Positions 1 through 64,000 of a DNA stretch of 64,000 nucleotides are shown here, one piece after another. The stretch spans positions 124,001-188,000 of the forward strand of contig NZ_FWYE01000002.1 in assembly GCF_900176435.1 (NCBI RefSeq). The letters run 5' to 3'. Source of the DNA: Picrophilus oshimae DSM 9789. GTDB taxonomy: Archaea > Thermoplasmatota > Thermoplasmata > Thermoplasmatales > Thermoplasmataceae. The notes under the pieces are model-generated. The model was not told where the DNA came from and ran no database searches. It saw only the letters and a program-made list of their open reading frames with translations. The position numbers and the translations under genes were made by a program. Numbering within the stretch: position 1 is the first letter of the stretch; every line of letters starts with the position of its first letter.

Positions 1-1
1 A

Positions 2-688
2 AAAAATGTAAGCATACCAATGGATGTTTCCAGGGAGAGCTGCCCTGTTTGCAATAAATTAACAGGATCATACTACGAGGCCATAATACAGCTAAGAACC
101 TTTTCAAGGGATAGATCACATTTAATAGATACTGCAAGGGACAATATAATAAATGATATTAAAAGATACAATGTAAATGATCCAAACTCATTTGTTTCAA
201 AGGTTGTAAATCTTAAGGAGGGCATAGACATATACCTTGGAAAGAGGGACGACGCGGCAAAGGTTATAAAAAATCTTGATTCAAAGTACTTTATTGACAC
301 AAAGGTAACAAAGTCACTTGCAGGCAAGAAGGATGGAAAGGATGTATTTAGATACACCCATTTAATAAGAATATTCGATCTTGAGCCGGGATCAATAATA
401 TTCAGCAGGGGAAGAAACTACATGGTAAAATCCGTTGAGCCCGGAAACATAAACATAATGGATTTATCATTGAAAAAAGATTTAACGATGGATGAAAAAA
501 CATTCTTCTCATCAAACTTTGATCTTATAAGAAGGTCTGAAAAGAGAAGGTTTATTGTCATATCAAACAATGGTTCCGAAACCGAACTTATGGACGAGAA
601 GAATTTTAATATTGTAACCATAAAGGGAATAATAAAAAGCGATTCAATAGATCTTTACAATTACAATGATGAATATTATATTATATAA
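2..688 (+). CDS. nmd3: NMD3-family protein, 3' part (gene runs off the left edge)
   Basis: The reading frame is open to the left edge, so the first in-frame ATG at 20 is probably internal. Near the visible start there is a CPVC pair followed by a conserved stretch ending YYEAIIQLR, which is typical of the second half of the N-terminal zinc region of NMD3. The upstream zinc ligands would lie outside the window. The rest is an alpha/beta region with a basic, beta-rich C-terminus (FIVISNNG). NMD3 in eukaryotes is the adaptor for export of the large ribosomal subunit; in archaea it is thought to act in 50S subunit maturation. Family assignment is from motif recall; the truncation is seen directly. 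Confidence 0.75.
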   Translation, partial: KNVSIPMDVSRESCPVCNKLTGSYYEAIIQLRTFSRDRSHLIDTARDNIINDIKRYNVNDPNSFVSKVVNLKEGIDIYLGKRDDAAKVIKNLDSKYFIDTKVTKSLAGKKDGKDVFRYTHLIRIFDLEPGSIIFSRGRNYMVKSVEPGNINIMDLSLKKDLTMDEKTFFSSNFDLIRRSEKRRFIVISNNGSETELMDEKNFNIVTIKGIIKSDSIDLYNYNDEYYII

Positions 689-733
689 AATGCAAAACAG
701 TATAATTAAAATAGTTAAAACTGATTGTTTTAT

Positions 734-1339
734 ATGGTTGATAAAAGCGAGATAATGGAATGGTTCAAAAATGGGAGCGACGATGCCAAGAATCTTATAG
801 ATTTAAAATGGAATGCAGTCGATACAGGAAACTATGTAATTTTGCAGAGCGATAAGATCCCGTTTGCACTTTTCATGTCATCGAACAATGATGGAACTAT
901 ATCATTGATCGTTAGAACCGGAATAGAAACCGCGACAATAGATAACAATGAAAGGTTAAAGATATATAGAATATTATTAATATTAAACAGGCGTGTTGAG
1001 CTTGTAAAATTTATGCTTGATGGTATAAATGAGGAGGTTGTTTCCAGGGTTGATTTCACGGATCAAAATTTAACAAAGGATGTAATGAACATAGGTTTAA
1101 ACACAATATTAAGCGCATTCTATTTAATGGTTCAGGCATTAAACCTTCAGGAGGAATTCAACGAGCAGATCATAGAGAGGATGGCAATGCTTATAAAGAG
1201 CATGTTTGAGAATGGCAAGAGCCGTGATGAAATAAAGGAATATCTAGTTAAAACCACCGGTATACGTGACGAGGATGCGGAAAGGTTAATAAGCGAGGTG
1301 CTTGATTCGAACAAGCCACCAAGCAGCATGTATCAGTGA
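734..1339 (+). CDS. uncharacterised protein upstream of RPA
   Basis: A soluble protein of about 201 residues. The frame also opens with TTG at 725, but the ATG at 734 (MVDKSEIMEW) is the better start. The first 110 residues look alpha/beta: hydrophobic strands (YVILQSDKIPFALFM, ISLIVRTGIETATI) followed by a long helix with LKIYRILLILNRR. This layout recalls the YbjN/CesT chaperone fold, but that is only an impression. The C-terminal 50 residues, with EIKEYLVKTTGIRDEDAERLI, look like a small helical domain of the UBA or CUE kind. The stop TGA overlaps the start region of the RPA gene, so the two are probably co-transcribed and translationally coupled. No function is assigned. Confidence 0.7.
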   Translation: MVDKSEIMEWFKNGSDDAKNLIDLKWNAVDTGNYVILQSDKIPFALFMSSNNDGTISLIVRTGIETATIDNNERLKIYRILLILNRRVELVKFMLDGINEEVVSRVDFTDQNLTKDVMNIGLNTILSAFYLMVQALNLQEEFNEQIIERMAMLIKSMFENGKSRDEIKEYLVKTTGIRDEDAERLISEVLDSNKPPSSMYQ

Positions 1340-1344
1340 TGATT

Positions 1345-2397
1345 ATGAAGATATCTGATTTAAATAGTGAAAATAATAACGTTTCGCTTAAGCTTAAGGT
1401 TCTGTCCGTTGATAAGAGGGAGATAAAATCAGAGGAAAAATCAAAGATATACTATTACGGCCTTGTCGGCGATGAAACCGGGGTAATACCATTTACGGCA
1501 TGGGAGTTCCCTGATGTAATAAAATCGGGCGATGTAATAGAGGTAAAATACGCCCATCTAAAAGAGTACCGTGGCAAGTTCAGGCTTTACTTCGACTCAA
1601 GAACGGAGATAATGGTCAAACCCGGTGAGAACATAGAGATTAAAAACACGTACAAGGATTTAAAGATAAAGGATTTGAATCCTGTTACACCATTTGTAAC
1701 GGTTTCCGGTAAGGTAACGAATGTAACAAAGAGGGAAAACGATAAGACAGGTACAATATACTCTGGATATATAGAGGATGACACCGGCAGGGTCAGGTTT
1801 TCATCATTTGGCGTTCCACTGGAGAATAACAGATTTTACAGGATAGAGGGTGCCAGGGTATCAATGTATTCAAATAGAATAGAGATAACAGTAAGCAACA
1901 AAAGCGTTGTAAAAGAAATAGAATCTGATATGAACCTTGAAAGGAACTATAAGATCTTTGATATAAAAAATCCTGTCGGCGGCATAAATATTATGGGATT
2001 TATAATAACACTTGGTGAGAAGAGCGGAATAATAAAAAGATGCTCTGTATGCAATAAAACGATATCTTTAAACGTTTGCCCTGACCATCCAGATGCAGGG
2101 ATAAACCTGGACATATTCGCCTATTTTACAATAGATGATGGCACCGGCTTTGTCAGGGCAACGGCAGGCAAGGATGCAATACTTCCATTAATAAACATAA
2201 ATGAAAATGAAATAGCAAGGAAGGCATCAATTATTTACAATGAAATGTATAAAAAACTTTATGGTCATGCTTTTAAATTCACAGGGAACTTCATAAAAAA
2301 GGATGATGAGCTTGATTTTCAGGTTATTAAGGCAAATAGTATAACAGATGATGAGATAAAGATTGAAATGGTGGAGATGGAAAATGAACTTTCCTAA
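1345..2397 (+). CDS. rpa: replication protein A, single-stranded DNA-binding subunit with zinc finger
   Basis: RPA protects single-stranded DNA in replication, repair and recombination. The protein of about 350 residues shows repeated OB-fold strands: YYYGLVGDETGVIPFTAWEF near residue 35, GYIEDDTGRVRFSSFG near 140 and FTIDDGTGFVRATAG near 260. A zinc finger C233-x2-C236-x8-C245-x2-H248 sits within the third OB-fold, as in archaeal RPA41-type proteins. GTG 1336, ATG 1339 and ATG 1345 are all possible starts. I chose 1345 (MKISDL) because a GTGAT-like site precedes it and the sequence then begins like other family members. It overlaps the next gene by 14 bases, as in the RPA and RPA-associated pair of other euryarchaea. 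Confidence 0.88.
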   Translation: MKISDLNSENNNVSLKLKVLSVDKREIKSEEKSKIYYYGLVGDETGVIPFTAWEFPDVIKSGDVIEVKYAHLKEYRGKFRLYFDSRTEIMVKPGENIEIKNTYKDLKIKDLNPVTPFVTVSGKVTNVTKRENDKTGTIYSGYIEDDTGRVRFSSFGVPLENNRFYRIEGARVSMYSNRIEITVSNKSVVKEIESDMNLERNYKIFDIKNPVGGINIMGFIITLGEKSGIIKRCSVCNKTISLNVCPDHPDAGINLDIFAYFTIDDGTGFVRATAGKDAILPLININENEIARKASIIYNEMYKKLYGHAFKFTGNFIKKDDELDFQVIKANSITDDEIKIEMVEMENELS

Positions 2398-3190
2398 AAG
2401 AGAGAGATCGTACTGGATCTTTTCTAAAGAATTAAAGGATTCAAACATCATTGATGAAAACGATGATAAATACATAATAACACCACTTGGCTCCAGGCTT
2501 AGAAGGTTATTCATTGCCGGTTCCGTAACATACAAAAACAGCGATGATAAAATGATAAAGGCCACTGTTTCCGATGGCCTTGGCTCATTTTATCTAACAT
2601 CATTTAAAAATGATTACCATGAGGAGGTCAATGATGTATTAAATAGCATAGGCACAGGTGATCTATTATCAGTCATGGGCAAGATAAGCTATTTTAAAAA
2701 CAATGAGGATATCTTTTATTTTTCAATTGTTCCTGAGCTTGTATCTGTTATATCAGATAATGAGAGGAGATTCTGGAGCTACAGAACATTATACATATCA
2801 AGGAGAAAATTAATGGCAATAAGGGAGGCATTTAAGGACGATGTAACCAGCGAAACCCTTACAGGCCTTGGTTATTCCATTGATGAGGCTGAATCCGCAA
2901 TCAGGGCCAAAAAGTATTACAATAACTATGATTTCAATGGCTATCTTCAAATGATCTCAAGCATAAACTTTGAAAATGGCATCCAGCAGGAATCACAGAA
3001 CTACTATGACATAATATTAGATTACATTAAAAACAACGATGATGGCACGGGATGCCGCTATGATGATATTGTCATAGCCGCCAGGAATGCAAAGATATCC
3101 CAGGATAAGGTTGATGAAATACTAAATTACCTTGGATCACAGGGTGACATATACGAGGTTTCATTAAAAAGGTACAAGGCATTAATATAA
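2384..3190 (+). CDS. RPA-associated OB-fold protein (COG3390-like)
   Basis: A protein of about 268 residues encoded directly downstream of RPA and overlapping it. It begins MNFPKRERSYWIFSKEL, carries one OB-fold in the first 120 residues (IAGSVTYKN, VSDGLGSFYLTSF, LLSVMGKISYF) and has a long helical C-terminal half ending in a winged-helix-like segment (DIVIAARNAKISQDKVDEILNYLGSQGDIYE). The family is known from Haloferax and others as an essential or co-purifying partner of a cognate RPA. The frame is also open from 2363, but ATG 2384 follows a GGTGGAGA site and gives the expected N-terminus. Function is by family and context. Confidence 0.8.
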   Translation: MNFPKRERSYWIFSKELKDSNIIDENDDKYIITPLGSRLRRLFIAGSVTYKNSDDKMIKATVSDGLGSFYLTSFKNDYHEEVNDVLNSIGTGDLLSVMGKISYFKNNEDIFYFSIVPELVSVISDNERRFWSYRTLYISRRKLMAIREAFKDDVTSETLTGLGYSIDEAESAIRAKKYYNNYDFNGYLQMISSINFENGIQQESQNYYDIILDYIKNNDDGTGCRYDDIVIAARNAKISQDKVDEILNYLGSQGDIYEVSLKRYKALI

Positions 3191-3228
3191 TTAAAAAAAA
3201 TTTATTAAATAATTAATGATAATCAAAA

Positions 3229-4215
3229 ATGAGGATCTCAATAATAGGCCTTGGCCATATTGGCCTTTCAGTGCTTGATATAATAAAAAGCAGGAACGAT
3301 GATTACAGGAAAAATAACAATGGGATAAGTATTGTAAGTGCCAGCGATTCAAAATTAACATTATATAATGAGAATGGCCTTGATCCCGGGAAGATTATCA
3401 ATTATAAAAAATCAAAAAGGCTTGAGGAAATAGATTATGAAAAAATAAAATTTGATGAGATCTTTGAAATAAAGCCAGATGTTATAGTTGATGTTTCTCC
3501 GGCAACAAAGGATGGAATAAGGGGGAAAAATCTGTATATAAACGCCTTTGAGCATGGCATTGACATAGTTACCGCAAACAAGGCTCCACTGGCATTGCAC
3601 TGGCATGACATAATGGATTCGGCATCAAAAAACAGGAGAATTATAAGGTACGAGGCATCTGTCGGCGGCGGTGTTCCACTTTTTAACCTAAGGCAGTTCT
3701 GCACGATGTCTTCAAGAATAATTAATTTCACAGGGCTTGTAAGCTCCACGATAAACTATGTTCTTAACCAGGAGCTTTCTGGTGTTGGCTTCCTTGATGC
3801 GGTCAAAATAGCACAGAATATGGGTATAGCAGAAACGGATTACAGTGATGATACCATGGGACTGGATTCCGCCAGGAAGACTGTTATACTTGCAAATTCC
3901 CTATTTAATAAAGATATTACATTAAGGGATGTAACATACGATGGCATAGAAAACATTGATATTTCGTCAATGGACAATGAAAAGGTTTACAGGGTCGTTG
4001 CAATGATAGAAAATAATGGCGGTTTCCATGCTGAATCTAAAATAAGGGCATTCAGCAGGAACGATTTTCTTGGCATGATAAGCCCTCTGTCAATGGCATA
4101 TTCAATGGAAACTGATATAAATGATAATATAAACATCTTTGAAAACCATGACGGTCCTCTTCAAACAGCAGCACAGGTTGTAAACGATGTAATGCTGCTT
4201 AAATATAAAATATGA
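3229..4215 (+). CDS. hom: homoserine dehydrogenase
   Basis: Reduces aspartate semialdehyde to homoserine on the way to threonine and methionine. The N-terminal Rossmann motif is MRISIIGLGHIG, followed by DVSPATKDG and the substrate-domain signature TANKAPLAL and EASVGGGVPLF. The length of 328 residues fits the short archaeal form, and there is no C-terminal ACT domain, so no allosteric threonine site is visible. A TATA-like tract (TTTATTAAATA) about 20 bases upstream fits a leaderless or nearly leaderless transcript. The other two enzymes of this route, aspartokinase and Asd, are encoded about 45 kb away in this window. Confidence 0.93.
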   Translation: MRISIIGLGHIGLSVLDIIKSRNDDYRKNNNGISIVSASDSKLTLYNENGLDPGKIINYKKSKRLEEIDYEKIKFDEIFEIKPDVIVDVSPATKDGIRGKNLYINAFEHGIDIVTANKAPLALHWHDIMDSASKNRRIIRYEASVGGGVPLFNLRQFCTMSSRIINFTGLVSSTINYVLNQELSGVGFLDAVKIAQNMGIAETDYSDDTMGLDSARKTVILANSLFNKDITLRDVTYDGIENIDISSMDNEKVYRVVAMIENNGGFHAESKIRAFSRNDFLGMISPLSMAYSMETDINDNINIFENHDGPLQTAAQVVNDVMLLKYKI

Positions 4216-4246
4216 TCCTTTTATATTAAATTTAATATCAATATTT

Positions 4247-4266
4247 TGTAAATATATGTATTTACA
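4247..4266. promoter_or_regulatory. 20-bp perfect palindrome upstream of proC
   Basis: TGTAAATATATGTATTTACA has perfect 8-base arms around TATG. It lies in the 106-base gap between hom and proC, about 20 bases upstream of the TATA-like tract (about 4284-4297) that precedes the proC start. Size and position suit a dimeric regulator. No family can be named from this alone, and such a repeat could also form a weak hairpin after hom. Confidence 0.45.
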
Positions 4267-4321
4267 TCTTAATTGTTATAAATGAAATTATATTTTATAT
4301 CTTTTAATGGTATTATAAACC

Positions 4322-5095
4322 ATGAAGATCTCGATCATAGGTGCCGGTACCATTGGCCGTGCAATGGCCGAGGCATTAAAGGATGATTATGAAATTGGAT
4401 TAAGCTCCAGGGACTTTTCAAAGCTTGAATCCTGGTCAGGAGGGCGTTTTAAATTATTTAAAAACAACGCTGAAAACGCAGCTTATGGTGATTTAATTAT
4501 ATTGAGCGTTAAACCATTTAATATCGATGATGTTTTAAACGAAATAAAGGATAATATAAAAAATAAGATAATAGTATCATTTCTGGCAGGCATAAACATT
4601 GATTACATAGAATCATATGCAAAAACAAGTATATTCCGTGCAATGCCAAACCTGCCAATAATAACCGGTGATGCAATAACTGCGGTTGCATATAAAAATG
4701 CAGATGAAAATACCATAAAAATCGTTGATGATATATTCAAAAAGACCGGTGAATGCATATTTATAGATGAGAAGAGCATGGATGCTGTAACTGGTTTAAG
4801 CGGAAGCGGGCCTGCATTTATATCAATAATGATAGATTCCATGATAGTGGCAGGAATAAGGATGGGACTATCAAGGGATACTGCAAGAAAATTAACATTA
4901 AAGACCTTTGAGGGCACTGCAAGATTAATGGAAAAAACCGGCCTGCCACCATCCGAGATAAGGGATCGGGTTATGACGCCTGCAGGAACGGCGGCAGCGG
5001 GTGTATTTGAGATAGAAAATGGAAATATAAGAACAACAATAGCAAGGGCTGTTGAGGCATCAACAAAAAGGTCAATGGAATTAAAAAGAAAATAA
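4322..5095 (+). CDS. proC: pyrroline-5-carboxylate reductase
   Basis: Last step of proline synthesis: reduction of 1-pyrroline-5-carboxylate with NAD(P)H. Rossmann motif MKISIIGAGTIGRAMAEAL at the N-terminus, ILSVKP and AGI near residues 60-90, FRAMPNLP near 105, and the family signature GLSGSGPAFI followed by a C-terminal dimerisation helix region with VMTPAGTAAAGV. The 257-residue length is normal. It has its own TATA-like box (TTATATTTTATAT) about 30 bases upstream. Its 3' end abuts gyrA, which is encoded on the opposite strand. Confidence 0.94.
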   Translation: MKISIIGAGTIGRAMAEALKDDYEIGLSSRDFSKLESWSGGRFKLFKNNAENAAYGDLIILSVKPFNIDDVLNEIKDNIKNKIIVSFLAGINIDYIESYAKTSIFRAMPNLPIITGDAITAVAYKNADENTIKIVDDIFKKTGECIFIDEKSMDAVTGLSGSGPAFISIMIDSMIVAGIRMGLSRDTARKLTLKTFEGTARLMEKTGLPPSEIRDRVMTPAGTAAAGVFEIENGNIRTTIARAVEASTKRSMELKRK

Positions 5096-7465
5096 TTATA
5101 CAACACAGGCCGTTGATATCGAATCGTTTTCTGTTAATCCAACGAGCCTTACACCGGATGCAAACCTTGATAAAATGCTTATATCTGATGACTTTATTCT
5201 TATTGTTTGATCATTTTTTGTTACTATTATGATCTCGTCATCATCCTTTACAGGCAGTGCCATGACAAGTTTTCCGGTCTTCTCATTCTCCTTAAATAAG
5301 TAAACGCCACTGCTGCCCCTGTGATGTTCCGGAAATTCCGTGGCCCTTGTTCTCTTTCCAAGACCATTCTCTGTGATGCTTAATATTGTATCATCGTCTT
5401 TAACAGGAAATGCAGATATTACATACGAACCGTTTAATTTCATGGATTTTACCCCCCTGGATGATCTTGATGTAAGTGGAACCTCATCGCTTAGAAAGAC
5501 CGCGGCCTTGCCGTTTGATGCCGCCACAAAGATCTTTGATGAACCTGAAATCTCGCTAACAGAGACAACCTCATCGTTATTTGCAAGGTTTATTATCTTT
5601 ATTCCAGATTTTCTCATATCAAGTATCTCGGAGATGTTTGTCTTTTTTATAAAGCCGTTTTTTGTGACTATTATTAATAAATCCTCAAGGTTCTCCGGTG
5701 ATTTTATGATCTGCCTTATGATTTCATTATCGTTTAATTTCAAAAATTTGTTGCCGCTGACACCTAATGCCTTTCTATCCCTTTTTTCTATCCTGTATGC
5801 CTTTTCCTTAAGAACGCGGCCAGTGTTTGTAAAGAAATACAGTGTATCATGTGCCATGCATGAAACAACAGATTTTACGGAATCGTTATCCCTTGTGTTT
5901 GTTATTATGCCACGGCCACCACGACGCTGTGATTTGTATTCATCCAGTGAGACCCTCTTTAAGAGACCTTTCTCGCTGAGAATTATAACTGATTCCTCAT
6001 TTGGTATAAGATCCTCCTCATCGCGGCGGCTTATCTCGCCCTCTATTACCTCGGTTCTTCTCCTATCGCCGTACTGTTTTTTTATCTCGTCAAGCTCGGC
6101 TTTTAAAACGTTCTTCCTTGTATTTTCATTGTTAACGACATCGCTTAAATATTCTATTTTTTTGTTTATTTCATCGATCTCTTCCTTTAATTTTGATATT
6201 TCTAGGGCGGTTAACCTCTGTAACCTCATGTCAAGTATCGCATTTGCCTGTACCTCGGTTAATGATAGCTCTTTCATTAATGATGATCTTGCGCTGTTAA
6301 CATCGCTTGATGATCTTATGATCTTTATAACAAGATCAATGTTATTCAATGCTATTAAAAGACCGTTTAATATATGCATCCTTTCATTAAGCTTTTTTAA
6401 ATCGTATTCAGATCTCTTCTTTATAACATCAAGCCTGAAACCTATGAAATTTTTAATGAGATCCTCAAGGTTCATAACCACCGGAACATTATCAAGCAAA
6501 ACAAGATTTGTAACGCTTATCGATGTTTCAAGCTGGGTCTTTTCATAGAGCTGATTTACAACAAGATCAATCCTGTCATGACCCTTTACCTTTATAACTA
6601 TTCTTATTCCATTGCGGTCACTCTCATCCTTTATATCAGATATATTATTTATCTGGTCATTGTTAACAAGATTTGCAAGATCCTGTATGTACTGTGCCTT
6701 GTTAAGGCCGTATGGCAGGCTTTTTATAATGATCCTTTTATCTTCTGCCTCTATGCTTCCGCGGCATATGACCTTTCCATGGCCTGTTTTATATATATCT
6801 ATCATGTCCTTTGTTCTGTATATGATTCCACCGCCTGGAAAATCCGGGCCCTTTATGAATTTTAACAGATCATATAAACTAGAATCCTCATGGTCTATCT
6901 TATATTTTATTGCATCACACACCTCATTAAGATTGTGCGGCAGCATGTTTGTTGCCATACCAACGGCTATGCCAGATGTTCCATTAATAAGCAGCTGCGG
7001 TATCTTTGATGGAAAATAAACAGGTTCATTTAATGATCCGTCAAAGTTTGGCATGAAAGGTACCGTTTCCTTATCAATGTCTCTTATCATCTCCTCGGCT
7101 ATCCTTGCAAGCCTTGCCTCGGTATACCTCATGGCCGCAGGTGCATCACCGTCTATTGAGCCGAAGTTCCCCTGCCCGTCAACCAATGGATACCTTAATG
7201 AAAAATCCTGTGACATTCTTGCAAGCGCATCGTATATCGCAGAGTCACCATGTGGATGGTACTTACCCATGGTCTCTCCAACAATACGTGCTGATTTTTT
7301 ATATGGCTTATCGTGATTAAGGTTTAATTCATACATTGAATATATTATTCTTCTCTGAACGGGTTTTAACCCATCCCTTACGTCTGGTATCGCCCTGCTC
7401 ACTATAACGCTCATTGCATAGTCAAGATATGAGTTTTTTATCTCTTCCTCAATAGGTCTCATCAT
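5096..7465 (-). CDS. gyrA: DNA gyrase subunit A
   Basis: The breakage-reunion subunit of gyrase, which introduces negative supercoils with GyrB. From the chosen start the protein has about 789 residues. The catalytic tyrosine is in [10 protein letters not shown] (about Tyr114). The C-terminal half (about 280 residues) is a six-bladed-propeller type region that begins with a GyrA box QRRGGRG near residue 505, the element needed for wrapping and true negative supercoiling. This argues for gyrase rather than Topo IV. The frame opens at TTG 7486, inside gyrB, but ATG 7465 follows a GGGTG site and gives [19 protein letters not shown], the expected N-terminus. Gyrase in Thermoplasmatales is regarded as an ancient acquisition from bacteria. 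Confidence 0.96.
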
Positions 7466-7475
7466 TTTTAACACC

Positions 7476-9416
7476 CTATATGTCAAGATTCTTTACGAAT
7501 TTTGCATTTTCCTCTATGAACTTGCGCCTTGGCTCAACCTTTTCGCCCATTAATATGTTAAAAAGCTCATCTGCATACATAGCATCCTCTATTGTAACCA
7601 TGACGATGCGCCTCTTTTCAGGATTCATTGTTGTATCCCAGAGCTGCTCAGGGTTCATCTCCCCAAGACCCTTAAAACGCTGTATTGTTGCATTTCCAAG
7701 CTTCTTTAAAAGCCTGTCCTTTTCATCGTCAGTGTAAACATAGTTTATATCAGTTCCCTTCTGTATTCTGTAAAGCGGTGGTTCGGCAAAGTAGACATGG
7801 CCCAATTCTATTAACGGCCTCATGAACCTGTAAAAGAACGTTAAAAGCAGTGTTCTTATATGTGCACCATCAACATCGGCATCCGTCATTATTATTATCT
7901 TATCGTACCTTAATTTTTTCTCATCAAAGTTCTCCTTAATGCCAGAGCCTATGGCAGTTATTAGATTCTTTATTTCCTCGTTTACAAGAACCTTGTTGTC
8001 ACCGGCCTTTTCAACGTTTAATATCTTTCCCCTCAATGGAAGTATTGCCTGGAATTCCCTGTTTCTTGCCTGCTTGGCCGAGCCTCCTGCGGAATCACCC
8101 TCAACAATGTACAGTTCGGTTTTAGCCGGATCATCACTTGAACAATCCGCAAGCTTTCCCGGAAGGCTTGAACCACTGCTTAATGCTGATTTTCTTTTTA
8201 TTAATTCCTTCTGGCTTCTGCTGGCCTCCCTGATCTCTGCTGATAGTATAACACGCTTTGCTATTGCATCAGCTGTTACAGGATATGATTCAAAGTATGA
8301 CTTTAGATACATCTCGGTTGCGGATGCAACTATTGATTTTATTTCGCTGTTTCCAAGTTTTTCCTTTGTCTGGCCCTCGAACTGTGGCCTCATTAATTTC
8401 ACATGTATTGCCGCAATCAGTCCGTCCCTTGTGTCGTCACCTGTTATATTCAATTTTGATAGATTCTTTGATTTTATGTAGTCTATTATTGCCCTGGATA
8501 AACCTGTATAGAATCCGGTGACGTGCGTTCCATCGTATATCGTTCTTATATTATTTGCAAAGCTCTCAACAATCTTTGAGCTGTCTGTTACATAAAGAAA
8601 GGCAAATTCCAGTGAGTACTTACGAATTTCATTGTGAACCTCCTTTTCAATCTCCGTTGAATAGTATATCGGATCCTTGTAAACTGGATCCTTGTTTGAT
8701 GAGATGTATTTAACAAATTCAGATAAGCCGCCTGTGAAATGGTATGTTTCCTTTTTTGATGTTCTTTCATCCTCAACTGTTATTGTAACCTGCGGATTTA
8801 AAAATGCGAGCTGCCTGCATCTGCCAGCTATTATTTCATATGAAAAATCTCTCACATCAAAGATCTGCGGATCCGGATGGAACTTTATTATGGTCCCATG
8901 ATTGGCAAGCTTTATTTTTACATCCTTTATTGTTGAAGCCATTATGTAATCGAGTTCCTCCATCTTTGTTACGGGGAGGCCACGCTCAAACTTCTCTATG
9001 TATAATTTATCATTCTTTTTTACAATTGCCTCAAGGTAATCTGAAAGCGCATTTACCACATGAACGCCTACGCCGTGAAGACCGCCGGTGACCTTATAAA
9101 CATTTTTATCAAATTTTGCACCGCTGTGAAGTTCTGTTAAAACAATCTCAAGTCCCGGTCTCTTGTATTTTGGATGCATGTCAACCGGTATGCCACGTCC
9201 ATCATCCTCAACGGATATGCTGCCGTCTTTATATATTATTATATAAATATTTGAACAGAAACCTGCCATTGATTCATCTATACTGTTATCTATTACCTCA
9301 TAAACCATATGGTGAAGTCCTTCCTCGCTGGTGTTTCCTATGTACATTCCTGGAGTCTGCCTTACTGCCTTAAGACCCTCAAGAATTTGTATTTGAGATG
9401 CGTTGTATTCATCCAT
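7476..9416 (-). CDS. gyrB: DNA gyrase subunit B
   Basis: ATPase subunit of gyrase. The GHKL ATPase fold is seen in [28 protein letters not shown] and [16 protein letters not shown]. The Toprim domain shows [30 protein letters not shown] in two adjacent pieces and DADVDGAHI, and the C-terminus has [15 protein letters not shown]. The length of 646 residues is normal, without the insert seen in some proteobacterial GyrB. The gene ends 10 bases before the gyrA ATG and is almost certainly co-transcribed with it. Upstream lie 87 bases with a short GC-rich inverted repeat and then hemE, in the same direction. Confidence 0.97.
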
Positions 9417-9503
9417 ATAAATCTATACAATATTACCTAAGACTTAATAACCTTTCCATGAAGAATTGGCGCTAAAATCCGCCTTTTATTAATATATTTT
9501 GTC

Positions 9504-10499
9504 TTATTGATTAAAATGATGAACAAAATTGACGATATGCTTAAGATTTTCAACCGGTGTCTCAGGTATGACACCATGGCCAAGGTTGAATATATAGCTG
9601 GATCTGCCAGCAGCATTTATAATGTCTGACGTTTCTTTAAGCGCATAGCGTAAATTGTAGGCTGCTATTAACGGGTCAAGGTTGCCCTGAAGACCCTTCT
9701 TATTAACCATGGATCTTGCAAGTTTCATGTCAAGACGCCAGTCAACGCTTATATAATCAATGTTAAGTCTTGAGAGTTTTTCTATTATAGATGATGTGCC
9801 TGTGCTAAAATATATAACAGGTACATTTATCTCTGATAATATCTCCTCGATATGCCCTTTTATGTAATTTTCATATGTCTGCGGTGATAGATATCCAAGC
9901 CAGCTGTCGAAGATCTGTATTGCATCAACACCTGCACGCACCTGAAGCCTTATGTATTTTATTATCATGTCCTTTATAATATTAATATAATCATTGAATT
10001 TATCATCTGAAAGCATTGATCTTTTTGTTAGGTTTAAATTGCTATCCGGGCCCCCGGCAATGATGTATGATAATACAGTTATAAGACCGCCAGAGAAACC
10101 TATTAATGGAAAATGATATTTTTCTTTAAAGATTTTTATTGCATCGTATATTTTATATTTAAAATTTGATTCCTCAAAGTATATTATATCTTTCATGTCG
10201 TGGTTTTTTATATATCCATTTATGATCCTTGGCCCGCCGGGCAGGAATTCTATTTTATATCCAAGGGCCTCAAGCGGTATTGTAATATCTGAAAATATTA
10301 TTGCGGCATCAACGTTTAAAATTCTGACCGGATCGTATGATATACCTGCGATCAATTCAGGGTCCATGCATATCTCTTTTATTGTCATCCTGCCTTTTTT
10401 CTCGTTGTATTCCTTTAAATAGCGTCCTGCCTGTCTCATGAACCAAACAGGTATTGTATCTGAATAACCGTTCCTTATCATTGATATAAAGCTGTTCAT
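9504..10499 (-). CDS. hemE: uroporphyrinogen decarboxylase
   Basis: Decarboxylates uroporphyrinogen III to coproporphyrinogen III in heme synthesis. Visible signatures are [12 protein letters not shown] at the N-terminus, [11 protein letters not shown] around residue 90, [17 protein letters not shown] near residue 135 and [12 protein letters not shown] near the C-terminus. The length of 331 residues is typical. The start codon overlaps the asnS stop (ATGA), which indicates co-transcription. Heme demand fits the P450 encoded 9 kb away. Confidence 0.94.
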
Positions 10500-11779
10500 G
10501 GCTTTATCCTTCTAACAGTTCTTGGATATGGTATTGCATCCCTTATATTATTTAAATTACATATCCAGTTAACAAGACGGTCAAGACCGAGACCGAATCC
10601 ACTATGGGGCACGCTTCCGTATCTTCTTAGATCTATGTACCAGTAATAATCCTCCTCTGGAAGGCCGGCCTTTTTCATTCTTTCGAGGAGCTCATCAAGC
10701 CGCCATATCCTCTCACCACCGCCTATGATCTCGCCGTAGCCCTCCGGTGCCAGCAGGTCATGGCATAGAATCTCTCCTGGATTTTCAGGGTCCGGAAGAT
10801 GGTAAAATGTCTTTAATTCTTCCGGATAATTTGTAACAAACAGTGGCTTTTCATAATGTATCATTATATTGTATTCTTCGTCAGCGCCAAGATCATCACC
10901 ATACTTTAAATTCATGCCAAACTCCCTTGATTTGTTTATTAAATCACGGTACTTTATCCTTGGAAACGGTGCCTTTATCCTTTCAAGTTTTGATATATCC
11001 CTGTTTATTAATTTTAGGTCCTTCTCGTTTTTATTTAAAACCTCGGAGACTATATATTCTATCATTTTTTCCTCGACATTCATCATGTCATCGTTGTGAA
11101 GCCATGCTGCCTCACCCTCGGCATGCCAGTATTCTGATAGATGCCTCCGTGTTCTTGATTTTTCAGCCCTGAAGCTTGGTGCTATTGTAAACACCTTTTC
11201 AAGGCTGAAGATCATGGTTTCAAGATAAAACTGTGAGCTTTGTGTTAAATATACATCATCATCAAAGAACTTTAACTTGAATAAAGTCGCACCACCCTCG
11301 GTTGCTGTTGACACCATCATTGGACCCTGAACCTGGTAGTAACCGTTGTTATAAAAGAAATCCGCAAAGGCCTTAAAAACCGTTGATCTTATCTTTAATA
11401 TTGATGTGAATTCCCTGCTTCTTAACCATAGATGCCTGTTGTCTAAAAGAAACTCGTCACTTTTATCCTTTGTTATTGGAAAGAATTCGTTTCTTTGATA
11501 TATCTTAAAATCGCTTATTTTTATCTCATAGCCGGTGACGGCACGCTCATCCTTGCTAACCTGGCCAGTTACCTCAAGACTGCTTTCAACTGTTAATGAT
11601 GATATATCGTTGTACCTTTCGCCAAGGCTGCTTGATGCAACGCACTGAACAATGTCTGTTGAATCCCTTATAATGATAAATGTTATCCTTCCGGAGCTCC
11701 TTATTCTGTAAACCCAGCCGTGTATGGTAACTGTTTTGCCTATGAAATCATCATTAAGTATGCTTTCTATGCTTTCCAT
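10496..11779 (-). CDS. asnS: asparaginyl-tRNA synthetase
   Basis: Class IIb aminoacyl-tRNA synthetase that charges tRNA-Asn. An OB-fold anticodon-binding domain occupies about residues 1-120 ([15 protein letters not shown]). The catalytic core follows with [10 protein letters not shown], motif 2 [18 protein letters not shown] and motif 3 [12 protein letters not shown]. The [13 protein letters not shown] form separates AsnRS from AspRS. The 427-residue length is normal. Presence of AsnRS, together with GatDE elsewhere in the window, suggests direct Asn-tRNA charging and indirect Gln-tRNA formation. The promoter carries a clear inverted repeat around its TATA-like box. Confidence 0.9.
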
Positions 11780-11794
11780 TTGTTCAATATATCA

Positions 11795-11819
11795 CATGGA
11801 TATATTTATCTTATCCATG
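11795..11819. promoter_or_regulatory. asnS promoter with 8-bp inverted repeat around the TATA-like box
   Basis: CATGGATA (11795-11802) and TATCCATG (11812-11819) are perfect inverted arms separated by 9 bases. On the minus strand the sequence between and next to them reads GATAAATATATCC, a good TATA-like box centred about 25 bases upstream of the asnS ATG at 11779. A factor bound here would compete with TBP at asnS. The divergent small gene starts about 50 bases away on the other side. Confidence 0.55.
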
Positions 11820-11868
11820 AAAATCATGAAATATAAAGAAAACATACTTAATTATGGTCTTCTGTGTT

Positions 11869-12204
11869 ATGTATAATATAAAAATGAAGGAACAGCACCC
11901 ATCAACAATCTGCGTGCTTCTATCAAAATTCGAGGATTCATTAAAGGCCATGATTGATGTTGTTACATCGCCGTTGATCGATGAGAGCCTTGAGGAATTT
12001 ATAGAGGAGTATGCCAGAACAGATGAGATCATGCCCGAGGATAAAACCATAGGCTTTATAATAATCAATAAGGATAAAAAGGTTATTTCAATAACGTTTA
12101 CACAGAACATGGGAATAAACAAGAACAGTGTTGAGGAGATAGTAAAAAAATATAAGGATCTTGGATATAAAACAGAGATAGAGTACGCGAACACACCGTT
12201 TTAA
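11869..12204 (+). CDS. small uncharacterised soluble protein
   Basis: About 111 residues. In-frame ATGs at 11854, 11869 and 11884 are all possible. A TATA-like ATATAAAG at 11831-11838 would place transcription start near 11860, so 11869 or 11884 is favoured. The protein is acidic in the middle (ESLEEFIEEYARTDEIMPEDK) and has an alternating strand pattern (TIGFIIINKDKKVISITFTQNMG), followed by a lysine-rich helix. It overlaps the end of the convergent gene at 12201 by 4 bases. A long minus-strand frame covers the same bases, but the plus-strand codon pattern and residue composition look coding. No family recognised. Confidence 0.6.
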   Translation: MYNIKMKEQHPSTICVLLSKFEDSLKAMIDVVTSPLIDESLEEFIEEYARTDEIMPEDKTIGFIIINKDKKVISITFTQNMGINKNSVEEIVKKYKDLGYKTEIEYANTPF

Positions 12205-12449
12205 TACATTGTTAAATTATATTCTTTATCCTTTTCCGTATATGATCTAAATGAGTTTATGCCAAGTATCTCTGATATCCTTTTCATCTGATCGACATAG
12301 CTTTTATCATAGACCTCCCTGCCAAGCTTTAGCCTTTTAAGCTCATCATCATAGATTACAACCTCCCCGTGCTTTAAAAGGCAGTGTATGCATTCAGCCG
12401 CACTTATTTCATCATCCTTTAATTCATTAAAACATTCCTCTATACCCAT
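12201..12449 (-). CDS. small uncharacterised protein at the end of the nuo operon
   Basis: An 82-residue acidic protein. The frame is open further upstream, but ATG 12449 is preceded by a strong GGTGAT site, giving MGIEECFNELKDDEISAAE. A CIHC pair near residue 22 could bind metal, although two cysteines alone are not enough to claim it. The rest is charged and helical. It starts 10 bases after nuoN in the same direction and is very likely the last gene of the complex I operon, so an accessory or assembly role is possible but unproven. Confidence 0.65.
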   Translation of the reverse strand: MGIEECFNELKDDEISAAECIHCLLKHGEVVIYDDELKRLKLGREVYDKSYVDQMKRISEILGINSFRSYTEKDKEYNLTMY

Positions 12450-12459
12450 AAAAATCACC

Positions 12460-13866
12460 TTATATCCTGGCAACACCAAGAATATACGAAAACAGTGAAA
12501 ATGAAAAGAACAGGGCTATCGTTATGAATGCGCTTATAATCACTGTATATTTTACTCCCATGGTAAGGTTGAACTCCTCCTTAACAGGCCTTCTGTATTC
12601 GTATGTTATTACCCTTAGATAATAAAAGACAGAGATGACGCTGTTTATTATTGCTATTACCGCAAGCCACCATATGTTTCCTATAATCAATGTAAAGAAC
12701 AGGAAGTATTTTGCAAGGAAGCCGCCGGTTATTGGAACACCGGCAAGTGACAGTAACAATATTGCAAATGAGAATGCAAGCAGTGGTGATTTTTTGTTTA
12801 GGCCGGCCATATCATCTATCATAATTTTGTCCTTTTTGAATATGCTCATTGATATGAACGATGCACCTTTCATGAATATATATGCAAGTGAGTAAAATGC
12901 CGCGGATGCCAGTCCAAAGTCTATGAAAACGCTCCTTGAAACAAGCGTATGATACGGATAGCTTATTATTGCATAAACAAGTATTAAATAACCTGCCTGT
13001 GCAACGCTTGAATAGGCGAGCATTCTTTTTAGATTCGTCTCCGAAAGTGCCGAGACATTTCCATAGGTCATTGTGAGTATCGAGAGTATTGCAAAGAAAT
13101 AGAATATGTATATATTATATCCAGGGAAACCAAGGTACAAAACCTTTAAAAAGAGAAAATATGCAGCTATCTTGCTGCCTGTTGATAAAAATGATGATAC
13201 TGAATTCATTGAACCATCGTATGTATCAATTGCCCACTGCTGCATCGGGAATATTGCAAGCTTAAAACCAAAGCCTATGATCATAAAGACCAGGGCCAGT
13301 ATCAAGGCCCTGCTGTATGAAATATTAACAATGTTAAGGAGATTAAATGTTCTTGTTGAAAGGTAAAATAACGATATACCAAAAATATTAAATGACGTGC
13401 CTATAACGCCTATAAAAAGGTACTTAACAGCACCCTCAAGGTTTCTCCTTGTTTTGTTATATGCCGCAAGTATGTATGTTATTATAGTTAACCCCTCAAA
13501 GGAAACAAAGAGCACTATAAGATTATAAGAATAAGCTATTATAAGCATGGATGCGGTCATAAAGAGCAAAAGAGCGTAGAAAACATCAGGTTTTTCCTTT
13601 AAATCATGCATCGTTGGTACAACTATAATTATCACAGATATTATTAATATCAATGAGAATATCTCATCGAACCTTGAAAACTTTAACTGATTATATATAA
13701 GACCATTAAATGGCATTATTATTACAAGTATAAATGAAACTGCCAGTGACGCCATTGCCATAGCTGCAAAGAGTTTTTTGCTCTGGGATCTTATGCCAAT
13801 GGCAAGAAGAACAAAACCCATTACGCCAAGAAATATAACCGGATATAAATACTCTATATAATTCAT
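12460..13866 (-). CDS. nuoN: NADH-quinone oxidoreductase (complex I) subunit N
   Basis: Antiporter-like proton-translocating membrane subunit of complex I. About 468 residues with roughly 13-14 hydrophobic segments. The family core is visible: the glutamate helix LIVLFVSFEGLTIITY near residue 120, the lysine helix FGFKLAIFPMQQWAIDTY near residue 210, and MLAYSSVAQAGY near residue 290. The frame extends to 13938, but ATG 13866 overlaps the stop of the preceding 52-residue ORF (ATGA) and gives a proper membrane N-terminus. It is the only antiporter-like subunit in this operon. Confidence 0.9.
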   Translation of the reverse strand: MNYIEYLYPVIFLGVMGFVLLAIGIRSQSKKLFAAMAMASLAVSFILVIIMPFNGLIYNQLKFSRFDEIFSLILIISVIIIVVPTMHDLKEKPDVFYALLLFMTASMLIIAYSYNLIVLFVSFEGLTIITYILAAYNKTRRNLEGAVKYLFIGVIGTSFNIFGISLFYLSTRTFNLLNIVNISYSRALILALVFMIIGFGFKLAIFPMQQWAIDTYDGSMNSVSSFLSTGSKIAAYFLFLKVLYLGFPGYNIYIFYFFAILSILTMTYGNVSALSETNLKRMLAYSSVAQAGYLILVYAIISYPYHTLVSRSVFIDFGLASAAFYSLAYIFMKGASFISMSIFKKDKIMIDDMAGLNKKSPLLAFSFAILLLSLAGVPITGGFLAKYFLFFTLIIGNIWWLAVIAIINSVISVFYYLRVITYEYRRPVKEEFNLTMGVKYTVIISAFITIALFFSFSLFSYILGVARI

Positions 13867-14021
13867 GATAGCCCTCCAGTATTCATGGATATTAACAGGC
13901 ATATAGAAATAACAGCTGCGCAATTTTTTGTGAACCATTCTATGATGCCCTGATTCATGCTTGTGTATCGTATATGCCCTTTTATAAATTGATATAGGGA
14001 AAAAAATATGTCGCTTACCAT
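13863..14021 (-). CDS. 52-residue ORF between nuoK and nuoN; possible NuoL C-terminal remnant or small subunit
   Basis: Too short for routine gene callers, but it fits the gap exactly. Its ATG (14021) overlaps the nuoK stop and its TGA (13865-13863) overlaps the nuoN ATG. Such coupling at both ends suggests it is translated. It begins MVSDIFFSLYQFIKGHI and ends CLLISMNTGGLS, with a hydrophobic stretch AAVISICLLI around residues 35-44. In canonical operons nuoL and nuoM stand here. The pattern QGII followed 20 residues later by LL and NTG resembles the very C-terminus of NuoL, where a similar motif follows the last helices. That resemblance is recalled by eye, not aligned. It could equally be a lineage-specific small subunit or a chance frame. 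Confidence 0.5.
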   Translation of the reverse strand: MVSDIFFSLYQFIKGHIRYTSMNQGIIEWFTKNCAAVISICLLISMNTGGLS

Positions 14022-14314
14022 TTTATCTCTTTCAAAAGTGATATTGTTATCCTGCCGTACTTTTTATAAACCATGGTTAGTATTGCTATGCCAACTGCAG
14101 ATTCTATGACGCCTATGGCAATTGCAAAGAGCACAAAGATCAAAACACCTGTTGAGAAATAAAACGATGATACGGAAACACCTGCAAGGATTGCTGAATT
14201 TATTATGATTTCAAGCGATATCAGCATTTTAATCCCAACGTTTGATGTTGATATTCCGTACAAACCTATTGAAAACAGTATTAATGAAAGCATTAATAAA
14301 TATACTATGTTCAT
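14015..14314 (-). CDS. nuoK: complex I subunit K
   Basis: Small membrane subunit (99 residues, three transmembrane helices) of the proton-pumping arm. The conserved glutamates appear in LISLEIIINSAILAG near residue 35 and IGVIESAVGIAI near residue 70, as in NuoK/MrpC-type proteins. ATG 14314 overlaps the stop of the upstream nuoJ2 (ATGA) and is preceded by a GGGAGGAGA site; the in-frame ATG at 14329 lies inside nuoJ2 and is less likely. Confidence 0.92.
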   Translation of the reverse strand: MNIVYLLMLSLILFSIGLYGISTSNVGIKMLISLEIIINSAILAGVSVSSFYFSTGVLIFVLFAIAIGVIESAVGIAILTMVYKKYGRITISLLKEIKW

Positions 14315-14532
14315 CTTCTCTCCTCCCATGCTATGTACATAACACCTATTATTGCGGCAACAAGTATCAATGATAGAAGCTCAAAGGGTATTATATATGT
14401 TGAAAAGAGCTCTGTGCCTAGCCTTGATATATTCTGTGATCTTATTATAAAGCTCCCACGTATAAAGGCGAAGTTTACAGCAAATATTATGAAGAATACT
14501 ATTATTGCTATTTTTTGTAATTTATTCCTCAA
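14311..14532 (-). CDS. nuoJ: complex I subunit J, C-terminal half (nuoJ2)
   Basis: About 73 residues with two hydrophobic segments. The sequence LGTELFSTYIIPFELLSLILVAAIIGVMYIA is the conserved end of NuoJ (quoted here only as its two blocks GTELFSTY and PFELLSLILVAAIIG). The N-terminal half is a separate gene just upstream, so NuoJ is split in two, as is known in haloarchaea. There is no ATG. GTG 14541 and TTG 14532 are the options, and TTG 14532 is favoured because GGTGAGG precedes it by a few bases. Confidence 0.85.
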   Translation of the reverse strand: MRNKLQKIAIIVFFIIFAVNFAFIRGSFIIRSQNISRLGTELFSTYIIPFELLSLILVAAIIGVMYIAWEERR

Positions 14533-14776
14533 CGTCCTCACCCCCGGTTAGCATTAATGTGAAAACAAGAAGTGTAACTATTGCCCCTGCATAGACAAGA
14601 AGCTCGACACTGCCCACAAAGCTTAAACCAAGAGATATAAAAAGACCTGAGATTATTATTAGAAATATTAAAAGGTATATCGATGAGTGAATCAATTTTT
14701 TACTGGAAATTACCATAAATGATAGAATTACAAGGAGTATGGCAAAGATAAAGAAAACTATGTAATAATAGCTCAT
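14522..14776 (-). CDS. nuoJ: complex I subunit J, N-terminal half (nuoJ1)
   Basis: 84 residues with three transmembrane helices. The NuoJ signature is VGSVELLVYAGAIVTLLVFTLML at residues 55-78 (key residues: the glutamate in SVELLVYAGAI). It ends GGEDVEE, and nuoJ2 begins inside this end in another frame. The frame is open upstream to 14908, but that stretch is antisense-like sequence inside nuoI. ATG 14776 overlaps the nuoI stop (ATGA) and is the right start. Confidence 0.88.
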   Translation of the reverse strand: MSYYYIVFFIFAILLVILSFMVISSKKLIHSSIYLLIFLIIISGLFISLGLSFVGSVELLVYAGAIVTLLVFTLMLTGGEDVEE

Positions 14777-15270
14777 TTTATCACGTCCTTCTCCTGCATT
14801 GTAAGCTCCTGGGGCGAGTAGGTAAAGCTGTTCCTGGTTCTTGCCGTTTCGAATTCGTGGGTTAAATAAATTGCGTTTGTTGGGCATATTTCCTCGCAGT
14901 TCCTGCATACAGTGCAGGTTCCAAAGTTCACATCAGGATACAAATGCCTTTTATTCTGGGCATTTTCTCTCACACCCCTGGCTGTTTTTATTGCATGTGC
15001 ACCTGTATTCTGGGAGGATAGATCCCAGACCTCCATTTTTATACTGTGATTTGGGCATATCTGCTGGCATAGTGTGCAGCCTATGCATGATTCCGGGCTT
15101 AAAAATATTCTGTACCTGAACCTCTCCGGTATATCCCCCTTTTCCTCTGGATACTGTACTGTAACAGGTTTTTTAAATATGAATTTACCCACATGGTACA
15201 TTGTCTGGATCTCGCCTATCAACGGCAGCGGTTTTTTTGGTATTTCTATTTCCTTAACATTTGCGGTCAT
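14773..15270 (-). CDS. nuoI: complex I subunit I, two [4Fe-4S] clusters
   Basis: Ferredoxin-like peripheral-arm subunit that passes electrons towards the quinone site. Two classical cluster motifs are seen: CIGCTLCQQICP around residue 63 and CTVCRNCEEICP around residue 110. The protein has about 165 residues. ATG 15270 follows GGTGAT, which lies in the overlap with the end of nuoH; the alternative ATG at 15285 lies before that site. With NuoEFG absent, an upstream electron donor such as a ferredoxin or similar protein is expected to meet this subunit or NuoB/D. Confidence 0.93.
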   Translation of the reverse strand: MTANVKEIEIPKKPLPLIGEIQTMYHVGKFIFKKPVTVQYPEEKGDIPERFRYRIFLSPESCIGCTLCQQICPNHSIKMEVWDLSSQNTGAHAIKTARGVRENAQNKRHLYPDVNFGTCTVCRNCEEICPTNAIYLTHEFETARTRNSFTYSPQELTMQEKDVIK

Positions 15271-15274
15271 AACA

Positions 15275-16309
15275 TCACCATACATACAATGTTATTAAAC
15301 CTGCATAGACCAGGTTTATTATCGATATTGGCAGAAGGTACTTCCAGCCCATATTAACAAAACGATCTATTCTTATTCTTGGCAGTGATATCCAGATTAA
15401 GAAGAAGATCATTACAAGAACGAAGGCCTTTATTAATAGGTATATCAAACCAAGATCTCCTGAAAGAGGTCCGTTGTATCCGCCAAGGTATAATAATGAT
15501 ATTAGCAGTGATGCAAAGAAGACCATTGCAAATAATGGTATGTAAAAGAGACCAAAACGCATGCCCGAATACTCGGTTGTGTATCCTGTTATTAACTCGC
15601 TGTCGCTCTCCGCAAGATCGTATGGAGAATGTGATGCCCTGGCAACCATGCCTATAAAGAATACTATAAGACCAAGGGGTTCCACAATGCCATATGGTAT
15701 TATCTCTGATGTTACAATGCCTGTTATTGAAAATGGATCAGCAACCTTTCTTGAGGCTATCATTATTATTGCAAGAACGCTTATTATCATGGGAACTTCA
15801 AATGAAACGTCCTTGGCAATACCCCTTAATGTTCCAAGGAGTGCATAGTTGCTTTTTGTGCTTATTCCGCCTATGACCTCTCCTATGGGCATTATTGATA
15901 GAACTGCAAAAACAAGTATTATTGTTACCTGTGAATTAACTATGTTTAATGATCCAAAATAGTAGAAGCTGCCGTATGGTATTAATATAAAGGCAGTTAT
16001 AACAGAGATCATTACAAGTATTGGCGCAGTTTTATAGGCAAGATCGTCACGGTTCTTTGGCAGTATTGGCTCCTTCTGTATTAATTTAAGTGCATCTGCT
16101 ATAAGCTGCAACAGTCCAAACTTGCCAACCCTGTTTGGGCCTATCCTCAGCTGTATCCTTGCCATGTATTTTCTGAAGAAGTATATTAAACCAACAAATG
16201 AAATTGCGACAAGTATAAAGAATATTATAATTTCTATTATATATGCCAGTGGATATGATGCAATGCCAAGAGGCGATAGCCACTGGTGTATTCTTAAAAG
16301 AACGTTCAT
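15275..16309 (-). CDS. nuoH: complex I subunit H
   Basis: Membrane subunit that forms much of the quinone chamber. 344 residues with about eight transmembrane helices. Conserved blocks: RIQLRIGPNRVGKFGLLQ near residue 55, PIGEVIGGISTKSNYALLG near 140, DLAESDSELITGY near 230 and RIRIDRFVNMGWKYLLP near 310. The start ATG overlaps the nuoD stop (ATGA). Confidence 0.94.
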   Translation of the reverse strand: MNVLLRIHQWLSPLGIASYPLAYIIEIIIFFILVAISFVGLIYFFRKYMARIQLRIGPNRVGKFGLLQLIADALKLIQKEPILPKNRDDLAYKTAPILVMISVITAFILIPYGSFYYFGSLNIVNSQVTIILVFAVLSIMPIGEVIGGISTKSNYALLGTLRGIAKDVSFEVPMIISVLAIIMIASRKVADPFSITGIVTSEIIPYGIVEPLGLIVFFIGMVARASHSPYDLAESDSELITGYTTEYSGMRFGLFYIPLFAMVFFASLLISLLYLGGYNGPLSGDLGLIYLLIKAFVLVMIFFLIWISLPRIRIDRFVNMGWKYLLPISIINLVYAGLITLYVW

Positions 16310-17409
16310 CTGTCCACCTCCCCGGTAACGGCGTCAATTGTACCTATTATTGATATAAGGTCTGCTATCATGTAACCGCGGGCAAGTTCAGGAAGCACTG
16401 ATAGATTCTTAAATGCAGGGCTTCTTACATGGACGCGGTATGGCTTTGTTGTGCCATTACCAACAATATAAACGCCGAACTCGCCCTTGTCAGATTCTAT
16501 TCTACTGTATGCCTCACCGTTTCCTGTCACTCTTAACATTAATGATTTCTTCGCCTTTGGATTAAAGTATGGTCCTGCCGGTATCTTTGAAAGGCACTGT
16601 TCAATAATTCTTATTGATTGCCTCATCTCCTCAACACGTAGAACAAACCTTGCAAGATTGTCCTTTTTATTTGATATTGGTACATCAAAATTTACCTTAT
16701 CATAGAAAAGATATGGCTCAACACGCCTTATATCATATGGTACCCCTGTGGACCTTAACAATGGGCCTGTAACGCCATAGTCAAGTGCCGTCTCCCTTTC
16801 AAGTATTCCTATATTATTATTCCTCTCATAAAATATCTCGCTGTGTATGAACTGATTATATATATCTTCAAGCCTCTTTTTAAACTGTTCTATAAATGTT
16901 TTTATATCGTCAATGATTTTATCTGTAAGATCCTGATAAACGCCGCCTATGCTCATGTAATTAACCTCCTGGCGTCCACCGGAGGCCTCAACGAATATTT
17001 TCTGGATCTTTTCCCTTTCAATGAAGCAGTGAAAGAATGGTGTTAACATGCCGAAATCAAGGCCAAGAGCCCCGAGGCCGACCAGCCTTGATGCGAGCCT
17101 GCTTAGCTCTGCCATGATCATTCTTATCCATATTGCACGCTCCGGCGGCTCTATACCGGTTAATTTTTCAACCGCCGTTAGGTATCCGAGCTCCATGTTC
17201 ATTGCATCAAGGTAATCCATTCTATCAAAGTATATTATTGCATCAGGATATGGATTAAGCTCACAGATCTTCTCAGCGTTTCTGTGCAGGTAGCCTATCT
17301 GTATGTCAACATCCTTTACAATCTCACCGTCAAGCAGAACCTTAAATCTGTAAATTCCATGTGCTGATGGATGTACCGGCCCAAAATTCACCTCAACCCA
17401 GTGCGGCAT
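16306..17409 (-). CDS. nuoD: complex I subunit D (49-kDa type)
   Basis: Peripheral subunit related to the large subunit of NiFe hydrogenases; it carries quinone-site residues. 367 residues. Visible signatures: VNFGPVHPSAHGIYRF at the N-terminus, QIGYLHRNAEKICE near residue 42, GGVYQDL near 156, and the conserved C-terminal region ending VIGTIDAVTGEVDR in this protein (ISIIGTIDAVTGEVDR). Start ATG follows the nuoC stop directly. It is a separate protein, not fused to NuoC as in some bacteria. Confidence 0.94.
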   Translation of the reverse strand: MPHWVEVNFGPVHPSAHGIYRFKVLLDGEIVKDVDIQIGYLHRNAEKICELNPYPDAIIYFDRMDYLDAMNMELGYLTAVEKLTGIEPPERAIWIRMIMAELSRLASRLVGLGALGLDFGMLTPFFHCFIEREKIQKIFVEASGGRQEVNYMSIGGVYQDLTDKIIDDIKTFIEQFKKRLEDIYNQFIHSEIFYERNNNIGILERETALDYGVTGPLLRSTGVPYDIRRVEPYLFYDKVNFDVPISNKKDNLARFVLRVEEMRQSIRIIEQCLSKIPAGPYFNPKAKKSLMLRVTGNGEAYSRIESDKGEFGVYIVGNGTTKPYRVHVRSPAFKNLSVLPELARGYMIADLISIIGTIDAVTGEVDR

Positions 17410-17865
17410 TTACCATCCCTCATTAGGATCAAAGCTAACATGCTCATTGCCTTCCCTATCCATTGAGACGTACTGTACCTTTTTTAGATCATAATCCTTT
17501 CTTAATGGATGGCCAACCCATTCATCAGGAAGTAGTATGCGCCTAAGATTCTCATGACCGTCAAAGATTATCCCCATAAGATCGTACTGCTCACGCTCAT
17601 CCCAGTCAGCAGCCTTCCATAACCTTGTAAGTGATGGAACATGGGAATCCTCTGTATCGACTTTTATCTCAAGGTACTCATTTTTATCGTAATTGTATAT
17701 ATGATAAACAACCTCTATGTATGATTTCATGTCAACGCCTGTTATAGCGGAAAGGTAATACCCATCCCTCTTCTTTTGCTCCATGAATTCTATTAAATCC
17801 TCCTTTTTTATTTTATATATCTTCCTTCCGAATTTATCCTGGGATTCCTCAATAATATCAACCAT
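17410..17865 (-). CDS. nuoC: complex I subunit C (30-kDa type)
   Basis: Peripheral subunit that partners NuoD. About 151 residues, with the signature LWKAADWDEREQYDLMGI near residue 85 and LRRILLPDEWVGHPLRKDY near residue 115. The frame begins at 17886 inside nuoB, but ATG 17865 is preceded by GGTGAT at the nuoB stop and gives MVDIIEESQDKFG. Confidence 0.93.
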   Translation of the reverse strand: MVDIIEESQDKFGRKIYKIKKEDLIEFMEQKKRDGYYLSAITGVDMKSYIEVVYHIYNYDKNEYLEIKVDTEDSHVPSLTRLWKAADWDEREQYDLMGIIFDGHENLRRILLPDEWVGHPLRKDYDLKKVQYVSMDREGNEHVSFDPNEGW

Positions 17866-17869
17866 AGTA

Positions 17870-18334
17870 TCACCTGTCCGTTTCATTCCTTATCTTCTTC
17901 TGTAATAGCAAGATACCATTTGTAAGGGCCTGCGGGCTTGGCGGGCATCCAGGAACGTAGACGTCAACCGGTATCACCCTGTCAACGCCAAGCACAACTG
18001 AGTAACCGTCAACGTATGGCCCACCCTGTATAACGCAGACACCCATGGCTATTACATATTTTGGATATGGCATTTCCTCGTAGATGCGCCTTACCCTTGG
18101 TGCCATCCTTTTTGTGGTTGTTCCTGCAACAATCATTAGATCGGCCTGTCTTGGCGAGTTTCTGAATATTTCGCTGCCGAACCTTGCTATATCAAGATTT
18201 GAGCCCTGTGTTGCCATCATCTCAATGGCACAGCAGGCAAGACCCATTGTAAGCGGCCATAATGAATTTGATCTTGCCCATTCAAGGGCCTTTTCCACCG
18301 TTGTAAGCTGGTATCCAAAATCACCAGTTTTCAT
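17870..18334 (-). CDS. nuoB: complex I subunit B (PSST, cluster N2)
   Basis: Holds the terminal [4Fe-4S] cluster N2 next to the quinone site. About 154 residues. The ligand cysteines are visible in [20 protein letters not shown] and [14 protein letters not shown] 18343 and ATG 18334 are possible starts; ATG 18334 overlaps the nuoA stop (ATGA) and follows a GAGGTGG site, so it is preferred. Confidence 0.94.
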
Positions 18335-18768
18335 TTCATCCACCTCATATAACCCATCTTAAATGCATAATAAACAGCAAATAAAGGCATTACAAGGAAT
18401 AAAATGGTCTCTATAAATGGAAACAGGCCAAGCCTGTAGAAATCAAATGCCCATGGAAGCAATAATAACATGTCTATATCAAACAAAACAAAGAGGAGCA
18501 CTATTATATAGTACTGTATTGTTACATTTCCCTCCCTGTATTCCTTTGCAACCTCACCGCTTTCAAATGGATGTAGATAAGAATCATCACTTGCAGGTGG
18601 ATTGTTCTGTATATTTAGATTTTCTATAATGTCCTTTCTTTTAAAGCTGATCCTTTTATCCGGTTTGTATCTGTTTGCGCTAATTGCAGGCAATATAATA
18701 AAAAGTAGATACATAACAAGCACGATAATTATAAGCATCACGGCAAGCGGAATATAACCTGATAGCAT
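18331..18768 (-). CDS. nuoA: complex I subunit A
   Basis: First gene of the operon. 145 residues with three transmembrane helices: an N-terminal one (residues 5-30) and a pair near residues 85-135. The typical NuoA loop between helix 1 and 2 includes [23 protein letters not shown], here only seen as PFESGE and the conserved acidic helix [16 protein letters not shown]. Upstream, the minus strand has AT-rich TATA-like tracts about 20-30 bases before the ATG. Confidence 0.9.
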
Positions 18769-19069
18769 ACCATTTACATTATTTTAAGAGCGTATTTAAC
18801 GGTATCGCTGATAAAAAAAGTCATTTTTACATTAAAGTGCATTAATATGAGACTTAATGACATGAATCATGGTCTTGTAATAAATTTTTTATTTATAATA
18901 TCACAATGGTTATTAATATTAATTATAGAAATAACACTTTTTTAAAGTTTAGATTTATTTTAATTTTAATGAATAAAACTGTTTTATCATATATTTTATT
19001 AATAAATATTTTACAATAATAATATTTAAGTTACCAAAATATTAAAATATAAAAATTTGATGTTTTTTT
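18769..19069. other. divergent intergenic region between nuoA and the P450 gene
   Basis: About 300 bases of very AT-rich DNA that must hold two divergent promoters. A TATA-like AAAATATAAAAATTTG at about 19043-19058 serves the P450 gene. It also contains a possible very short plus-strand frame (18847-18945, 32 residues) coding for an almost wholly hydrophobic peptide. No tRNA-like or other structured RNA was recognised. Confidence 0.5.
18847..18945 (+). CDS. possible 32-residue membrane peptide
   Basis: The frame opens MRLNDMNHGLVINFLF and continues with one hydrophobic span to a TAA at 18943. Only its first 30 bases look less AT-rich than the surrounding gap. No ribosome binding site is present and TATA support is weak. 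Hydrophobic frames arise easily in AT-rich DNA, so this is a candidate only. Confidence 0.18.
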   Translation: MRLNDMNHGLVINFLFIISQWLLILIIEITLF

Positions 19070-20128
19070 ATGAACATCTTCAGTGAGTATTATAACATGA
19101 GATTAAATGACCCGGTGCACTATGATGGCGCATGGCATGTTTATAAATACAGTGATGTAAAACATGTTTTGATGAACGATAAAATATTTTCCTCGAATCC
19201 AGGTAATAGGTATTCAAATGCCGGTGGTATAAGCTTTATAACAATGGATAACCCTGAGCATAAAGAATTCAGGGATATATCAGCACCGTACTTTTTGCCG
19301 TCAAAGATCAATGATTATAAAGATTTTATAGAGGAAACCTCAAATGATTTAATAAAAAATATAGATAACAAAGATATTATTTCAGAGTATGCTGTGAGGC
19401 TTCCGGTAAATGTTATATCAAAAATACTTGGAATACCCGATTCTGACATGCCATTGTTTAAGCTATGGTCTGATTATATAATAGGAAATAAAAGGGATGA
19501 GAACTTCAATTATGTAAACAACAGGATGGTTTCAAGGCTTTTAGAGATCTTTAAATCTGATTCACATGGTATAATAAATGTGCTGGCAGGATCGTCATTA
19601 AAAAATAGAAAACTAACCATGGATGAAAAGATAAAATACATAATGCTTTTAATAATAGGCGGAAACGAGACAACAACAAACCTTATAGGAAACATGATAA
19701 GGGTAATTGATGAAAACCCTGATATTATTGACGATGCATTAAAAAACAGATCAGGCTTTGTTGAGGAAACTCTAAGGTATTATTCACCAATACAGTTTCT
19801 ACCGCATAGGTTTGCAGCAGAGGATTCTTACATAAACAATAAAAAAATAAAAAAGGGTGATCAGGTAATTGTTTACCTTGGCTCGGCAAATAGGGATGAA
19901 ACATTCTTTGATGAGCCTGATTTATTTAAAATTGGCAGAAGGGAGATGCACCTTGCCTTTGGCATAGGAATTCACATGTGTATCGGGGCACCGCTTGCAA
20001 GGCTTGAGGCATCAATAGCATTAAATGATATATTGAATCATTTTAAAAGGATAAAAATAGATTATAAAAAATCCAGGCTTCTTGATAATAAAATGGTTCT
20101 TGGCTATGATAAGCTATTTCTTTCCTGA
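19070..20128 (+). CDS. cytochrome P450 (CYP231A2-like)
   Basis: Heme-thiolate monooxygenase, soluble, 352 residues, which is short for a P450. The I-helix motif GGNETTTN (residues 197-204) holds the oxygen-activating threonines. The K-helix ExxR is E233-T-L-R236, and the heme loop FGIGIHMCIG supplies the cysteine ligand Cys304. Picrophilus torridus CYP231A2, a structurally characterised thermophilic P450, matches this length and setting from memory. No ferredoxin or reductase gene is adjacent, so its redox partner is unknown. It has its own AT-rich promoter, and its last 15 bases overlap the end of the convergent gatE. Confidence 0.9.
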   Translation: MNIFSEYYNMRLNDPVHYDGAWHVYKYSDVKHVLMNDKIFSSNPGNRYSNAGGISFITMDNPEHKEFRDISAPYFLPSKINDYKDFIEETSNDLIKNIDNKDIISEYAVRLPVNVISKILGIPDSDMPLFKLWSDYIIGNKRDENFNYVNNRMVSRLLEIFKSDSHGIINVLAGSSLKNRKLTMDEKIKYIMLLIIGGNETTTNLIGNMIRVIDENPDIIDDALKNRSGFVEETLRYYSPIQFLPHRFAAEDSYINNKKIKKGDQVIVYLGSANRDETFFDEPDLFKIGRREMHLAFGIGIHMCIGAPLARLEASIALNDILNHFKRIKIDYKKSRLLDNKMVLGYDKLFLS

Positions 20129-21889
20129 AATGCTCTTATATATCCTCATGGCCATGGCAGGGTTAAATGACCTTATCGTTTTTTCCCTTAGTCTTGGTAT
20201 TATATTTTTTTCACTGGCGCCATTTGATATTAAATCATTTATAATTTTATAGAGTTCATCCTCTGTTAGTGTCTTTAATTCCTCAAGGTTTATAAGATCG
20301 TTTACATCGATGTTCTTTGATGAATATATTTCCATGGCTTTTTCTATTGTATTTCTGTCCCAGCCTGAGGATTTTGATATCTCAAGGATTTTTTTAATGG
20401 TAACCTCATCGATATTTTTATTATATTTCTTTTTTAATTCAGGAACTGTGTGCAGTAAAATCCTTGATATTAACCTTGGCTCGTTGTATGTATTAACAAG
20501 ATTTTTAAAAATTTTATATAAATTATCATTTATTATTGCCTCTGAATCCGTCCTTGAGATGCCATATACATTTTCCAGGGTTTCAAGGGATTTATCCATG
20601 CTCTCAGGAATCATTTTGTATATATTATCAAATGAATCTATTTTTATTACAGGAATATCTGTTTCAGGATACATCCTGCCGCGTCCCGGCAGTGGCCTTA
20701 GAAACCTTGTCTCGCCGTTTTCAGTTGCAGCCCTCGTTTCATCAAGCTCAAGATTTAAAAGCTTTATCGATCTTTTTATCAATGGTTCAAAGAATTTATC
20801 ATCCCTTGATAGGACAATTAAAAGCGCATCATTTCCATTTACATTGAGATCATTATATAACCTTGAAACAAAGTAATGATCAAGGCCATAGCCTGGTAGC
20901 TCATCAGAGTGTATTATTCCGCCTATGCCAAGGTTCTTCATCAGCTCACCAAGCTCGCGGCCAAATCTGAATTCACCACTCTTTAAAAGGCCGCGCATGT
21001 TTTTAAACACAAAGGCATAAACGTTCTTCCCGGATTTTATATTATTGTTTATCATTGATGATTCTGACCAGTCGTATTTATCTTTTATGTTTACCGGCCT
21101 GGTGTATGAAAAACCTCCGAGATCATTAATAATCCCTGAGACCTTTTCAAGCATCCTCTGTCTCTTTGTTTCGTATTCGATAACATCCTTTATTAATGAT
21201 AACTTTGATACACCCTTTATTTCCACACGACCATGACCCATTGAAAAGTTCACATCCTGCCTTATTGAATCAACCTCACCGCGAAAGTTTTCCATGGACA
21301 TAACAAAGTATGCAATCTTTTTTGCGGTTTCCACGGCATGGTCCTCATCGATTATATCCGGCTCGGTTGATATTTCTATTAATGGTATTCCAAGCCTGTC
21401 CAGAGAATAATTTACATTATTGTTATTCTCAGAGATCTTTCTGGCAGCATCCTCCTCCAGGGTAATCGTTGATATTCTAACCTTGCCCCTTGATGTTTCC
21501 AGATAGCCATTCATTGCAATTATTCCGGTTCTCTGAAATCCGGAGGTGTTTGAGCCGTCAATAACAACCTTTCTCATGAATTGAATGTTTTTCATCGGCT
21601 CGCACTTTAGTGCAAGTGCAACGGCCATTGCAGTTTCAAGTGCCGTTTTGTTTGGCATGTGCGGTGGATCCTCATCGCATTCCACAAGGCAGCTATTATC
21701 TGTTACATTGTATAAAAACTCCCTGTTCCTTTCCATTTCATATTCTGCGGCTAGATCCATCTCACCAAGCTCGCTCATGGTAGGCGTTAACCTTCTTTTT
21801 ATCCTTGAAACATCATAATGATACTCTGTATCACAGCTGCAGAACAATTTTTTACCCTTAAGCTGAAAATGTATCTCAAGACCAATCAT
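20114..21889 (-). CDS. gatE: Glu-tRNA(Gln) amidotransferase subunit E
   Basis: Archaeal-specific subunit that binds Glu-tRNA-Gln and phosphorylates and amidates the glutamyl group with ammonia from GatD. 591 residues. N-terminal MIGLEIHFQLKGKKLFCSC, then ECDEDPPHMPN, VVIDGSNTSGFQRTGIIA and LGIPLIEISTEPDI, all GatB/GatE core signatures. The GatE-specific AspRS-like insert follows in the middle (FRFGRELGELMKNLGIGGIIHSDE in part), and a helical tail domain ends the protein. It starts after an AGGTGATGAT site 4 bases downstream of gatD. Confidence 0.95.
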   Translation of the reverse strand: MIGLEIHFQLKGKKLFCSCDTEYHYDVSRIKRRLTPTMSELGEMDLAAEYEMERNREFLYNVTDNSCLVECDEDPPHMPNKTALETAMAVALALKCEPMKNIQFMRKVVIDGSNTSGFQRTGIIAMNGYLETSRGKVRISTITLEEDAARKISENNNNVNYSLDRLGIPLIEISTEPDIIDEDHAVETAKKIAYFVMSMENFRGEVDSIRQDVNFSMGHGRVEIKGVSKLSLIKDVIEYETKRQRMLEKVSGIINDLGGFSYTRPVNIKDKYDWSESSMINNNIKSGKNVYAFVFKNMRGLLKSGEFRFGRELGELMKNLGIGGIIHSDELPGYGLDHYFVSRLYNDLNVNGNDALLIVLSRDDKFFEPLIKRSIKLLNLELDETRAATENGETRFLRPLPGRGRMYPETDIPVIKIDSFDNIYKMIPESMDKSLETLENVYGISRTDSEAIINDNLYKIFKNLVNTYNEPRLISRILLHTVPELKKKYNKNIDEVTIKKILEISKSSGWDRNTIEKAMEIYSSKNIDVNDLINLEELKTLTEDELYKIINDLISNGASEKNIIPRLREKTIRSFNPAMAMRIYKSISGKK

Positions 21890-21893
21890 ATCA

Positions 21894-23093
21894 TCACCTT
21901 AATAATATTCTATCAGAAAGCTCACCACGAAGATTTAACAGCATCATCTCCTCTAATTTATCAGGATGGCTGCCAAGTATGTACATTGCCTTGACATACG
22001 CAGTTTCAGGAAGCATGTTTCCAAGGCTTATGACGCCTGCATCGATCAATTTTCTGCCTGTTGAATAAACATTTAAATTTGTATTGCCAAAGATGCACTG
22101 TGATGTCATAAAAAATTTTGTATCCTTATGCCTCTTTATTTCCTCTATGATATTATCTGATACATGGCCAAGGCCTGTGCCCATGATTATTACCGCATCC
22201 TTGCCAGAGACAAGGCTGGAAAAATCATCTGATTTCATACCGGGATAAAAGTAGACAATTGAAACATTATCATTTAATTTATCCATTAAAATTGTTTCAT
22301 CATCCCTTTTTTTATAGTTTTCATTGATTTTTAGTTTGCCATCAAAGAATGCAATGTAATCATCATCAATAGGTTTAAAGGCATCCCTTCTGCTTGTATG
22401 CATCTTCCTTGTTCTTACAGCACGTGATAGGCCGACGATATCCGAGGTATATGAATGCATTGCAATTGAGACCTCGCCAAGATCCATTAAAGAGAAGTTT
22501 GCGGCCGCACCTATATTAATAAAGGCATCACTGCTTGGCCTGTCAGGGCTTCTTTGTGAGCCGACAAAGATCACAGGTGCTGAAAGTTTTTCAAACATAA
22601 AGGCCAGTGCGGATGCCGTGTACTGCATTGTATCAGTTCCATGAAATATCAAAACCGGTATGTTTTCCTTAAGATAATTATATGCCCTTCTTGCAAAGTT
22701 CATCATCTTTTCAGCTGTAACGTTCTCGCTGAGCATATTGTCTAAAACCTCATATTTAATATCAAAATCATCTATGTACGGTATGTAATTATAAATAAAT
22801 TCAGGATCCTTTACAGGTTTTACCGCGCCGGTTGAGTAATCAACGGTGCTTCCTATTGTTCCGCCAGTGGTCATTATCACAAGCTTTTTATCGCCCTTTT
22901 TATATTTTATCTTTTTTGATGGTTCTGAATTTTCTGGCTTTTTTATTGCTTCTATTTTAACATCGCTTTTGTCAACTATAATATTATAACCATTTGAAAG
23001 CTTTAATGTATAGAATCCATTTGATTCGTTTATGTATATTCCGGAGTAATCCCTGCCATTATATTTAAATGATATGATATCACCGGTATCCAT
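21894..23093 (-). CDS. gatD: Glu-tRNA(Gln) amidotransferase subunit D
   Basis: Glutaminase subunit related to L-asparaginase. 399 residues: a small N-terminal beta-barrel domain (residues 1-70, FKYNGRDYSGIYI) and an asparaginase-like core. Catalytic signatures are VIMTTGGTIGS near residue 75, FHGTDTMQYTA near 150 and the region SRAVRTRKMHTSRRDAF near 220. A TATA-like TTTTTATATCG at about 23112-23122 precedes the gene by about 25 bases, so gatDE is a two-gene unit. Confidence 0.95.
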   Translation of the reverse strand: MDTGDIISFKYNGRDYSGIYINESNGFYTLKLSNGYNIIVDKSDVKIEAIKKPENSEPSKKIKYKKGDKKLVIMTTGGTIGSTVDYSTGAVKPVKDPEFIYNYIPYIDDFDIKYEVLDNMLSENVTAEKMMNFARRAYNYLKENIPVLIFHGTDTMQYTASALAFMFEKLSAPVIFVGSQRSPDRPSSDAFINIGAAANFSLMDLGEVSIAMHSYTSDIVGLSRAVRTRKMHTSRRDAFKPIDDDYIAFFDGKLKINENYKKRDDETILMDKLNDNVSIVYFYPGMKSDDFSSLVSGKDAVIIMGTGLGHVSDNIIEEIKRHKDTKFFMTSQCIFGNTNLNVYSTGRKLIDAGVISLGNMLPETAYVKAMYILGSHPDKLEEMMLLNLRGELSDRILLR

Positions 23094-23130
23094 GATGCTA
23101 AAGCTTTATACGATATAAAAATATTAGGAT

Positions 23131-24264
23131 TTATAATCTTTTCATGATTTCCCTTGCTATTATTATCTTTTGTATTTCGTTTGTGCCCTCATAGATCTGT
23201 GTTATCTTTGCGTCCCTTAGATGGCGCTCCGCATCGAAATCTGTTGTGTATCCATAGCCACCAAAGAGCTGCAGTGATCTCTCGGCAACGTACATTGCGG
23301 TATCAGATGCATACATCTTTGCTATTGATGAGATCTCTATTGTGTTCTCATGATTCTGCCATTTCTCTGCTGCATCATAGACCAGGAGCTCTGATGCCTT
23401 TATTCTTGTCTCCATATCTGCTATCATGAACTGGACGCCCTCGAAGTCTATTATTCTTTGATTGAACTGCTTCCTTTCCTTTATATATTTTAATGCCTCC
23501 TCGAATGATGCCTTTGCTATGCCAAGAGCCTGTGCTGCTATACCTATCCTTCCGGCATCAAGCGTGTCCATAATGACCTTAAAACCTTCGTTTACATTTC
23601 CGATGATGTTTTCCTCCGGAACTTCTACATTATCAAAAACCAGCTCAACTGTGCTTGATCCACGTATTCCAAGCTTGTGTATATCCCTGCTTATTTTTAG
23701 GCCGGGCGCATCTGCATCCACAACAAAGCTTGTTATGCCCTTTGCACGCCTTTCAGGATCCGTTGATGCATCGACAACAAAGAACCTTGCAAGCCTTCCA
23801 TTGGATATGAAGACCTTTGTGCCGTTTAATACATATTTATTTCCTGATCTTACAGCGGTTGTTTTTATTGATGCAGCATCGCTGCCCGCACCAGGTTCTG
23901 TTATTGCAAGGCCGCCGACCTCACCAGATGCCACCCTTGGCAGATACCTCTTTTTTAAATCCTCACTGCCGAACATTATTACCGGCTCTGCAAATAGTGT
24001 CAGTGCACCGTCCAGAACAAGTGCAGTGCTCGGGCATGCCTTTGATATCTCTTCTATAACGTTCATCAGGAATTTAAATCCGAGACCATAACCATTGTAT
24101 TCCTTTGGTATGTATGATGCAAATAGGCCCATGTCCCTCATGCCCTGGATGATATCTTCAGGTACGTACATCTTTTCGTCAATTTCCCTGGCCCGCGGTT
24201 TTATCTTTGTTTCTGCGAATTCACGAACGTACTTTAATATATCAACCTCGGTTTCTGTAAGCAT
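23131..24264 (-). CDS. acyl-CoA dehydrogenase
   Basis: FAD enzyme that introduces the 2,3-double bond into acyl-CoA and passes electrons to ETF. 377 residues, normal for the family. Signatures: LAITEPGAGSDAASIKTTA near residue 120, YVLNGTKVFISNG near 145, the FAD-binding QLFGGYGYTTDFDAERHLRDAKI region near 330 (in parts) and YEGTNEIQKIIIAREIM at the C-terminus. The residue before GTNEI is glutamate (YEGTNE), the usual catalytic base of short and medium-chain types. Substrate chain length cannot be read from sequence. The etfBA, fixC and fixX genes at 33-36 kb are its likely electron path. Confidence 0.92.
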   Translation of the reverse strand: MLTETEVDILKYVREFAETKIKPRAREIDEKMYVPEDIIQGMRDMGLFASYIPKEYNGYGLGFKFLMNVIEEISKACPSTALVLDGALTLFAEPVIMFGSEDLKKRYLPRVASGEVGGLAITEPGAGSDAASIKTTAVRSGNKYVLNGTKVFISNGRLARFFVVDASTDPERRAKGITSFVVDADAPGLKISRDIHKLGIRGSSTVELVFDNVEVPEENIIGNVNEGFKVIMDTLDAGRIGIAAQALGIAKASFEEALKYIKERKQFNQRIIDFEGVQFMIADMETRIKASELLVYDAAEKWQNHENTIEISSIAKMYASDTAMYVAERSLQLFGGYGYTTDFDAERHLRDAKITQIYEGTNEIQKIIIAREIMKRL

Positions 24265-24344
24265 GTATGAATATATAAAAAAGGCATATTATATTATCTA
24301 TAATCTGATAAAAATCTATTAATATATCATTGAGATAAATTATC

Positions 24345-25025
24345 ATGTGTCGTATGTTTGCATACATTGGATCATCAAACCATGATATTAACCTATTATA
24401 CAATGCCCTAAAGGAGGCATCGAGAAATGATGTTATAGGAAAAAAAATTGGTATAGATGATCACAGGGATGGTTTTGGCTACGTCATTTACGATGATAAA
24501 ATCGATTATTACAGATCTCCTGATCCGGTGTATTTAAGCAACCTGAATTTTAATATTAAAAATAAATCATATGTTTTATTCCATGCCAGAAAGGGATCGG
24601 ATAGGCACAGGGGTGTAATATACAGCCATCCATTTATGGAAGAGACCGATGATTCACTAATCTTTATGATTCATAATGGTCTGTTTGATTCCGATGCCAT
24701 AGGTGAAATTTTAAACATTAAAGGTGAGTACTCTGATACAGAGCTTGGATTAAAATACATAGCAAGGAACGGTATTGAATCAATAGAGCATCTTAAAGAT
24801 TACACAAAAAGCACGATGAATCTAATAATATTAAAAATAGATAAGAATACAATGATGCCTGAAATTTATTACATAAACTATTTTAAAAACGGGAGATACA
24901 GAGAATATTCAACAATGTTTCTTGCAAGATTAAATAATGGTGTTGCAATTATATCATCGACCCTTGGCCACTATGGCATAGAAAACCTTGAAAAAATAGA
25001 TTTTGGAATTATAAAAAAACTTTAG
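24345..25025 (+). CDS. class II glutamine amidotransferase-like protein
   Basis: 226 residues. It begins MCRMFAYIGSS, so the nucleophile is Cys2 after removal of the initiator methionine, as in Ntn-hydrolase glutamine amidotransferases. HRDGFGYVIYDD, VLFHARKGSDRHRG and MIHNGLFDS carry the remaining active-site pattern. It is a stand-alone amidotransferase domain of the YafJ type with no synthetase partner encoded here, so its acceptor is unknown. It is preceded by a TATA-poor gap of 80 bases and its stop overlaps the end of the convergent ABC ATPase gene. Confidence 0.8.
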   Translation: MCRMFAYIGSSNHDINLLYNALKEASRNDVIGKKIGIDDHRDGFGYVIYDDKIDYYRSPDPVYLSNLNFNIKNKSYVLFHARKGSDRHRGVIYSHPFMEETDDSLIFMIHNGLFDSDAIGEILNIKGEYSDTELGLKYIARNGIESIEHLKDYTKSTMNLIILKIDKNTMMPEIYYINYFKNGRYREYSTMFLARLNNGVAIISSTLGHYGIENLEKIDFGIIKKL

Positions 25026-26137
25026 GCCTCATTTTGTTCTGCCATTAATTTCAATGCCGCGCCTGTATTAATATCAAAGAATTTAATCTTGTTCTCTCTT
25101 ATACCAATGGGAACATTTTTTCCTGTTTTATATGGAATCTCACTGTTTATTGAGAACTGAATGTCAGAATTAACGAATGATAATGTGATCTTGAACTGGC
25201 CTGATGCATAGCTTGAAACCCTCACAGTTGCCTCACCTATGTTTTTATAGCCTTTATCATCATTATCCAGGATCTTTATATCCTCTGGTCTTATGCCTAT
25301 AATTGCCCTGCCGGCTGGATACCCTGGTGCCTCTATTTTTGTTCCATTTAGATCAAAAAACGGTGTATCATTATCGTTTTCTATCTCAACCTCGAAGGTA
25401 TTTATATCGCCTATAAGCTTTGATATATCAAGACTCTTTGGATTATCATAGATTTCAAGGGGTTCTGCAAGCTGTTCCATAACCCCGTGATTTATCACGG
25501 CCGCCCTGTCAGCAAGGCTGAATATATCCGCAGGATCATGTGATACAATTAATGTTGTTATTGTATCCCTATTATGTATCTCCCTGGCAAGCTCTCTTGC
25601 AGAGTCCTTTATAACGGCATCAAGGTTGCTAAAAGGCTCATCCAGTATTAATATTGTTGGATTCTTTACAAGTGCCCTGCAGAGTGCAACCCTCTGCTGC
25701 TGACCACCACTGATCTGCCCGGGCTTTAGGTTAATCGTGTTCCTTATGTTTAATATATCTGTTATTTCATAGATTCTCTTCTTTATTTCATCCTCTGACC
25801 ATCTTTTTACCCTTAATGGAAATGCTATGTTGTCATAAACAGATAAATGTGGATAAAGCCCCCAAGTCTGAAAGACCATGCCTATATTACGATCCTCAAC
25901 GTCAACAATATTTTTATTATCCCTGGCAACAACATTATTATCGAAGTAAACCGAACCCGTTGTTGGTGTTTCAAGACCGGCTATAACACGCATAAGTGTT
26001 GTTTTGCCTGCACCACTTGGGCCCAGAACACCGAAGAACTCGCCATCGTTTATCTTTATATTTATGTTCTTAAGCGCCTCGACAACACGCTTTCCGTTTT
26101 TAAAGGTTTTATTAACGTTTTCCAATCTTATCTCCAT
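25022..26137 (-). CDS. ABC transporter ATP-binding protein (sugar importer, MalK/UgpC type)
   Basis: 371 residues: an ABC ATPase domain with Walker A GPSGAGKTTL, signature ISGGQQQRVALCRAL and Walker B ILILDEPFSNLD, then a C-terminal OB-like regulatory domain of about 130 residues (IIGIRPEDIKIL) typical of MalK-type ATPases. The frame is open to 26158, but ATG 26137 follows GGGATGAT at the preceding stop. Last gene of a binding protein, two permeases and ATPase operon; the archaeal GlcSTUV-type glucose importer has the same order. Confidence 0.92.
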   Translation of the reverse strand: MEIRLENVNKTFKNGKRVVEALKNINIKINDGEFFGVLGPSGAGKTTLMRVIAGLETPTTGSVYFDNNVVARDNKNIVDVEDRNIGMVFQTWGLYPHLSVYDNIAFPLRVKRWSEDEIKKRIYEITDILNIRNTINLKPGQISGGQQQRVALCRALVKNPTILILDEPFSNLDAVIKDSARELAREIHNRDTITTLIVSHDPADIFSLADRAAVINHGVMEQLAEPLEIYDNPKSLDISKLIGDINTFEVEIENDNDTPFFDLNGTKIEAPGYPAGRAIIGIRPEDIKILDNDDKGYKNIGEATVRVSSYASGQFKITLSFVNSDIQFSINSEIPYKTGKNVPIGIRENKIKFFDINTGAALKLMAEQNEA

Positions 26138-26141
26138 AATA

Positions 26142-26975
26142 TCATCCCTTTGCACCAAGACCCAGGGCCATGAAACCCCTTATAAAATACTTGCTTAAGA
26201 ATACGAATACAAGCAGCGGAACTATTGATGAGATTACACCTGCAGCAAAACTTTCATTGTAAAGTGTTCCGTAGCCACCTGTATATGATGCAAGACCTAT
26301 AGGTATCAAAGACATTGTTGGTGTTGTTGTTGTAACAAGCGGTATAAAATAATTGTTCCAGCTCTCTATAAATATAAAAACAAATGTTGATATTAAACCT
26401 GGTGTTGTTAATGGCAGCACCATCCTTGAAAAGATCTTCCAGTCGCTTGCACCGTCTATTCTTGCGGATTCAATTATTCCCTTTGGAAGCACTGGTATGA
26501 ATATCGACATTATCAACGCACCCGCAGGCAGGAAGAATACAAGAAGTCCAAAGATTAAACCAAGGTATGAATTAAAGATTCCAAGATCTGATTCAAGTCT
26601 TATTAAAGGTACAAGGGCAACCTCGAATGGTATAAATGTTGCTATTGCTATCAAAGTAAAAAGAAATGAGTTAAAATATGATGAAACACGATAAAAATAG
26701 TATGCCGCCATGGCACCAAGAAATGTTGATATTAAGGCCACAGGTATTGTAACTATCACACTGTTTTTTAATGATGTTGCAAGGCCTGAAAAGACTGCAG
26801 AATACGAGCCCAGTGATGGCGATGCCGGTACAAAGATCGGTGTGGAAACGACACCAAAAGCGCTTTTCAAACCGTCAATAACAAGTAAATAAACCGGAAA
26901 TATCCACATTATGCTAAGTATAATTAACGCAAGGAACTTTAAACCGGATCTTATTAACCTATATATCTTAGGCAA
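26142..26975 (-). CDS. ABC sugar transporter permease (MalG type)
   Basis: 277 residues with six transmembrane helices and the EAA-type loop ESARIDGASDWKIFSRMVLPLTTPGL near residue 190 (in part), which contacts the ATPase. The start codon is TTG at 26975. It is supported by a GAGGTGG site (complement of 26983-26989) seven bases upstream, and it overlaps the end of the preceding permease by 8 bases. Confidence 0.9.
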   Translation of the reverse strand: MPKIYRLIRSGLKFLALIILSIMWIFPVYLLVIDGLKSAFGVVSTPIFVPASPSLGSYSAVFSGLATSLKNSVIVTIPVALISTFLGAMAAYYFYRVSSYFNSFLFTLIAIATFIPFEVALVPLIRLESDLGIFNSYLGLIFGLLVFFLPAGALIMSIFIPVLPKGIIESARIDGASDWKIFSRMVLPLTTPGLISTFVFIFIESWNNYFIPLVTTTTPTMSLIPIGLASYTGGYGTLYNESFAAGVISSIVPLLVFVFLSKYFIRGFMALGLGAKG

Positions 26976-27822
26976 GTTTTAACCACCTCTTTATTCCTAT
27001 AAGTGCAAATGGAATTATAACAACTATTCCAATTAATATTATTATAACGCTTGCAGCCGATGCCTCCGAGAATTCAACACTTATATAATAATAAAAGACC
27101 TGCTCAACCATGGTTCTTGAAAATGGATTTAACTCCTCGGCCACGTACGGCAGTGAGAATATTCTCAATGTGAATATAAACAAAAGAGCCGTGCTAACTA
27201 TAAATGCATTTTTCGATTCAGGTATTAATATTCTAACAAGTATTCTAAATGGGCCGGCACCATCTATATGTGCTGACTCTATAACAGATTTATTTATTCC
27301 ATTAAATGAGGCATAGTAGAATATTGCAGCCAGTCCTGTAAATGTCCATACACTTACAAGGATTAAGCTGTATAATAATAAATGGTAATTTACCCAGTGT
27401 ATGGCCGGAAAGCCTATCCTGGTAAGGAGCACATCTATGCCACTGGAATAGTTATACATCCACATCCATATAACCGCAGATGCGGCAGAGGAAATTGCCA
27501 GCGGATAAACAAAAACTGAAAGAAATACGGTTCTCAGCCTGTTGCTGTTCACATAGAATATAAGGCCGGCAAACAGCATGCCAAGAACGTTACCAACAAC
27601 AATAATGATAAAGGCCCATATAAGGGAATGAGCAACCGTACTTCTAAAAGATGAGCTTGAAAATATATTATAATATGCACTTAAACCTATAAACTTCGAA
27701 CCGGAATGCATTGATACCCAAACATTGTAAAATACAAAATATAATAATATGGCTCCAAAAACTATTGCAGGAGCCGCAAAAAGTACAGTTATTTTCCTTT
27801 TTAAATTATTTGTATGATACAT
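26968..27822 (-). CDS. ABC sugar transporter permease (MalF type)
   Basis: 284 residues with six transmembrane helices. The cytoplasmic EAA loop is VIESAHIDGAGPFRILVRI near residue 190. It lacks the long periplasmic loop of MalF from E. coli, as usual in archaeal sugar importers. A GGTGA site lies just before the ATG, within the end of the binding-protein gene. Confidence 0.9.
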   Translation of the reverse strand: MYHTNNLKRKITVLFAAPAIVFGAILLYFVFYNVWVSMHSGSKFIGLSAYYNIFSSSSFRSTVAHSLIWAFIIIVVGNVLGMLFAGLIFYVNSNRLRTVFLSVFVYPLAISSAASAVIWMWMYNYSSGIDVLLTRIGFPAIHWVNYHLLLYSLILVSVWTFTGLAAIFYYASFNGINKSVIESAHIDGAGPFRILVRILIPESKNAFIVSTALLFIFTLRIFSLPYVAEELNPFSRTMVEQVFYYYISVEFSEASAASVIIILIGIVVIIPFALIGIKRWLKLA

Positions 27823-27827
27823 TTATT

Positions 27828-29462
27828 TCACCATTTTACTTCCGCTATTACGTTATCAAGGAATTCCATTAATGTTGAATATATGTTTCCATTGAATGTA
27901 CTGGTTGAATTGACATTTGAATTGTCTGAAACTGCATTTGATGTTATGACTGAGGCAGATGTATTGTTTACCCATGGAGGCAGGTATCCACCGAATGGAT
28001 CGCTTAATGTGCCCATGAAGCCATAGCCAAGACTGTTTGCCTTTAACCAGTCGCTCTTTTCCTTTGCAAGTGTTGATTTTAGATCTGATACAAATGCAGC
28101 CCTTGCCGATGAGTCATTTACATTTGGATGTGCATATATTGTTGCAAGGAATGCACTGTCAAGATCTGCGTATGGCCCTGCAAAGAAGCCACCATCTGAT
28201 AGCTGGTACAGGAAGCTATGCGCATTGCTTGAGTGGTTTAATAATGATTCATAGTTGTACCACTGGCCTGGTGTGTTGTAATAATCATTTGTTATGTTTT
28301 TATAGAATGTAACTGCCTTCCATTTTGTGAAAACCAGCTGTCCGGAGTATGATGAGAAGTATTCTGCGAATGTTAATCCCTCGTTCTGTGATGGGCCTGC
28401 AGGAACAACAACTGAATCATCCACCAATACATAATACCTCGATGTTCCAGGGAATGGCATTGACATTAATTTTATGTCATGGCTCATTATGTACGATGTA
28501 TTATTGTAAGGTGCCGCATTTGGATATGTTGTTGTGTTATCAAAATCGTATGCATAGTTACAGTACCAGTTTCCGTTTGCCTGGAATACAGCCTGGCCAT
28601 CTATTACCTTTGGTATTGCCTGTGTCCAGGTCTGTGAGCTCTCTCCTGAGTAGCCATATGATGTGAACTGCTGGAATATCTTGCTTGCCTCGTTTACATA
28701 GTTAAGTATCGTTGGGTTGCTTAGGTTAAGCACACCGTACATTGCCTCATCGTATAATGTGCCATTGCCTGTTACAGACAGGAATATATCCTCCCAGAGA
28801 TTGAACTCGTCCCAGCCACCGTCATCTCCTGGAACGGCCCATGCGGAAACTCCCTTGGAGTGAAGAACCTCGCTGTCATGTATTAATGTTGTTAAATTGT
28901 TTGGTAATGGCAATCCATATTTTATTAGAACCTGTGGGTTAAAGTACAGCATTGCGCCCCTGTGGACATCAACAGGCAATGAGAACATTGTTCCGTTATA
29001 TGTTCCTGCCATTAAAACCTGTGTAACAGCATTGGAAAATAGCCCCATCTTCTGTGCTATCGGCGTCATGTTTACAAAGTCCTTTGCACCGTTTGGTGCA
29101 TCCTCAATATATGATATCAGCTGCGGTCCAAAATGGGCCTGGAATGCGTCAGGTGGATGCCCTGCCTTTATATCAGCGAGAATTGCATAAATTGCCTCGG
29201 TACCGCCGGCACCAGGCTTTAACTCGCTTTTAACGGCGTACTGTGGATACGCATGATGGAAGGCTGCGTATTCCTTATCAACGGCTATCTTTCCCTCAGT
29301 TGCCCACCATGTATAAAAGTATATTGTTTTAACCTTCTTTGGCGGATGATAGACGAAACCAAAGTAAACACCGAGACCGATGACGACTATAACAACAACA
29401 ATAACCACGGGAATTACCCATGGCTTTCGTTGTTTGCCTTTATATTCCTCTGGTGCTTTCAT
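27828..29462 (-). CDS. membrane-anchored sugar-binding protein of the ABC importer
   Basis: About 544 residues. A basic N-terminus (MKAPEEYKGKQRKPW) is followed by one strong hydrophobic helix (VIPVVIVVVIVVIGLGVYF), which probably anchors the protein to the outer face of the membrane. The rest is a family 1 solute-binding fold with FYTWWATEGKIAVDKEY, PPDAFQAHFG, LPVDVHRGAMLYFNP and NGNWYCNYAYDF. It is rich in tyrosine, serine, threonine and asparagine, as expected for extracellular proteins of acidophiles. The frame extends to 29483, but ATG 29462 is placed correctly after a TATA-like tract near 29484-29495. The substrate is probably a sugar; which one is not visible. Confidence 0.88.
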   Translation of the reverse strand: MKAPEEYKGKQRKPWVIPVVIVVVIVVIGLGVYFGFVYHPPKKVKTIYFYTWWATEGKIAVDKEYAAFHHAYPQYAVKSELKPGAGGTEAIYAILADIKAGHPPDAFQAHFGPQLISYIEDAPNGAKDFVNMTPIAQKMGLFSNAVTQVLMAGTYNGTMFSLPVDVHRGAMLYFNPQVLIKYGLPLPNNLTTLIHDSEVLHSKGVSAWAVPGDDGGWDEFNLWEDIFLSVTGNGTLYDEAMYGVLNLSNPTILNYVNEASKIFQQFTSYGYSGESSQTWTQAIPKVIDGQAVFQANGNWYCNYAYDFDNTTTYPNAAPYNNTSYIMSHDIKLMSMPFPGTSRYYVLVDDSVVVPAGPSQNEGLTFAEYFSSYSGQLVFTKWKAVTFYKNITNDYYNTPGQWYNYESLLNHSSNAHSFLYQLSDGGFFAGPYADLDSAFLATIYAHPNVNDSSARAAFVSDLKSTLAKEKSDWLKANSLGYGFMGTLSDPFGGYLPPWVNNTSASVITSNAVSDNSNVNSTSTFNGNIYSTLMEFLDNVIAEVKW

Positions 29463-29682
29463 TAGGTTTTCCAATGAAAACAAAATATTAAAATCTTTTT
29501 ATTGAGTTATATCAGGTTATAAAGTATTATAATATTGAAATTTAACAGGTATCTTTATTTATACTTTTTATAATTGATTTAAATAGTTTTTATTAAATTA
29601 CATCATTTATAGAAATATATATAACTCTGCAGTTAAAATATGAATCAGTGATTGTATAATAAATATTTATATACTTGATATA

Positions 29683-29715
29683 GATATCTATTATAGATAT
29701 CAATAACAGATATCT
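29683..29715. promoter_or_regulatory. palindromic operator at the padR promoter
   Basis: A 19-bp perfect palindrome GATATCTA-TTA-TAGATATC (29683-29701) is followed by a further AGATATCT (29708-29715). The three GATATC cores are spaced exactly 13 bases apart. A TATA-like AAATATTTATATA (about 29661-29673) lies just upstream, so the element covers the expected transcription start, and a GGAGGT site (29716-29721) follows before the ATG at 29728. This layout suggests autorepression by the PadR protein. A near-identical 19-mer lies at 32963-32981. Confidence 0.7.
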
Positions 29716-29727
29716 GGAGGTATGTAA

Positions 29728-30162
29728 ATGTTTGGGCCAAGGGCAAGGCATTATTTTCATAATGCCATGAGAATGCGTGGTTTTGGATTAAAATATGCGA
29801 TACTTAGCATCGCCAGTGATAAGGAGGTAACAGGTGCTGATATAGCAAATATAATCGGTGAGAGAACAAACGGTCACTGGGTTCCATCACCTGGCATTAT
29901 ATATCCAACCTTAAAAACGCTTTATGAGGATGGATATCTAAACATGCGTGAGGAAAATGGCAAGAAGTATTATAGGACCAGTGAGAAGGGCAGATCATTG
30001 ATAAATGAGATGACATCATTTCCAGGCATAGATAACAACATGGGTTCGGTGATCTCATCAATGGAGAACTATGCACAGTTCCTCCTTGATAGAAAGGATG
30101 AGCTTGGAGAGGATGATAGAAGAAGAATAAAAGAGCTTATAAAACAGCTTGAGCTTCTCTAA
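29728..30162 (+). CDS. PadR-family transcriptional regulator
   Basis: 144 residues. Winged-helix domain from about residue 18 (LKYAILSIASDKEVTGADIANIIGERT in part), with the family block PSPGIIYPTLKTLYEDGYL and the wing NGKKYYRTSEKG, then a helical dimerisation tail. A strong GGAGGT ribosome binding site lies 6 bases upstream, so this transcript has a short leader, unlike many first genes here. It overlaps by 4 bases the end of a second PadR gene on the other strand. The palindrome at its promoter points to autoregulation. Confidence 0.88.
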   Translation: MFGPRARHYFHNAMRMRGFGLKYAILSIASDKEVTGADIANIIGERTNGHWVPSPGIIYPTLKTLYEDGYLNMREENGKKYYRTSEKGRSLINEMTSFPGIDNNMGSVISSMENYAQFLLDRKDELGEDDRRRIKELIKQLELL

Positions 30163-30485
30163 TTAATATTTTTTATTTCTTCTATTAAATAATTTATAAC
30201 AGTGGAAACCTTTTCCAGTGGCTTTTCATGATCCTTTAGAAATTTAATACCGGAATCTGTTATTTCATATTCCTTTACGTGCCTGCCATTCGATGATATC
30301 TTTCCTTTAATAAATCCGCGTCTTTCAAGGTTATGCAAAAGCATGTATATTGCCCCATGTGGCATATCGATGTTTATCTTGCTGCATATCAGTTTCTCTA
30401 TAGCATAACCATGCATGCTATTTTTATATAGTTCGGTCAATATCAATAAATTTATTGTGCCCTTAAGAATTAGCTCTTTTTTCAT
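30159..30485 (-). CDS. second PadR-family transcriptional regulator
   Basis: 108 residues. The winged helix shows LILTELYKNSMHGYAIEKL, HGAIYMLLHNLERRGFIKG and the wing GRHVKEYEITDSG. It has a short C-terminal dimer helix, so it belongs to the short PadR subgroup. On the minus strand its TATA-like TTTTATATATA is flanked by two direct copies of ATTCATG, the second of which includes the start codon. It lies 33 bases downstream of the large membrane protein gene in the same direction. Confidence 0.85.
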   Translation of the reverse strand: MKKELILKGTINLLILTELYKNSMHGYAIEKLICSKINIDMPHGAIYMLLHNLERRGFIKGKISSNGRHVKEYEITDSGIKFLKDHEKPLEKVSTVINYLIEEIKNIN

Positions 30486-30518
30486 GAATCATATATATAA
30501 AACATGAATAAAGTATTT

Positions 30519-32669
30519 TCATTCAACGATATTGAAATTATTATATGTTGATATATAAACACCTTTGACCGTGCCGCCGGTTATCATTTCGAGGTATGCA
30601 TTATTTATTTTGAAATTATCTTTATATGCAATTTTAATTATTTTTGTAAGATTTACACACATGTTTTTCTGAAGTATAATTATTGTATTTTTAAGCCTGT
30701 AGAATTTGCTTTCGTTTGAATAGCCTATGTATATGTTATACCTATCGTTATCAAAGGTTATTTCAAGGCCATAAAATGAGCTTATTCTTGAACCATTATC
30801 TGTTACATTTGTAAAACCGTTCGTTTTTATCTTTAAATTCATTATAATGTTATGATTCATTATATATTCAGAGCTCATCTCTGTTAAAACCTGCCCTGCC
30901 GCCCAGTAATTGTTCCTTGTGTTTATTGCCTTTATGGTTAAACTGCCGTTATTATAAATGTAATGTGCTGTGCCGCCAATACTGTTTGTAGATAAAGTCC
31001 AGCCTGCAGGCATGCATTTATACATGTAAAAATCCTTAAACTCCGGATTTGTTATGCCATATGGATCCATTGCATACAAACCATTTGAATGGTATGTTGA
31101 TAATTCGTTATTATAATATGCATCCATTATAAATGAGGTGTTTTCAGGCAGTATTGAATCCCTATTTTCCGGATATATTGTAACATTGTTTAAGCCATGA
31201 ATTAGATATTTATTCGTGTACCATAGAAGCCCGTTGCCGTTTATCATACCGTTGTCCGGTATTATTCTAAAAAACATCCTTGTTGGTTCACTGCCTGAAT
31301 AAAAAACCGTGACGTTCATTGATGTTATTCCATTTAATGAGATGCTCTGTGGATCAGAAACTGAAATGATCTTAACATCAGGATTGTAAGTATCATAATT
31401 GTATATTACAAGACCCGCTATTACAATTATAAGAACAAGGAAGGCTGCTGTTATCTTTCTTGTTGTGCTCTTTGCCTTTGTATCATTTTTATTTTTAAAT
31501 TCTTTTATCTCAGGTATCGCAAGAAGCATTAAAAATGGCCAGTACATCATATAATTGAGTAAATCCCTGTAATAGAACAAAAAGATTATAACAGGGAATG
31601 CAAAGAATGCATATTTAAGTCTGTCAAAGTCTTTTATGTACATGTATATTAAAAACAATGCAACAAGCCCAGGCACAGCATAGAAAAATGATGATTTTAG
31701 AAACGGCATGTAGGTAAATGATAGCACTGAGATACCAAACCCTATTGGAAGTATTGGCTGCATACCTATGCCAATGACAGATATAAACCACTGGTATGGG
31801 GACATGATAATGAATGGTATATTTGTAATAATAAAGGAAAGCACGGCGCCTGAAAGGAATTTCCTTACGTTTATACCTGATTTATAAAGATAATAAATAT
31901 AAAAGGGCAGTACAATAATGGCCGTCTGCCTGTATGATACTGAAAGCCCATATAATGCACCAGATAAATAGTTTTTATCCTTGAAAATAAATGATAATGC
32001 TATAAGATCTATCCATATTATCCCTGAAACGCCGCCTATACTGTAAAAAAACCAGTTTAAATTTATTGTTATGCCAAGTGCAACGTAAGGATGTATCGAT
32101 GTATTATCGCTTCTTCTGTACTGATAATATAATATAACAAATGCAAGCACGTTAAAAAATGATATTATGTATCTGCCCTGTATGCCTATAAGCTCCGGCA
32201 TCATTAGTATAACCGAGAATCCAGGATAGGAAAGGAAATTCACATAGCCTCCTGTCTGTGTTGGGGTTATCATTGTATATGGCAAATGATAATAGCTAAA
32301 TACTGGTGCCATGTTTGATCTTATATATGGATCAATTCCCATTGAGAATAGCCTTGCAGCATAGCTCTCTATTGCCAGGGAATCTGTTCCGTAGACCGGA
32401 TATATAGAGGAAAGGCCTATAAAAAACACGGTGATAATTGAAATTATTATTATAAAGAATCCAATCTCTGAATTATTAAATACAAGCATGAATGATGCGA
32501 ATGCAAGCAATATTAAAATCCATACAAGAACCATGCCGAATACTGATGCATAGCCATAGTTCGACCAGAAGTAATTCGCCAGTGCTATGGCGTATATGCC
32601 TGCGAATATAAACGAAATCTTTCTTATAATGGATTTTAAATCCTGGGCTTCCACTTTACCGGTTATCAT
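30519..32669 (-). CDS. large membrane glycosyltransferase-like protein (GT-C type)
   Basis: 716 residues. About 12 transmembrane helices fill residues 20-430. After the second or third helix comes an extracellular loop with VYGTDSLAIESYAARLFSMG followed by DPY, the D...YA..L..G.DPY pattern of GT-C polyprenyl-phosphate-sugar-dependent glycosyltransferases. From about residue 430 to the end there is a soluble, beta-rich outer domain with many Asn-x-Ser/Thr sites. A role in adding sugars to surface proteins or lipids is inferred. The acidophile cell surface is expected to be heavily glycosylated. The exact family was not identified. Confidence 0.65.
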   Translation of the reverse strand: MITGKVEAQDLKSIIRKISFIFAGIYAIALANYFWSNYGYASVFGMVLVWILILLAFASFMLVFNNSEIGFFIIIISIITVFFIGLSSIYPVYGTDSLAIESYAARLFSMGIDPYIRSNMAPVFSYYHLPYTMITPTQTGGYVNFLSYPGFSVILMMPELIGIQGRYIISFFNVLAFVILYYQYRRSDNTSIHPYVALGITINLNWFFYSIGGVSGIIWIDLIALSFIFKDKNYLSGALYGLSVSYRQTAIIVLPFYIYYLYKSGINVRKFLSGAVLSFIITNIPFIIMSPYQWFISVIGIGMQPILPIGFGISVLSFTYMPFLKSSFFYAVPGLVALFLIYMYIKDFDRLKYAFFAFPVIIFLFYYRDLLNYMMYWPFLMLLAIPEIKEFKNKNDTKAKSTTRKITAAFLVLIIVIAGLVIYNYDTYNPDVKIISVSDPQSISLNGITSMNVTVFYSGSEPTRMFFRIIPDNGMINGNGLLWYTNKYLIHGLNNVTIYPENRDSILPENTSFIMDAYYNNELSTYHSNGLYAMDPYGITNPEFKDFYMYKCMPAGWTLSTNSIGGTAHYIYNNGSLTIKAINTRNNYWAAGQVLTEMSSEYIMNHNIIMNLKIKTNGFTNVTDNGSRISSFYGLEITFDNDRYNIYIGYSNESKFYRLKNTIIILQKNMCVNLTKIIKIAYKDNFKINNAYLEMITGGTVKGVYISTYNNFNIVE

Positions 32670-32746
32670 AATTCTAATATTTTAAATTAACCTTGGCATT
32701 CACTGAATTAAAGCAAATATTTTATGCATCATGATAATTATGTATC

Positions 32747-33067
32747 ATGGATATAGACCCGGAGTCATTTAAACAGTACATTGCCTTTAAATATGATAAT
32801 GGAAAATCATCATTTTACTTTCTTAAAACGTTCTATGATATCTATATAAATGATGATATATTATATTCGGTAAACGTTTTGGAGTTTAGGGACGATCATA
32901 TAAATATTTATAGAACAAAAAAGGCCGTGTATTCAATACCATCAAAAAGCATTTACAGGTTTGATATCTATTACAGATATCATGAGATATCATTAAAGCT
33001 CTTAAGGCTTTCATTTTATATTATAGTTATATCCTCACTTTACAGGATCTTTATGTACCTTTATTAA
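32747..33067 (+). CDS. small protein with C-terminal membrane segment, unknown function
   Basis: 106 residues. The first 75 look like a compact beta-rich domain (FYFLKTFYDIYINDDILYSV, INIYRTKKAVYSIPSKSIYRF), rather like a PH-type or similar barrel. The last 25 residues form one hydrophobic helix (LSFYIIVISSLYRIFMYLY). A TATA-like AAATATTTTA (32715-32724) implies a leaderless transcript, and the inverted repeat ATGATA-N6-TATCAT (32731-32748) covers the start. Near its 3' end it carries an 18/19 copy of the PadR palindrome. No homologue recognised. Confidence 0.62.
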   Translation: MDIDPESFKQYIAFKYDNGKSSFYFLKTFYDIYINDDILYSVNVLEFRDDHINIYRTKKAVYSIPSKSIYRFDIYYRYHEISLKLLRLSFYIIVISSLYRIFMYLY

Positions 33068-33081
33068 AAATAAAAATTTAT

Positions 33082-33369
33082 TTATCCATACCTTAATGCA
33101 ATACCCTTGCCATACCTTGGATACTTCCATTCTATATTATTAAATGGACATGCAACCCTGCAGGCACCGCATTCAAGGCAGTTTTCATAGCCAACAACGA
33201 TCTTTTTATCTATCCATGTGTAAACATTTGCAGGGCAAACATTTATGCATGGCTGTGGCGTCCCGTATTCCTTTTCGCATTCAAGGCATGAATTCTCGTC
33301 TTTTATTGAAAGATGTGGAAGATCGTCCTTTTTATACCTTAATGTGTATAATTTTTCCTCTGTCTTCAT
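33082..33369 (-). CDS. fixX: ferredoxin-like protein FixX
   Basis: 95 residues. One complete cluster motif CLECGACRVACPF near residue 66, plus CLECEKEYGTPQPCINVCP near residue 28, where the spacing is that of FixX proteins. It passes electrons between the Etf and the FixC flavoprotein or quinone. It starts after GGTGAT at the end of fixC and ends an etfBA, fixC, fixX operon. Confidence 0.9.
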   Translation of the reverse strand: MKTEEKLYTLRYKKDDLPHLSIKDENSCLECEKEYGTPQPCINVCPANVYTWIDKKIVVGYENCLECGACRVACPFNNIEWKYPRYGKGIALRYG

Positions 33370-33373
33370 AAAA

Positions 33374-34564
33374 TCACCTCATTCTTATCATAAAATCAAG
33401 AACATCCTTCATTGAGGTCCCTGATATAAGGTCGCCCCTTATTCCAAGGAGGTTTCCGGATGCCCAGTCATTTAAAACCTTTGACATCATTGTAAGATAC
33501 TTTGATGGCGCATCCTCATGGAAGAATCTTGATTCAAGGCCACGTTCCTTTGCAATCTTTGAAATCTCCTTATCTTTTATTAATGAATACCTGTATTCAA
33601 ATTCTGGCATATTAGAAAATGCAGCCTCTCCTGCCAGTAGACCTGATTCTATTGCAGGACTTATTCCATCAAAGGTCAGCGGGTCAACAAGTCCAAGTGC
33701 ATCTCCGCAGAGGTAAACGTTTGATTTTGATGCAAGCATGTCAGGAAAACCCGCCTCTGGTATGATCTTTGCAGAGTACTCGCGCAGTGAAAAGCCCTTA
33801 AAAAGATCATCGAAACCTGTGTACTTCATAAACATATCCATGAGCTCCTCTGGCTTTATCTTCTTCTCTATTAAACCGCTTATTGGGGCACCAACGCCTA
33901 CGGAAACGCTGTCCCTGTATGTGTATAAAAATCCTGCGGTGAGCACAGGATCGGCACGTATTATCCTCCATGAGAGACCGGCATCGTCAGATGATAGATT
34001 AAACATTGAATTTATCTGCTCTTTTTTTATCGAGTAAACGTATTTAACTGTCTGAACAGCCTGATCTGGTTTAAGCTCCCTTTTTATTCCGGATGATATT
34101 GCCAATAATGAGTTTACACCCTCTGCAAGAACTATTGATCTCGTTGAAACCTCTCCGCGATCTGTTACAACACCTGTTGCCCTTCCATCCTTCCATTTTA
34201 TGTCTGTCACCGTTGTTTTTGGTATTACAATGGCGCCGGCCTTCTCCGAAACTGATGAGAGCCATTTATCAAATTTTAATCTGCCAGTTGTCGCAAGATT
34301 TTCTGGATAAAATTCCAGACTAACAGGCCTCTCGCTGCTGTATAATGATACCTTCATTCTCTCAACGTTTCTTTCCACAGGTAATCCATCACCGAAGACA
34401 GATGTTACAAAGTCCTTTCTTATCATTGCACCTGAGACATTCTTTGATCCTGGTTCCGGACCGCGTTCAAGAACCAGCGTTTTTTTACCAAGGCTTGCAA
34501 GCTTCAGTGCAGCAGCCGATCCGGCCGGACCGGCACCAACCACAACAGCATCATAATCAAGCAT
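33374..34564 (-). CDS. fixC: ETF:quinone oxidoreductase-like flavoprotein FixC
   Basis: 396 residues. N-terminal FAD-binding motif VVVGAGPAGSAAALKLA, the second FAD block VYLCGDALGLVDPLTFDGISPAIESG near residue 270 in part, and GGE-free geranylgeranyl-reductase-like middle. In the Fix system it accepts electrons from Etf and delivers them to quinone. GTG 34573 and ATG 34564 are both possible; ATG 34564 follows GGTGA and is preferred. It overlaps etfBA by 8 bases. Confidence 0.9.
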   Translation of the reverse strand: MLDYDAVVVGAGPAGSAAALKLASLGKKTLVLERGPEPGSKNVSGAMIRKDFVTSVFGDGLPVERNVERMKVSLYSSERPVSLEFYPENLATTGRLKFDKWLSSVSEKAGAIVIPKTTVTDIKWKDGRATGVVTDRGEVSTRSIVLAEGVNSLLAISSGIKRELKPDQAVQTVKYVYSIKKEQINSMFNLSSDDAGLSWRIIRADPVLTAGFLYTYRDSVSVGVGAPISGLIEKKIKPEELMDMFMKYTGFDDLFKGFSLREYSAKIIPEAGFPDMLASKSNVYLCGDALGLVDPLTFDGISPAIESGLLAGEAAFSNMPEFEYRYSLIKDKEISKIAKERGLESRFFHEDAPSKYLTMMSKVLNDWASGNLLGIRGDLISGTSMKDVLDFMIRMR

Positions 34565-36380
34565 TCTGTTCACCCAACCTTTTTATTAATTCTGGAACTA
34601 CGGTAAATAAATCACCAACTATACCATAATCACAGTTTTCAAATATTGGCGCTGATGGATCATTGTTTATTGCAATGATCTTCTTTGAACCCTGAATACC
34701 AACAAGGTGCTGTATTGCACCTGATATTCCTATGGCAATGTAAACGTTTGGATGTATCGTTGTTCCAGTCTGGCCAACCTGCCTGTCCTTTGGATACCAT
34801 CCCATGTCCGCAAGAGGCTTGCTGACCCCGACAACAGCACCAAGCCTGTTTGCAAGATCCTCAACGATGCCTATATTATCCCTGTTCACAATGCCACGAC
34901 CAACGCCTATAACAATGTCAGCATCATTGAGTATGTTTCTTTTTTCAAGCTTCTTGTATTCTAGAAGCTTTATCCTTGTTTTTAAATCCTTTATATCCTC
35001 TTTTATTACATCGCCCTTTTTATCCATGGGCGGCATTGCGGAAAAAACACCTGATCTCGTCGTAACCATTATCGGCCTGTTATTTGGGCATATTATAGTC
35101 GATGTTTCCTTACCGCCGAAATCCGGTCTTGTTGATAGCAGCTGGCCCTTTTCATCAACATCAAAGATTATGCAGTCAGCTATCAGTCCGGTATTAACCT
35201 GAATGGCCGTTGTTGATGCAAGCTCCCTGGCATTTGATGTCCCTGGATAAAATATTGCCTCAGGGCTGTACTTCTTTATCATCAATGATAATGCCTCTGT
35301 ATAGGCATCGTTATCATAGTTTTTATACCCTTCTGTTACACCTGCATAAACCCTGTCGGCACCATATTTAAACGCCGTGTCTATAATATTATCTATTTCA
35401 TCCCCAATGACAACGGCGGCAAGTTTGGTGTTCATTAGGTCAGCAACCCTTCTTGCGGCACCAAGTATCTCAAGGGATGTTGAATTCACATTACCATCGT
35501 AATGATCCATGTATACCCAGATATCGTGATCAACCTTTGTTACAGGTTCAGGTTTTTCATATACCCCGGATGAGGTCTTCATTCCTGTCATTGACTCCTT
35601 TATCTTTGATATTAACCAGTCCACAGAACCTTTAAGATCATCATTTGCATTTTTTATCTCGGCATTCCTCATCTTTGGCGGTGGCCTCACCCTTATGACC
35701 TTTGTTGGTGATGCTGCCAGACCTATCATTGATGGATCTGCATTTATATCATCCTTTGAGAACCTTTTAACATTAAATGTCTTTGCCCTGAGCATGCCCT
35801 CAAGGTCTGGTTCTCTGGGTGTGTTTGAATCCTCTGTAACGGTTATGACCAGGGGCATTGGCATCTCTATGGTTTCAATTTCAAACTCTGTTTCCTTTTC
35901 AAGCCTTATTTTTTTATTCTTCTCATCAACATCAAGAATTTTTTTCGTGTATGCGCATACTGGAATGCCAAGCCATTTGCCCGTCTGCGGCCCAACCTGC
36001 TGTGTCTCACCATCAACGGCACGCCTGCCAAATATAATAATATCAGCACCACCAAGCTTTTCTATTGCCCTTGATACAGTATATGATGTTGCCCATGTGT
36101 CAGAACCTGCCATTGCCCTGTCAGTAATTAAATAGGCATCATCTGCACCCATGGCTATTGCCTCTCTTAATGAAATATCACCCTGCGGAGGGCCCATTGA
36201 TATTACGGTCACGATGCCGCCATATTTCTCACGGAGCTGAAGGGCAGCCTCTATGGCATGCAGATCAGGCGGGTTCATTACAGCTGGAACACCTTCCCTT
36301 ACAAGATTATTTGTAACAGGATCTATCCTGAGATCGTCCGCGTCAGGAACCTGTTTTATTGATACAATTATTTTAAGCAT
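34557..36380 (-). CDS. etfBA: electron transfer flavoprotein, fused beta and alpha subunits
   Basis: 607 residues. Residues 1-250 are EtfB: IIVSIKQVPDADDLRID, GADDAYLITD, FGRRAVDGETQQVGPQTGKWLG in parts. Residues about 290-607 are EtfA, with the FAD-binding region VGVSKPLADMGWYPKDRQVGQTG and VYIAIGISGAIQHLVG in parts near the C-terminus. The fusion is known in several thermoacidophilic archaea. With FixC and FixX it forms the fixABCX set, here fixBA joined. The role is electron transfer from acyl-CoA dehydrogenases to quinone, or possibly the bifurcating Fix reaction; sequence alone does not separate these. A TATA-like TTTTTAAATTAC about 25 bases upstream sets the start. Confidence 0.93.
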   Translation of the reverse strand: MLKIIVSIKQVPDADDLRIDPVTNNLVREGVPAVMNPPDLHAIEAALQLREKYGGIVTVISMGPPQGDISLREAIAMGADDAYLITDRAMAGSDTWATSYTVSRAIEKLGGADIIIFGRRAVDGETQQVGPQTGKWLGIPVCAYTKKILDVDEKNKKIRLEKETEFEIETIEMPMPLVITVTEDSNTPREPDLEGMLRAKTFNVKRFSKDDINADPSMIGLAASPTKVIRVRPPPKMRNAEIKNANDDLKGSVDWLISKIKESMTGMKTSSGVYEKPEPVTKVDHDIWVYMDHYDGNVNSTSLEILGAARRVADLMNTKLAAVVIGDEIDNIIDTAFKYGADRVYAGVTEGYKNYDNDAYTEALSLMIKKYSPEAIFYPGTSNARELASTTAIQVNTGLIADCIIFDVDEKGQLLSTRPDFGGKETSTIICPNNRPIMVTTRSGVFSAMPPMDKKGDVIKEDIKDLKTRIKLLEYKKLEKRNILNDADIVIGVGRGIVNRDNIGIVEDLANRLGAVVGVSKPLADMGWYPKDRQVGQTGTTIHPNVYIAIGISGAIQHLVGIQGSKKIIAINNDPSAPIFENCDYGIVGDLFTVVPELIKRLGEQNA

Positions 36381-36434
36381 ATTGCTTTATACTTATGTAA
36401 TTTAAAAAACTTGTTATAAAGAGAATTAACATTT

Positions 36435-36452
36435 TTACATTAAATGATGTAA
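36435..36452. promoter_or_regulatory. inverted repeat upstream of the etfBA TATA-like box
   Basis: TTACAT-TAAATG-ATGTAA, perfect 6-base arms, lies about 25-40 bases upstream of the etfBA TATA-like tract. The position suits an activator or a repressor site. The arms are short, so chance is possible. Confidence 0.35.
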
Positions 36453-36519
36453 TTGTTATTTTAATAAATCCAAAACTGCCAGTTTAATCTAAAAATTTTA
36501 ATAACAGGTTTATTTTATA

Positions 36520-36540
36520 TAATCCATAATTTATGGATTA
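36520..36540. promoter_or_regulatory. 21-bp perfect palindrome in the etfBA / polyprenol kinase gap
   Basis: Arms TAATCCATAA (36520-36529) and TTATGGATTA (36531-36540) are perfect reverse complements around a single T. A one-base loop cannot form an RNA hairpin of full length, so this is more likely a protein-binding site than a terminator. It lies about 50 bases upstream of the TATA-like tract of the plus-strand gene and about 110 from that of etfBA. Confidence 0.55.
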
Positions 36541-36614
36541 CAAAAAAATAAAAATAAGATGATTTAATATCTATCTACAGCGAAAGTTAAATTATAATAA
36601 TATTATTTCCAATC

Positions 36615-37553
36615 ATGATATATATATTAATAATGGCTCTCATAGGTGTAATAATAACATTAATTTTTGATTTTAAAAAATTTGATGCAAAATATATAAT
36701 ATCATTACCAGTATTAATAATCCTGGTTCTAATCTCAAAAAACTTTTTCGTGGTGCCTGTTTACATCTTTTCATTGATAGGCGCAACGTATCTTTACACG
36801 TATTATTTTTACATACCCTTTTCAATAGAATTTATTATGGCCCTTCTTTATTTTATATACCATCTTGGCCCATCATCATATATTGTTTTTGCCTTTGGTT
36901 CATCCATGGCAATATCATTATCCGTGGATAAAAATATGAAGAGTTACAGCTATCTAAATAATATAAAAAAGGGAAAGAATATAAAAAAGGAAACATACCG
37001 GGATTATTTTCAGATAGGTTCAGGAATAATAGTTTTAATCACGCTTTTTATTTTTAGGGACAGGGCAATACCATTGATATTATTTGCCGTCCTTTTAATA
37101 TATGCGGCAGGAAATTCCCTGTCAATATATAGGTCAAGCAGGATCTCCGAGATAATATATAAAATGGAGAGGGACAATGTAAAGCTTGGCCTTGGTGCAA
37201 TGTATCTTGCGGCAGGCTTCCTTTTAATTTTATCGTTCATTAGATCAATACCAATGCTTTATGTTGCAGCCTTTATACTTTTAATCGGTGATTCTCTTGC
37301 CACAATACTTGGCATAAGATTTGGAAGAACAAAGCTTGTATACAATAAAAAGAAATCTGTTATTGGTCTAGCTTCAATGATAATACCTGCATTTATATTC
37401 GGTGCATTTATAATAGGGCCTTTAAGCTCTTTTATATACACATTTTTTTCAGGCCTTGTTGAGAGTGCACCGCTTAAACTCCTTGATGATAATATCACGG
37501 TTCCGGTTGCAATAGTAATAATACATTTCCTATTTTATATAAATTTATTATAA
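36615..37553 (+). CDS. membrane polyprenol/dolichol kinase-like protein
   Basis: 312 residues with about nine transmembrane helices. The family signature of CTP-dependent dolichol and phytol kinases is seen at residues 220-250: LLIGDSLATILGIRFGRTKL followed by NKKKSVIGLAS. A role in phosphorylating an isoprenoid alcohol is inferred; it would suit an archaeon that recycles dolichol-like lipid carriers. UppS, which makes long polyprenols, is encoded 5 kb downstream. Its stop overlaps the end of the convergent esterase gene. Confidence 0.72.
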   Translation: MIYILIMALIGVIITLIFDFKKFDAKYIISLPVLIILVLISKNFFVVPVYIFSLIGATYLYTYYFYIPFSIEFIMALLYFIYHLGPSSYIVFAFGSSMAISLSVDKNMKSYSYLNNIKKGKNIKKETYRDYFQIGSGIIVLITLFIFRDRAIPLILFAVLLIYAAGNSLSIYRSSRISEIIYKMERDNVKLGLGAMYLAAGFLLILSFIRSIPMLYVAAFILLIGDSLATILGIRFGRTKLVYNKKKSVIGLASMIIPAFIFGAFIIGPLSSFIYTFFSGLVESAPLKLLDDNITVPVAIVIIHFLFYINLL

Positions 37554-38453
37554 TTTATTTATGATGTTCCCTGCAAGTGAATAAACCATAAAAAGTATGT
37601 TTCTTGCAGCAGATACATATTCAAAATCTGTTGCAAAGCCATGAACCATCATAAGAGACCTTATGCCGGTTGCCCTTACATTTGCCTTTCTAAGCATCTT
37701 TAAATATGACTCGCCCTGATCGCGCAGCGGATCGTACTCGGCTGTTACAACTATGGATTCCGGCATTTTTGAAAGATCCCCGAGCATTGGAGAAAAGTAT
37801 GGGTTTAAAATATCATAAAAATTTTTATAGTACTGTGATCCAAACCACTGTATTAAATCACCGGTAAGCACCGGGCCATCATTGTATTCTGAAAATGACC
37901 TTGAAAATGTATCAGGAGCAAGGCTTGGATAAAAAAGCACATCAAGCCCGGGTTTTACCCCAAGTTCATCGTATATCTTTAATGATAATGATGCAGCAAG
38001 GTTTCCGCCGGCACTGTCTCCTGCAAGGCAGATCCTGTCCATTTTTATTCTTAAATCGCTGTAATGATCGTAAACGTATTTAAAGGCTTCAAAGGAATCA
38101 TCAAGCGCTGCAGGAAACTTATTTTCAGGGGCCAGCCTGTAATCAACGGAGAGAACCTTTAGACCAGAGCATTTCGCTATGTACCTGCATATATTATCAT
38201 ATGATTCGATACTGCCAAAGACAAAACCGCCGCCATGCATATATATTATTATTCCATCGGAATCACTGTCATTGTAAAGCCTTGATTTTATATTATTTAT
38301 TTTTATATCAATTACTTCCCTTACTTTTATTTTTTCCCTTGACATTTCAATGGCAAGGTTATCCATCAATGCCCTGAACTCATCTATTTTTATATCCGCT
38401 GGATTTAATGGCCTTGTATTTTCTATGATCTCTTTTATCTCAGGATCTATCAT
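37548..38453 (-). CDS. alpha/beta-hydrolase, hormone-sensitive-lipase-type esterase
   Basis: 301 residues. Oxyanion motif YMHGGGFVFGS near residue 72, nucleophile GDSAGGNLAA (Ser about 146), acid in VTAEYDPLRDQG (Asp about 240) and base in MVHGFA (His about 270). It belongs to the bacterial and archaeal HSL group of carboxylesterases. No signal peptide is visible, so it is intracellular. Picrophilus esterases have been described, but this one is larger than those I recall. Confidence 0.88.
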   Translation of the reverse strand: MIDPEIKEIIENTRPLNPADIKIDEFRALMDNLAIEMSREKIKVREVIDIKINNIKSRLYNDSDSDGIIIYMHGGGFVFGSIESYDNICRYIAKCSGLKVLSVDYRLAPENKFPAALDDSFEAFKYVYDHYSDLRIKMDRICLAGDSAGGNLAASLSLKIYDELGVKPGLDVLFYPSLAPDTFSRSFSEYNDGPVLTGDLIQWFGSQYYKNFYDILNPYFSPMLGDLSKMPESIVVTAEYDPLRDQGESYLKMLRKANVRATGIRSLMMVHGFATDFEYVSAARNILFMVYSLAGNIINKL

Positions 38454-38542
38454 GAAAATTCAATGTTTATTTCTATTTAAGCTTATTTCAACTTACATTA
38501 AAAACATTAAATGATTATATATTATATAAGCATAATCAATAA

Positions 38543-40567
38543 ATGAAGGTTTCAGATGTCTTTCCTGATGAATTTTTAAATATCACTGGTTCTGATTTTG
38601 AGCTTTACAAACATCAAATAGATGCAATAGAAAGATTAAAAAACAATGAAAATGTTATAGTTTCTGTTCCAACAGCATCTGGCAAGAGCCTTATAGGCTA
38701 CTATGCAATATACAAGGCATTTTTGGCAGGTAAAAAATCAATGTACATAGTTCCACTTAGATCCCTTGCCATGGAAAAGTATGAGGAGCTTTTAAATTTA
38801 AGATCATTAAATATGAGAATAACAATATCCATAGGTGATTATGATTCACCACCATCATTTATAAAAAACAACGATGTTATTGTTGTTACCTCCGAACGTG
38901 CCGACTCAATGATACATCATGATCCTGATATAATAAACGATTTTGGTGCCATCATAGCAGATGAGATACATATTATAAACGATGAGGATCGCGGCCCAAG
39001 ACTGGAAACCGTGCTTTCATCAATAAGGGTAATAAATCCAGATGCCCTAATATTGGGACTTTCCGCAACCATATCAAACGTTAATGAGCTTGCCCAGTGG
39101 CTAAATGCATCCACTGTTGTATCAAATTTCAGGGCGGTTCCACTTGAGCTGGGAATAATATACAAAAAGCGTCTAATTACAGACAGCTATGAAAGATATC
39201 TTGGGCAGCCTGATGAGTTATCATTGATAAAGGATATTATAAACGATGGCGGGCAGGCCCTGGTTTTTAGAAACTCAAGGAAAAACGCCGAAAAATATGC
39301 AGAGATGCTAATTCAGCATCTTCCTGAATTTAATGATTTTAATAATGATGGCATGCCTGAAAGCCTTGTAAAAATGATAAGGCATGGAATAGCCTATCAC
39401 CATGCAGGATTATCAAATGAGGATAGAAGAAACATAGAGGAAATGTTTAAAAATGGATACATAAAGGTCATATCTGCAACACCTACACTGGCTGCGGGAG
39501 TTAACCTGCCTGCAAGACTGGTAATCATAAGGGATATAACCAGGTATTCTAATGGATACAGCAGGCCAATATCAAACATAGAGATACAGCAGATGCTTGG
39601 ACGTGCCGGAAGGCCAAAGTATGATAAAATGGGCTATGGTTATATATATGCGGCATCGCCAGCATCTTATGATGCTGCAAAAAAGGCACTTTCCGGTGAA
39701 CCTGAACCTGTAATATCAAAAATGGATTCACAAAGATTAATGCGTTTTAATATCCTTGCCTTGATATCATCAGGCATGGCATCCAGGATGGAGGATCTTA
39801 TACTGTTTTACAATGAAACGCTCATGGCAATACAGAAGGACGTTGATGATTATTATATAGAAAGCGCACTGTACTTCCTTAAGGAGAATGGTTTTATTGA
39901 TGGTGATGTAACATATAATGCCACAAGACTTGGCAGGCTCACAAGCGATCTTTACATAGATCCGGAAACGGCATTGATCCTGAAAAGTGCGCTTGATCAT
40001 GATTACGATGAAAAACTTTATCTTTATTATATATGTAGAACGCCGGACATGATTAATATACCGGCAGGAACAAGGGAATATGAATACATTGAAGATTTCC
40101 TTGAGGATATAAATGTTTTTGATTTCAGCGAGGAATCTTTAAGTGCTGCAAAAACAGCCATGGTTTTATTGGGCTGGATTAATGAGATGCCAATGCAGAA
40201 GATAACGGATACATATAACATCGGCCCCGGTGACGTTCAGCAGAAAGCTTCCTCAGCAGACTGGATTTCATATTCATTATACAGGCTATCTTCCGTTTAT
40301 AAAAAGGAGATGGAATCTAAACTGTTTCACTTAAATATTAGAATAAAGGAGGGTATAAAACCAGATTTAATAGATCTAATAAAGATACCAAAGGTTGGCA
40401 GGGTAAGGGCCAGAAGGCTTTACGATAATGGATTTAAAACCGTTGATGATATAGCAAGATCCAGTCCAGAGAATATAGAAAAGATCTTCGGCTTCTCAAA
40501 AAATCTTGCCGCTGAAATAGTGAATAGCGCAATGAAGATAAGCTCAATGTATTACAGATCACAATGA
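38543..40567 (+). CDS. hel308: Ski2-like DNA helicase Hel308
   Basis: Superfamily 2 3'-5' DNA helicase that acts at blocked replication forks. 674 residues. Walker A VSVPTASGKSLIGYYA, DEIH box AIIADEIHIINDE, motif III LSATISN, motif VI QMLGRAGRPKYD. A winged helix and ratchet domain follow, and the C-terminus has a helix-hairpin-helix LIKIPKVGRVRARRLYDNGF. The length fits the family. It heads an overlapping run of five genes with trm5 through the AK6-type kinase. Confidence 0.94.
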   Translation: MKVSDVFPDEFLNITGSDFELYKHQIDAIERLKNNENVIVSVPTASGKSLIGYYAIYKAFLAGKKSMYIVPLRSLAMEKYEELLNLRSLNMRITISIGDYDSPPSFIKNNDVIVVTSERADSMIHHDPDIINDFGAIIADEIHIINDEDRGPRLETVLSSIRVINPDALILGLSATISNVNELAQWLNASTVVSNFRAVPLELGIIYKKRLITDSYERYLGQPDELSLIKDIINDGGQALVFRNSRKNAEKYAEMLIQHLPEFNDFNNDGMPESLVKMIRHGIAYHHAGLSNEDRRNIEEMFKNGYIKVISATPTLAAGVNLPARLVIIRDITRYSNGYSRPISNIEIQQMLGRAGRPKYDKMGYGYIYAASPASYDAAKKALSGEPEPVISKMDSQRLMRFNILALISSGMASRMEDLILFYNETLMAIQKDVDDYYIESALYFLKENGFIDGDVTYNATRLGRLTSDLYIDPETALILKSALDHDYDEKLYLYYICRTPDMINIPAGTREYEYIEDFLEDINVFDFSEESLSAAKTAMVLLGWINEMPMQKITDTYNIGPGDVQQKASSADWISYSLYRLSSVYKKEMESKLFHLNIRIKEGIKPDLIDLIKIPKVGRVRARRLYDNGFKTVDDIARSSPENIEKIFGFSKNLAAEIVNSAMKISSMYYRSQ

Positions 40568-41484
40568 TACATGCAAAGGTTATCAAAAAAAATGCAAACA
40601 GTGCGATAAACCATCTTAAAGATATGAATATAATAGATAAGAATTACAGGGTCTTCAGCGATGATTGTTACGTTTATATACCTTTAAAAATGAGGATAGA
40701 TTCTTATGATTGTGTTGATTTAAATGGCCTTCCTGCAAGGAAGCATGATGATTTTTCGGCATCATATGATGTAATAGGCAGCATAGCAATAATAAAAAGA
40801 AAGGATATAGATGATGCAATTAAAATAGCAGATAAACTTATAAAAAGGAAGAATATAGATGCAGTTTATCTCGATGATGGCATCTCCGGTAATTTCAGAC
40901 AGCACAGGCTTAGATTCCTTGCCGGAAATGAATTATATGAAACAATTTACAGAGAAAATAATATAAAATTAAAGGTAAATATAAAATATGATTATTTTTC
41001 ACCAAGGCTTGCAACAGAAAGGTTAAGGGTCTCAAACATGGTTTCAGAGAACGAATTCATAATAGATATGTTCGCAGGTGTTGGGCCATTTTCAATATTA
41101 ATAGCATCAAGGCATAATGTAAACATCATTGCAATTGATATAAACTGCCATGCGATTTCAATGCTCAACGAGAACATAAAAATGAATAAATTAACTGGAA
41201 GGATTACAGGAATATGCGGGGATTCATCAAGGATCATAGAAAATTATAATAATGCTGATAGGATAATAATGAACCTGCCGCATGACTCATTTAATTTTAT
41301 AGATATTGCATACAGGCATTTAAGGAAGGGTGGAACAATAAATTACTATGAGATACTTGATTATGAGAGTTTATACAATAGAATGGAATTCTTCAAAAAT
41401 TACTTTGAAATATCTTCTAAAAGGATAGTTCATGGATATTCAAAGAGCATGAATATGTATGCCATTGATTTAAAAAAATTATAA
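40564..41484 (+). CDS. trm5: tRNA (guanine37-N1)-methyltransferase Trm5-type
   Basis: 306 residues. SAM-dependent class I methyltransferase with FIIDMFAGVGPFSILIA near residue 165, IAIDINCHAI near 195 and the catalytic-type motif MNLPHDS near 240. The N-terminal D1 domain is present in a short form. It methylates G37 in tRNA, and some archaeal members also act in wyosine formation. ATG overlaps the hel308 stop (ATGA). Confidence 0.9.
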   Translation: MIHAKVIKKNANSAINHLKDMNIIDKNYRVFSDDCYVYIPLKMRIDSYDCVDLNGLPARKHDDFSASYDVIGSIAIIKRKDIDDAIKIADKLIKRKNIDAVYLDDGISGNFRQHRLRFLAGNELYETIYRENNIKLKVNIKYDYFSPRLATERLRVSNMVSENEFIIDMFAGVGPFSILIASRHNVNIIAIDINCHAISMLNENIKMNKLTGRITGICGDSSRIIENYNNADRIIMNLPHDSFNFIDIAYRHLRKGGTINYYEILDYESLYNRMEFFKNYFEISSKRIVHGYSKSMNMYAIDLKKL

Positions 41485-41515
41485 ATATATAGTTATTTAC
41501 AATTATTATAATTGA

Positions 41516-42283
41516 ATGAGTGATATTGGAAACTTTGTTTCAAGAATCTATGAAAGCAAGCTTCTCGAGGAAATAAAGAAGCATCCTGTTCCGGGGCATT
41601 TGGGTATAATTACAGATGGAAATAGAAGGTACGCAAGAAGCATTGGAATATCAGAAAATGAGGGTCATGTAAAGGGAAAAGAAAAACTCGAGGAGGTCTT
41701 AAACTGGTCCATGGAGGTTGGCATACACATGGTAACGGTTTATGCCTTTTCAACAGAAAATTTTAAGAGAAAAAGCGATGAGGTAAACTTTCTTTTTAAT
41801 TTAATCAACGATGCCTTTATAGACCTATTAAACGATGAGCGTGTTTACAAAAACGGGATCAGGGTCAAGGTCATAGGCGATATCTCAAAGCTCCCTGATT
41901 ATTTAAAGGAGACTATAAAGCGGGTTGAGGGTGAGACCAACAAATTCAAAAACTTTAGATTTAATCTTGCAATAGGATACGGCGGCAGGCAGGAGATTAT
42001 AGACGCAATAAAAAAGATTGGCCAGGACATATTAAATGGAAAAATAAAAGTTGATAACATAAACGAGGAGATGTTCAGGTCATATCTTTACGATAAAACA
42101 CTGCCAGACCCTGATTTAATATTAAGAACCAGCGGTGAGGAGAGGATTTCAAACTTCCTTTTATGGCAGTCTGCCTATTCTGAGCTTTACTTTGCAGATG
42201 TGAACTGGCCTGAGCTTAGGAAGATTGACTTTCTCAGGGCCATATATTCGTATCAGAACAGGAAGAGGAGGTTCGGTGAGTAA
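41516..42283 (+). CDS. uppS: cis-prenyltransferase (undecaprenyl/polyprenyl diphosphate synthase)
   Basis: 255 residues. GIITDGNRRYARSIG near residue 25 is the diphosphate-binding region with the essential Asp. YAFSTENFKR near residue 78, FNLAIGYGGRQEI near residue 150 and DLILRTSGEERISNFLLWQ near residue 210 are the other conserved blocks. It builds long-chain polyprenyl diphosphate lipid carriers for glycosylation. The stop TAA shares one base with the tiaS ATG. Confidence 0.95.
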   Translation: MSDIGNFVSRIYESKLLEEIKKHPVPGHLGIITDGNRRYARSIGISENEGHVKGKEKLEEVLNWSMEVGIHMVTVYAFSTENFKRKSDEVNFLFNLINDAFIDLLNDERVYKNGIRVKVIGDISKLPDYLKETIKRVEGETNKFKNFRFNLAIGYGGRQEIIDAIKKIGQDILNGKIKVDNINEEMFRSYLYDKTLPDPDLILRTSGEERISNFLLWQSAYSELYFADVNWPELRKIDFLRAIYSYQNRKRRFGE

Positions 42284-43575
42284 TGTATCTGGCTATTGAT
42301 GATACAGATTCAAGCAACAGCATGTGCACAACCTATATAATAGAAAGGATAATAACAGAGTCCAAATACGATATTATAGGATATCCTGAGCTTGTAAGGC
42401 TGAATCCAAACATAAGCTACAAGACCAGGGGCAACGGCGCATTGAATATAAATCTTGGCCGTGGTTCCGGTGAGAAAATATTGATAGGATTTTCTTCAGG
42501 GCGCAAGATTTACGGCTTTGAAAGGATGTACATGGACGCAGATGAGGACGATGTTATTGAAATGGCATCTTCCATTGTTGGTGACCTTTCAGAGCTTGAT
42601 GACCCAAAGACAAACCCTGGAATAGTCGTTTCCAATGAAAGGCTTGATGAGCATTTGTATAAAAAGGCGCTCCAGGAGGATATAAATATAAATTATATAG
42701 AGAACATAATAAAAAATAAAAGGTATAAAAAGTTCAAGAATGGCCATGGCATAATTGGTGCAGCGGCATCACTTGCATGGAATAAAAAACGTGTAACCTA
42801 TGAATTATTAAATTACAGGTACCCGCATTATGAAAACATAGAAAAAGATAAAAAGATGGACATTGCAATGATACCTGAAAAGTATCAAAGCACATTTAAT
42901 AATATCGATTATAGAAATAAATACCCGGCAATATTTCCAAAGCCAAAGACACCGGTGATCTTTGGTATTAGAGGCATTTCCAGGGATGATATATTTAAAT
43001 CATACATGGAAATAAGGGAAAATTATAAAATAGACGATGAGGCAGCAATAATATATAAAACAAACCAGGGAACTGACGATCATATATTACACGAACCTGA
43101 ACTATTAAATGACTTGGGATCATACAGGCTCACAGGAACGATATCATCAATGCCATTTTCAATAGAAGGGGGACATCATTTTATCGGGTTTACATATCAT
43201 GGATACAGTCTATATCTTGCGGCCTTTGAGCCTACAAAGGAGTTTAGGCACGTTATAGATTCATTAATACCAGGGGACATTGTTTCAGCCTATGGTTCCC
43301 TTGATGGAAACACCCTGAAGCTTGAAAAGATAGATGTTATATACACCGCTGATCTTTTAAAAAATGAGCCTCCGTTTTGCACAAAATGCAATGTAAAAAC
43401 AAGAAGCAAGGGAAAAAATGATTACAGGTGTCCTGTATGCGGCGCCAGGTACCATACACCAAGGATAACAAAAATTAAAAGAGGCATAGAACCAGGCCGC
43501 TATGAGGTGCCTGTAATAGCCAGGAGGCATCTATCGATGCCTTTAAAGCTTGCAAGCCATTTTGGTTTACAATGA
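42283..43575 (+). CDS. tiaS: tRNA(Ile2) 2-agmatinylcytidine synthetase
   Basis: Archaeal enzyme that attaches agmatine to C34 of tRNA-Ile2 so it reads AUA. 430 residues. N-terminal YLAIDDTDSSNSMCTTY is the kinase-like catalytic motif. An OB-fold region lies near residues 280-350, and a zinc ribbon CTKC-x14-CPVC follows near residue 367. This organism uses AUA very often, which fits the need for this modification. Confidence 0.95.
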   Translation: MYLAIDDTDSSNSMCTTYIIERIITESKYDIIGYPELVRLNPNISYKTRGNGALNINLGRGSGEKILIGFSSGRKIYGFERMYMDADEDDVIEMASSIVGDLSELDDPKTNPGIVVSNERLDEHLYKKALQEDININYIENIIKNKRYKKFKNGHGIIGAAASLAWNKKRVTYELLNYRYPHYENIEKDKKMDIAMIPEKYQSTFNNIDYRNKYPAIFPKPKTPVIFGIRGISRDDIFKSYMEIRENYKIDDEAAIIYKTNQGTDDHILHEPELLNDLGSYRLTGTISSMPFSIEGGHHFIGFTYHGYSLYLAAFEPTKEFRHVIDSLIPGDIVSAYGSLDGNTLKLEKIDVIYTADLLKNEPPFCTKCNVKTRSKGKNDYRCPVCGARYHTPRITKIKRGIEPGRYEVPVIARRHLSMPLKLASHFGLQ

Positions 43576-44012
43576 TATGCATAACAGGTATACCGGCAAC
43601 CGGTAAAACAACAATTTGCGGCATGTTAAACGAACATGGAATAAAATGTGTTTCACTAAACGATGTTGCACGTGATCTAAACATAATTGAAAATGAATCC
43701 ATAGATATCGACGAGCTTAAAAAACACAAAATAGATGCTGATGTAATTGAAAGCCATTATTCACATCTTTTAAACTGTGATCTTGTAATAATTTTATACA
43801 ATGACATAGATGAAATAAAAAAAAGAATGAAATTGAGGAATTACAGCGAATCAAAGATCAATGAAAATATAGATGCCATGCTTGCCGATGTTATATATTA
43901 TGAGGCCCTTGACAGAATGCCGGCCGGCAGGATTGTAAGGGTGAATGCACATGGCATGTCCAGGAATGATCTTTTCAATAAAATTATTGAAATAATAAAT
44001 AGTTTTAAGTAA
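43572..44012 (+). CDS. AK6/Fap7-type adenylate kinase-like ATPase
   Basis: 146 residues. P-loop GIPATGKTTICGML at the N-terminus and the LID-like motif MKLRNYSESKINENIDAM. The family (human AK6, yeast Fap7) acts in small-subunit rRNA maturation and also has adenylate kinase activity. Its start overlaps the tiaS stop (ATGA), so the operon is devoted largely to RNA and genome maintenance. Confidence 0.88.
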   Translation: MICITGIPATGKTTICGMLNEHGIKCVSLNDVARDLNIIENESIDIDELKKHKIDADVIESHYSHLLNCDLVIILYNDIDEIKKRMKLRNYSESKINENIDAMLADVIYYEALDRMPAGRIVRVNAHGMSRNDLFNKIIEIINSFK

Positions 44013-44044
44013 AAAGTTCATAAATAATATTACAATTTTCCTCC

Positions 44045-44284
44045 ATGTATAAATGCAATGAGATAAAAACCATAAGGGTAAGATACATGGACAATACAAT
44101 ACGCGATCTAAATCCTGATGAAATAAAAAGCATATGTGAACTTGCAAATAAAAATAATGATTCTATAGAAAGAACGCTCAAAAAAATTGAAAGTAAGGAG
44201 GTTCGCTATGTTGAAATAAATATACCGGAGTACCAACCAGAAGTCCATGGCGATGAGATTGTAAAGCCAAGACCTCCATACTAG
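44045..44284 (+). CDS. small uncharacterised protein
   Basis: 79 residues, charged, with IRDLNPDEIKSICELANKNN in part and a C-terminal tail PEYQPEVHGDEIVKPRPPY. In-frame ATGs at 44045 and 44087 are possible. It lies 32 bases after the AK6-type gene in the same direction and overlaps by 4 bases the end of the 49-residue gene on the other strand. No family recognised. Confidence 0.6.
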   Translation: MYKCNEIKTIRVRYMDNTIRDLNPDEIKSICELANKNNDSIERTLKKIESKEVRYVEINIPEYQPEVHGDEIVKPRPPY

Positions 44285-44430
44285 CTTTTTTCTATTTTTT
44301 TCTTCAACTCGTTTATCTCTTCCTGAAGCTCCTTGTTTAAAGGATTCTTCTTTGCCCTTGTTTCAAGTTCCTGAAGCTTCATTTCCAGGCTCTTCTTCTT
44401 TCTATTTAAATCCCTTTTTCCAAGGCCCAT
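44281..44430 (-). CDS. 49-residue coiled-coil protein
   Basis: A short gene that fills the gap after 44284. It opens MGLGKRDLNRKKKSLEMK and continues with a Lys/Glu/Leu-rich helix containing LQELETRAKKNPLNKEL, a clear heptad-like pattern, and ends IEKS. On the minus strand a TATA-like ATTTATATAAAATC at about 44458-44470 precedes the ATG by about 30 bases. Codon use resembles its neighbours. It overlaps the convergent gene by 4 bases. It would be a small basic helical protein; function is unknown. Confidence 0.6.
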   Translation of the reverse strand: MGLGKRDLNRKKKSLEMKLQELETRAKKNPLNKELQEEINELKKKIEKS

Positions 44431-44495
44431 GTCTACGTATCATGATCTTATATAAAGATTTTATATAAATAAAAATATGAAACATATTATATAAT

Positions 44496-44540
44496 TACCT
44501 AATATAATATACATTAAAATATTATTAGGTATAGTATACC
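44496..44540. promoter_or_regulatory. nested palindromes upstream of the heme-oxygenase-fold gene
   Basis: TACCTAATA (44496-44504) pairs perfectly with TATTAGGTA (44523-44531). Overlapping the right arm is a second perfect palindrome GGTATA-G-TATACC (44528-44540). A TATA-like ATTTATATAT (44561-44570) and the gene start at 44591 follow. The spacing is what one expects of a regulator bound upstream of TBP/TFB. Confidence 0.55.
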
Positions 44541-44590
44541 AAATTTTACCGATTAAAAACATTTATATATTAATTTTCAAATTCATTATT

Positions 44591-45250
44591 ATGAGCTTTT
44601 ATGAGGATATAAAGAATCTTGTAAAGAATCATCCCGCAACAAACAACGATTTTATAAACAGGTTCTCTCAGGGGAAGATAACGGACAGTGAGTTTAAAAG
44701 ATTTTCTATTGAGTTCTATCATTTTACACGGGAATGGCCGCAGATATTAAGCACGTTGCTTGTTAACACGCCGAACGAGGATGATGCCAGGGAATTAACA
44801 ACAATACTTGTATCAGAGCTTGGTGGAGAGGATCCGGCAAAAAGACATGAGCTTTTATACAGAAGATATTTAAGATCAATAAACATGAATCCTGAGGAGC
44901 TTGTAAAAAGGGAAAAACTACCGACAACAAAGGCCTGGCTTGACGGCATGCGTGAGTTCTTTGCAAGTGATTATGCAGTGGCACTGGGCTCCGAGTTTGG
45001 CCTTGAAAACATGGCGATACCAATGTGGGATAAATTAATACCAGGATTAAAAATCATGAAGGAAAAGTACCCGAACATGGATATTACATATTTCACATTT
45101 CACCGTGAAATAGAAAGTGCGCATGAGGATGCAACTGCAAACATTGTTGGAATACACACAGACAAGGAGAAAAATGATTTCATGGAGGGGGCAAGAAGGA
45201 TACTGGATCTTGAGGAGCAGTTCTGGCTTGGTTTGGCTGATAAAAAATAA
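44591..45250 (+). CDS. heme-oxygenase-fold protein of the TenA/PqqC-like superfamily
   Basis: 219 residues, all-helical. Conserved acidic and histidine positions are LVSELGGEDPAKRHELLY near residue 75, GSEFGLENMAIPMWDKL near 137 and FHREIESAHEDATANI near 172. The E...H and E..H spacing recalls the heme-oxygenase-like di-iron oxidases and oxygenases (CADD-like) as well as PqqC. Which one cannot be decided. It converges on the tyrosine catabolic operon, and nested palindromes lie in its promoter. A role in cofactor or aromatic metabolism is only a guess. Confidence 0.7.
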   Translation: MSFYEDIKNLVKNHPATNNDFINRFSQGKITDSEFKRFSIEFYHFTREWPQILSTLLVNTPNEDDARELTTILVSELGGEDPAKRHELLYRRYLRSINMNPEELVKREKLPTTKAWLDGMREFFASDYAVALGSEFGLENMAIPMWDKLIPGLKIMKEKYPNMDITYFTFHREIESAHEDATANIVGIHTDKEKNDFMEGARRILDLEEQFWLGLADKK

Positions 45251-45259
45251 ATTTAATTT

Positions 45260-46393
45260 TTAATATTTCCAGGATAGATTATAATTTTTATCCTCAAATC
45301 TGTTCATATTTTCCGGCATTTTAAGTGATTTATATGTTTCAACCATGATGCCAATTTCGTCCGTGGATCTTGCACCTATGCTCTTTTCAAGTACGCCTGG
45401 CTGCGGACCATGTATTATACCATGGACATGCAGTGTTACAGAGCCCTCCTCTATACCCTTTCTGCTCATAAAATTGCCACTGGAATAGAAGAGAAACTCA
45501 TCTGAATCGATGTTATTATGAAAATATGATATCGGTATTGATCTCTCATGAAAATCAAAGGGTCTTGGCAAAAATGTTCCTATCATAAAGGTCTCTGCCT
45601 CGAAGGTTTCATGAACCGGAGGTGGCATGTGAAGCTTTCCCACAATTGGCGCCATGTCCATTACGTTTATTGCGTATGGATATAAATAACCGTCCCAGCC
45701 GGCAGCATCAAAAACCTTGTGCTTTCTCTTTAGCCTGGCGTATCCATCCTTGTACCTTATATTTATTGTATAATCATTTTCATCATCGTATTTCTTAAAA
45801 ACAGGCACCCTAAAATTCCTTGTATAGTATGGAGAGCCCTCCTTTATCTGACCGTATCTATTTAGATACCTTTTTGGTATATCTATGTTCTCTGATGATT
45901 CTATTGAGAGTATGTAAGTGTCCTCAGAGCAGTGATATTTATACGTTGTACCCTTTGGTATGTAAATATAATCATGCTTTCTAAAATCAAGGTCACCAAA
46001 AACTGATTCTATCCTGCCGGAACCATTATGTATGTAAAATACCTCTGATGCAAAGCCGTTTCTAAAGTATTCAGATGGTTCTGTATCCTCCGGCTTTATT
46101 ATGCCTATCCTTAATGTATTGTTCTCAAATAAAATATTCCTTGAAAAGATGTTTCCAGACCTTGGTATTAATGAGGTTTTTATGTGCCTGTGCTTTATTT
46201 CATCATCATATTTGTATTGATCGTACTTTATGAATTCATAATCATAGAACTCTGTTGGGTCGTATTCATGATATATCAATGAGTATGGGCCATCAAAGGC
46301 ATTTAAACCAAAGAGCTCCTCACGGTATATTGAATCAACATTATCATATGTATGCCTGTACTCCGGTATATTACCATTTTTAACATAATACAT
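45260..46393 (-). CDS. hmgA: homogentisate 1,2-dioxygenase
   Basis: 377 residues. Cleaves homogentisate to maleylacetoacetate with non-heme iron. The cupin core shows the ligand-bearing region HVHGIIHGPQPGVLE near residue 320 and EFLFYSSGNFMSRKG near residue 295, with an N-terminal cupin half FYIHNGSG and HDYIYIPKGTTY. GTG 46402 and ATG 46393 are both in frame; ATG 46393 follows GGTGAT. It is the last gene of the hpd, fah, hmgA operon. Confidence 0.9.
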   Translation of the reverse strand: MYYVKNGNIPEYRHTYDNVDSIYREELFGLNAFDGPYSLIYHEYDPTEFYDYEFIKYDQYKYDDEIKHRHIKTSLIPRSGNIFSRNILFENNTLRIGIIKPEDTEPSEYFRNGFASEVFYIHNGSGRIESVFGDLDFRKHDYIYIPKGTTYKYHCSEDTYILSIESSENIDIPKRYLNRYGQIKEGSPYYTRNFRVPVFKKYDDENDYTINIRYKDGYARLKRKHKVFDAAGWDGYLYPYAINVMDMAPIVGKLHMPPPVHETFEAETFMIGTFLPRPFDFHERSIPISYFHNNIDSDEFLFYSSGNFMSRKGIEEGSVTLHVHGIIHGPQPGVLEKSIGARSTDEIGIMVETYKSLKMPENMNRFEDKNYNLSWKY

Positions 46394-46394
46394 A

Positions 46395-47246
46395 TTAATC
46401 ACCTATGGTATTTTCAAGATCGCCAAGCCTGTATGATGACATTCTTATTACATCACCAGGTTTTAACCACTGATTTGATCCTGATTCAAGAAGGCAGCCA
46501 TTGCTAAATGTGCCACTGCCTATGACATCACCTGGAAGTAGTTCAACGTCCTCTGATGCCCTTTCAATCATTGATTCAAATGGCCAGTATATCTTTGAAA
46601 TATTTCCTGAGGAATAGATTTTACCGTTTATGTAAACTGACATATCTATATCTATCCTGCCGTCTTTTATTATTTCATCGCTTGTTACATAGTACCTGCC
46701 AAAGGATGTTGCATAGTCCTTGCCCTTTGCCGGTCCAAGACCAACTGCCATCTCCTTTGCCTGTATGTCTCTCAGGCTCCAGTCATTCATAATCATAAAG
46801 CCATGTACTGCAGAGAGGCATTCAATACCGTGGCAGTTCTTTGTTTTTTTGCCTATTACGGCCGCAACCTCCATTTCAAAATCAAATTTCTTGCTCTTCC
46901 TTGGATATGGTATCACAGCACCATCAGGATATATATTTGGCGTGCATGAAAAATAGAAAACAGGGAATTCATACCATTCCTTTACCATATCAAGACCACG
47001 GTTCCTCCTGGAATTTTTAACGTGATCCTCAAAGGAATAAAAATCACGTACAGACCTTATGTAAGGCACTGGTATCATGTACTTTATATTTTTGTATTCA
47101 ATTTCTTTATCGTAATCCACATTTAAATTCATTGAAAAAAAGTTTGATTTAATTTCATCGATGTCGTTTATTATATTGTAAAGCTTATTGTCCTTGGATA
47201 CGCAGAATCGCTCATCACCATCAATTATAGCATGGCATATCCTCAT
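46395..47246 (-). CDS. fumarylacetoacetate hydrolase-family protein
   Basis: 283 residues. The C-terminal FAH fold shows the metal ligands in DFEMEVAAVIG near residue 125 and NDWSLRDIQAKEM near 155, with LPGDVIGSGTFSNG near residue 240. In a homogentisate pathway it would hydrolyse fumarylacetoacetate or, if no isomerase exists, maleylacetoacetate directly. The start overlaps the hpd stop (ATGA). Confidence 0.9.
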   Translation of the reverse strand: MRICHAIIDGDERFCVSKDNKLYNIINDIDEIKSNFFSMNLNVDYDKEIEYKNIKYMIPVPYIRSVRDFYSFEDHVKNSRRNRGLDMVKEWYEFPVFYFSCTPNIYPDGAVIPYPRKSKKFDFEMEVAAVIGKKTKNCHGIECLSAVHGFMIMNDWSLRDIQAKEMAVGLGPAKGKDYATSFGRYYVTSDEIIKDGRIDIDMSVYINGKIYSSGNISKIYWPFESMIERASEDVELLPGDVIGSGTFSNGCLLESGSNQWLKPGDVIRMSSYRLGDLENTIGD

Positions 47247-48349
47247 AGGTTTCCTCTCTTTGCCTGCTCCCTTTCTATCGCCTCAAAAAGTGCCTTAAAG
47301 TTACCGTTGCCGAATGACCTTGCACCCTTTCTCTGTATGACCTCAAAGAAGAACGTTGGCCTGTCAGTAACAGGCTTTGTGAAGATCTGTAATAAGTATC
47401 CGTTCTCATCACGATCCACAAGTATGTTATGTTTCTCTATTTCATTTAAATCCTCGTCTATTGAGCCTATCCTTGATAATAGGGATTCATAGTATGATCC
47501 TGGTGTTTTTAAAAATTCTATGCCGTTTTCCTCCATCATGGATACAGTTTTTATTATATCATCAGTTAACAGTGCTATGTGCTGAACGCCCTCAGACCTG
47601 TAATAGTCAAGATATTCCTCTATCTGTGATTTTCTTAAGCCCTTTGCAGGCTCATTTATTGGAAATACGATATCGTCATTGTATTTTACAACCTTTGATC
47701 TTAATGCGCTGTAATCAGTTCTTATATCTTTATCATCAAAGGTTATTAAATGCTCAAAGCCAAGTTTTTCTATGTAAAAATTAACCCAGCTATCCATCTC
47801 GCCCTCATAGACATTTCCAACTATATGATCGATCTTTTTTATCCCAGTGTTTTTTGAATTTATTTCAGATTCCTCATAGCCGGGCATGAATACGCCATTG
47901 TAATCCCCGGTTTCTATTAATGTATGAACGGTTTCACCGTACGTTTTTATCTCTGCAGTTCTTATCTTTCCATTTCCATCCTTTATTTCATTTATTTTTG
48001 AAACCCTTGTTCCATACTTTTCTATCAGGCTTTTTGCCTCGTCCAGATCATCGACCTCAAGTGCTATATCCTTTACGCCATCCCCGTGTTTTTTAACATG
48101 ATTCGATATATAGCTATCATCATTCATTGATGATGTAAAAGATATCCTTGCAGTGCCCTGGGACATAACATAGGATATCTTGTCCCTTATCCCGGTTTCT
48201 GGACCGGCATATGCCACTGTTTTAAATCCAAGACCCCTGTTCATGAAATATGACCATGTTTTGGCACTGCTAACGTAAAATTCCACGTGATGTAATCGTT
48301 TAAAGATCTCCTTTTCCCTTAGTTCTGAGATTAAATTTTTGCCATACAT
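47243..48349 (-). CDS. hpd: 4-hydroxyphenylpyruvate dioxygenase
   Basis: Converts 4-hydroxyphenylpyruvate to homogentisate. 368 residues, two VOC-type beta-alpha-beta modules. Iron ligands are seen in LHHVEFYV (N-terminal module, structural), IDHIVGN near residue 178, VQHIALLTDD near 260 and FFFEVIQR near 338. The H-H-E triad is in the second half. It is the first gene of the operon, with a TATA-like TTTATATTTA on the minus strand about 25 bases upstream. The pathway is rare in archaea and may be of bacterial origin. Confidence 0.92.
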   Translation of the reverse strand: MYGKNLISELREKEIFKRLHHVEFYVSSAKTWSYFMNRGLGFKTVAYAGPETGIRDKISYVMSQGTARISFTSSMNDDSYISNHVKKHGDGVKDIALEVDDLDEAKSLIEKYGTRVSKINEIKDGNGKIRTAEIKTYGETVHTLIETGDYNGVFMPGYEESEINSKNTGIKKIDHIVGNVYEGEMDSWVNFYIEKLGFEHLITFDDKDIRTDYSALRSKVVKYNDDIVFPINEPAKGLRKSQIEEYLDYYRSEGVQHIALLTDDIIKTVSMMEENGIEFLKTPGSYYESLLSRIGSIDEDLNEIEKHNILVDRDENGYLLQIFTKPVTDRPTFFFEVIQRKGARSFGNGNFKALFEAIEREQAKRGNL

Positions 48350-48652
48350 GATATGTTATTATTATTTTTAAATATAAAGATTTCGAAAAAATATGATATA
48401 AAGTATCATGGACATTAGTATTTTTTTAAAAAAAATTTGGTTTTAAACAAAAAATATTAATAATATTCTTATGTAAAAAGTTTAATTAAATATTCTTTAT
48501 ATAATATATAAAATAAATTATATATTTTATATTATTTACATTATTATTGATTCATATATAATATTACCATGAATAATTCTTATATATATTAATTGCGAAA
48601 ATTAGTTATATGATTATAAAAAACATTATTAATGAAATAGATATACACTGAC
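48350..48652. other. divergent intergenic region between hpd and aspartokinase
   Basis: About 300 bases of AT-rich DNA, no gene supported. It holds the hpd promoter with a nearby palindrome (48393-48409) and TTTCGAAA (48381-48388), a TATA-like GATTATAAAAAAC at about 48610-48622 for aspartokinase, and long AT tracts in between. A 12-codon ATG frame at 48408 is not convincing. Confidence 0.45.
48393..48409. promoter_or_regulatory. inverted repeat upstream of the hpd TATA-like box
   Basis: ATGATA-TAAAG-TATCAT has perfect 6-base arms and lies about 15 bases upstream of the hpd TATA-like tract (about 48370-48379 on the minus strand). It may be an operator or activator site of the tyrosine operon. 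Similar ATGAT..ATCAT arms occur at 32731 and 53241. Confidence 0.4.
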
Positions 48653-49666
48653 ATGGAGGAGATAGTAAAAATAGGTGGCTCTATACTTACAGGAACTGAG
48701 AGCATTGAAAGAATTGCAGAACTCTTTAATGATTCCAGAATCATTGTAACATCGGCATTAAAGGGCGTTACAGACCGATTAATAAGAATATACAATGAAA
48801 ATGACCAGGAATCATTAAAAGATTTAATAGAGGAGCACAAAACAATTTTAACAGCTATCTCCGACAATTTTGATGAACATTTAAAAGAAATAGCAAATGA
48901 TATGAATTATTATCTTTCATGCAGGTATAAAAGCGCATTCATAACATCAGGAGAGAGGCTTGCGGCCCTAATACTTTATGCGGCTATATCAAAGAGGAAT
49001 GACAGATTTTTGTTGCTGAACAGGCCTGTGATAATAACCGATGATTCCATGGATGATGCCTATGCAATAATGGATGAAACTGAAAAAAATTTAAAGAACC
49101 TTGTTGGTTATGAACATAACTATGTAATCCCGGGATTCATGGGCCTGTCCAGATCCGGAAGGATAACAAGCCTTGGCCGTGGCGGCAGCGATTATTCGGC
49201 CACGGTTATAGCACGTGCATTAAACATAAACGTTGTTAGATTTATAACAGATGTACCAGGTATAATGACCGCCGATCCAAAGGTTGTGAAAAATGCATAC
49301 ACGGTAAAAGAGGTATCAATATACGAGGCAATGGAAATGGCAAGGTTTGGTGTAAAAAAATTTAACAGGAAGACCTTTGAGCCTGTTCTTGGAAGCAATA
49401 TAGAGATAAGAATAGAATCACTTGTTTCAGGTGAGATGACCTTAATATCAAATAAAACCGAGAACACTGTTAAATGCCTCATGTTTGATGAGTCAAAAAA
49501 CAGCGTTACGATAATAGGTCATGGTATATTAAATGATAAATTGCAGAATATAATAATAACACTCTCAGATAATTTTGTAAGCAACGGCCTATCAATAACA
49601 TCAATGCTGAAGCCTGGAAGATCCTTTGAGGACGTTTACAAAGAGGTGATAGGTTGTCAAAGATAA
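48653..49666 (+). CDS. lysC: aspartate kinase, short form
   Basis: Phosphorylates aspartate, first step to lysine, threonine and methionine. 337 residues against about 400-470 for the usual form. The kinase domain is complete: EEIVKIGGSIL, FITSGERLAALIL near residue 100 and LGRGGSDYSATVIARAL near residue 175. The C-terminal regulatory part is short and has room for about one ACT-like unit (SVTIIGHGILNDKLQNIIITLSDN in part), so lysine feedback may be weak or absent. Asd follows with a 13-base overlap. Confidence 0.9.
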   Translation: MEEIVKIGGSILTGTESIERIAELFNDSRIIVTSALKGVTDRLIRIYNENDQESLKDLIEEHKTILTAISDNFDEHLKEIANDMNYYLSCRYKSAFITSGERLAALILYAAISKRNDRFLLLNRPVIITDDSMDDAYAIMDETEKNLKNLVGYEHNYVIPGFMGLSRSGRITSLGRGGSDYSATVIARALNINVVRFITDVPGIMTADPKVVKNAYTVKEVSIYEAMEMARFGVKKFNRKTFEPVLGSNIEIRIESLVSGEMTLISNKTENTVKCLMFDESKNSVTIIGHGILNDKLQNIIITLSDNFVSNGLSITSMLKPGRSFEDVYKEVIGCQR

Positions 49667-50670
49667 GGGTTTCATTGCTTGGTTCAACAGGCATGGTTGG
49701 CCAGAAGATGGTAAGGCTCCTTGAAAATCATCCCTATATAGAGCTGGCCAAGGTAAGCGCATCACCAAATAACACAGGTAAAAGGTATATAGATGCAGTA
49801 AGATGGGTTGAAAATTCAGAGATCCCGGAGTATGTCTCTGATATGAATCTTGTTTCCAGTGATCCAAATGATCATAGGGATGTTGATTTTGTCCTGTCTG
49901 CACTGCCAAGTGAGATTGCGGAGGGTATAGAAACAAGGCTGGTTTCTAATGGAATAAATGTTATTTCAAATGCCTCGCCTCTAAGAATGAGGAGCGATAT
50001 ACCATTAATAAATCCGGAAATAAACTATGAGCACCTATATATGCTTGAGGACAGGGATACAAAATATGTAAAAAATCCGAACTGCACAACAACGATAATG
50101 TCCATGCCGCTTTTTGATATAATAAATTCTGATTATGAAAGGATGTATTTAACGACAATGCAGGCCGTAAGTGGTGCTGGTTTTTCTGGCCTTCCATACA
50201 TGGCAATAAATAATAATATAATACCGTATATAAATGGCGAGGAGGAAAAGATACCTGCAGAGATATCAAAGATCTTTGGATACAGAAACGATGATAAAAT
50301 AGTTAACAGAAACATAAAAATGAGCGTGACAACGGTCAGGGTACCTGTTGCCGTTGATCATGCAGGCGTTCTTTATATAAACATAAAAAATTTTGATATT
50401 GAAAATTTTATAAAAGATATAAGGAATTTTAAACCTTTATCAAGATTCAGCGGCTTAACAATGGCACCAAGGCAGCCGATAATTATACATGAAAAAAACG
50501 ATGCACCGCAGGTTCACGATGTCTCAGGCATGGAAATACATATAGGCAGGCTCAGCTATAACGATGACACATTAAGAATGTACATACTTGGTGATAATTT
50601 AATAAGGGGTGCTGCAGGAATAACAATACTAACACTTGAACTAATGCATGCAATGAAATTAGATAATTAA
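49654..50670 (+). CDS. asd: aspartate-semialdehyde dehydrogenase
   Basis: 338 residues. N-terminal [17 protein letters not shown], catalytic Cys in [12 protein letters not shown] near residue 150, [13 protein letters not shown] near residue 171 and a histidine in [13 protein letters not shown] near 240. It reduces aspartyl phosphate to the semialdehyde used by the homoserine dehydrogenase at 3.2 kb. The start is TTG at 49654, within the aspartokinase gene, supported by a GAGGTGAT site at 49643-49650. Confidence 0.94.
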
Positions 50671-50699
50671 ATTTATATATAAAAGATTCATAATTCGTT

Positions 50700-51092
50700 A
50701 TGAACTTTTCATATATATTATATGGAAAGAGCAGCAGCCAGAATATGAAAAATGCAACAGAGTATTCCCTAATATCCCTGATTATTCAAATAGTATACAT
50801 CCTGATGGCAAATACAATAATAAAATATTATATTATAAATATAATGAAGCTTGCCATTGGCTTCTATTTAATACCTGTTGAGATCGACTTTTTAATTATC
50901 ATGATGGTGTTTATATTATCTGTATATATAATATCATTTTCCGGAAAAACATCACATTCAATAGAATTATACGTTTTAATGGTCTCGATCATAACGTTTT
51001 TTTCGAATTTTATTGCCTTTATACCATTGATAGCGGCCTGGATAAAGATCAGGGATGAGTACTTTGAAAGAAGGGGCATTATATTTTATTGA
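50700..51092 (+). CDS. small membrane protein, unknown function
   Basis: 130 residues. About four hydrophobic helices (residues 24-45, 48-62, 63-83, 90-113) between a hydrophilic N-terminus (GKSSSQNMKNATEYS) and a basic C-terminus (KIRDEYFERRG). It follows asd by 29 bases and its end overlaps the convergent HAD gene by 14 bases. No family recognised. Confidence 0.6.
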   Translation: MNFSYILYGKSSSQNMKNATEYSLISLIIQIVYILMANTIIKYYIINIMKLAIGFYLIPVEIDFLIIMMVFILSVYIISFSGKTSHSIELYVLMVSIITFFSNFIAFIPLIAAWIKIRDEYFERRGIIFY

Positions 51093-51711
51093 GTATATCT
51101 ATAAGGTCTAACATTGATTTTGCGGAATAATCTGACATTGAATTTATTAATTCGTCGCCATTAAATGATATGAATTTACTGCAGGCTGTTTTCATTGATA
51201 TATCACTGTATGAATCGCCTATGGCAATGGCATCATCTGGTTTTATGCAGTGCTTTTTCTCGATTAATTTTATTACATCGCCCTTTTTCATTGGATCAAC
51301 CATGATTTTGCCTTTTTTTATTATGTAACCATGGTCATCGGTCATTATATCATTTGCGTATATTTCATTGAATTTTAATCTATCATTTATTATCTCTGCA
51401 AGCCAGTATATACCCCCAGAGACTATTGCTGTTACGGCATTGCATTCTTTTAAGAAACAAATTAATTGATCTATATTATCCTGGAGCTCTATCCTCTTTA
51501 ATATTTCTATTATCCTTTCCCTTCTAATTTTACCGTATTTTTTTAGCCAAAGCTCTATGTCCCTATCGAAGAATTCACTGTATGATATCCTCCCGGATCT
51601 ATACAAATCAAAGTTTTTGCTATTATCAACACCAAGGGCCCTGTGAACATAATTCCAGCTGCTTTTTTCCTTTGTAAGAACACCATCCATATCAAATACT
51701 ATTAATTTCAT
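51079..51711 (-). CDS. HAD-family phosphatase, phosphoserine phosphatase-like
   Basis: 210 residues. Nucleophile motif FDMDGVLTKEKSSW at the N-terminus, motif II VSGGIYWLAE near residue 97 and motif III/IV KGDVIKLIE with AIGDSYSDISM near residue 165. The layout resembles SerB-like phosphatases, so serine synthesis is possible; substrate is not proven. ATG 51711 shares one base with the proS stop (TGATG), so the two are co-translated. Confidence 0.78.
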   Translation of the reverse strand: MKLIVFDMDGVLTKEKSSWNYVHRALGVDNSKNFDLYRSGRISYSEFFDRDIELWLKKYGKIRRERIIEILKRIELQDNIDQLICFLKECNAVTAIVSGGIYWLAEIINDRLKFNEIYANDIMTDDHGYIIKKGKIMVDPMKKGDVIKLIEKKHCIKPDDAIAIGDSYSDISMKTACSKFISFNGDELINSMSDYSAKSMLDLIDILNKI

Positions 51712-53111
51712 CAATATGACCTTGCAAACATCGATAATCTGCCTGGATTTCCACATACAATGCATTTTCCAGAATCATTTAAATTGTAAAGCGTGCCAAG
51801 TGCTGTAACATCCTTTTTCTGCTCAAGTGCATCGGAACACTCACGTGAGCCGCACCAGTATGCTTTTATTAATACATCTTTGTTCATGGGAATATTATTT
51901 ATATCGTCGATAAAAACTGTATTTTCCTCCATCATTTTCCATGCGTTTAATGTTAGCTGTTTATCGTGTTCATTCAGCATGTTTTTTATATTGTTTATCT
52001 CCTTTATTGAAATGTTTAATCTCTTTTTGTTTAACCTTGAAACCACTGTGACTGTACTTGATTCCATTTCCCTTGAGCCTATCTCGATCCTTAAGGGAAC
52101 GCCACGCATCTCCCAGTCATTGTATTTATAACCTGGTGTGTAATTTTCCCTTGAATCAATCTCGGCCCTTACGTTAATATCTTTCAACATGCTTAATATC
52201 TTACCAGAGTAATCAAGAACCTCTTTAAATGATTTACCAGGTATCGGTATTATTATTGCCTGAACAGGCGCAATTGATGCCGGCAGGATCAGACCGGTAT
52301 CATCGCCATGAATGCCTATGACTGCTGCCAGAAGCCTCTCACTCAAACCAAAGGTTGTCTGGCTTACATATTTTAAATCGCCGTTTATGTCAAGGTATTT
52401 TATATCATAGTTCCTTGCAAAATTTTCACCGTATTCGTGTATTGTGCCGATTTGCAGTGATCTGCCGCTGGGCATTAATGTGTCAAAGGCCAGTGTGTAT
52501 TTTGCACCTGGAAATTTATCCCAGTCCGGCCTCATATCTATATTATAAGGCAAACATAATTTTTCAGCTATACTTGACCATATGTCCATGTATTCGGACA
52601 TCTGTCTCTCTGCATCCTCATAATCAACATGAGCCGTATGTGCCTCAAAGAAATGAATCTCACGGACTCTTATAAATGATCTTGTATGCTTTGTTTCATA
52701 TCTATAAACACTTACAATTTGATATATCTTTAATGGAAGATCCTGGTGCGATCTTATCCATAATGGAAACATTGTGTACATTGCAGATTCACTGGTTGGC
52801 CTTAAGGCAAGCTCAATATCGAGCTTTTCAGAGCCGCCCTTTGTAACCCAGTATATCTCGTTTTCAAAACCCTTTATGTGTTCAAATTCCGTTTCAAGCT
52901 GTGATCTTGTTATTAAAACTGGAAAGCTAACCTCCTGAAATGATTTATTATCAACGTTATCCCTTATAATATTATCAATAAGGCGCATGATCTTAAGCCC
53001 GTATGGCAGCCAGACGTTCATGCCCTTTATTGCATATCTTTTATCACTAAGCTTTGCTAGATCAATGATTTCATTATACCATTCACTGAAATTTTCCTTT
53101 TTATTTTCCAT
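51711..53111 (-). CDS. proS: prolyl-tRNA synthetase, archaeal/eukaryotic type
   Basis: 466 residues. Class II motifs: LPYGLKIMRLIDN near residue 50, LRPTSESAMYTMF near 105, YRYETKHTRSFIRVREIHFFEAHTAH near 145 in part, and TTFGLSERLLAAVIGIHGDD near 265. An anticodon-binding domain follows, and the C-terminal zinc-binding domain has C...C and CIVCGNPG. The protein ends FARSY; a C-terminal Tyr is typical for this type. Confidence 0.95.
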   Translation of the reverse strand: MENKKENFSEWYNEIIDLAKLSDKRYAIKGMNVWLPYGLKIMRLIDNIIRDNVDNKSFQEVSFPVLITRSQLETEFEHIKGFENEIYWVTKGGSEKLDIELALRPTSESAMYTMFPLWIRSHQDLPLKIYQIVSVYRYETKHTRSFIRVREIHFFEAHTAHVDYEDAERQMSEYMDIWSSIAEKLCLPYNIDMRPDWDKFPGAKYTLAFDTLMPSGRSLQIGTIHEYGENFARNYDIKYLDINGDLKYVSQTTFGLSERLLAAVIGIHGDDTGLILPASIAPVQAIIIPIPGKSFKEVLDYSGKILSMLKDINVRAEIDSRENYTPGYKYNDWEMRGVPLRIEIGSREMESSTVTVVSRLNKKRLNISIKEINNIKNMLNEHDKQLTLNAWKMMEENTVFIDDINNIPMNKDVLIKAYWCGSRECSDALEQKKDVTALGTLYNLNDSGKCIVCGNPGRLSMFARSY

Positions 53112-53253
53112 TCAATGTGTATATATTCATTGTATATTATTTTTTAATTGATATTACCAGATAATTTATATTAAAAATGATATTATAAATGTAAAAATTG
53201 TTATAAATATCATACATAAAATAAATTTTAATAATAACTTATGATAAAGAATC

Positions 53254-54486
53254 ATGATCCGGGCTGAATGGAATTCACTTAAAAAGGTGATGCTTCACAG
53301 GCCAGGCATGGAGATAAACTATGCCATGTTTGCGCCAAAGGCGTTTTTATTTGAGAGGCCATTTAACTATATGAGGGCAATAGAGGAGCATAAGATGCTC
53401 GAGGAAAAATTAAAAGAAAATAATATTAATGTCATAATATTAAAGGATGAGATAATAAAAAAGGCACTTGAATCAGATGCCTTTATGGATAAGCTCAGGG
53501 AAAAGGTAATATCAATTGTAAAATACTATGGCACAAAGGAATTAATAGAAAATGCCAGGAACGATCTTGAAAAAAATATAAAATACATTGATCCGGAAAC
53601 ACTATTTAATGCCTTTATAACAGAGCTTTCCATAGATTTAAAAAGTTATTTAAATGGCATTGAGTACCCTACTGTTTATTCAAATTTACCACTGGCAAAC
53701 CTCTATTTCATGCGCGATCAGCAGGCAATATCCTCTGGAATTATCATAGGAAACATGAGAATGAACCAGAGAAGAAAGGAAACAGATATAACAGAGTTCT
53801 TTTTTAGGGAGGTATTAAACGAAAATAGGATCACCAGGGTAAAAAATGGCTACTTTGAGGGTGGCGATTTTATGCCTGCAGGATCATTTGCAATAATAGG
53901 AACGGGCAGCAGAACGGACATTAATGGTGCCATTGATGCAATGAACTCTGGTTTAATGGATTTTGATGAAATTTTAATAGTTAATAATCCAAACTATGAT
54001 TTTATGAGCTACAATCCACAGTTCAACATGCATTTAGATACATATTTTAACATAGCAGGTGATGGCATAGTGGTAACATCGGAAAATTTAATAAAAAATG
54101 CCGCTGCAACACTATATCAGAAAAACGGAGATAAATACGAAAGGGCATTTGAAACAACACTCTTTGATTATATAAAGAAAAGGGACTTTAACATAATAGA
54201 TATGAACCTGGCAGAGCAGCTGTCATACTCATCAAACTTCCTTACATTATCAGATAAAAAGATCATAGCAGTTGACTCAAAAAGGATCATTGAAAAGCTA
54301 ATTAAGGAAAAAGTTTTTCCTGGAAATATTGAAAACATGATAAAAAAACAGATTTCAAATGAGTTCATGCCTGATAAAAGAGCCATGATCGATCATGGAA
54401 TTGACGTAATAAAAATAGATCTAAGCGAGATAACAGGCGGCTATGGCGGTGCACACTGCATGAGCTCTGCTATTATCAGGAATTGA
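53254..54486 (+). CDS. arcA: arginine deiminase
   Basis: Hydrolyses arginine to citrulline and ammonia. 410 residues. Catalytic residues lie in NLYFMRDQQAI (Asp), YFEGGDFMPA (Glu), FNMHLDTYFN (His) and GGYGGAHCMSSA (Cys near residue 404). No ornithine carbamoyltransferase or carbamate kinase gene is adjacent, so it may feed arginine nitrogen or raise internal pH rather than run the full deiminase pathway. The promoter has a TATA-like AATAAATTTTAATA at 53219-53232, and ATGAT-N5-ATCAT overlaps the start codon. Confidence 0.93.
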   Translation: MIRAEWNSLKKVMLHRPGMEINYAMFAPKAFLFERPFNYMRAIEEHKMLEEKLKENNINVIILKDEIIKKALESDAFMDKLREKVISIVKYYGTKELIENARNDLEKNIKYIDPETLFNAFITELSIDLKSYLNGIEYPTVYSNLPLANLYFMRDQQAISSGIIIGNMRMNQRRKETDITEFFFREVLNENRITRVKNGYFEGGDFMPAGSFAIIGTGSRTDINGAIDAMNSGLMDFDEILIVNNPNYDFMSYNPQFNMHLDTYFNIAGDGIVVTSENLIKNAAATLYQKNGDKYERAFETTLFDYIKKRDFNIIDMNLAEQLSYSSNFLTLSDKKIIAVDSKRIIEKLIKEKVFPGNIENMIKKQISNEFMPDKRAMIDHGIDVIKIDLSEITGGYGGAHCMSSAIIRN

Positions 54487-54808
54487 TCTTTATATATATT
54501 TTATATCTTATACAGTCCATTAATCGATCATGATAATCGCCATGATGCCTTGCAATATAATCAAGAACAGCATCATTTTTAAGGAGATCGTCTATATCAA
54601 GATTCATTAATGGCATTAAATCTGAAACTGATGGATTACTTTGAGATTTTCTTCCTGAAATCTTATCATTTATAAATGGCTCCGTTTCCACTATCCATTT
54701 TTTTATAATCTTTTCTATAACATCCCTTTTTATGCCAAGCCGCTTCGATATAAATTTAACAGGCTTGTTTGCACACCTAAGCTCGGCTATGGATAACTCA
54801 TCAACCAT
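54476..54808 (-). CDS. uncharacterised protein with possible helix-turn-helix
   Basis: 110 residues. Residues 5-35 (ELSIAELRCANKPVKFIS, RLGIKRDVIEKIIKKW) look like a helix-turn-helix. The rest is acidic and helical (LDIDDLLKNDAVLDYIARHHGDYHDRLMDC), with a His-rich end. A TATA-like CTTATATAAAAT at about 54825-54835 precedes the start, so it may be expressed independently of korB. Its end overlaps arcA by 11 bases. Confidence 0.55.
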   Translation of the reverse strand: MVDELSIAELRCANKPVKFISKRLGIKRDVIEKIIKKWIVETEPFINDKISGRKSQSNPSVSDLMPLMNLDIDDLLKNDAVLDYIARHHGDYHDRLMDCIRYKIYIKINS

Positions 54809-54837
54809 GATAAAAAATTAAATAATTTTATATAAGT

Positions 54838-55686
54838 TTATAGAAATTCTTCAAGGTCTTCCTCATTTAATCTGTGTACTGGCTGATCTATGAGGGGCCC
54901 GTTTTTAAGAACCTCGTCAACATCATCGTAGATTGGCCTTTCAACATCGTAGAAGACGCCTATTGGTATCTTATCGCCCCACTCCATGCCAAGTTTGTAA
55001 GCGTTGTTGAAATCAGTTACATCGTTGTCCGTTACCCTGTAAACCCTTGGCCTGAAGAAATCATAACCATTGGCCTTGTTCCATATAACACACGGGCTAA
55101 AAACATCTATGAATGAAAATCCACGGTGCTTTATTGCCTTTACTGTAATTTCCTTAAGGAACTTTACATCGCCTGAAAAGCCACGTGCCACAAAGGTTGC
55201 ACCTGCAGTTAAGGCGTATGTTATCGGATTAAAAGGTGTTTCTATGTTTCCATCGGGCGTGGTCTTTGTTCTTAAACCCACAGGCGCTGTTGGTGATGCC
55301 TGGCCTGTGGTTAAACCAAAGACTTGGTTATCAGAAACCATGTATGTAATATCGACGTTCCTCTTCGCCGTGTGGTATAAATGCTGTGTGCCCTCAAAGT
55401 ATCCATCACCGTCACCACCATATGCTATAACAGTCAGCTTTGAGTTTGCCCATTTTACACCTGATGCAACTGGTAATAATCTTCCATGAAGGCTGTGGTA
55501 GCCATAAACGTTCAAAAATTCAGGCATGTTGCTTGAGCAGCCTATGCCTGAAATAACCGCAACGTTCTCCGGTTTTATGTTTAGCTCGGCAAGTGCCTGT
55601 GTTATTGCCGTAAGCTGTGCGTAGTTGCCACAGCCAGGGCACCAGTCAGGCCTTACCTTTCCGCGGAATTCCTCTGCCATCATCAT
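54838..55686 (-). CDS. korB: 2-oxoacid:ferredoxin oxidoreductase, beta subunit
   Basis: About 282 residues. Thiamine-diphosphate binding motif GDGDGYFEGTQHLYHTAKRN near residue 90 in part; DWCPGCGNYAQ near the N-terminus includes cysteine ligands of an iron-sulfur cluster; ISGIGCSSNMPEFLN follows. The partner is the fused gamma-alpha subunit just upstream. The frame opens with GTG 55692; three ATGs follow, and ATG 55686 after GGAGTGATA is preferred. Confidence 0.9.
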   Translation of the reverse strand: MMMAEEFRGKVRPDWCPGCGNYAQLTAITQALAELNIKPENVAVISGIGCSSNMPEFLNVYGYHSLHGRLLPVASGVKWANSKLTVIAYGGDGDGYFEGTQHLYHTAKRNVDITYMVSDNQVFGLTTGQASPTAPVGLRTKTTPDGNIETPFNPITYALTAGATFVARGFSGDVKFLKEITVKAIKHRGFSFIDVFSPCVIWNKANGYDFFRPRVYRVTDNDVTDFNNAYKLGMEWGDKIPIGVFYDVERPIYDDVDEVLKNGPLIDQPVHRLNEEDLEEFL

Positions 55687-55688
55687 TA

Positions 55689-57440
55689 TCACTCCATTAT
55701 ATTTTTCTCCTCTAATATAAATTTCGATATCTCCTTAACAATCTCGCCAGGATAGAATGCCTCGCCGTTGTATTTATTTATTCCTATGCTGTCTATTAGG
55801 AGCTCTGCCCTTAACAGTCTCCTGAACTGGCCTGAATAGTTATTCTCAACGGTGAAAACAAGCTTCTTGTTTTTAACAAGCTCTTTTATATCCTCATTTA
55901 ATGGATATATATGTGTTGGCTCTATTGCACCTATCTTTATTCCGTTTGATCTAAGTATGTCTATTGCCTCCTCAACAGCACCCTGTGTGCTTCCCCAGAG
56001 TATAACAGCGTATTCTGCATCATCAAGTTTGTAGGTCTCAGTCCCTGGTATGCTCTTTTTATAATCCTCAAGCTTTCTCATCCTTTTTTCAACCATTCTT
56101 GATCTTATTACAGGATCAGTTATGGCATCTGAAACAACATTACCATACTCATCATGCTCATCAGAATCCTCATTGTGCATTAGCTTTGGGGTTCCTGGAA
56201 GAGCCCTTGGGGATATTCCATTCTCTGTAAATTCGTATCTTTTATAATTTTCTGCTTCCTTAACGATGTACCCGCGATCTATTGGATAATCAAGATTTAA
56301 TTTATCAACGGTGTCATAATGCTCTGACAGGTATAGATCTGATATTACGAAAACAGGGCACTGGTATTTATCTGCAAGGTTAAATGCCTCCTGAACGGTG
56401 TAAAATGCCTCCTCAACATTTCTTGGTGCAAGGACTATCCTTGGGAAATCACCCTGTGATGCCCCAAGTACCTGGTTTAAATCACCCTGCTCGGTCTTTG
56501 TTGGAAGCCCTGTCGATGGCCCTGGCCTCTGGGCCTCGTAGATAACAGCAGGCACCTCGGTCATACCGGAAAGGCCAACAGCCTCGGTCATTAGGGCAAA
56601 ACCGCCACCGGCTGATCCTGTCATGGCCCTTATGCCGGCATAGTTTGCACCTATTATTGTGTTTATTGCGGAGATCTCATCCTCCGGCATTTTAACAAAA
56701 ACACCGAATTTCTTTGCATGCTGTGCCATGAAATGCAATGCCGATGATGCCGGCGTCATTGGATATGCAACGTACATTTTTACGCCTGCATTGACCGCAC
56801 CAAGGGCTATTGATGCGCCACCGGCTATTACATATTTTGGCTTCTTTGAGATTTTATATGTCTTTTTTATTGATTTGTAATGGCTCATGAAGTAATCATA
56901 GCCATCCTGGGCTGCCTTAACATTTAATTCCGCTATCTCACCCTTCTTGCCAAACTGATCTCTTATCACGCCTGCAAATGTTTCAAAGTCACCATTTATC
57001 GCCGCTATGGCAGCACCAAGACCAACAGTGTTCTTTAACAATGAATTGTCGCTGTATTTTCTGGCTATGTCAACCATTGGTACCGGGCAGTATGATACAT
57101 TTTTGTACTCCCTGTAACCCTTTATGCCATCATCGAATATTGCTATGCCCTCAAGAGGTGAGGCGCCTCCCTCATTTATATCAGGATTTGTGTGCCTTTC
57201 AAGCGCATCCTTATTAAGCGCTATTAAAAGATCCAGGCCATCACCCTGGTTTTTAACCTTATGATCTGAGGCCCTTACCTGGTACCAGCTCTCGCCCCCT
57301 CTTATAAGATCCTGATAGTAATTATACGATGTAACATATAGGCCACATCTTGAAAATGTCCTTATTAGTATTTCACCTGCAGACTGGACTCCATCACCAG
57401 CTGCACCGCCTATTCTTATTATTACCTCATCCTCTCTCAT
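55689..57440 (-). CDS. korA: 2-oxoacid:ferredoxin oxidoreductase, fused gamma-alpha subunit
   Basis: 583 residues. Residues 1-190 are the gamma domain (VIIRIGGAAGDGVQSAGEIL, RGGESWYQVR), and the alpha domain follows with YPMTPASSALHFMAQH and GSAGGGFALMTEAVGLSG near residue 280. It oxidises 2-oxoacids with CoA and reduces ferredoxin. The alpha-gamma fusion plus separate beta is the two-subunit archaeal type also known from Sulfolobus, which has broad 2-oxoacid use. Reduced ferredoxin could feed the NADH-module-free complex I. Promoter TATA-like AAATATATAAATA lies about 30 bases upstream on the minus strand. Confidence 0.92.
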   Translation of the reverse strand: MREDEVIIRIGGAAGDGVQSAGEILIRTFSRCGLYVTSYNYYQDLIRGGESWYQVRASDHKVKNQGDGLDLLIALNKDALERHTNPDINEGGASPLEGIAIFDDGIKGYREYKNVSYCPVPMVDIARKYSDNSLLKNTVGLGAAIAAINGDFETFAGVIRDQFGKKGEIAELNVKAAQDGYDYFMSHYKSIKKTYKISKKPKYVIAGGASIALGAVNAGVKMYVAYPMTPASSALHFMAQHAKKFGVFVKMPEDEISAINTIIGANYAGIRAMTGSAGGGFALMTEAVGLSGMTEVPAVIYEAQRPGPSTGLPTKTEQGDLNQVLGASQGDFPRIVLAPRNVEEAFYTVQEAFNLADKYQCPVFVISDLYLSEHYDTVDKLNLDYPIDRGYIVKEAENYKRYEFTENGISPRALPGTPKLMHNEDSDEHDEYGNVVSDAITDPVIRSRMVEKRMRKLEDYKKSIPGTETYKLDDAEYAVILWGSTQGAVEEAIDILRSNGIKIGAIEPTHIYPLNEDIKELVKNKKLVFTVENNYSGQFRRLLRAELLIDSIGINKYNGEAFYPGEIVKEISKFILEEKNIME

Positions 57441-57660
57441 ATCATATCATAGTGTAATATACTGAACTGTATTTATATATTTACAATTTTTTTACATAGA
57501 AAAATATATAATAATAGATGCGTAATTTATTTAATATTTTATATAAAAGCATTTTTTGAAGGTTTTTACAGTGTTGCATTTTTAATAATGTTTATACCTG
57601 TTTATTTACTATTTAAATTTTTCTTTGAATTTACCATAACCGAATATTTAAAAATTTTTA

Positions 57661-59094
57661 TTATTTATTTACAGGATTTTTTATAAAACCTGTTAAAAGG
57701 AAACCGATAACAACAAATAGTATTCCTATTAAATAGATGAAATTGTATGCTGTGGGCGCTGGAAATGATTTGTATATTGGCATAAGAGGTAATCCGGCAT
57801 AGTTAACCGGTATGGCTGACAGCATCACTGGTATTGAATACATTGTTTCAAATGCACCGCCAACGGCAGGTGCTATTGACATGCCTATATCCCTGAAAAC
57901 TGTATTCATACCTGTTGCCTCTCCTGAGCGTTCCTTTGGTACAGATCTTAAAAGCACATTTATTATACCAACAAGCATGAACGAGATGCCGGCGCCAACA
58001 AACATTGAATCAAATAGTATATCTATTACACTTGACCTTGCCATTAATAGTAATAGAAATCCAAAGAAGTTTATTGCAAGCCCTATGTATATAGATAGCC
58101 TTGGTCCCCTTACGGTTGTAACCCTTGCGGCAACTGGTGCAAAGACCATATTCATTATTGTTGCAGGCAGCATTATTATTCCAGATTCAAGTATTGTTTT
58201 GCCGAATCCACTGGGGCTTGGGTCCTGCAACATTGTTGGCACGGTAAAGAATAGAAAGTACATTGCGGCCATTGCAAAGAGCCCGACAAAATTTGATGTT
58301 ATAACATTGCGCCTTTTTAACAGACCCATATCAATAAATGCGTATTTGTATGATCTTTCAAACAATACAAAGGCGGCAAAGAAGACCAGGGACATTACAA
58401 ACATGAATATGATTTCAAATGATGTCCAGCCTATGGTCTGTCCCTCGGATAATGCATATATAAGCGATATTAAGCCTATGCCAAGCAGGGCCACGCCAAC
58501 GAAATCTATCTTCTCCCTTCTTGGTTCTGCAAAGTCCTTTAAATAGATAAATGCAAGTATAAACAGTGCGAAGGCAACCGGTATTGCGGTATGATATGAA
58601 TACTGCCAGCCAAGATCCTCGGTTATCCATGCACCAAGAACCAGGCCTATACCAGAACCTATGGCAAAGGTGGCGCTTAATATACCCTGGGCCAGTGCAA
58701 GCCTCTCCTTTGGAACTATATCATTTATAATTGCAAATGCTATTGGAAATAAACCAAAACCAAGTCCCTGGATTGCCCTTATTGCTATTAATTCACCAAG
58801 CGTCTGGGCAAAACCTCCTGCAGATACCGCCATTGCATATATTAAAGATAGTATTAAAAAGACCTTTCTTTTACCGATAATATCTGCAAGCCTGCCAAAT
58901 ATGGCGGCCGATACAGTACCGCTTATTATATATGCAGTTAGTATCCATGAAACATCATTATATTTTGTATCAAAAAATTTAACGAAAACAGGCAGGGCAG
59001 GAACGATCATCGTTTCAACGTATACTATTAATGTGCCTGTAAAAGCCATAAGGGCTATTGTAATGTTTATATCCCTTTTAGTTGGCTGGTACAT
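57661..59094 (-). CDS. MFS transporter, DHA2-like drug/proton antiporter
   Basis: 477 residues with about 14 hydrophobic helices, as in the DHA2 group. Motif A-like FGRLADIIGKRKVF near residue 65 and motif C-like region GIGLVLGAWITEDLGW near 150. The sequence SGEATGMNTVFRDIGMSIAPAVGG near residue 390 is typical of the family. Substrate unknown. It is flanked by 220-base AT-rich gaps without genes; its own TATA-like TATTTAAATATC is upstream. Confidence 0.88.
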   Translation of the reverse strand: MYQPTKRDINITIALMAFTGTLIVYVETMIVPALPVFVKFFDTKYNDVSWILTAYIISGTVSAAIFGRLADIIGKRKVFLILSLIYAMAVSAGGFAQTLGELIAIRAIQGLGFGLFPIAFAIINDIVPKERLALAQGILSATFAIGSGIGLVLGAWITEDLGWQYSYHTAIPVAFALFILAFIYLKDFAEPRREKIDFVGVALLGIGLISLIYALSEGQTIGWTSFEIIFMFVMSLVFFAAFVLFERSYKYAFIDMGLLKRRNVITSNFVGLFAMAAMYFLFFTVPTMLQDPSPSGFGKTILESGIIMLPATIMNMVFAPVAARVTTVRGPRLSIYIGLAINFFGFLLLLMARSSVIDILFDSMFVGAGISFMLVGIINVLLRSVPKERSGEATGMNTVFRDIGMSIAPAVGGAFETMYSIPVMLSAIPVNYAGLPLMPIYKSFPAPTAYNFIYLIGILFVVIGFLLTGFIKNPVNK

Positions 59095-59315
59095 GGATCA
59101 ATATATGTTTCTGATATTTAAATATTTATTATAAAAATGATTTATTAATAAATGATTGACTGGATGCCTGGAAAATATTAATACTATAAATGTTAGTATT
59201 ATTTTATGTAAAATATAAACAAATAATGCATCATAAATGACTTTTATACAATATATAATGATTTTATTGATATTATAAATATTAAAATTTAAATTGTAAA
59301 TATGGATACGATATA

Positions 59316-60122
59316 ATGGCACAAAGATCAAAAAGTTCATTATCAAAGTACATTAAAATGATATCTAGCAAATCAATACTTGACTTTCTTATAAACGGCA
59401 TTTACATAGATATAGATATTGATAAAATAATAAGATCCGAGATCGATCTTGAATCTCAAAGGTTGAGATCAAAATTTAATTACAGCATAATTGAATGTGC
59501 AATTAAGGCAATAAATTCAGCATATTATGCGGCATTGAATGGAATGACAAGTGCAGCATTTGAAAACAACAGATTTTTTTTAGAGCGTGTTTCACTTACA
59601 AAGATTATATCAATGATGAACATTGAGAGAAATCCATATTTAATGGCACTGGAGGATAAAAAATGGCATGAGATAATAAACGACAAGCTAATAATATACG
59701 GTGCTGCGCAGTTCACTGGAAGATTAAAACATTATTATGGAAAATCATATGATTTATACAATGCATGCGTTTATTTAACAGGTGTGCCGCTTTGCAGTGT
59801 TCACTCAAAAAAGTTTATTAAATATTCCATGACCATAGACGAGATATCAGACCTAACAAAAAAGAAAATTGATGAAAAATGCAATAAATGCAATAAAAAG
59901 GCAAAAAGATTTGTAATAGCACTGCCAAAGGCCGGTGCCGTAATAGCACTTTTGGGCATTTACACAAATAAGGATACAACAAAACTTGGCAGGTTCTATG
60001 CTGATTACTCAAGGGTTCTGCACCCCTACGGCTTTTATAATTATCCAAAGGAGATGGTTTTTAATCTCTGGGCCCTGGACACACTGAGACTTTTCCATGT
60101 ATTAAACAATATTATTAGATAA
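59316..60122 (+). CDS. uncharacterised helical protein with CNKC motif
   Basis: 268 residues. The N-terminal half is helical and looks similar to nucleotide-binding or HEPN-like helical bundles (ECAIKAINSAYYAALNGM). Around residue 185 there is CNKCNKKAKRF with an earlier Cys-rich stretch CVYLTGVPLCSVHSKK, so a zinc site (C, H, C, C) is possible. The C-terminus RFYADYSRVLHPYGFYNYPKEM is rich in aromatic residues. It has its own AT-rich promoter and lies 29 bases before the mevalonate-3-kinase gene in the same direction. No family recognised. Confidence 0.6.
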   Translation: MAQRSKSSLSKYIKMISSKSILDFLINGIYIDIDIDKIIRSEIDLESQRLRSKFNYSIIECAIKAINSAYYAALNGMTSAAFENNRFFLERVSLTKIISMMNIERNPYLMALEDKKWHEIINDKLIIYGAAQFTGRLKHYYGKSYDLYNACVYLTGVPLCSVHSKKFIKYSMTIDEISDLTKKKIDEKCNKCNKKAKRFVIALPKAGAVIALLGIYTNKDTTKLGRFYADYSRVLHPYGFYNYPKEMVFNLWALDTLRLFHVLNNIIR

Positions 60123-60151
60123 AAATTTTAAGGACTTATAAATAAGCTATC

Positions 60152-61126
60152 ATGGAAAATTACAATGTTAAGACAAGGGCGTTCCCAACAATAGGCATAA
60201 TACTGCTTGGTGGGATCTCGGATAAAAAGAACAGGATACCTTTACATACAACGGCAGGCATAGCATATACTGGTATAAACAATGATGTTTACACCGAGAC
60301 AAAGCTTTATGTATCCAAAGATGAAAAATGCTATATTGATGGAAAGGAAATTGATTTAAATTCAGATAGATCACCATCGAAGGTTATTGATAAATTCAAG
60401 CATGATATACTTATGAGAGTAAATCTTGATGATGAAAATAACCTTTCAATTGATTCAAGGAACTTTAATATATTAAGTGGCAGCTCAGATTCTGGGGCCG
60501 CTGCACTGGGAGAGTGCATAGAATCAATTTTTGAATACAATATAAATATATTTACATTTGAAAACGATCTTCAGAGGATATCAGAAAGTGTTGGAAGAAG
60601 CCTTTACGGTGGTTTAACAGTAAACTACGCCAATGGCAGGGAATCATTAACAGAGCCATTACTTGAGCCTGAGGCATTTAATAACTTTACAATAATTGGT
60701 GCGCATTTTAACATTGATAGAAAACCATCAAATGAGATTCATGAAAATATCATAAAACATGAAAATTACAGGGAAAGAATAAAAAGTGCTGAGAGAAAGG
60801 CGAAAAAACTTGAGGAGCTATCAAGGAATGCAAACATAAAGGGTATCTTTGAGCTTGCAGAATCCGATACAATAGAGTACCATAAAATGCTCCATGATGT
60901 TGGCGTTGATATAATAAATGATAGAATGGAGAATCTCATTGAAAAGGTAAAAGAAATGAAAAATAACTTCTGGAATTCGTACATAGTTACCGGCGGTCCG
61001 AACGTTTTTGTAATAACAGAGAAAAAGGACGTTGATAAGGCAATGGAAGGATTAAATGATCTGTGCGATGATATAAGATTATTAAAAGTTGCAGGAAAGC
61101 CACAGGTCATTTCAAAAAACTTTTAA
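60152..61126 (+). CDS. mevalonate 3-kinase (formerly diphosphomevalonate decarboxylase-like)
   Basis: 324 residues, GHMP kinase fold (NILSGSSDSGAAALGECIE near residue 110). Two catalytic positions of true decarboxylases are changed. The lysine of the IKYWG motif is Leu18 here (PTIGIILLGG), and the aspartate of FDAGPN is Thr280 (YIVTGGPN). The same changes define the Thermoplasma mevalonate-3-kinase, and a P. torridus protein of this type has been shown to be a mevalonate-3-kinase. The gene thus serves the Thermoplasma-type mevalonate pathway through mevalonate 3-phosphate. Assignment combines visible residues with recalled literature. Confidence 0.85.
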   Translation: MENYNVKTRAFPTIGIILLGGISDKKNRIPLHTTAGIAYTGINNDVYTETKLYVSKDEKCYIDGKEIDLNSDRSPSKVIDKFKHDILMRVNLDDENNLSIDSRNFNILSGSSDSGAAALGECIESIFEYNINIFTFENDLQRISESVGRSLYGGLTVNYANGRESLTEPLLEPEAFNNFTIIGAHFNIDRKPSNEIHENIIKHENYRERIKSAERKAKKLEELSRNANIKGIFELAESDTIEYHKMLHDVGVDIINDRMENLIEKVKEMKNNFWNSYIVTGGPNVFVITEKKDVDKAMEGLNDLCDDIRLLKVAGKPQVISKNF

Positions 61127-61398
61127 TTTATTATGTCAGCACTTAGATCATTAAAAACAACGATTGAATGATTCTCAATTATTTTATATGCATTATAGTC
61201 CAGGGCCACCGTGATCCTGTCATTAAAATAAAGAAAATTTTCATCGTTGAACTCTTTTTCTATTGCTGCATGTATTCTTGTGGCATACTGACAGATGCCG
61301 TTGCTGCAGTTTACAAGCTCACGGCATGCCCTTAATACAAGTATGCCGTTGAAGTCAAAGTTTACCTCAATAAAATTTTTGTTTATGTATATTTTCAT
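61123..61398 (-). CDS. small uncharacterised protein downstream of ppa
   Basis: 91 residues. Begins MKIYINKNFIEVNFDFNG; four cysteines lie in the first half (RACRELVNCSNGICQYA), and the C-terminus is hydrophobic and strand-like (NDRITVALDYNAY). The start overlaps the ppa stop by 4 bases, so it is co-transcribed with pyrophosphatase. No family recognised. Confidence 0.6.
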   Translation of the reverse strand: MKIYINKNFIEVNFDFNGILVLRACRELVNCSNGICQYATRIHAAIEKEFNDENFLYFNDRITVALDYNAYKIIENHSIVVFNDLSADIIN

Positions 61399-61928
61399 AG
61401 TTTTTTATAATCTTCTATTGCCTTTTTTATCTCCTGCTTGGCCTTATCAGGGCCTTCCCAGCCGGTAACCTTTACCTCTTTATTTTGCAGTTTTTTGTAT
61501 GTTTCAAAGAAGTTCTCGGTTTCCTTTAATACATGCTCAGGTATTTCCCTGTAGTTATTTATCTTGGAATAAACAGGGTCATCAAGGCACACACATATAA
61601 TTTTATTATCGACGTCCCCGGAATCAACCATGTTCATCATGCCGACCGGTTTTGCCCTTAATATAACGCCCGGATAGGTGCTCTGTGACATAAAGACCAT
61701 TGCATCTATTGGGTCCCCATCAGAGTAATAGGTCTGCGGTATCAAACCGTACTCAAGAGGATAAACATATGATGAGTATATTATCCTATCAAGCTTTATG
61801 CCGGGAAACTCCTTTGCTATCTCATATTTGTTCCTCTCACCTTTTGGTATCTCCACGACAACATAGACCTCATCAGGCGGGTTTGGGCCTGGAGGTACCT
61901 GGTGCCAGTAGCTCATATTCTTTTCCAT
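61395..61928 (-). CDS. ppa: inorganic pyrophosphatase
   Basis: Hydrolyses pyrophosphate and so drives polymerisation reactions. 177 residues of the soluble family I. Signatures: VYVVVEIPKGERNKYEI near the N-terminus, YPLEYGLIPQTYYSDGDPIDAMVF near residue 55 in part with the metal-binding acidic residues, and DDPVYSKI near residue 115. A TATA-like tract precedes it about 25 bases upstream on the minus strand. Confidence 0.95.
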   Translation of the reverse strand: MEKNMSYWHQVPPGPNPPDEVYVVVEIPKGERNKYEIAKEFPGIKLDRIIYSSYVYPLEYGLIPQTYYSDGDPIDAMVFMSQSTYPGVILRAKPVGMMNMVDSGDVDNKIICVCLDDPVYSKINNYREIPEHVLKETENFFETYKKLQNKEVKVTGWEGPDKAKQEIKKAIEDYKKL

Positions 61929-62006
61929 GCGCTTTTATTATAATTTTGTATCTAAATTTTTCCATCATTATAGAAAAAAAGATTAATTGAATACAAATAC
62001 TCAGTT

Positions 62007-62891
62007 ATGGAATTTGTAAGCTCAGGTAAGGTTAAGGACATATACAATGACAATGGAAACCTTGTTTTTAAGTTCAGCAACAGGATCTCAGTTTTTGATA
62101 AGATAATACCTAGTGAGATACCATACAAGGGCGAGGTCCTATGCAGAACCGCATATTACTGGTACAGATTATGCGAGGATCTTAATATAAAAACGGATTT
62201 GATCGGACTTAAATCCAATAATGAGATGGTTGTAAAAAGATACGACGTTGTAAACAAAGGTTTTAATTTTAAGATAAATTACATGATACCAATTGAATTC
62301 ATAACAAGATACTATGTTGCCGGTTCTTTATACGATAGAATAAAATCAAAAAAAATTGATTACCATGACCTTGGGTTTAAAAACGAGCCTGAATATGGAG
62401 AAAAATTACCTGATCCATTCTTTGAAATGACAACAAAAAGGGAAAAAACCGATAGGGTTCTTAATACAGATGAGGCAATGAGCATATCAGGAATGGAAAA
62501 ACACGAAATTTATGAAATTATGGAATTAATATTTAAAATAGACAGGAGAATAAATGAATCAGTTGAATCAAGAGGATTAATACATGTTGACGGCAAGAAG
62601 GAATTCGCACTTGGATTAAAAAGGGAGCCTGTTGTATGCGATACCTTTGGAACACCTGATGAGGATCGCTTCTGGGATTTAAAAGAATACAAAAAAAATA
62701 ATATAATGGAGCTTAGCAAGGAGATGGTCAGGCAGTACTATAGGGAAACAGGCTATCATGAAAGGCTTTACTCTGCAAGGGAAAATCATGAGAAGGAACC
62801 TGATATACCACCACTAAATAATGACATGATTAAAAGAATTTCAAACCTTTACATTGATTTGTATCAAAAAATTACTGGTTTAAAATGGTGA
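62007..62891 (+). CDS. purC: phosphoribosylaminoimidazole-succinocarboxamide synthase
   Basis: SAICAR synthase of purine synthesis. 294 residues. N-terminal SSGKVKDIYND, PIEFITRYYVAGSLYDR near residue 92, FFEMTTKREKTDRVL near residue 138 and GLIHVDGKKEFALG near residue 190. Slightly longer than bacterial PurC and closer to the longer archaeal form. Its last 12 bases overlap the end of the convergent kinase gene. Confidence 0.94.
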   Translation: MEFVSSGKVKDIYNDNGNLVFKFSNRISVFDKIIPSEIPYKGEVLCRTAYYWYRLCEDLNIKTDLIGLKSNNEMVVKRYDVVNKGFNFKINYMIPIEFITRYYVAGSLYDRIKSKKIDYHDLGFKNEPEYGEKLPDPFFEMTTKREKTDRVLNTDEAMSISGMEKHEIYEIMELIFKIDRRINESVESRGLIHVDGKKEFALGLKREPVVCDTFGTPDEDRFWDLKEYKKNNIMELSKEMVRQYYRETGYHERLYSARENHEKEPDIPPLNNDMIKRISNLYIDLYQKITGLKW

Positions 62892-63869
62892 TATCCTTCT
62901 TGTTCCAGAATAATCAAATGAGATCCTTATAACAAATTTTGAATGCTTTGTCATACCTTTTTCTATATAATCCAAATTTTCAGGTTTTGATACTATCAGA
63001 ACAAAGCCCTGCGAGCCACCGCCGAGAAGCCTCGCAGCTGTGGCCCCAAGCGATCTTGCCCTGGCCATTATATTATCTATCCTTTCATTGGAGACGTTGC
63101 TTCCAAGGGTCTTTTTTATTTCCCAGCCTGTGTTTATGAGCTGGGAAAATCTATCAAAGTCCTGGGATTTTATTGAATCCCTGATTGAATATGATATATC
63201 TTTAAGCGATAATAATTTTGATATCGTATTTCTATCATTCTTTTTTGATTTCTCTGCCTGTTCGCGTAGGGCGTCTGAGCTGGCCCTGGTCTTTCCTGTA
63301 TAAACTAAAAACATGGATTTTTCAAGCTCATCTATAAAGCTGTTTTTTGCGAATTTTTCACATGTAATGCCCCTATCGGTAAATTCCATAAATTTAAAAC
63401 CACCCAGTGAAACTGCATATGGATCCTGGCGTCCAAGTATTATACCGAGATGATTACTTTCTATGTTATAAGATTCTTCAGCAAGTTCGTATTTGTTTAA
63501 CTCTTTATTTAATATCTCGTATTTTAACATGGTTATTGAATTCATTAACGCACTGCTTGAACCAAGACCTGATCCTGGCGGCACGTCGCCATTTATCATA
63601 ATTTTACCATAATTAATTCCGGATTTATTGAATATTTCAAGTAGCTTTTTTTCAGCAATGTTTCCCCCTGAGCCTGTTATTGATGATCTTAAAAAATCCC
63701 TTGATGCTATTTCAAGGTCTTTTTCATCATTTATGTATTTAATAAGAATGCCGCGGTCTATCGTTACATTAAGCACTGCACCACCGTATTTTTCAGGAAA
63801 TGGGCTTATATCGGTACCACCTCCTGCAAAACTAACCCTGAGCGGACTGTATATATAAATCCGGTTCAT
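62880..63869 (-). CDS. GHMP-family sugar kinase, heptose-7-phosphate kinase-like
   Basis: 329 residues. N-terminal SPLRVSFAGGGTDISPFPEKYGG in part, motif 2 GDVPPGSGLGSSSALMNS near residue 95 and motif 3 AARLLGGGSQGFVLI near residue 280. The RVSFAGGGTD form is typical of D-glycero-D-manno-heptose 7-phosphate kinase and related sugar 1-kinases rather than of galactokinase or mevalonate kinase. A role in making activated sugars for surface glycans is inferred. Own TATA-like TATTTATAATC lies about 15-25 bases upstream. Confidence 0.82.
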   Translation of the reverse strand: MNRIYIYSPLRVSFAGGGTDISPFPEKYGGAVLNVTIDRGILIKYINDEKDLEIASRDFLRSSITGSGGNIAEKKLLEIFNKSGINYGKIMINGDVPPGSGLGSSSALMNSITMLKYEILNKELNKYELAEESYNIESNHLGIILGRQDPYAVSLGGFKFMEFTDRGITCEKFAKNSFIDELEKSMFLVYTGKTRASSDALREQAEKSKKNDRNTISKLLSLKDISYSIRDSIKSQDFDRFSQLINTGWEIKKTLGSNVSNERIDNIMARARSLGATAARLLGGGSQGFVLIVSKPENLDYIEKGMTKHSKFVIRISFDYSGTRRISPF

Positions 63870-64000
63870 CGTTGCTGATTATAAATACAATATTAATATT
63901 TTTTCAATGCTTTTAACCGTTAAAATACCTACAAAATCATTAAATTAAAAGCAGTTAACATCATTGTTAAATGTAAATAATATTATGATTAAGGCATTAT
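63870..64000. other. right-edge intergenic region
   Basis: AT-rich DNA with the promoter of the GHMP kinase gene on the minus strand. An ATG at 63985 begins an open frame to the edge on the plus strand (MIKAL), which may be the start of the next gene, but five codons are too few to claim it. Confidence 0.4.

Follow-up and report, generated by a model that had tools for sequence, protein, structure and literature searches.

The complex I operon of Picrophilus oshimae DSM 9789 has no nuoL or nuoM between nuoK and nuoN, and two intact nuoL-nuoM pairs lie elsewhere in the genome. Very likely, nuoL, nuoM and sm, a small gene downstream of them, were duplicated elsewhere in the genome and lost from the operon, the 52-codon frame that now spans the nuoK-nuoN gap is the scar of the resulting junction, and complex I is complete.

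The operon and the distal nuoL-nuoM cassettes

In the window, the whole 64,000-nucleotide stretch of DNA that was analysed, the following features surround the gap:

12201..12479, minus strand: small ORF (92 codons at most) immediately downstream of nuoN; no Pfam match
12460..13866, minus strand: nuoN (NF004445, 2.6e-167); the only copy found, with the key residues present in the alignment
13863..14021, minus strand: 52-codon frame, interpreted as the scar of a deletion that reached from a short way into nuoL almost to the nuoM stop
13865..13879, minus strand: GGAGG, resembling a ribosome-binding site, upstream of the nuoN ATG and within the putative scar, where it encodes the final GGL
14015..14329, minus strand: nuoK (NF004320, 3.2e-26); no second copy was found in the genome (single PF00420 match)
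14311..14541, minus strand: second part of nuoJ (NF005030, 2.9e-39)
14522..14776, minus strand: first part of nuoJ (NF005023, 5.1e-39)

The ORF containing the first part of nuoJ, listed as 14522-14908, extends upstream across nuoI; its match to the family starts at about codon 45. NCBIfam family models confirmed NuoH, NuoI, both parts of NuoJ, NuoK and NuoN, and the membrane core of complex I (NuoH, NuoJ, NuoK and NuoN) is present in full. The gap between nuoK and nuoN measures 148 nt and is spanned by the 52-codon frame. Thus, the ORF coordinates and the identified neighbours bear out the preliminary description, in which nuoL and nuoM were absent from this place and a 52-residue ORF occupied it. 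The order nuoK-L-M-N is absent here, with nuoL and nuoM outside the operon, which is a feature of gene order only and not of the enzyme.

A whole-genome search for antiporter genes with the family PF00361 returned seven places, namely, nuoN, two genes of a hydrogenase-4-like operon and two nuoL-nuoM pairs. Each pair is part of a cassette:

C1 cassette, L008: nuoL 7012-8835, then nuoM 8832-10313, then sm 10314-10658
C3 cassette, L009, minus strand: nuoL 9172-11037, then nuoM 7694-9175, then sm 7350-7697

Both cassettes begin after divergently oriented genes, and in both sm (114-115 aa) stands directly behind nuoM, with no nuoN between them. The C1 and C3 copies are full length, with 607 and 621 aa in NuoL and 493 and 493 aa in NuoM, and the two pairs share 55% (NuoL) and 47% (NuoM) identity. 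Subunits L and M of complex I/NDH-1 are the best solved-structure matches of both NuoL and both NuoM. Furthermore, reading of the alignments showed the NuoL motifs to be intact in both copies, including the region of the lysine-glutamate pair, the histidine of HAATMV and the lysine of FYSKD. The genome encodes a single NuoK, a single NuoN and a single complex I NuoH, whereas there are two L/M pairs; the only other NuoH-family gene sits in the hydrogenase-4-like operon.

Judging by its ORF content, the latter operon (C1, L010 3310-9680) is of the hydrogenase-4/formate-hydrogenlyase-like kind and comprises two antiporter-like subunits together with NuoH-, NuoD- and NuoB-like genes. The sm genes, in turn, encode a family of 112-124 aa proteins associated with nuo genes in these archaea; no match to a Pfam family exceeded the cut-off. 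Located beside the relocated nuoL-nuoM, sm may be an uncharacterised accessory gene of complex I. Among the open-access papers searched, none was found to describe the nuoL/nuoM arrangement of Picrophilus.

It had been proposed that, were nuoL and nuoM missing from the rest of the genome too, this complex I would have one antiporter-like subunit, in a layout closer to that of membrane-bound hydrogenases. The two intact, adjacent nuoL-nuoM pairs that the genome search located outside the operon refute this proposal, since the complex has homologues of both NuoL and NuoM. It is also improbable that NuoN is the single antiporter-like subunit of complex I while the relocated L/M pairs form separate, unattached ion-translocating modules. 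The position of nuoL and nuoM away from the operon would agree with such modules, as would the absence from the C3 NuoM of a histidine that is invariant in relatives. However, the full length of all four proteins, their best matches to complex I subunits and the retention of the NuoL motifs argue against them. Moreover, the closest relatives of both pairs are the operon-encoded L and M of Ferroplasmaceae, and no other L/M set would be left for complex I. We infer instead that both pairs assemble into complex I, which would probably consist of the operon core (A-D, H-K and N) and a distal L/M pair from either cassette.

The frame in the nuoK-nuoN gap

On the minus strand, the start of the 52-codon frame (ATGGTAA) overlaps the nuoK stop, and its end (ATGA) overlaps the nuoN start. 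The start region (ATGGTAAGC.ATAT) is similar to that of nuoL in Ferroplasma and Acidiplasma, where the overlap with nuoK is the same, and ATGGTAA matches the Acidiplasma/Ferroplasma-type junction, in which nuoL starts with ATGGTAA or ATGGTAG. At the other side, GGA GGG CTA TCA TGA stands where nuoM would end (Ferroplasma-type loci have GGGGGATTAATATGA there) and matches the second junction of this type, in which a nuoM end of the form GGLx-ATGA lies over nuoN. At the position of the GGAGG site of the frame, the nuoM end of relatives carries GGGGGG or GGAGG. The frame appears to owe both of its fixed ends to nuoL and nuoM, and the double coupling is therefore no evidence for a gene. Accordingly, of the earlier view that the ORF is coupled on both sides and seems to be read, the overlaps proved real but do not speak for a gene.

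By position, the end of the frame is the nuoM end and not that of NuoL, which it had been thought to resemble. The resemblance to NuoL (GIIE..) is not significant by profile. Depending on length, 1 to 18 of 494 null ORFs reach an equal score, and the resemblance is too slight to outweigh the positional case for nuoM. Against the profile of the NuoM C-terminus, the last 10 residues of the frame scored above all 494 null ORFs, a fit that is short, fades with length and is partly dictated by the ribosome-binding sequence; the C-terminal profiles of NuoL and NuoN also score fairly well on this end. HMMs of NuoL, NuoM, NuoN, NuoK and sm gave no excess signal on the ORF when run alongside 20,000 shuffles, so that the middle of the frame is untraceable to L or M.

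Codon choice in the frame is unlike that of genes. Its synonymous codon score is -0.048, compared with 0.199 +/- 0.083 in held-out genes, and none of the 783 held-out gene windows scored as low. The full codon score is less clear, with 2% of in-frame windows being equally low. Beyond the genome itself, the 40 related genomes yielded only chance-level matches and no homologue of the 52 residues, and searches of NCBIfam, Pfam and plasmids (tblastn) with this sequence returned nothing useful.

The preliminary description had offered two origins for the ORF. The first, a remnant of a nuoL-nuoM deletion, is supported by synteny, the inherited junctions and codon use. The second, a new small subunit, gained no support, and we find it quite improbable that the ORF took the place of the old junction and encodes a novel small protein, either a membrane subunit or an assembly factor. 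The openness of the frame between its coupled ends is somewhat unusual, since only about 2% of base shuffles that keep the start and stop in place leave it uninterrupted, and the C-terminal half of the ORF is hydrophobic, both of which would suit a membrane protein of this kind. Yet such a protein would be one with a homologue in 0 of 40 relatives and a synonymous score under that of every held-out window, and nuoL and nuoM already account for both ends of its frame. If it is a deletion scar, the frame would run from the old nuoL start codon to the old nuoM stop and would probably yield no useful protein. It would nonetheless keep the ribosome-binding site of nuoN and the stop-start overlap for translation of nuoN after nuoK, and it has perhaps been retained for this site and for translational coupling.

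Relatives and history of the rearrangement

Among the sampled genomes, only this genus departs from the one-operon layout. In the comparison set of 40 related genomes, 31 from outside the genus carry nuoM next to nuoN on the same contig. With the thresholds used, each of these 31 has one L and one M match (L is partial or in pieces in G024 and G036), and in most of them sm is found behind nuoN. Two named species, Acidiplasma aeolicum and Ferroplasma acidarmanus, have the order J-J-K-L-M-N-sm in their records as well. In one relative (G007, locus L046), nuoN is followed by sm and then by a gene similar to the ORF at 12201..12479, from which it follows that sm is missing after nuoN here. As a separate observation, nuoL of the near-complete genome G024 lies in two overlapping pieces (G024:C1:1160026-1161997), which suggests a frameshift.

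The sister species of the same genus (G001) is represented by a separately assembled genome that is 59% complete. It contains the C3 cassette (C97), which is collinear with the present genome for 10.6 kb (81% identity), together with a portion of the C1 cassette (C69), collinear for 4.0 kb (76% identity); both have the same neighbours as here. Its nuoN is joined directly to the small ORF, without sm, as in the present genome. Thus, the rearrangement predates the split of the two species. The DNA match of the sister genome to the window breaks off within nuoN, where the contig ends, and the scar itself is therefore not comparable between them. An assembly error or misjoin, with L and M truly in the operon, is barely credible: although the draft assembly comprises 6 contigs, the gap lies inside a contig of 362 kb, both junctions are natural gene ends, and the sister assembly agrees in its cassettes, in their neighbours and in an sm-less nuoN.

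In the NuoL tree, both copies fall in one clade next to Ferroplasmaceae (96/96). In the NuoM tree, the C3 copy is placed outside a group of Ferroplasmaceae and the C1 copy (98/98), but the test does not reject a single clade for the genus (AU p = 0.175). The simplest reading is a duplication at about the time the genus arose, with reciprocal loss afterwards. We infer that in the ancestor of the genus nuoL-nuoM and the downstream sm would have been duplicated to two other places, after which the operon would have lost L, M and sm; the cassettes without nuoN would represent reciprocal loss after duplication.

Distal pump modules and NuoM residues

The present complex has the same subunits and the same split nuoJ as the archaeal 11-subunit-type complex I of Thermoplasmatales (nuoABCDHIJJKLMN, no NuoEFG; PMC5155288, PMC3750248). 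Its closest relatives there are those of Acidiplasma and Ferroplasma. In contrast to the other Thermoplasmatales, nuoL, nuoM and sm here lie outside the operon, in two divergent copies. The 2M complex I (Nitrospira-like) has an extra NuoM and is similar in that there is more than one NuoM per genome. Here, however, whole L-M pairs are duplicated and NuoL is not longer than that of relatives (607 and 621 versus about 601-646 aa), which makes an extra pump within the same complex less likely.

The positions of the central-channel lysine (K265 in E. coli NuoM) and of H322 are non-basic in all sampled members of family f1, including both copies here, whereas families f3 and f4 of the order retain these residues. 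In family f1 NuoM, no conserved basic residue was seen that might compensate for them. K265 and H322 have been treated as the proton donor path to E407 (PMC9271201). That NuoM has naturally lost conserved residues of the proton path is relevant to how complex I pumps.

In the C3 NuoM (L009 7694-9175), Ala replaces the residue equivalent to E. coli NuoM His348, and the C3-type NuoM of the sister species (C97) shares this Ala, whereas His occupies this position in every other sampled relative. This substitution suggests either specialisation or relaxed constraint. We tentatively consider it possible that two forms of complex I are built on one core by swapping L/M pairs, and that the C3 form, with a NuoM lacking His348, would pump differently and perhaps be suited to extreme acidity. 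To our knowledge, the combination of one core with alternative distal pump modules is found chiefly in cyanobacterial NDH-1. In NDH-1L and NDH-1MS, exchangeable NdhD/NdhF variants are mounted on a common core (PMC9283085). The likeness, one core complex with several alternative distal antiporter-like pairs, is of principle only and not of membership, and the two assembled forms here, in contrast, are predicted from the genes. Overall, the claimed loss of two of three pump subunits is removed, and in its place would stand a testable example of an archaeal complex I whose operon was split, with genes lost reciprocally, and whose distal pump module comes in two alternative versions.
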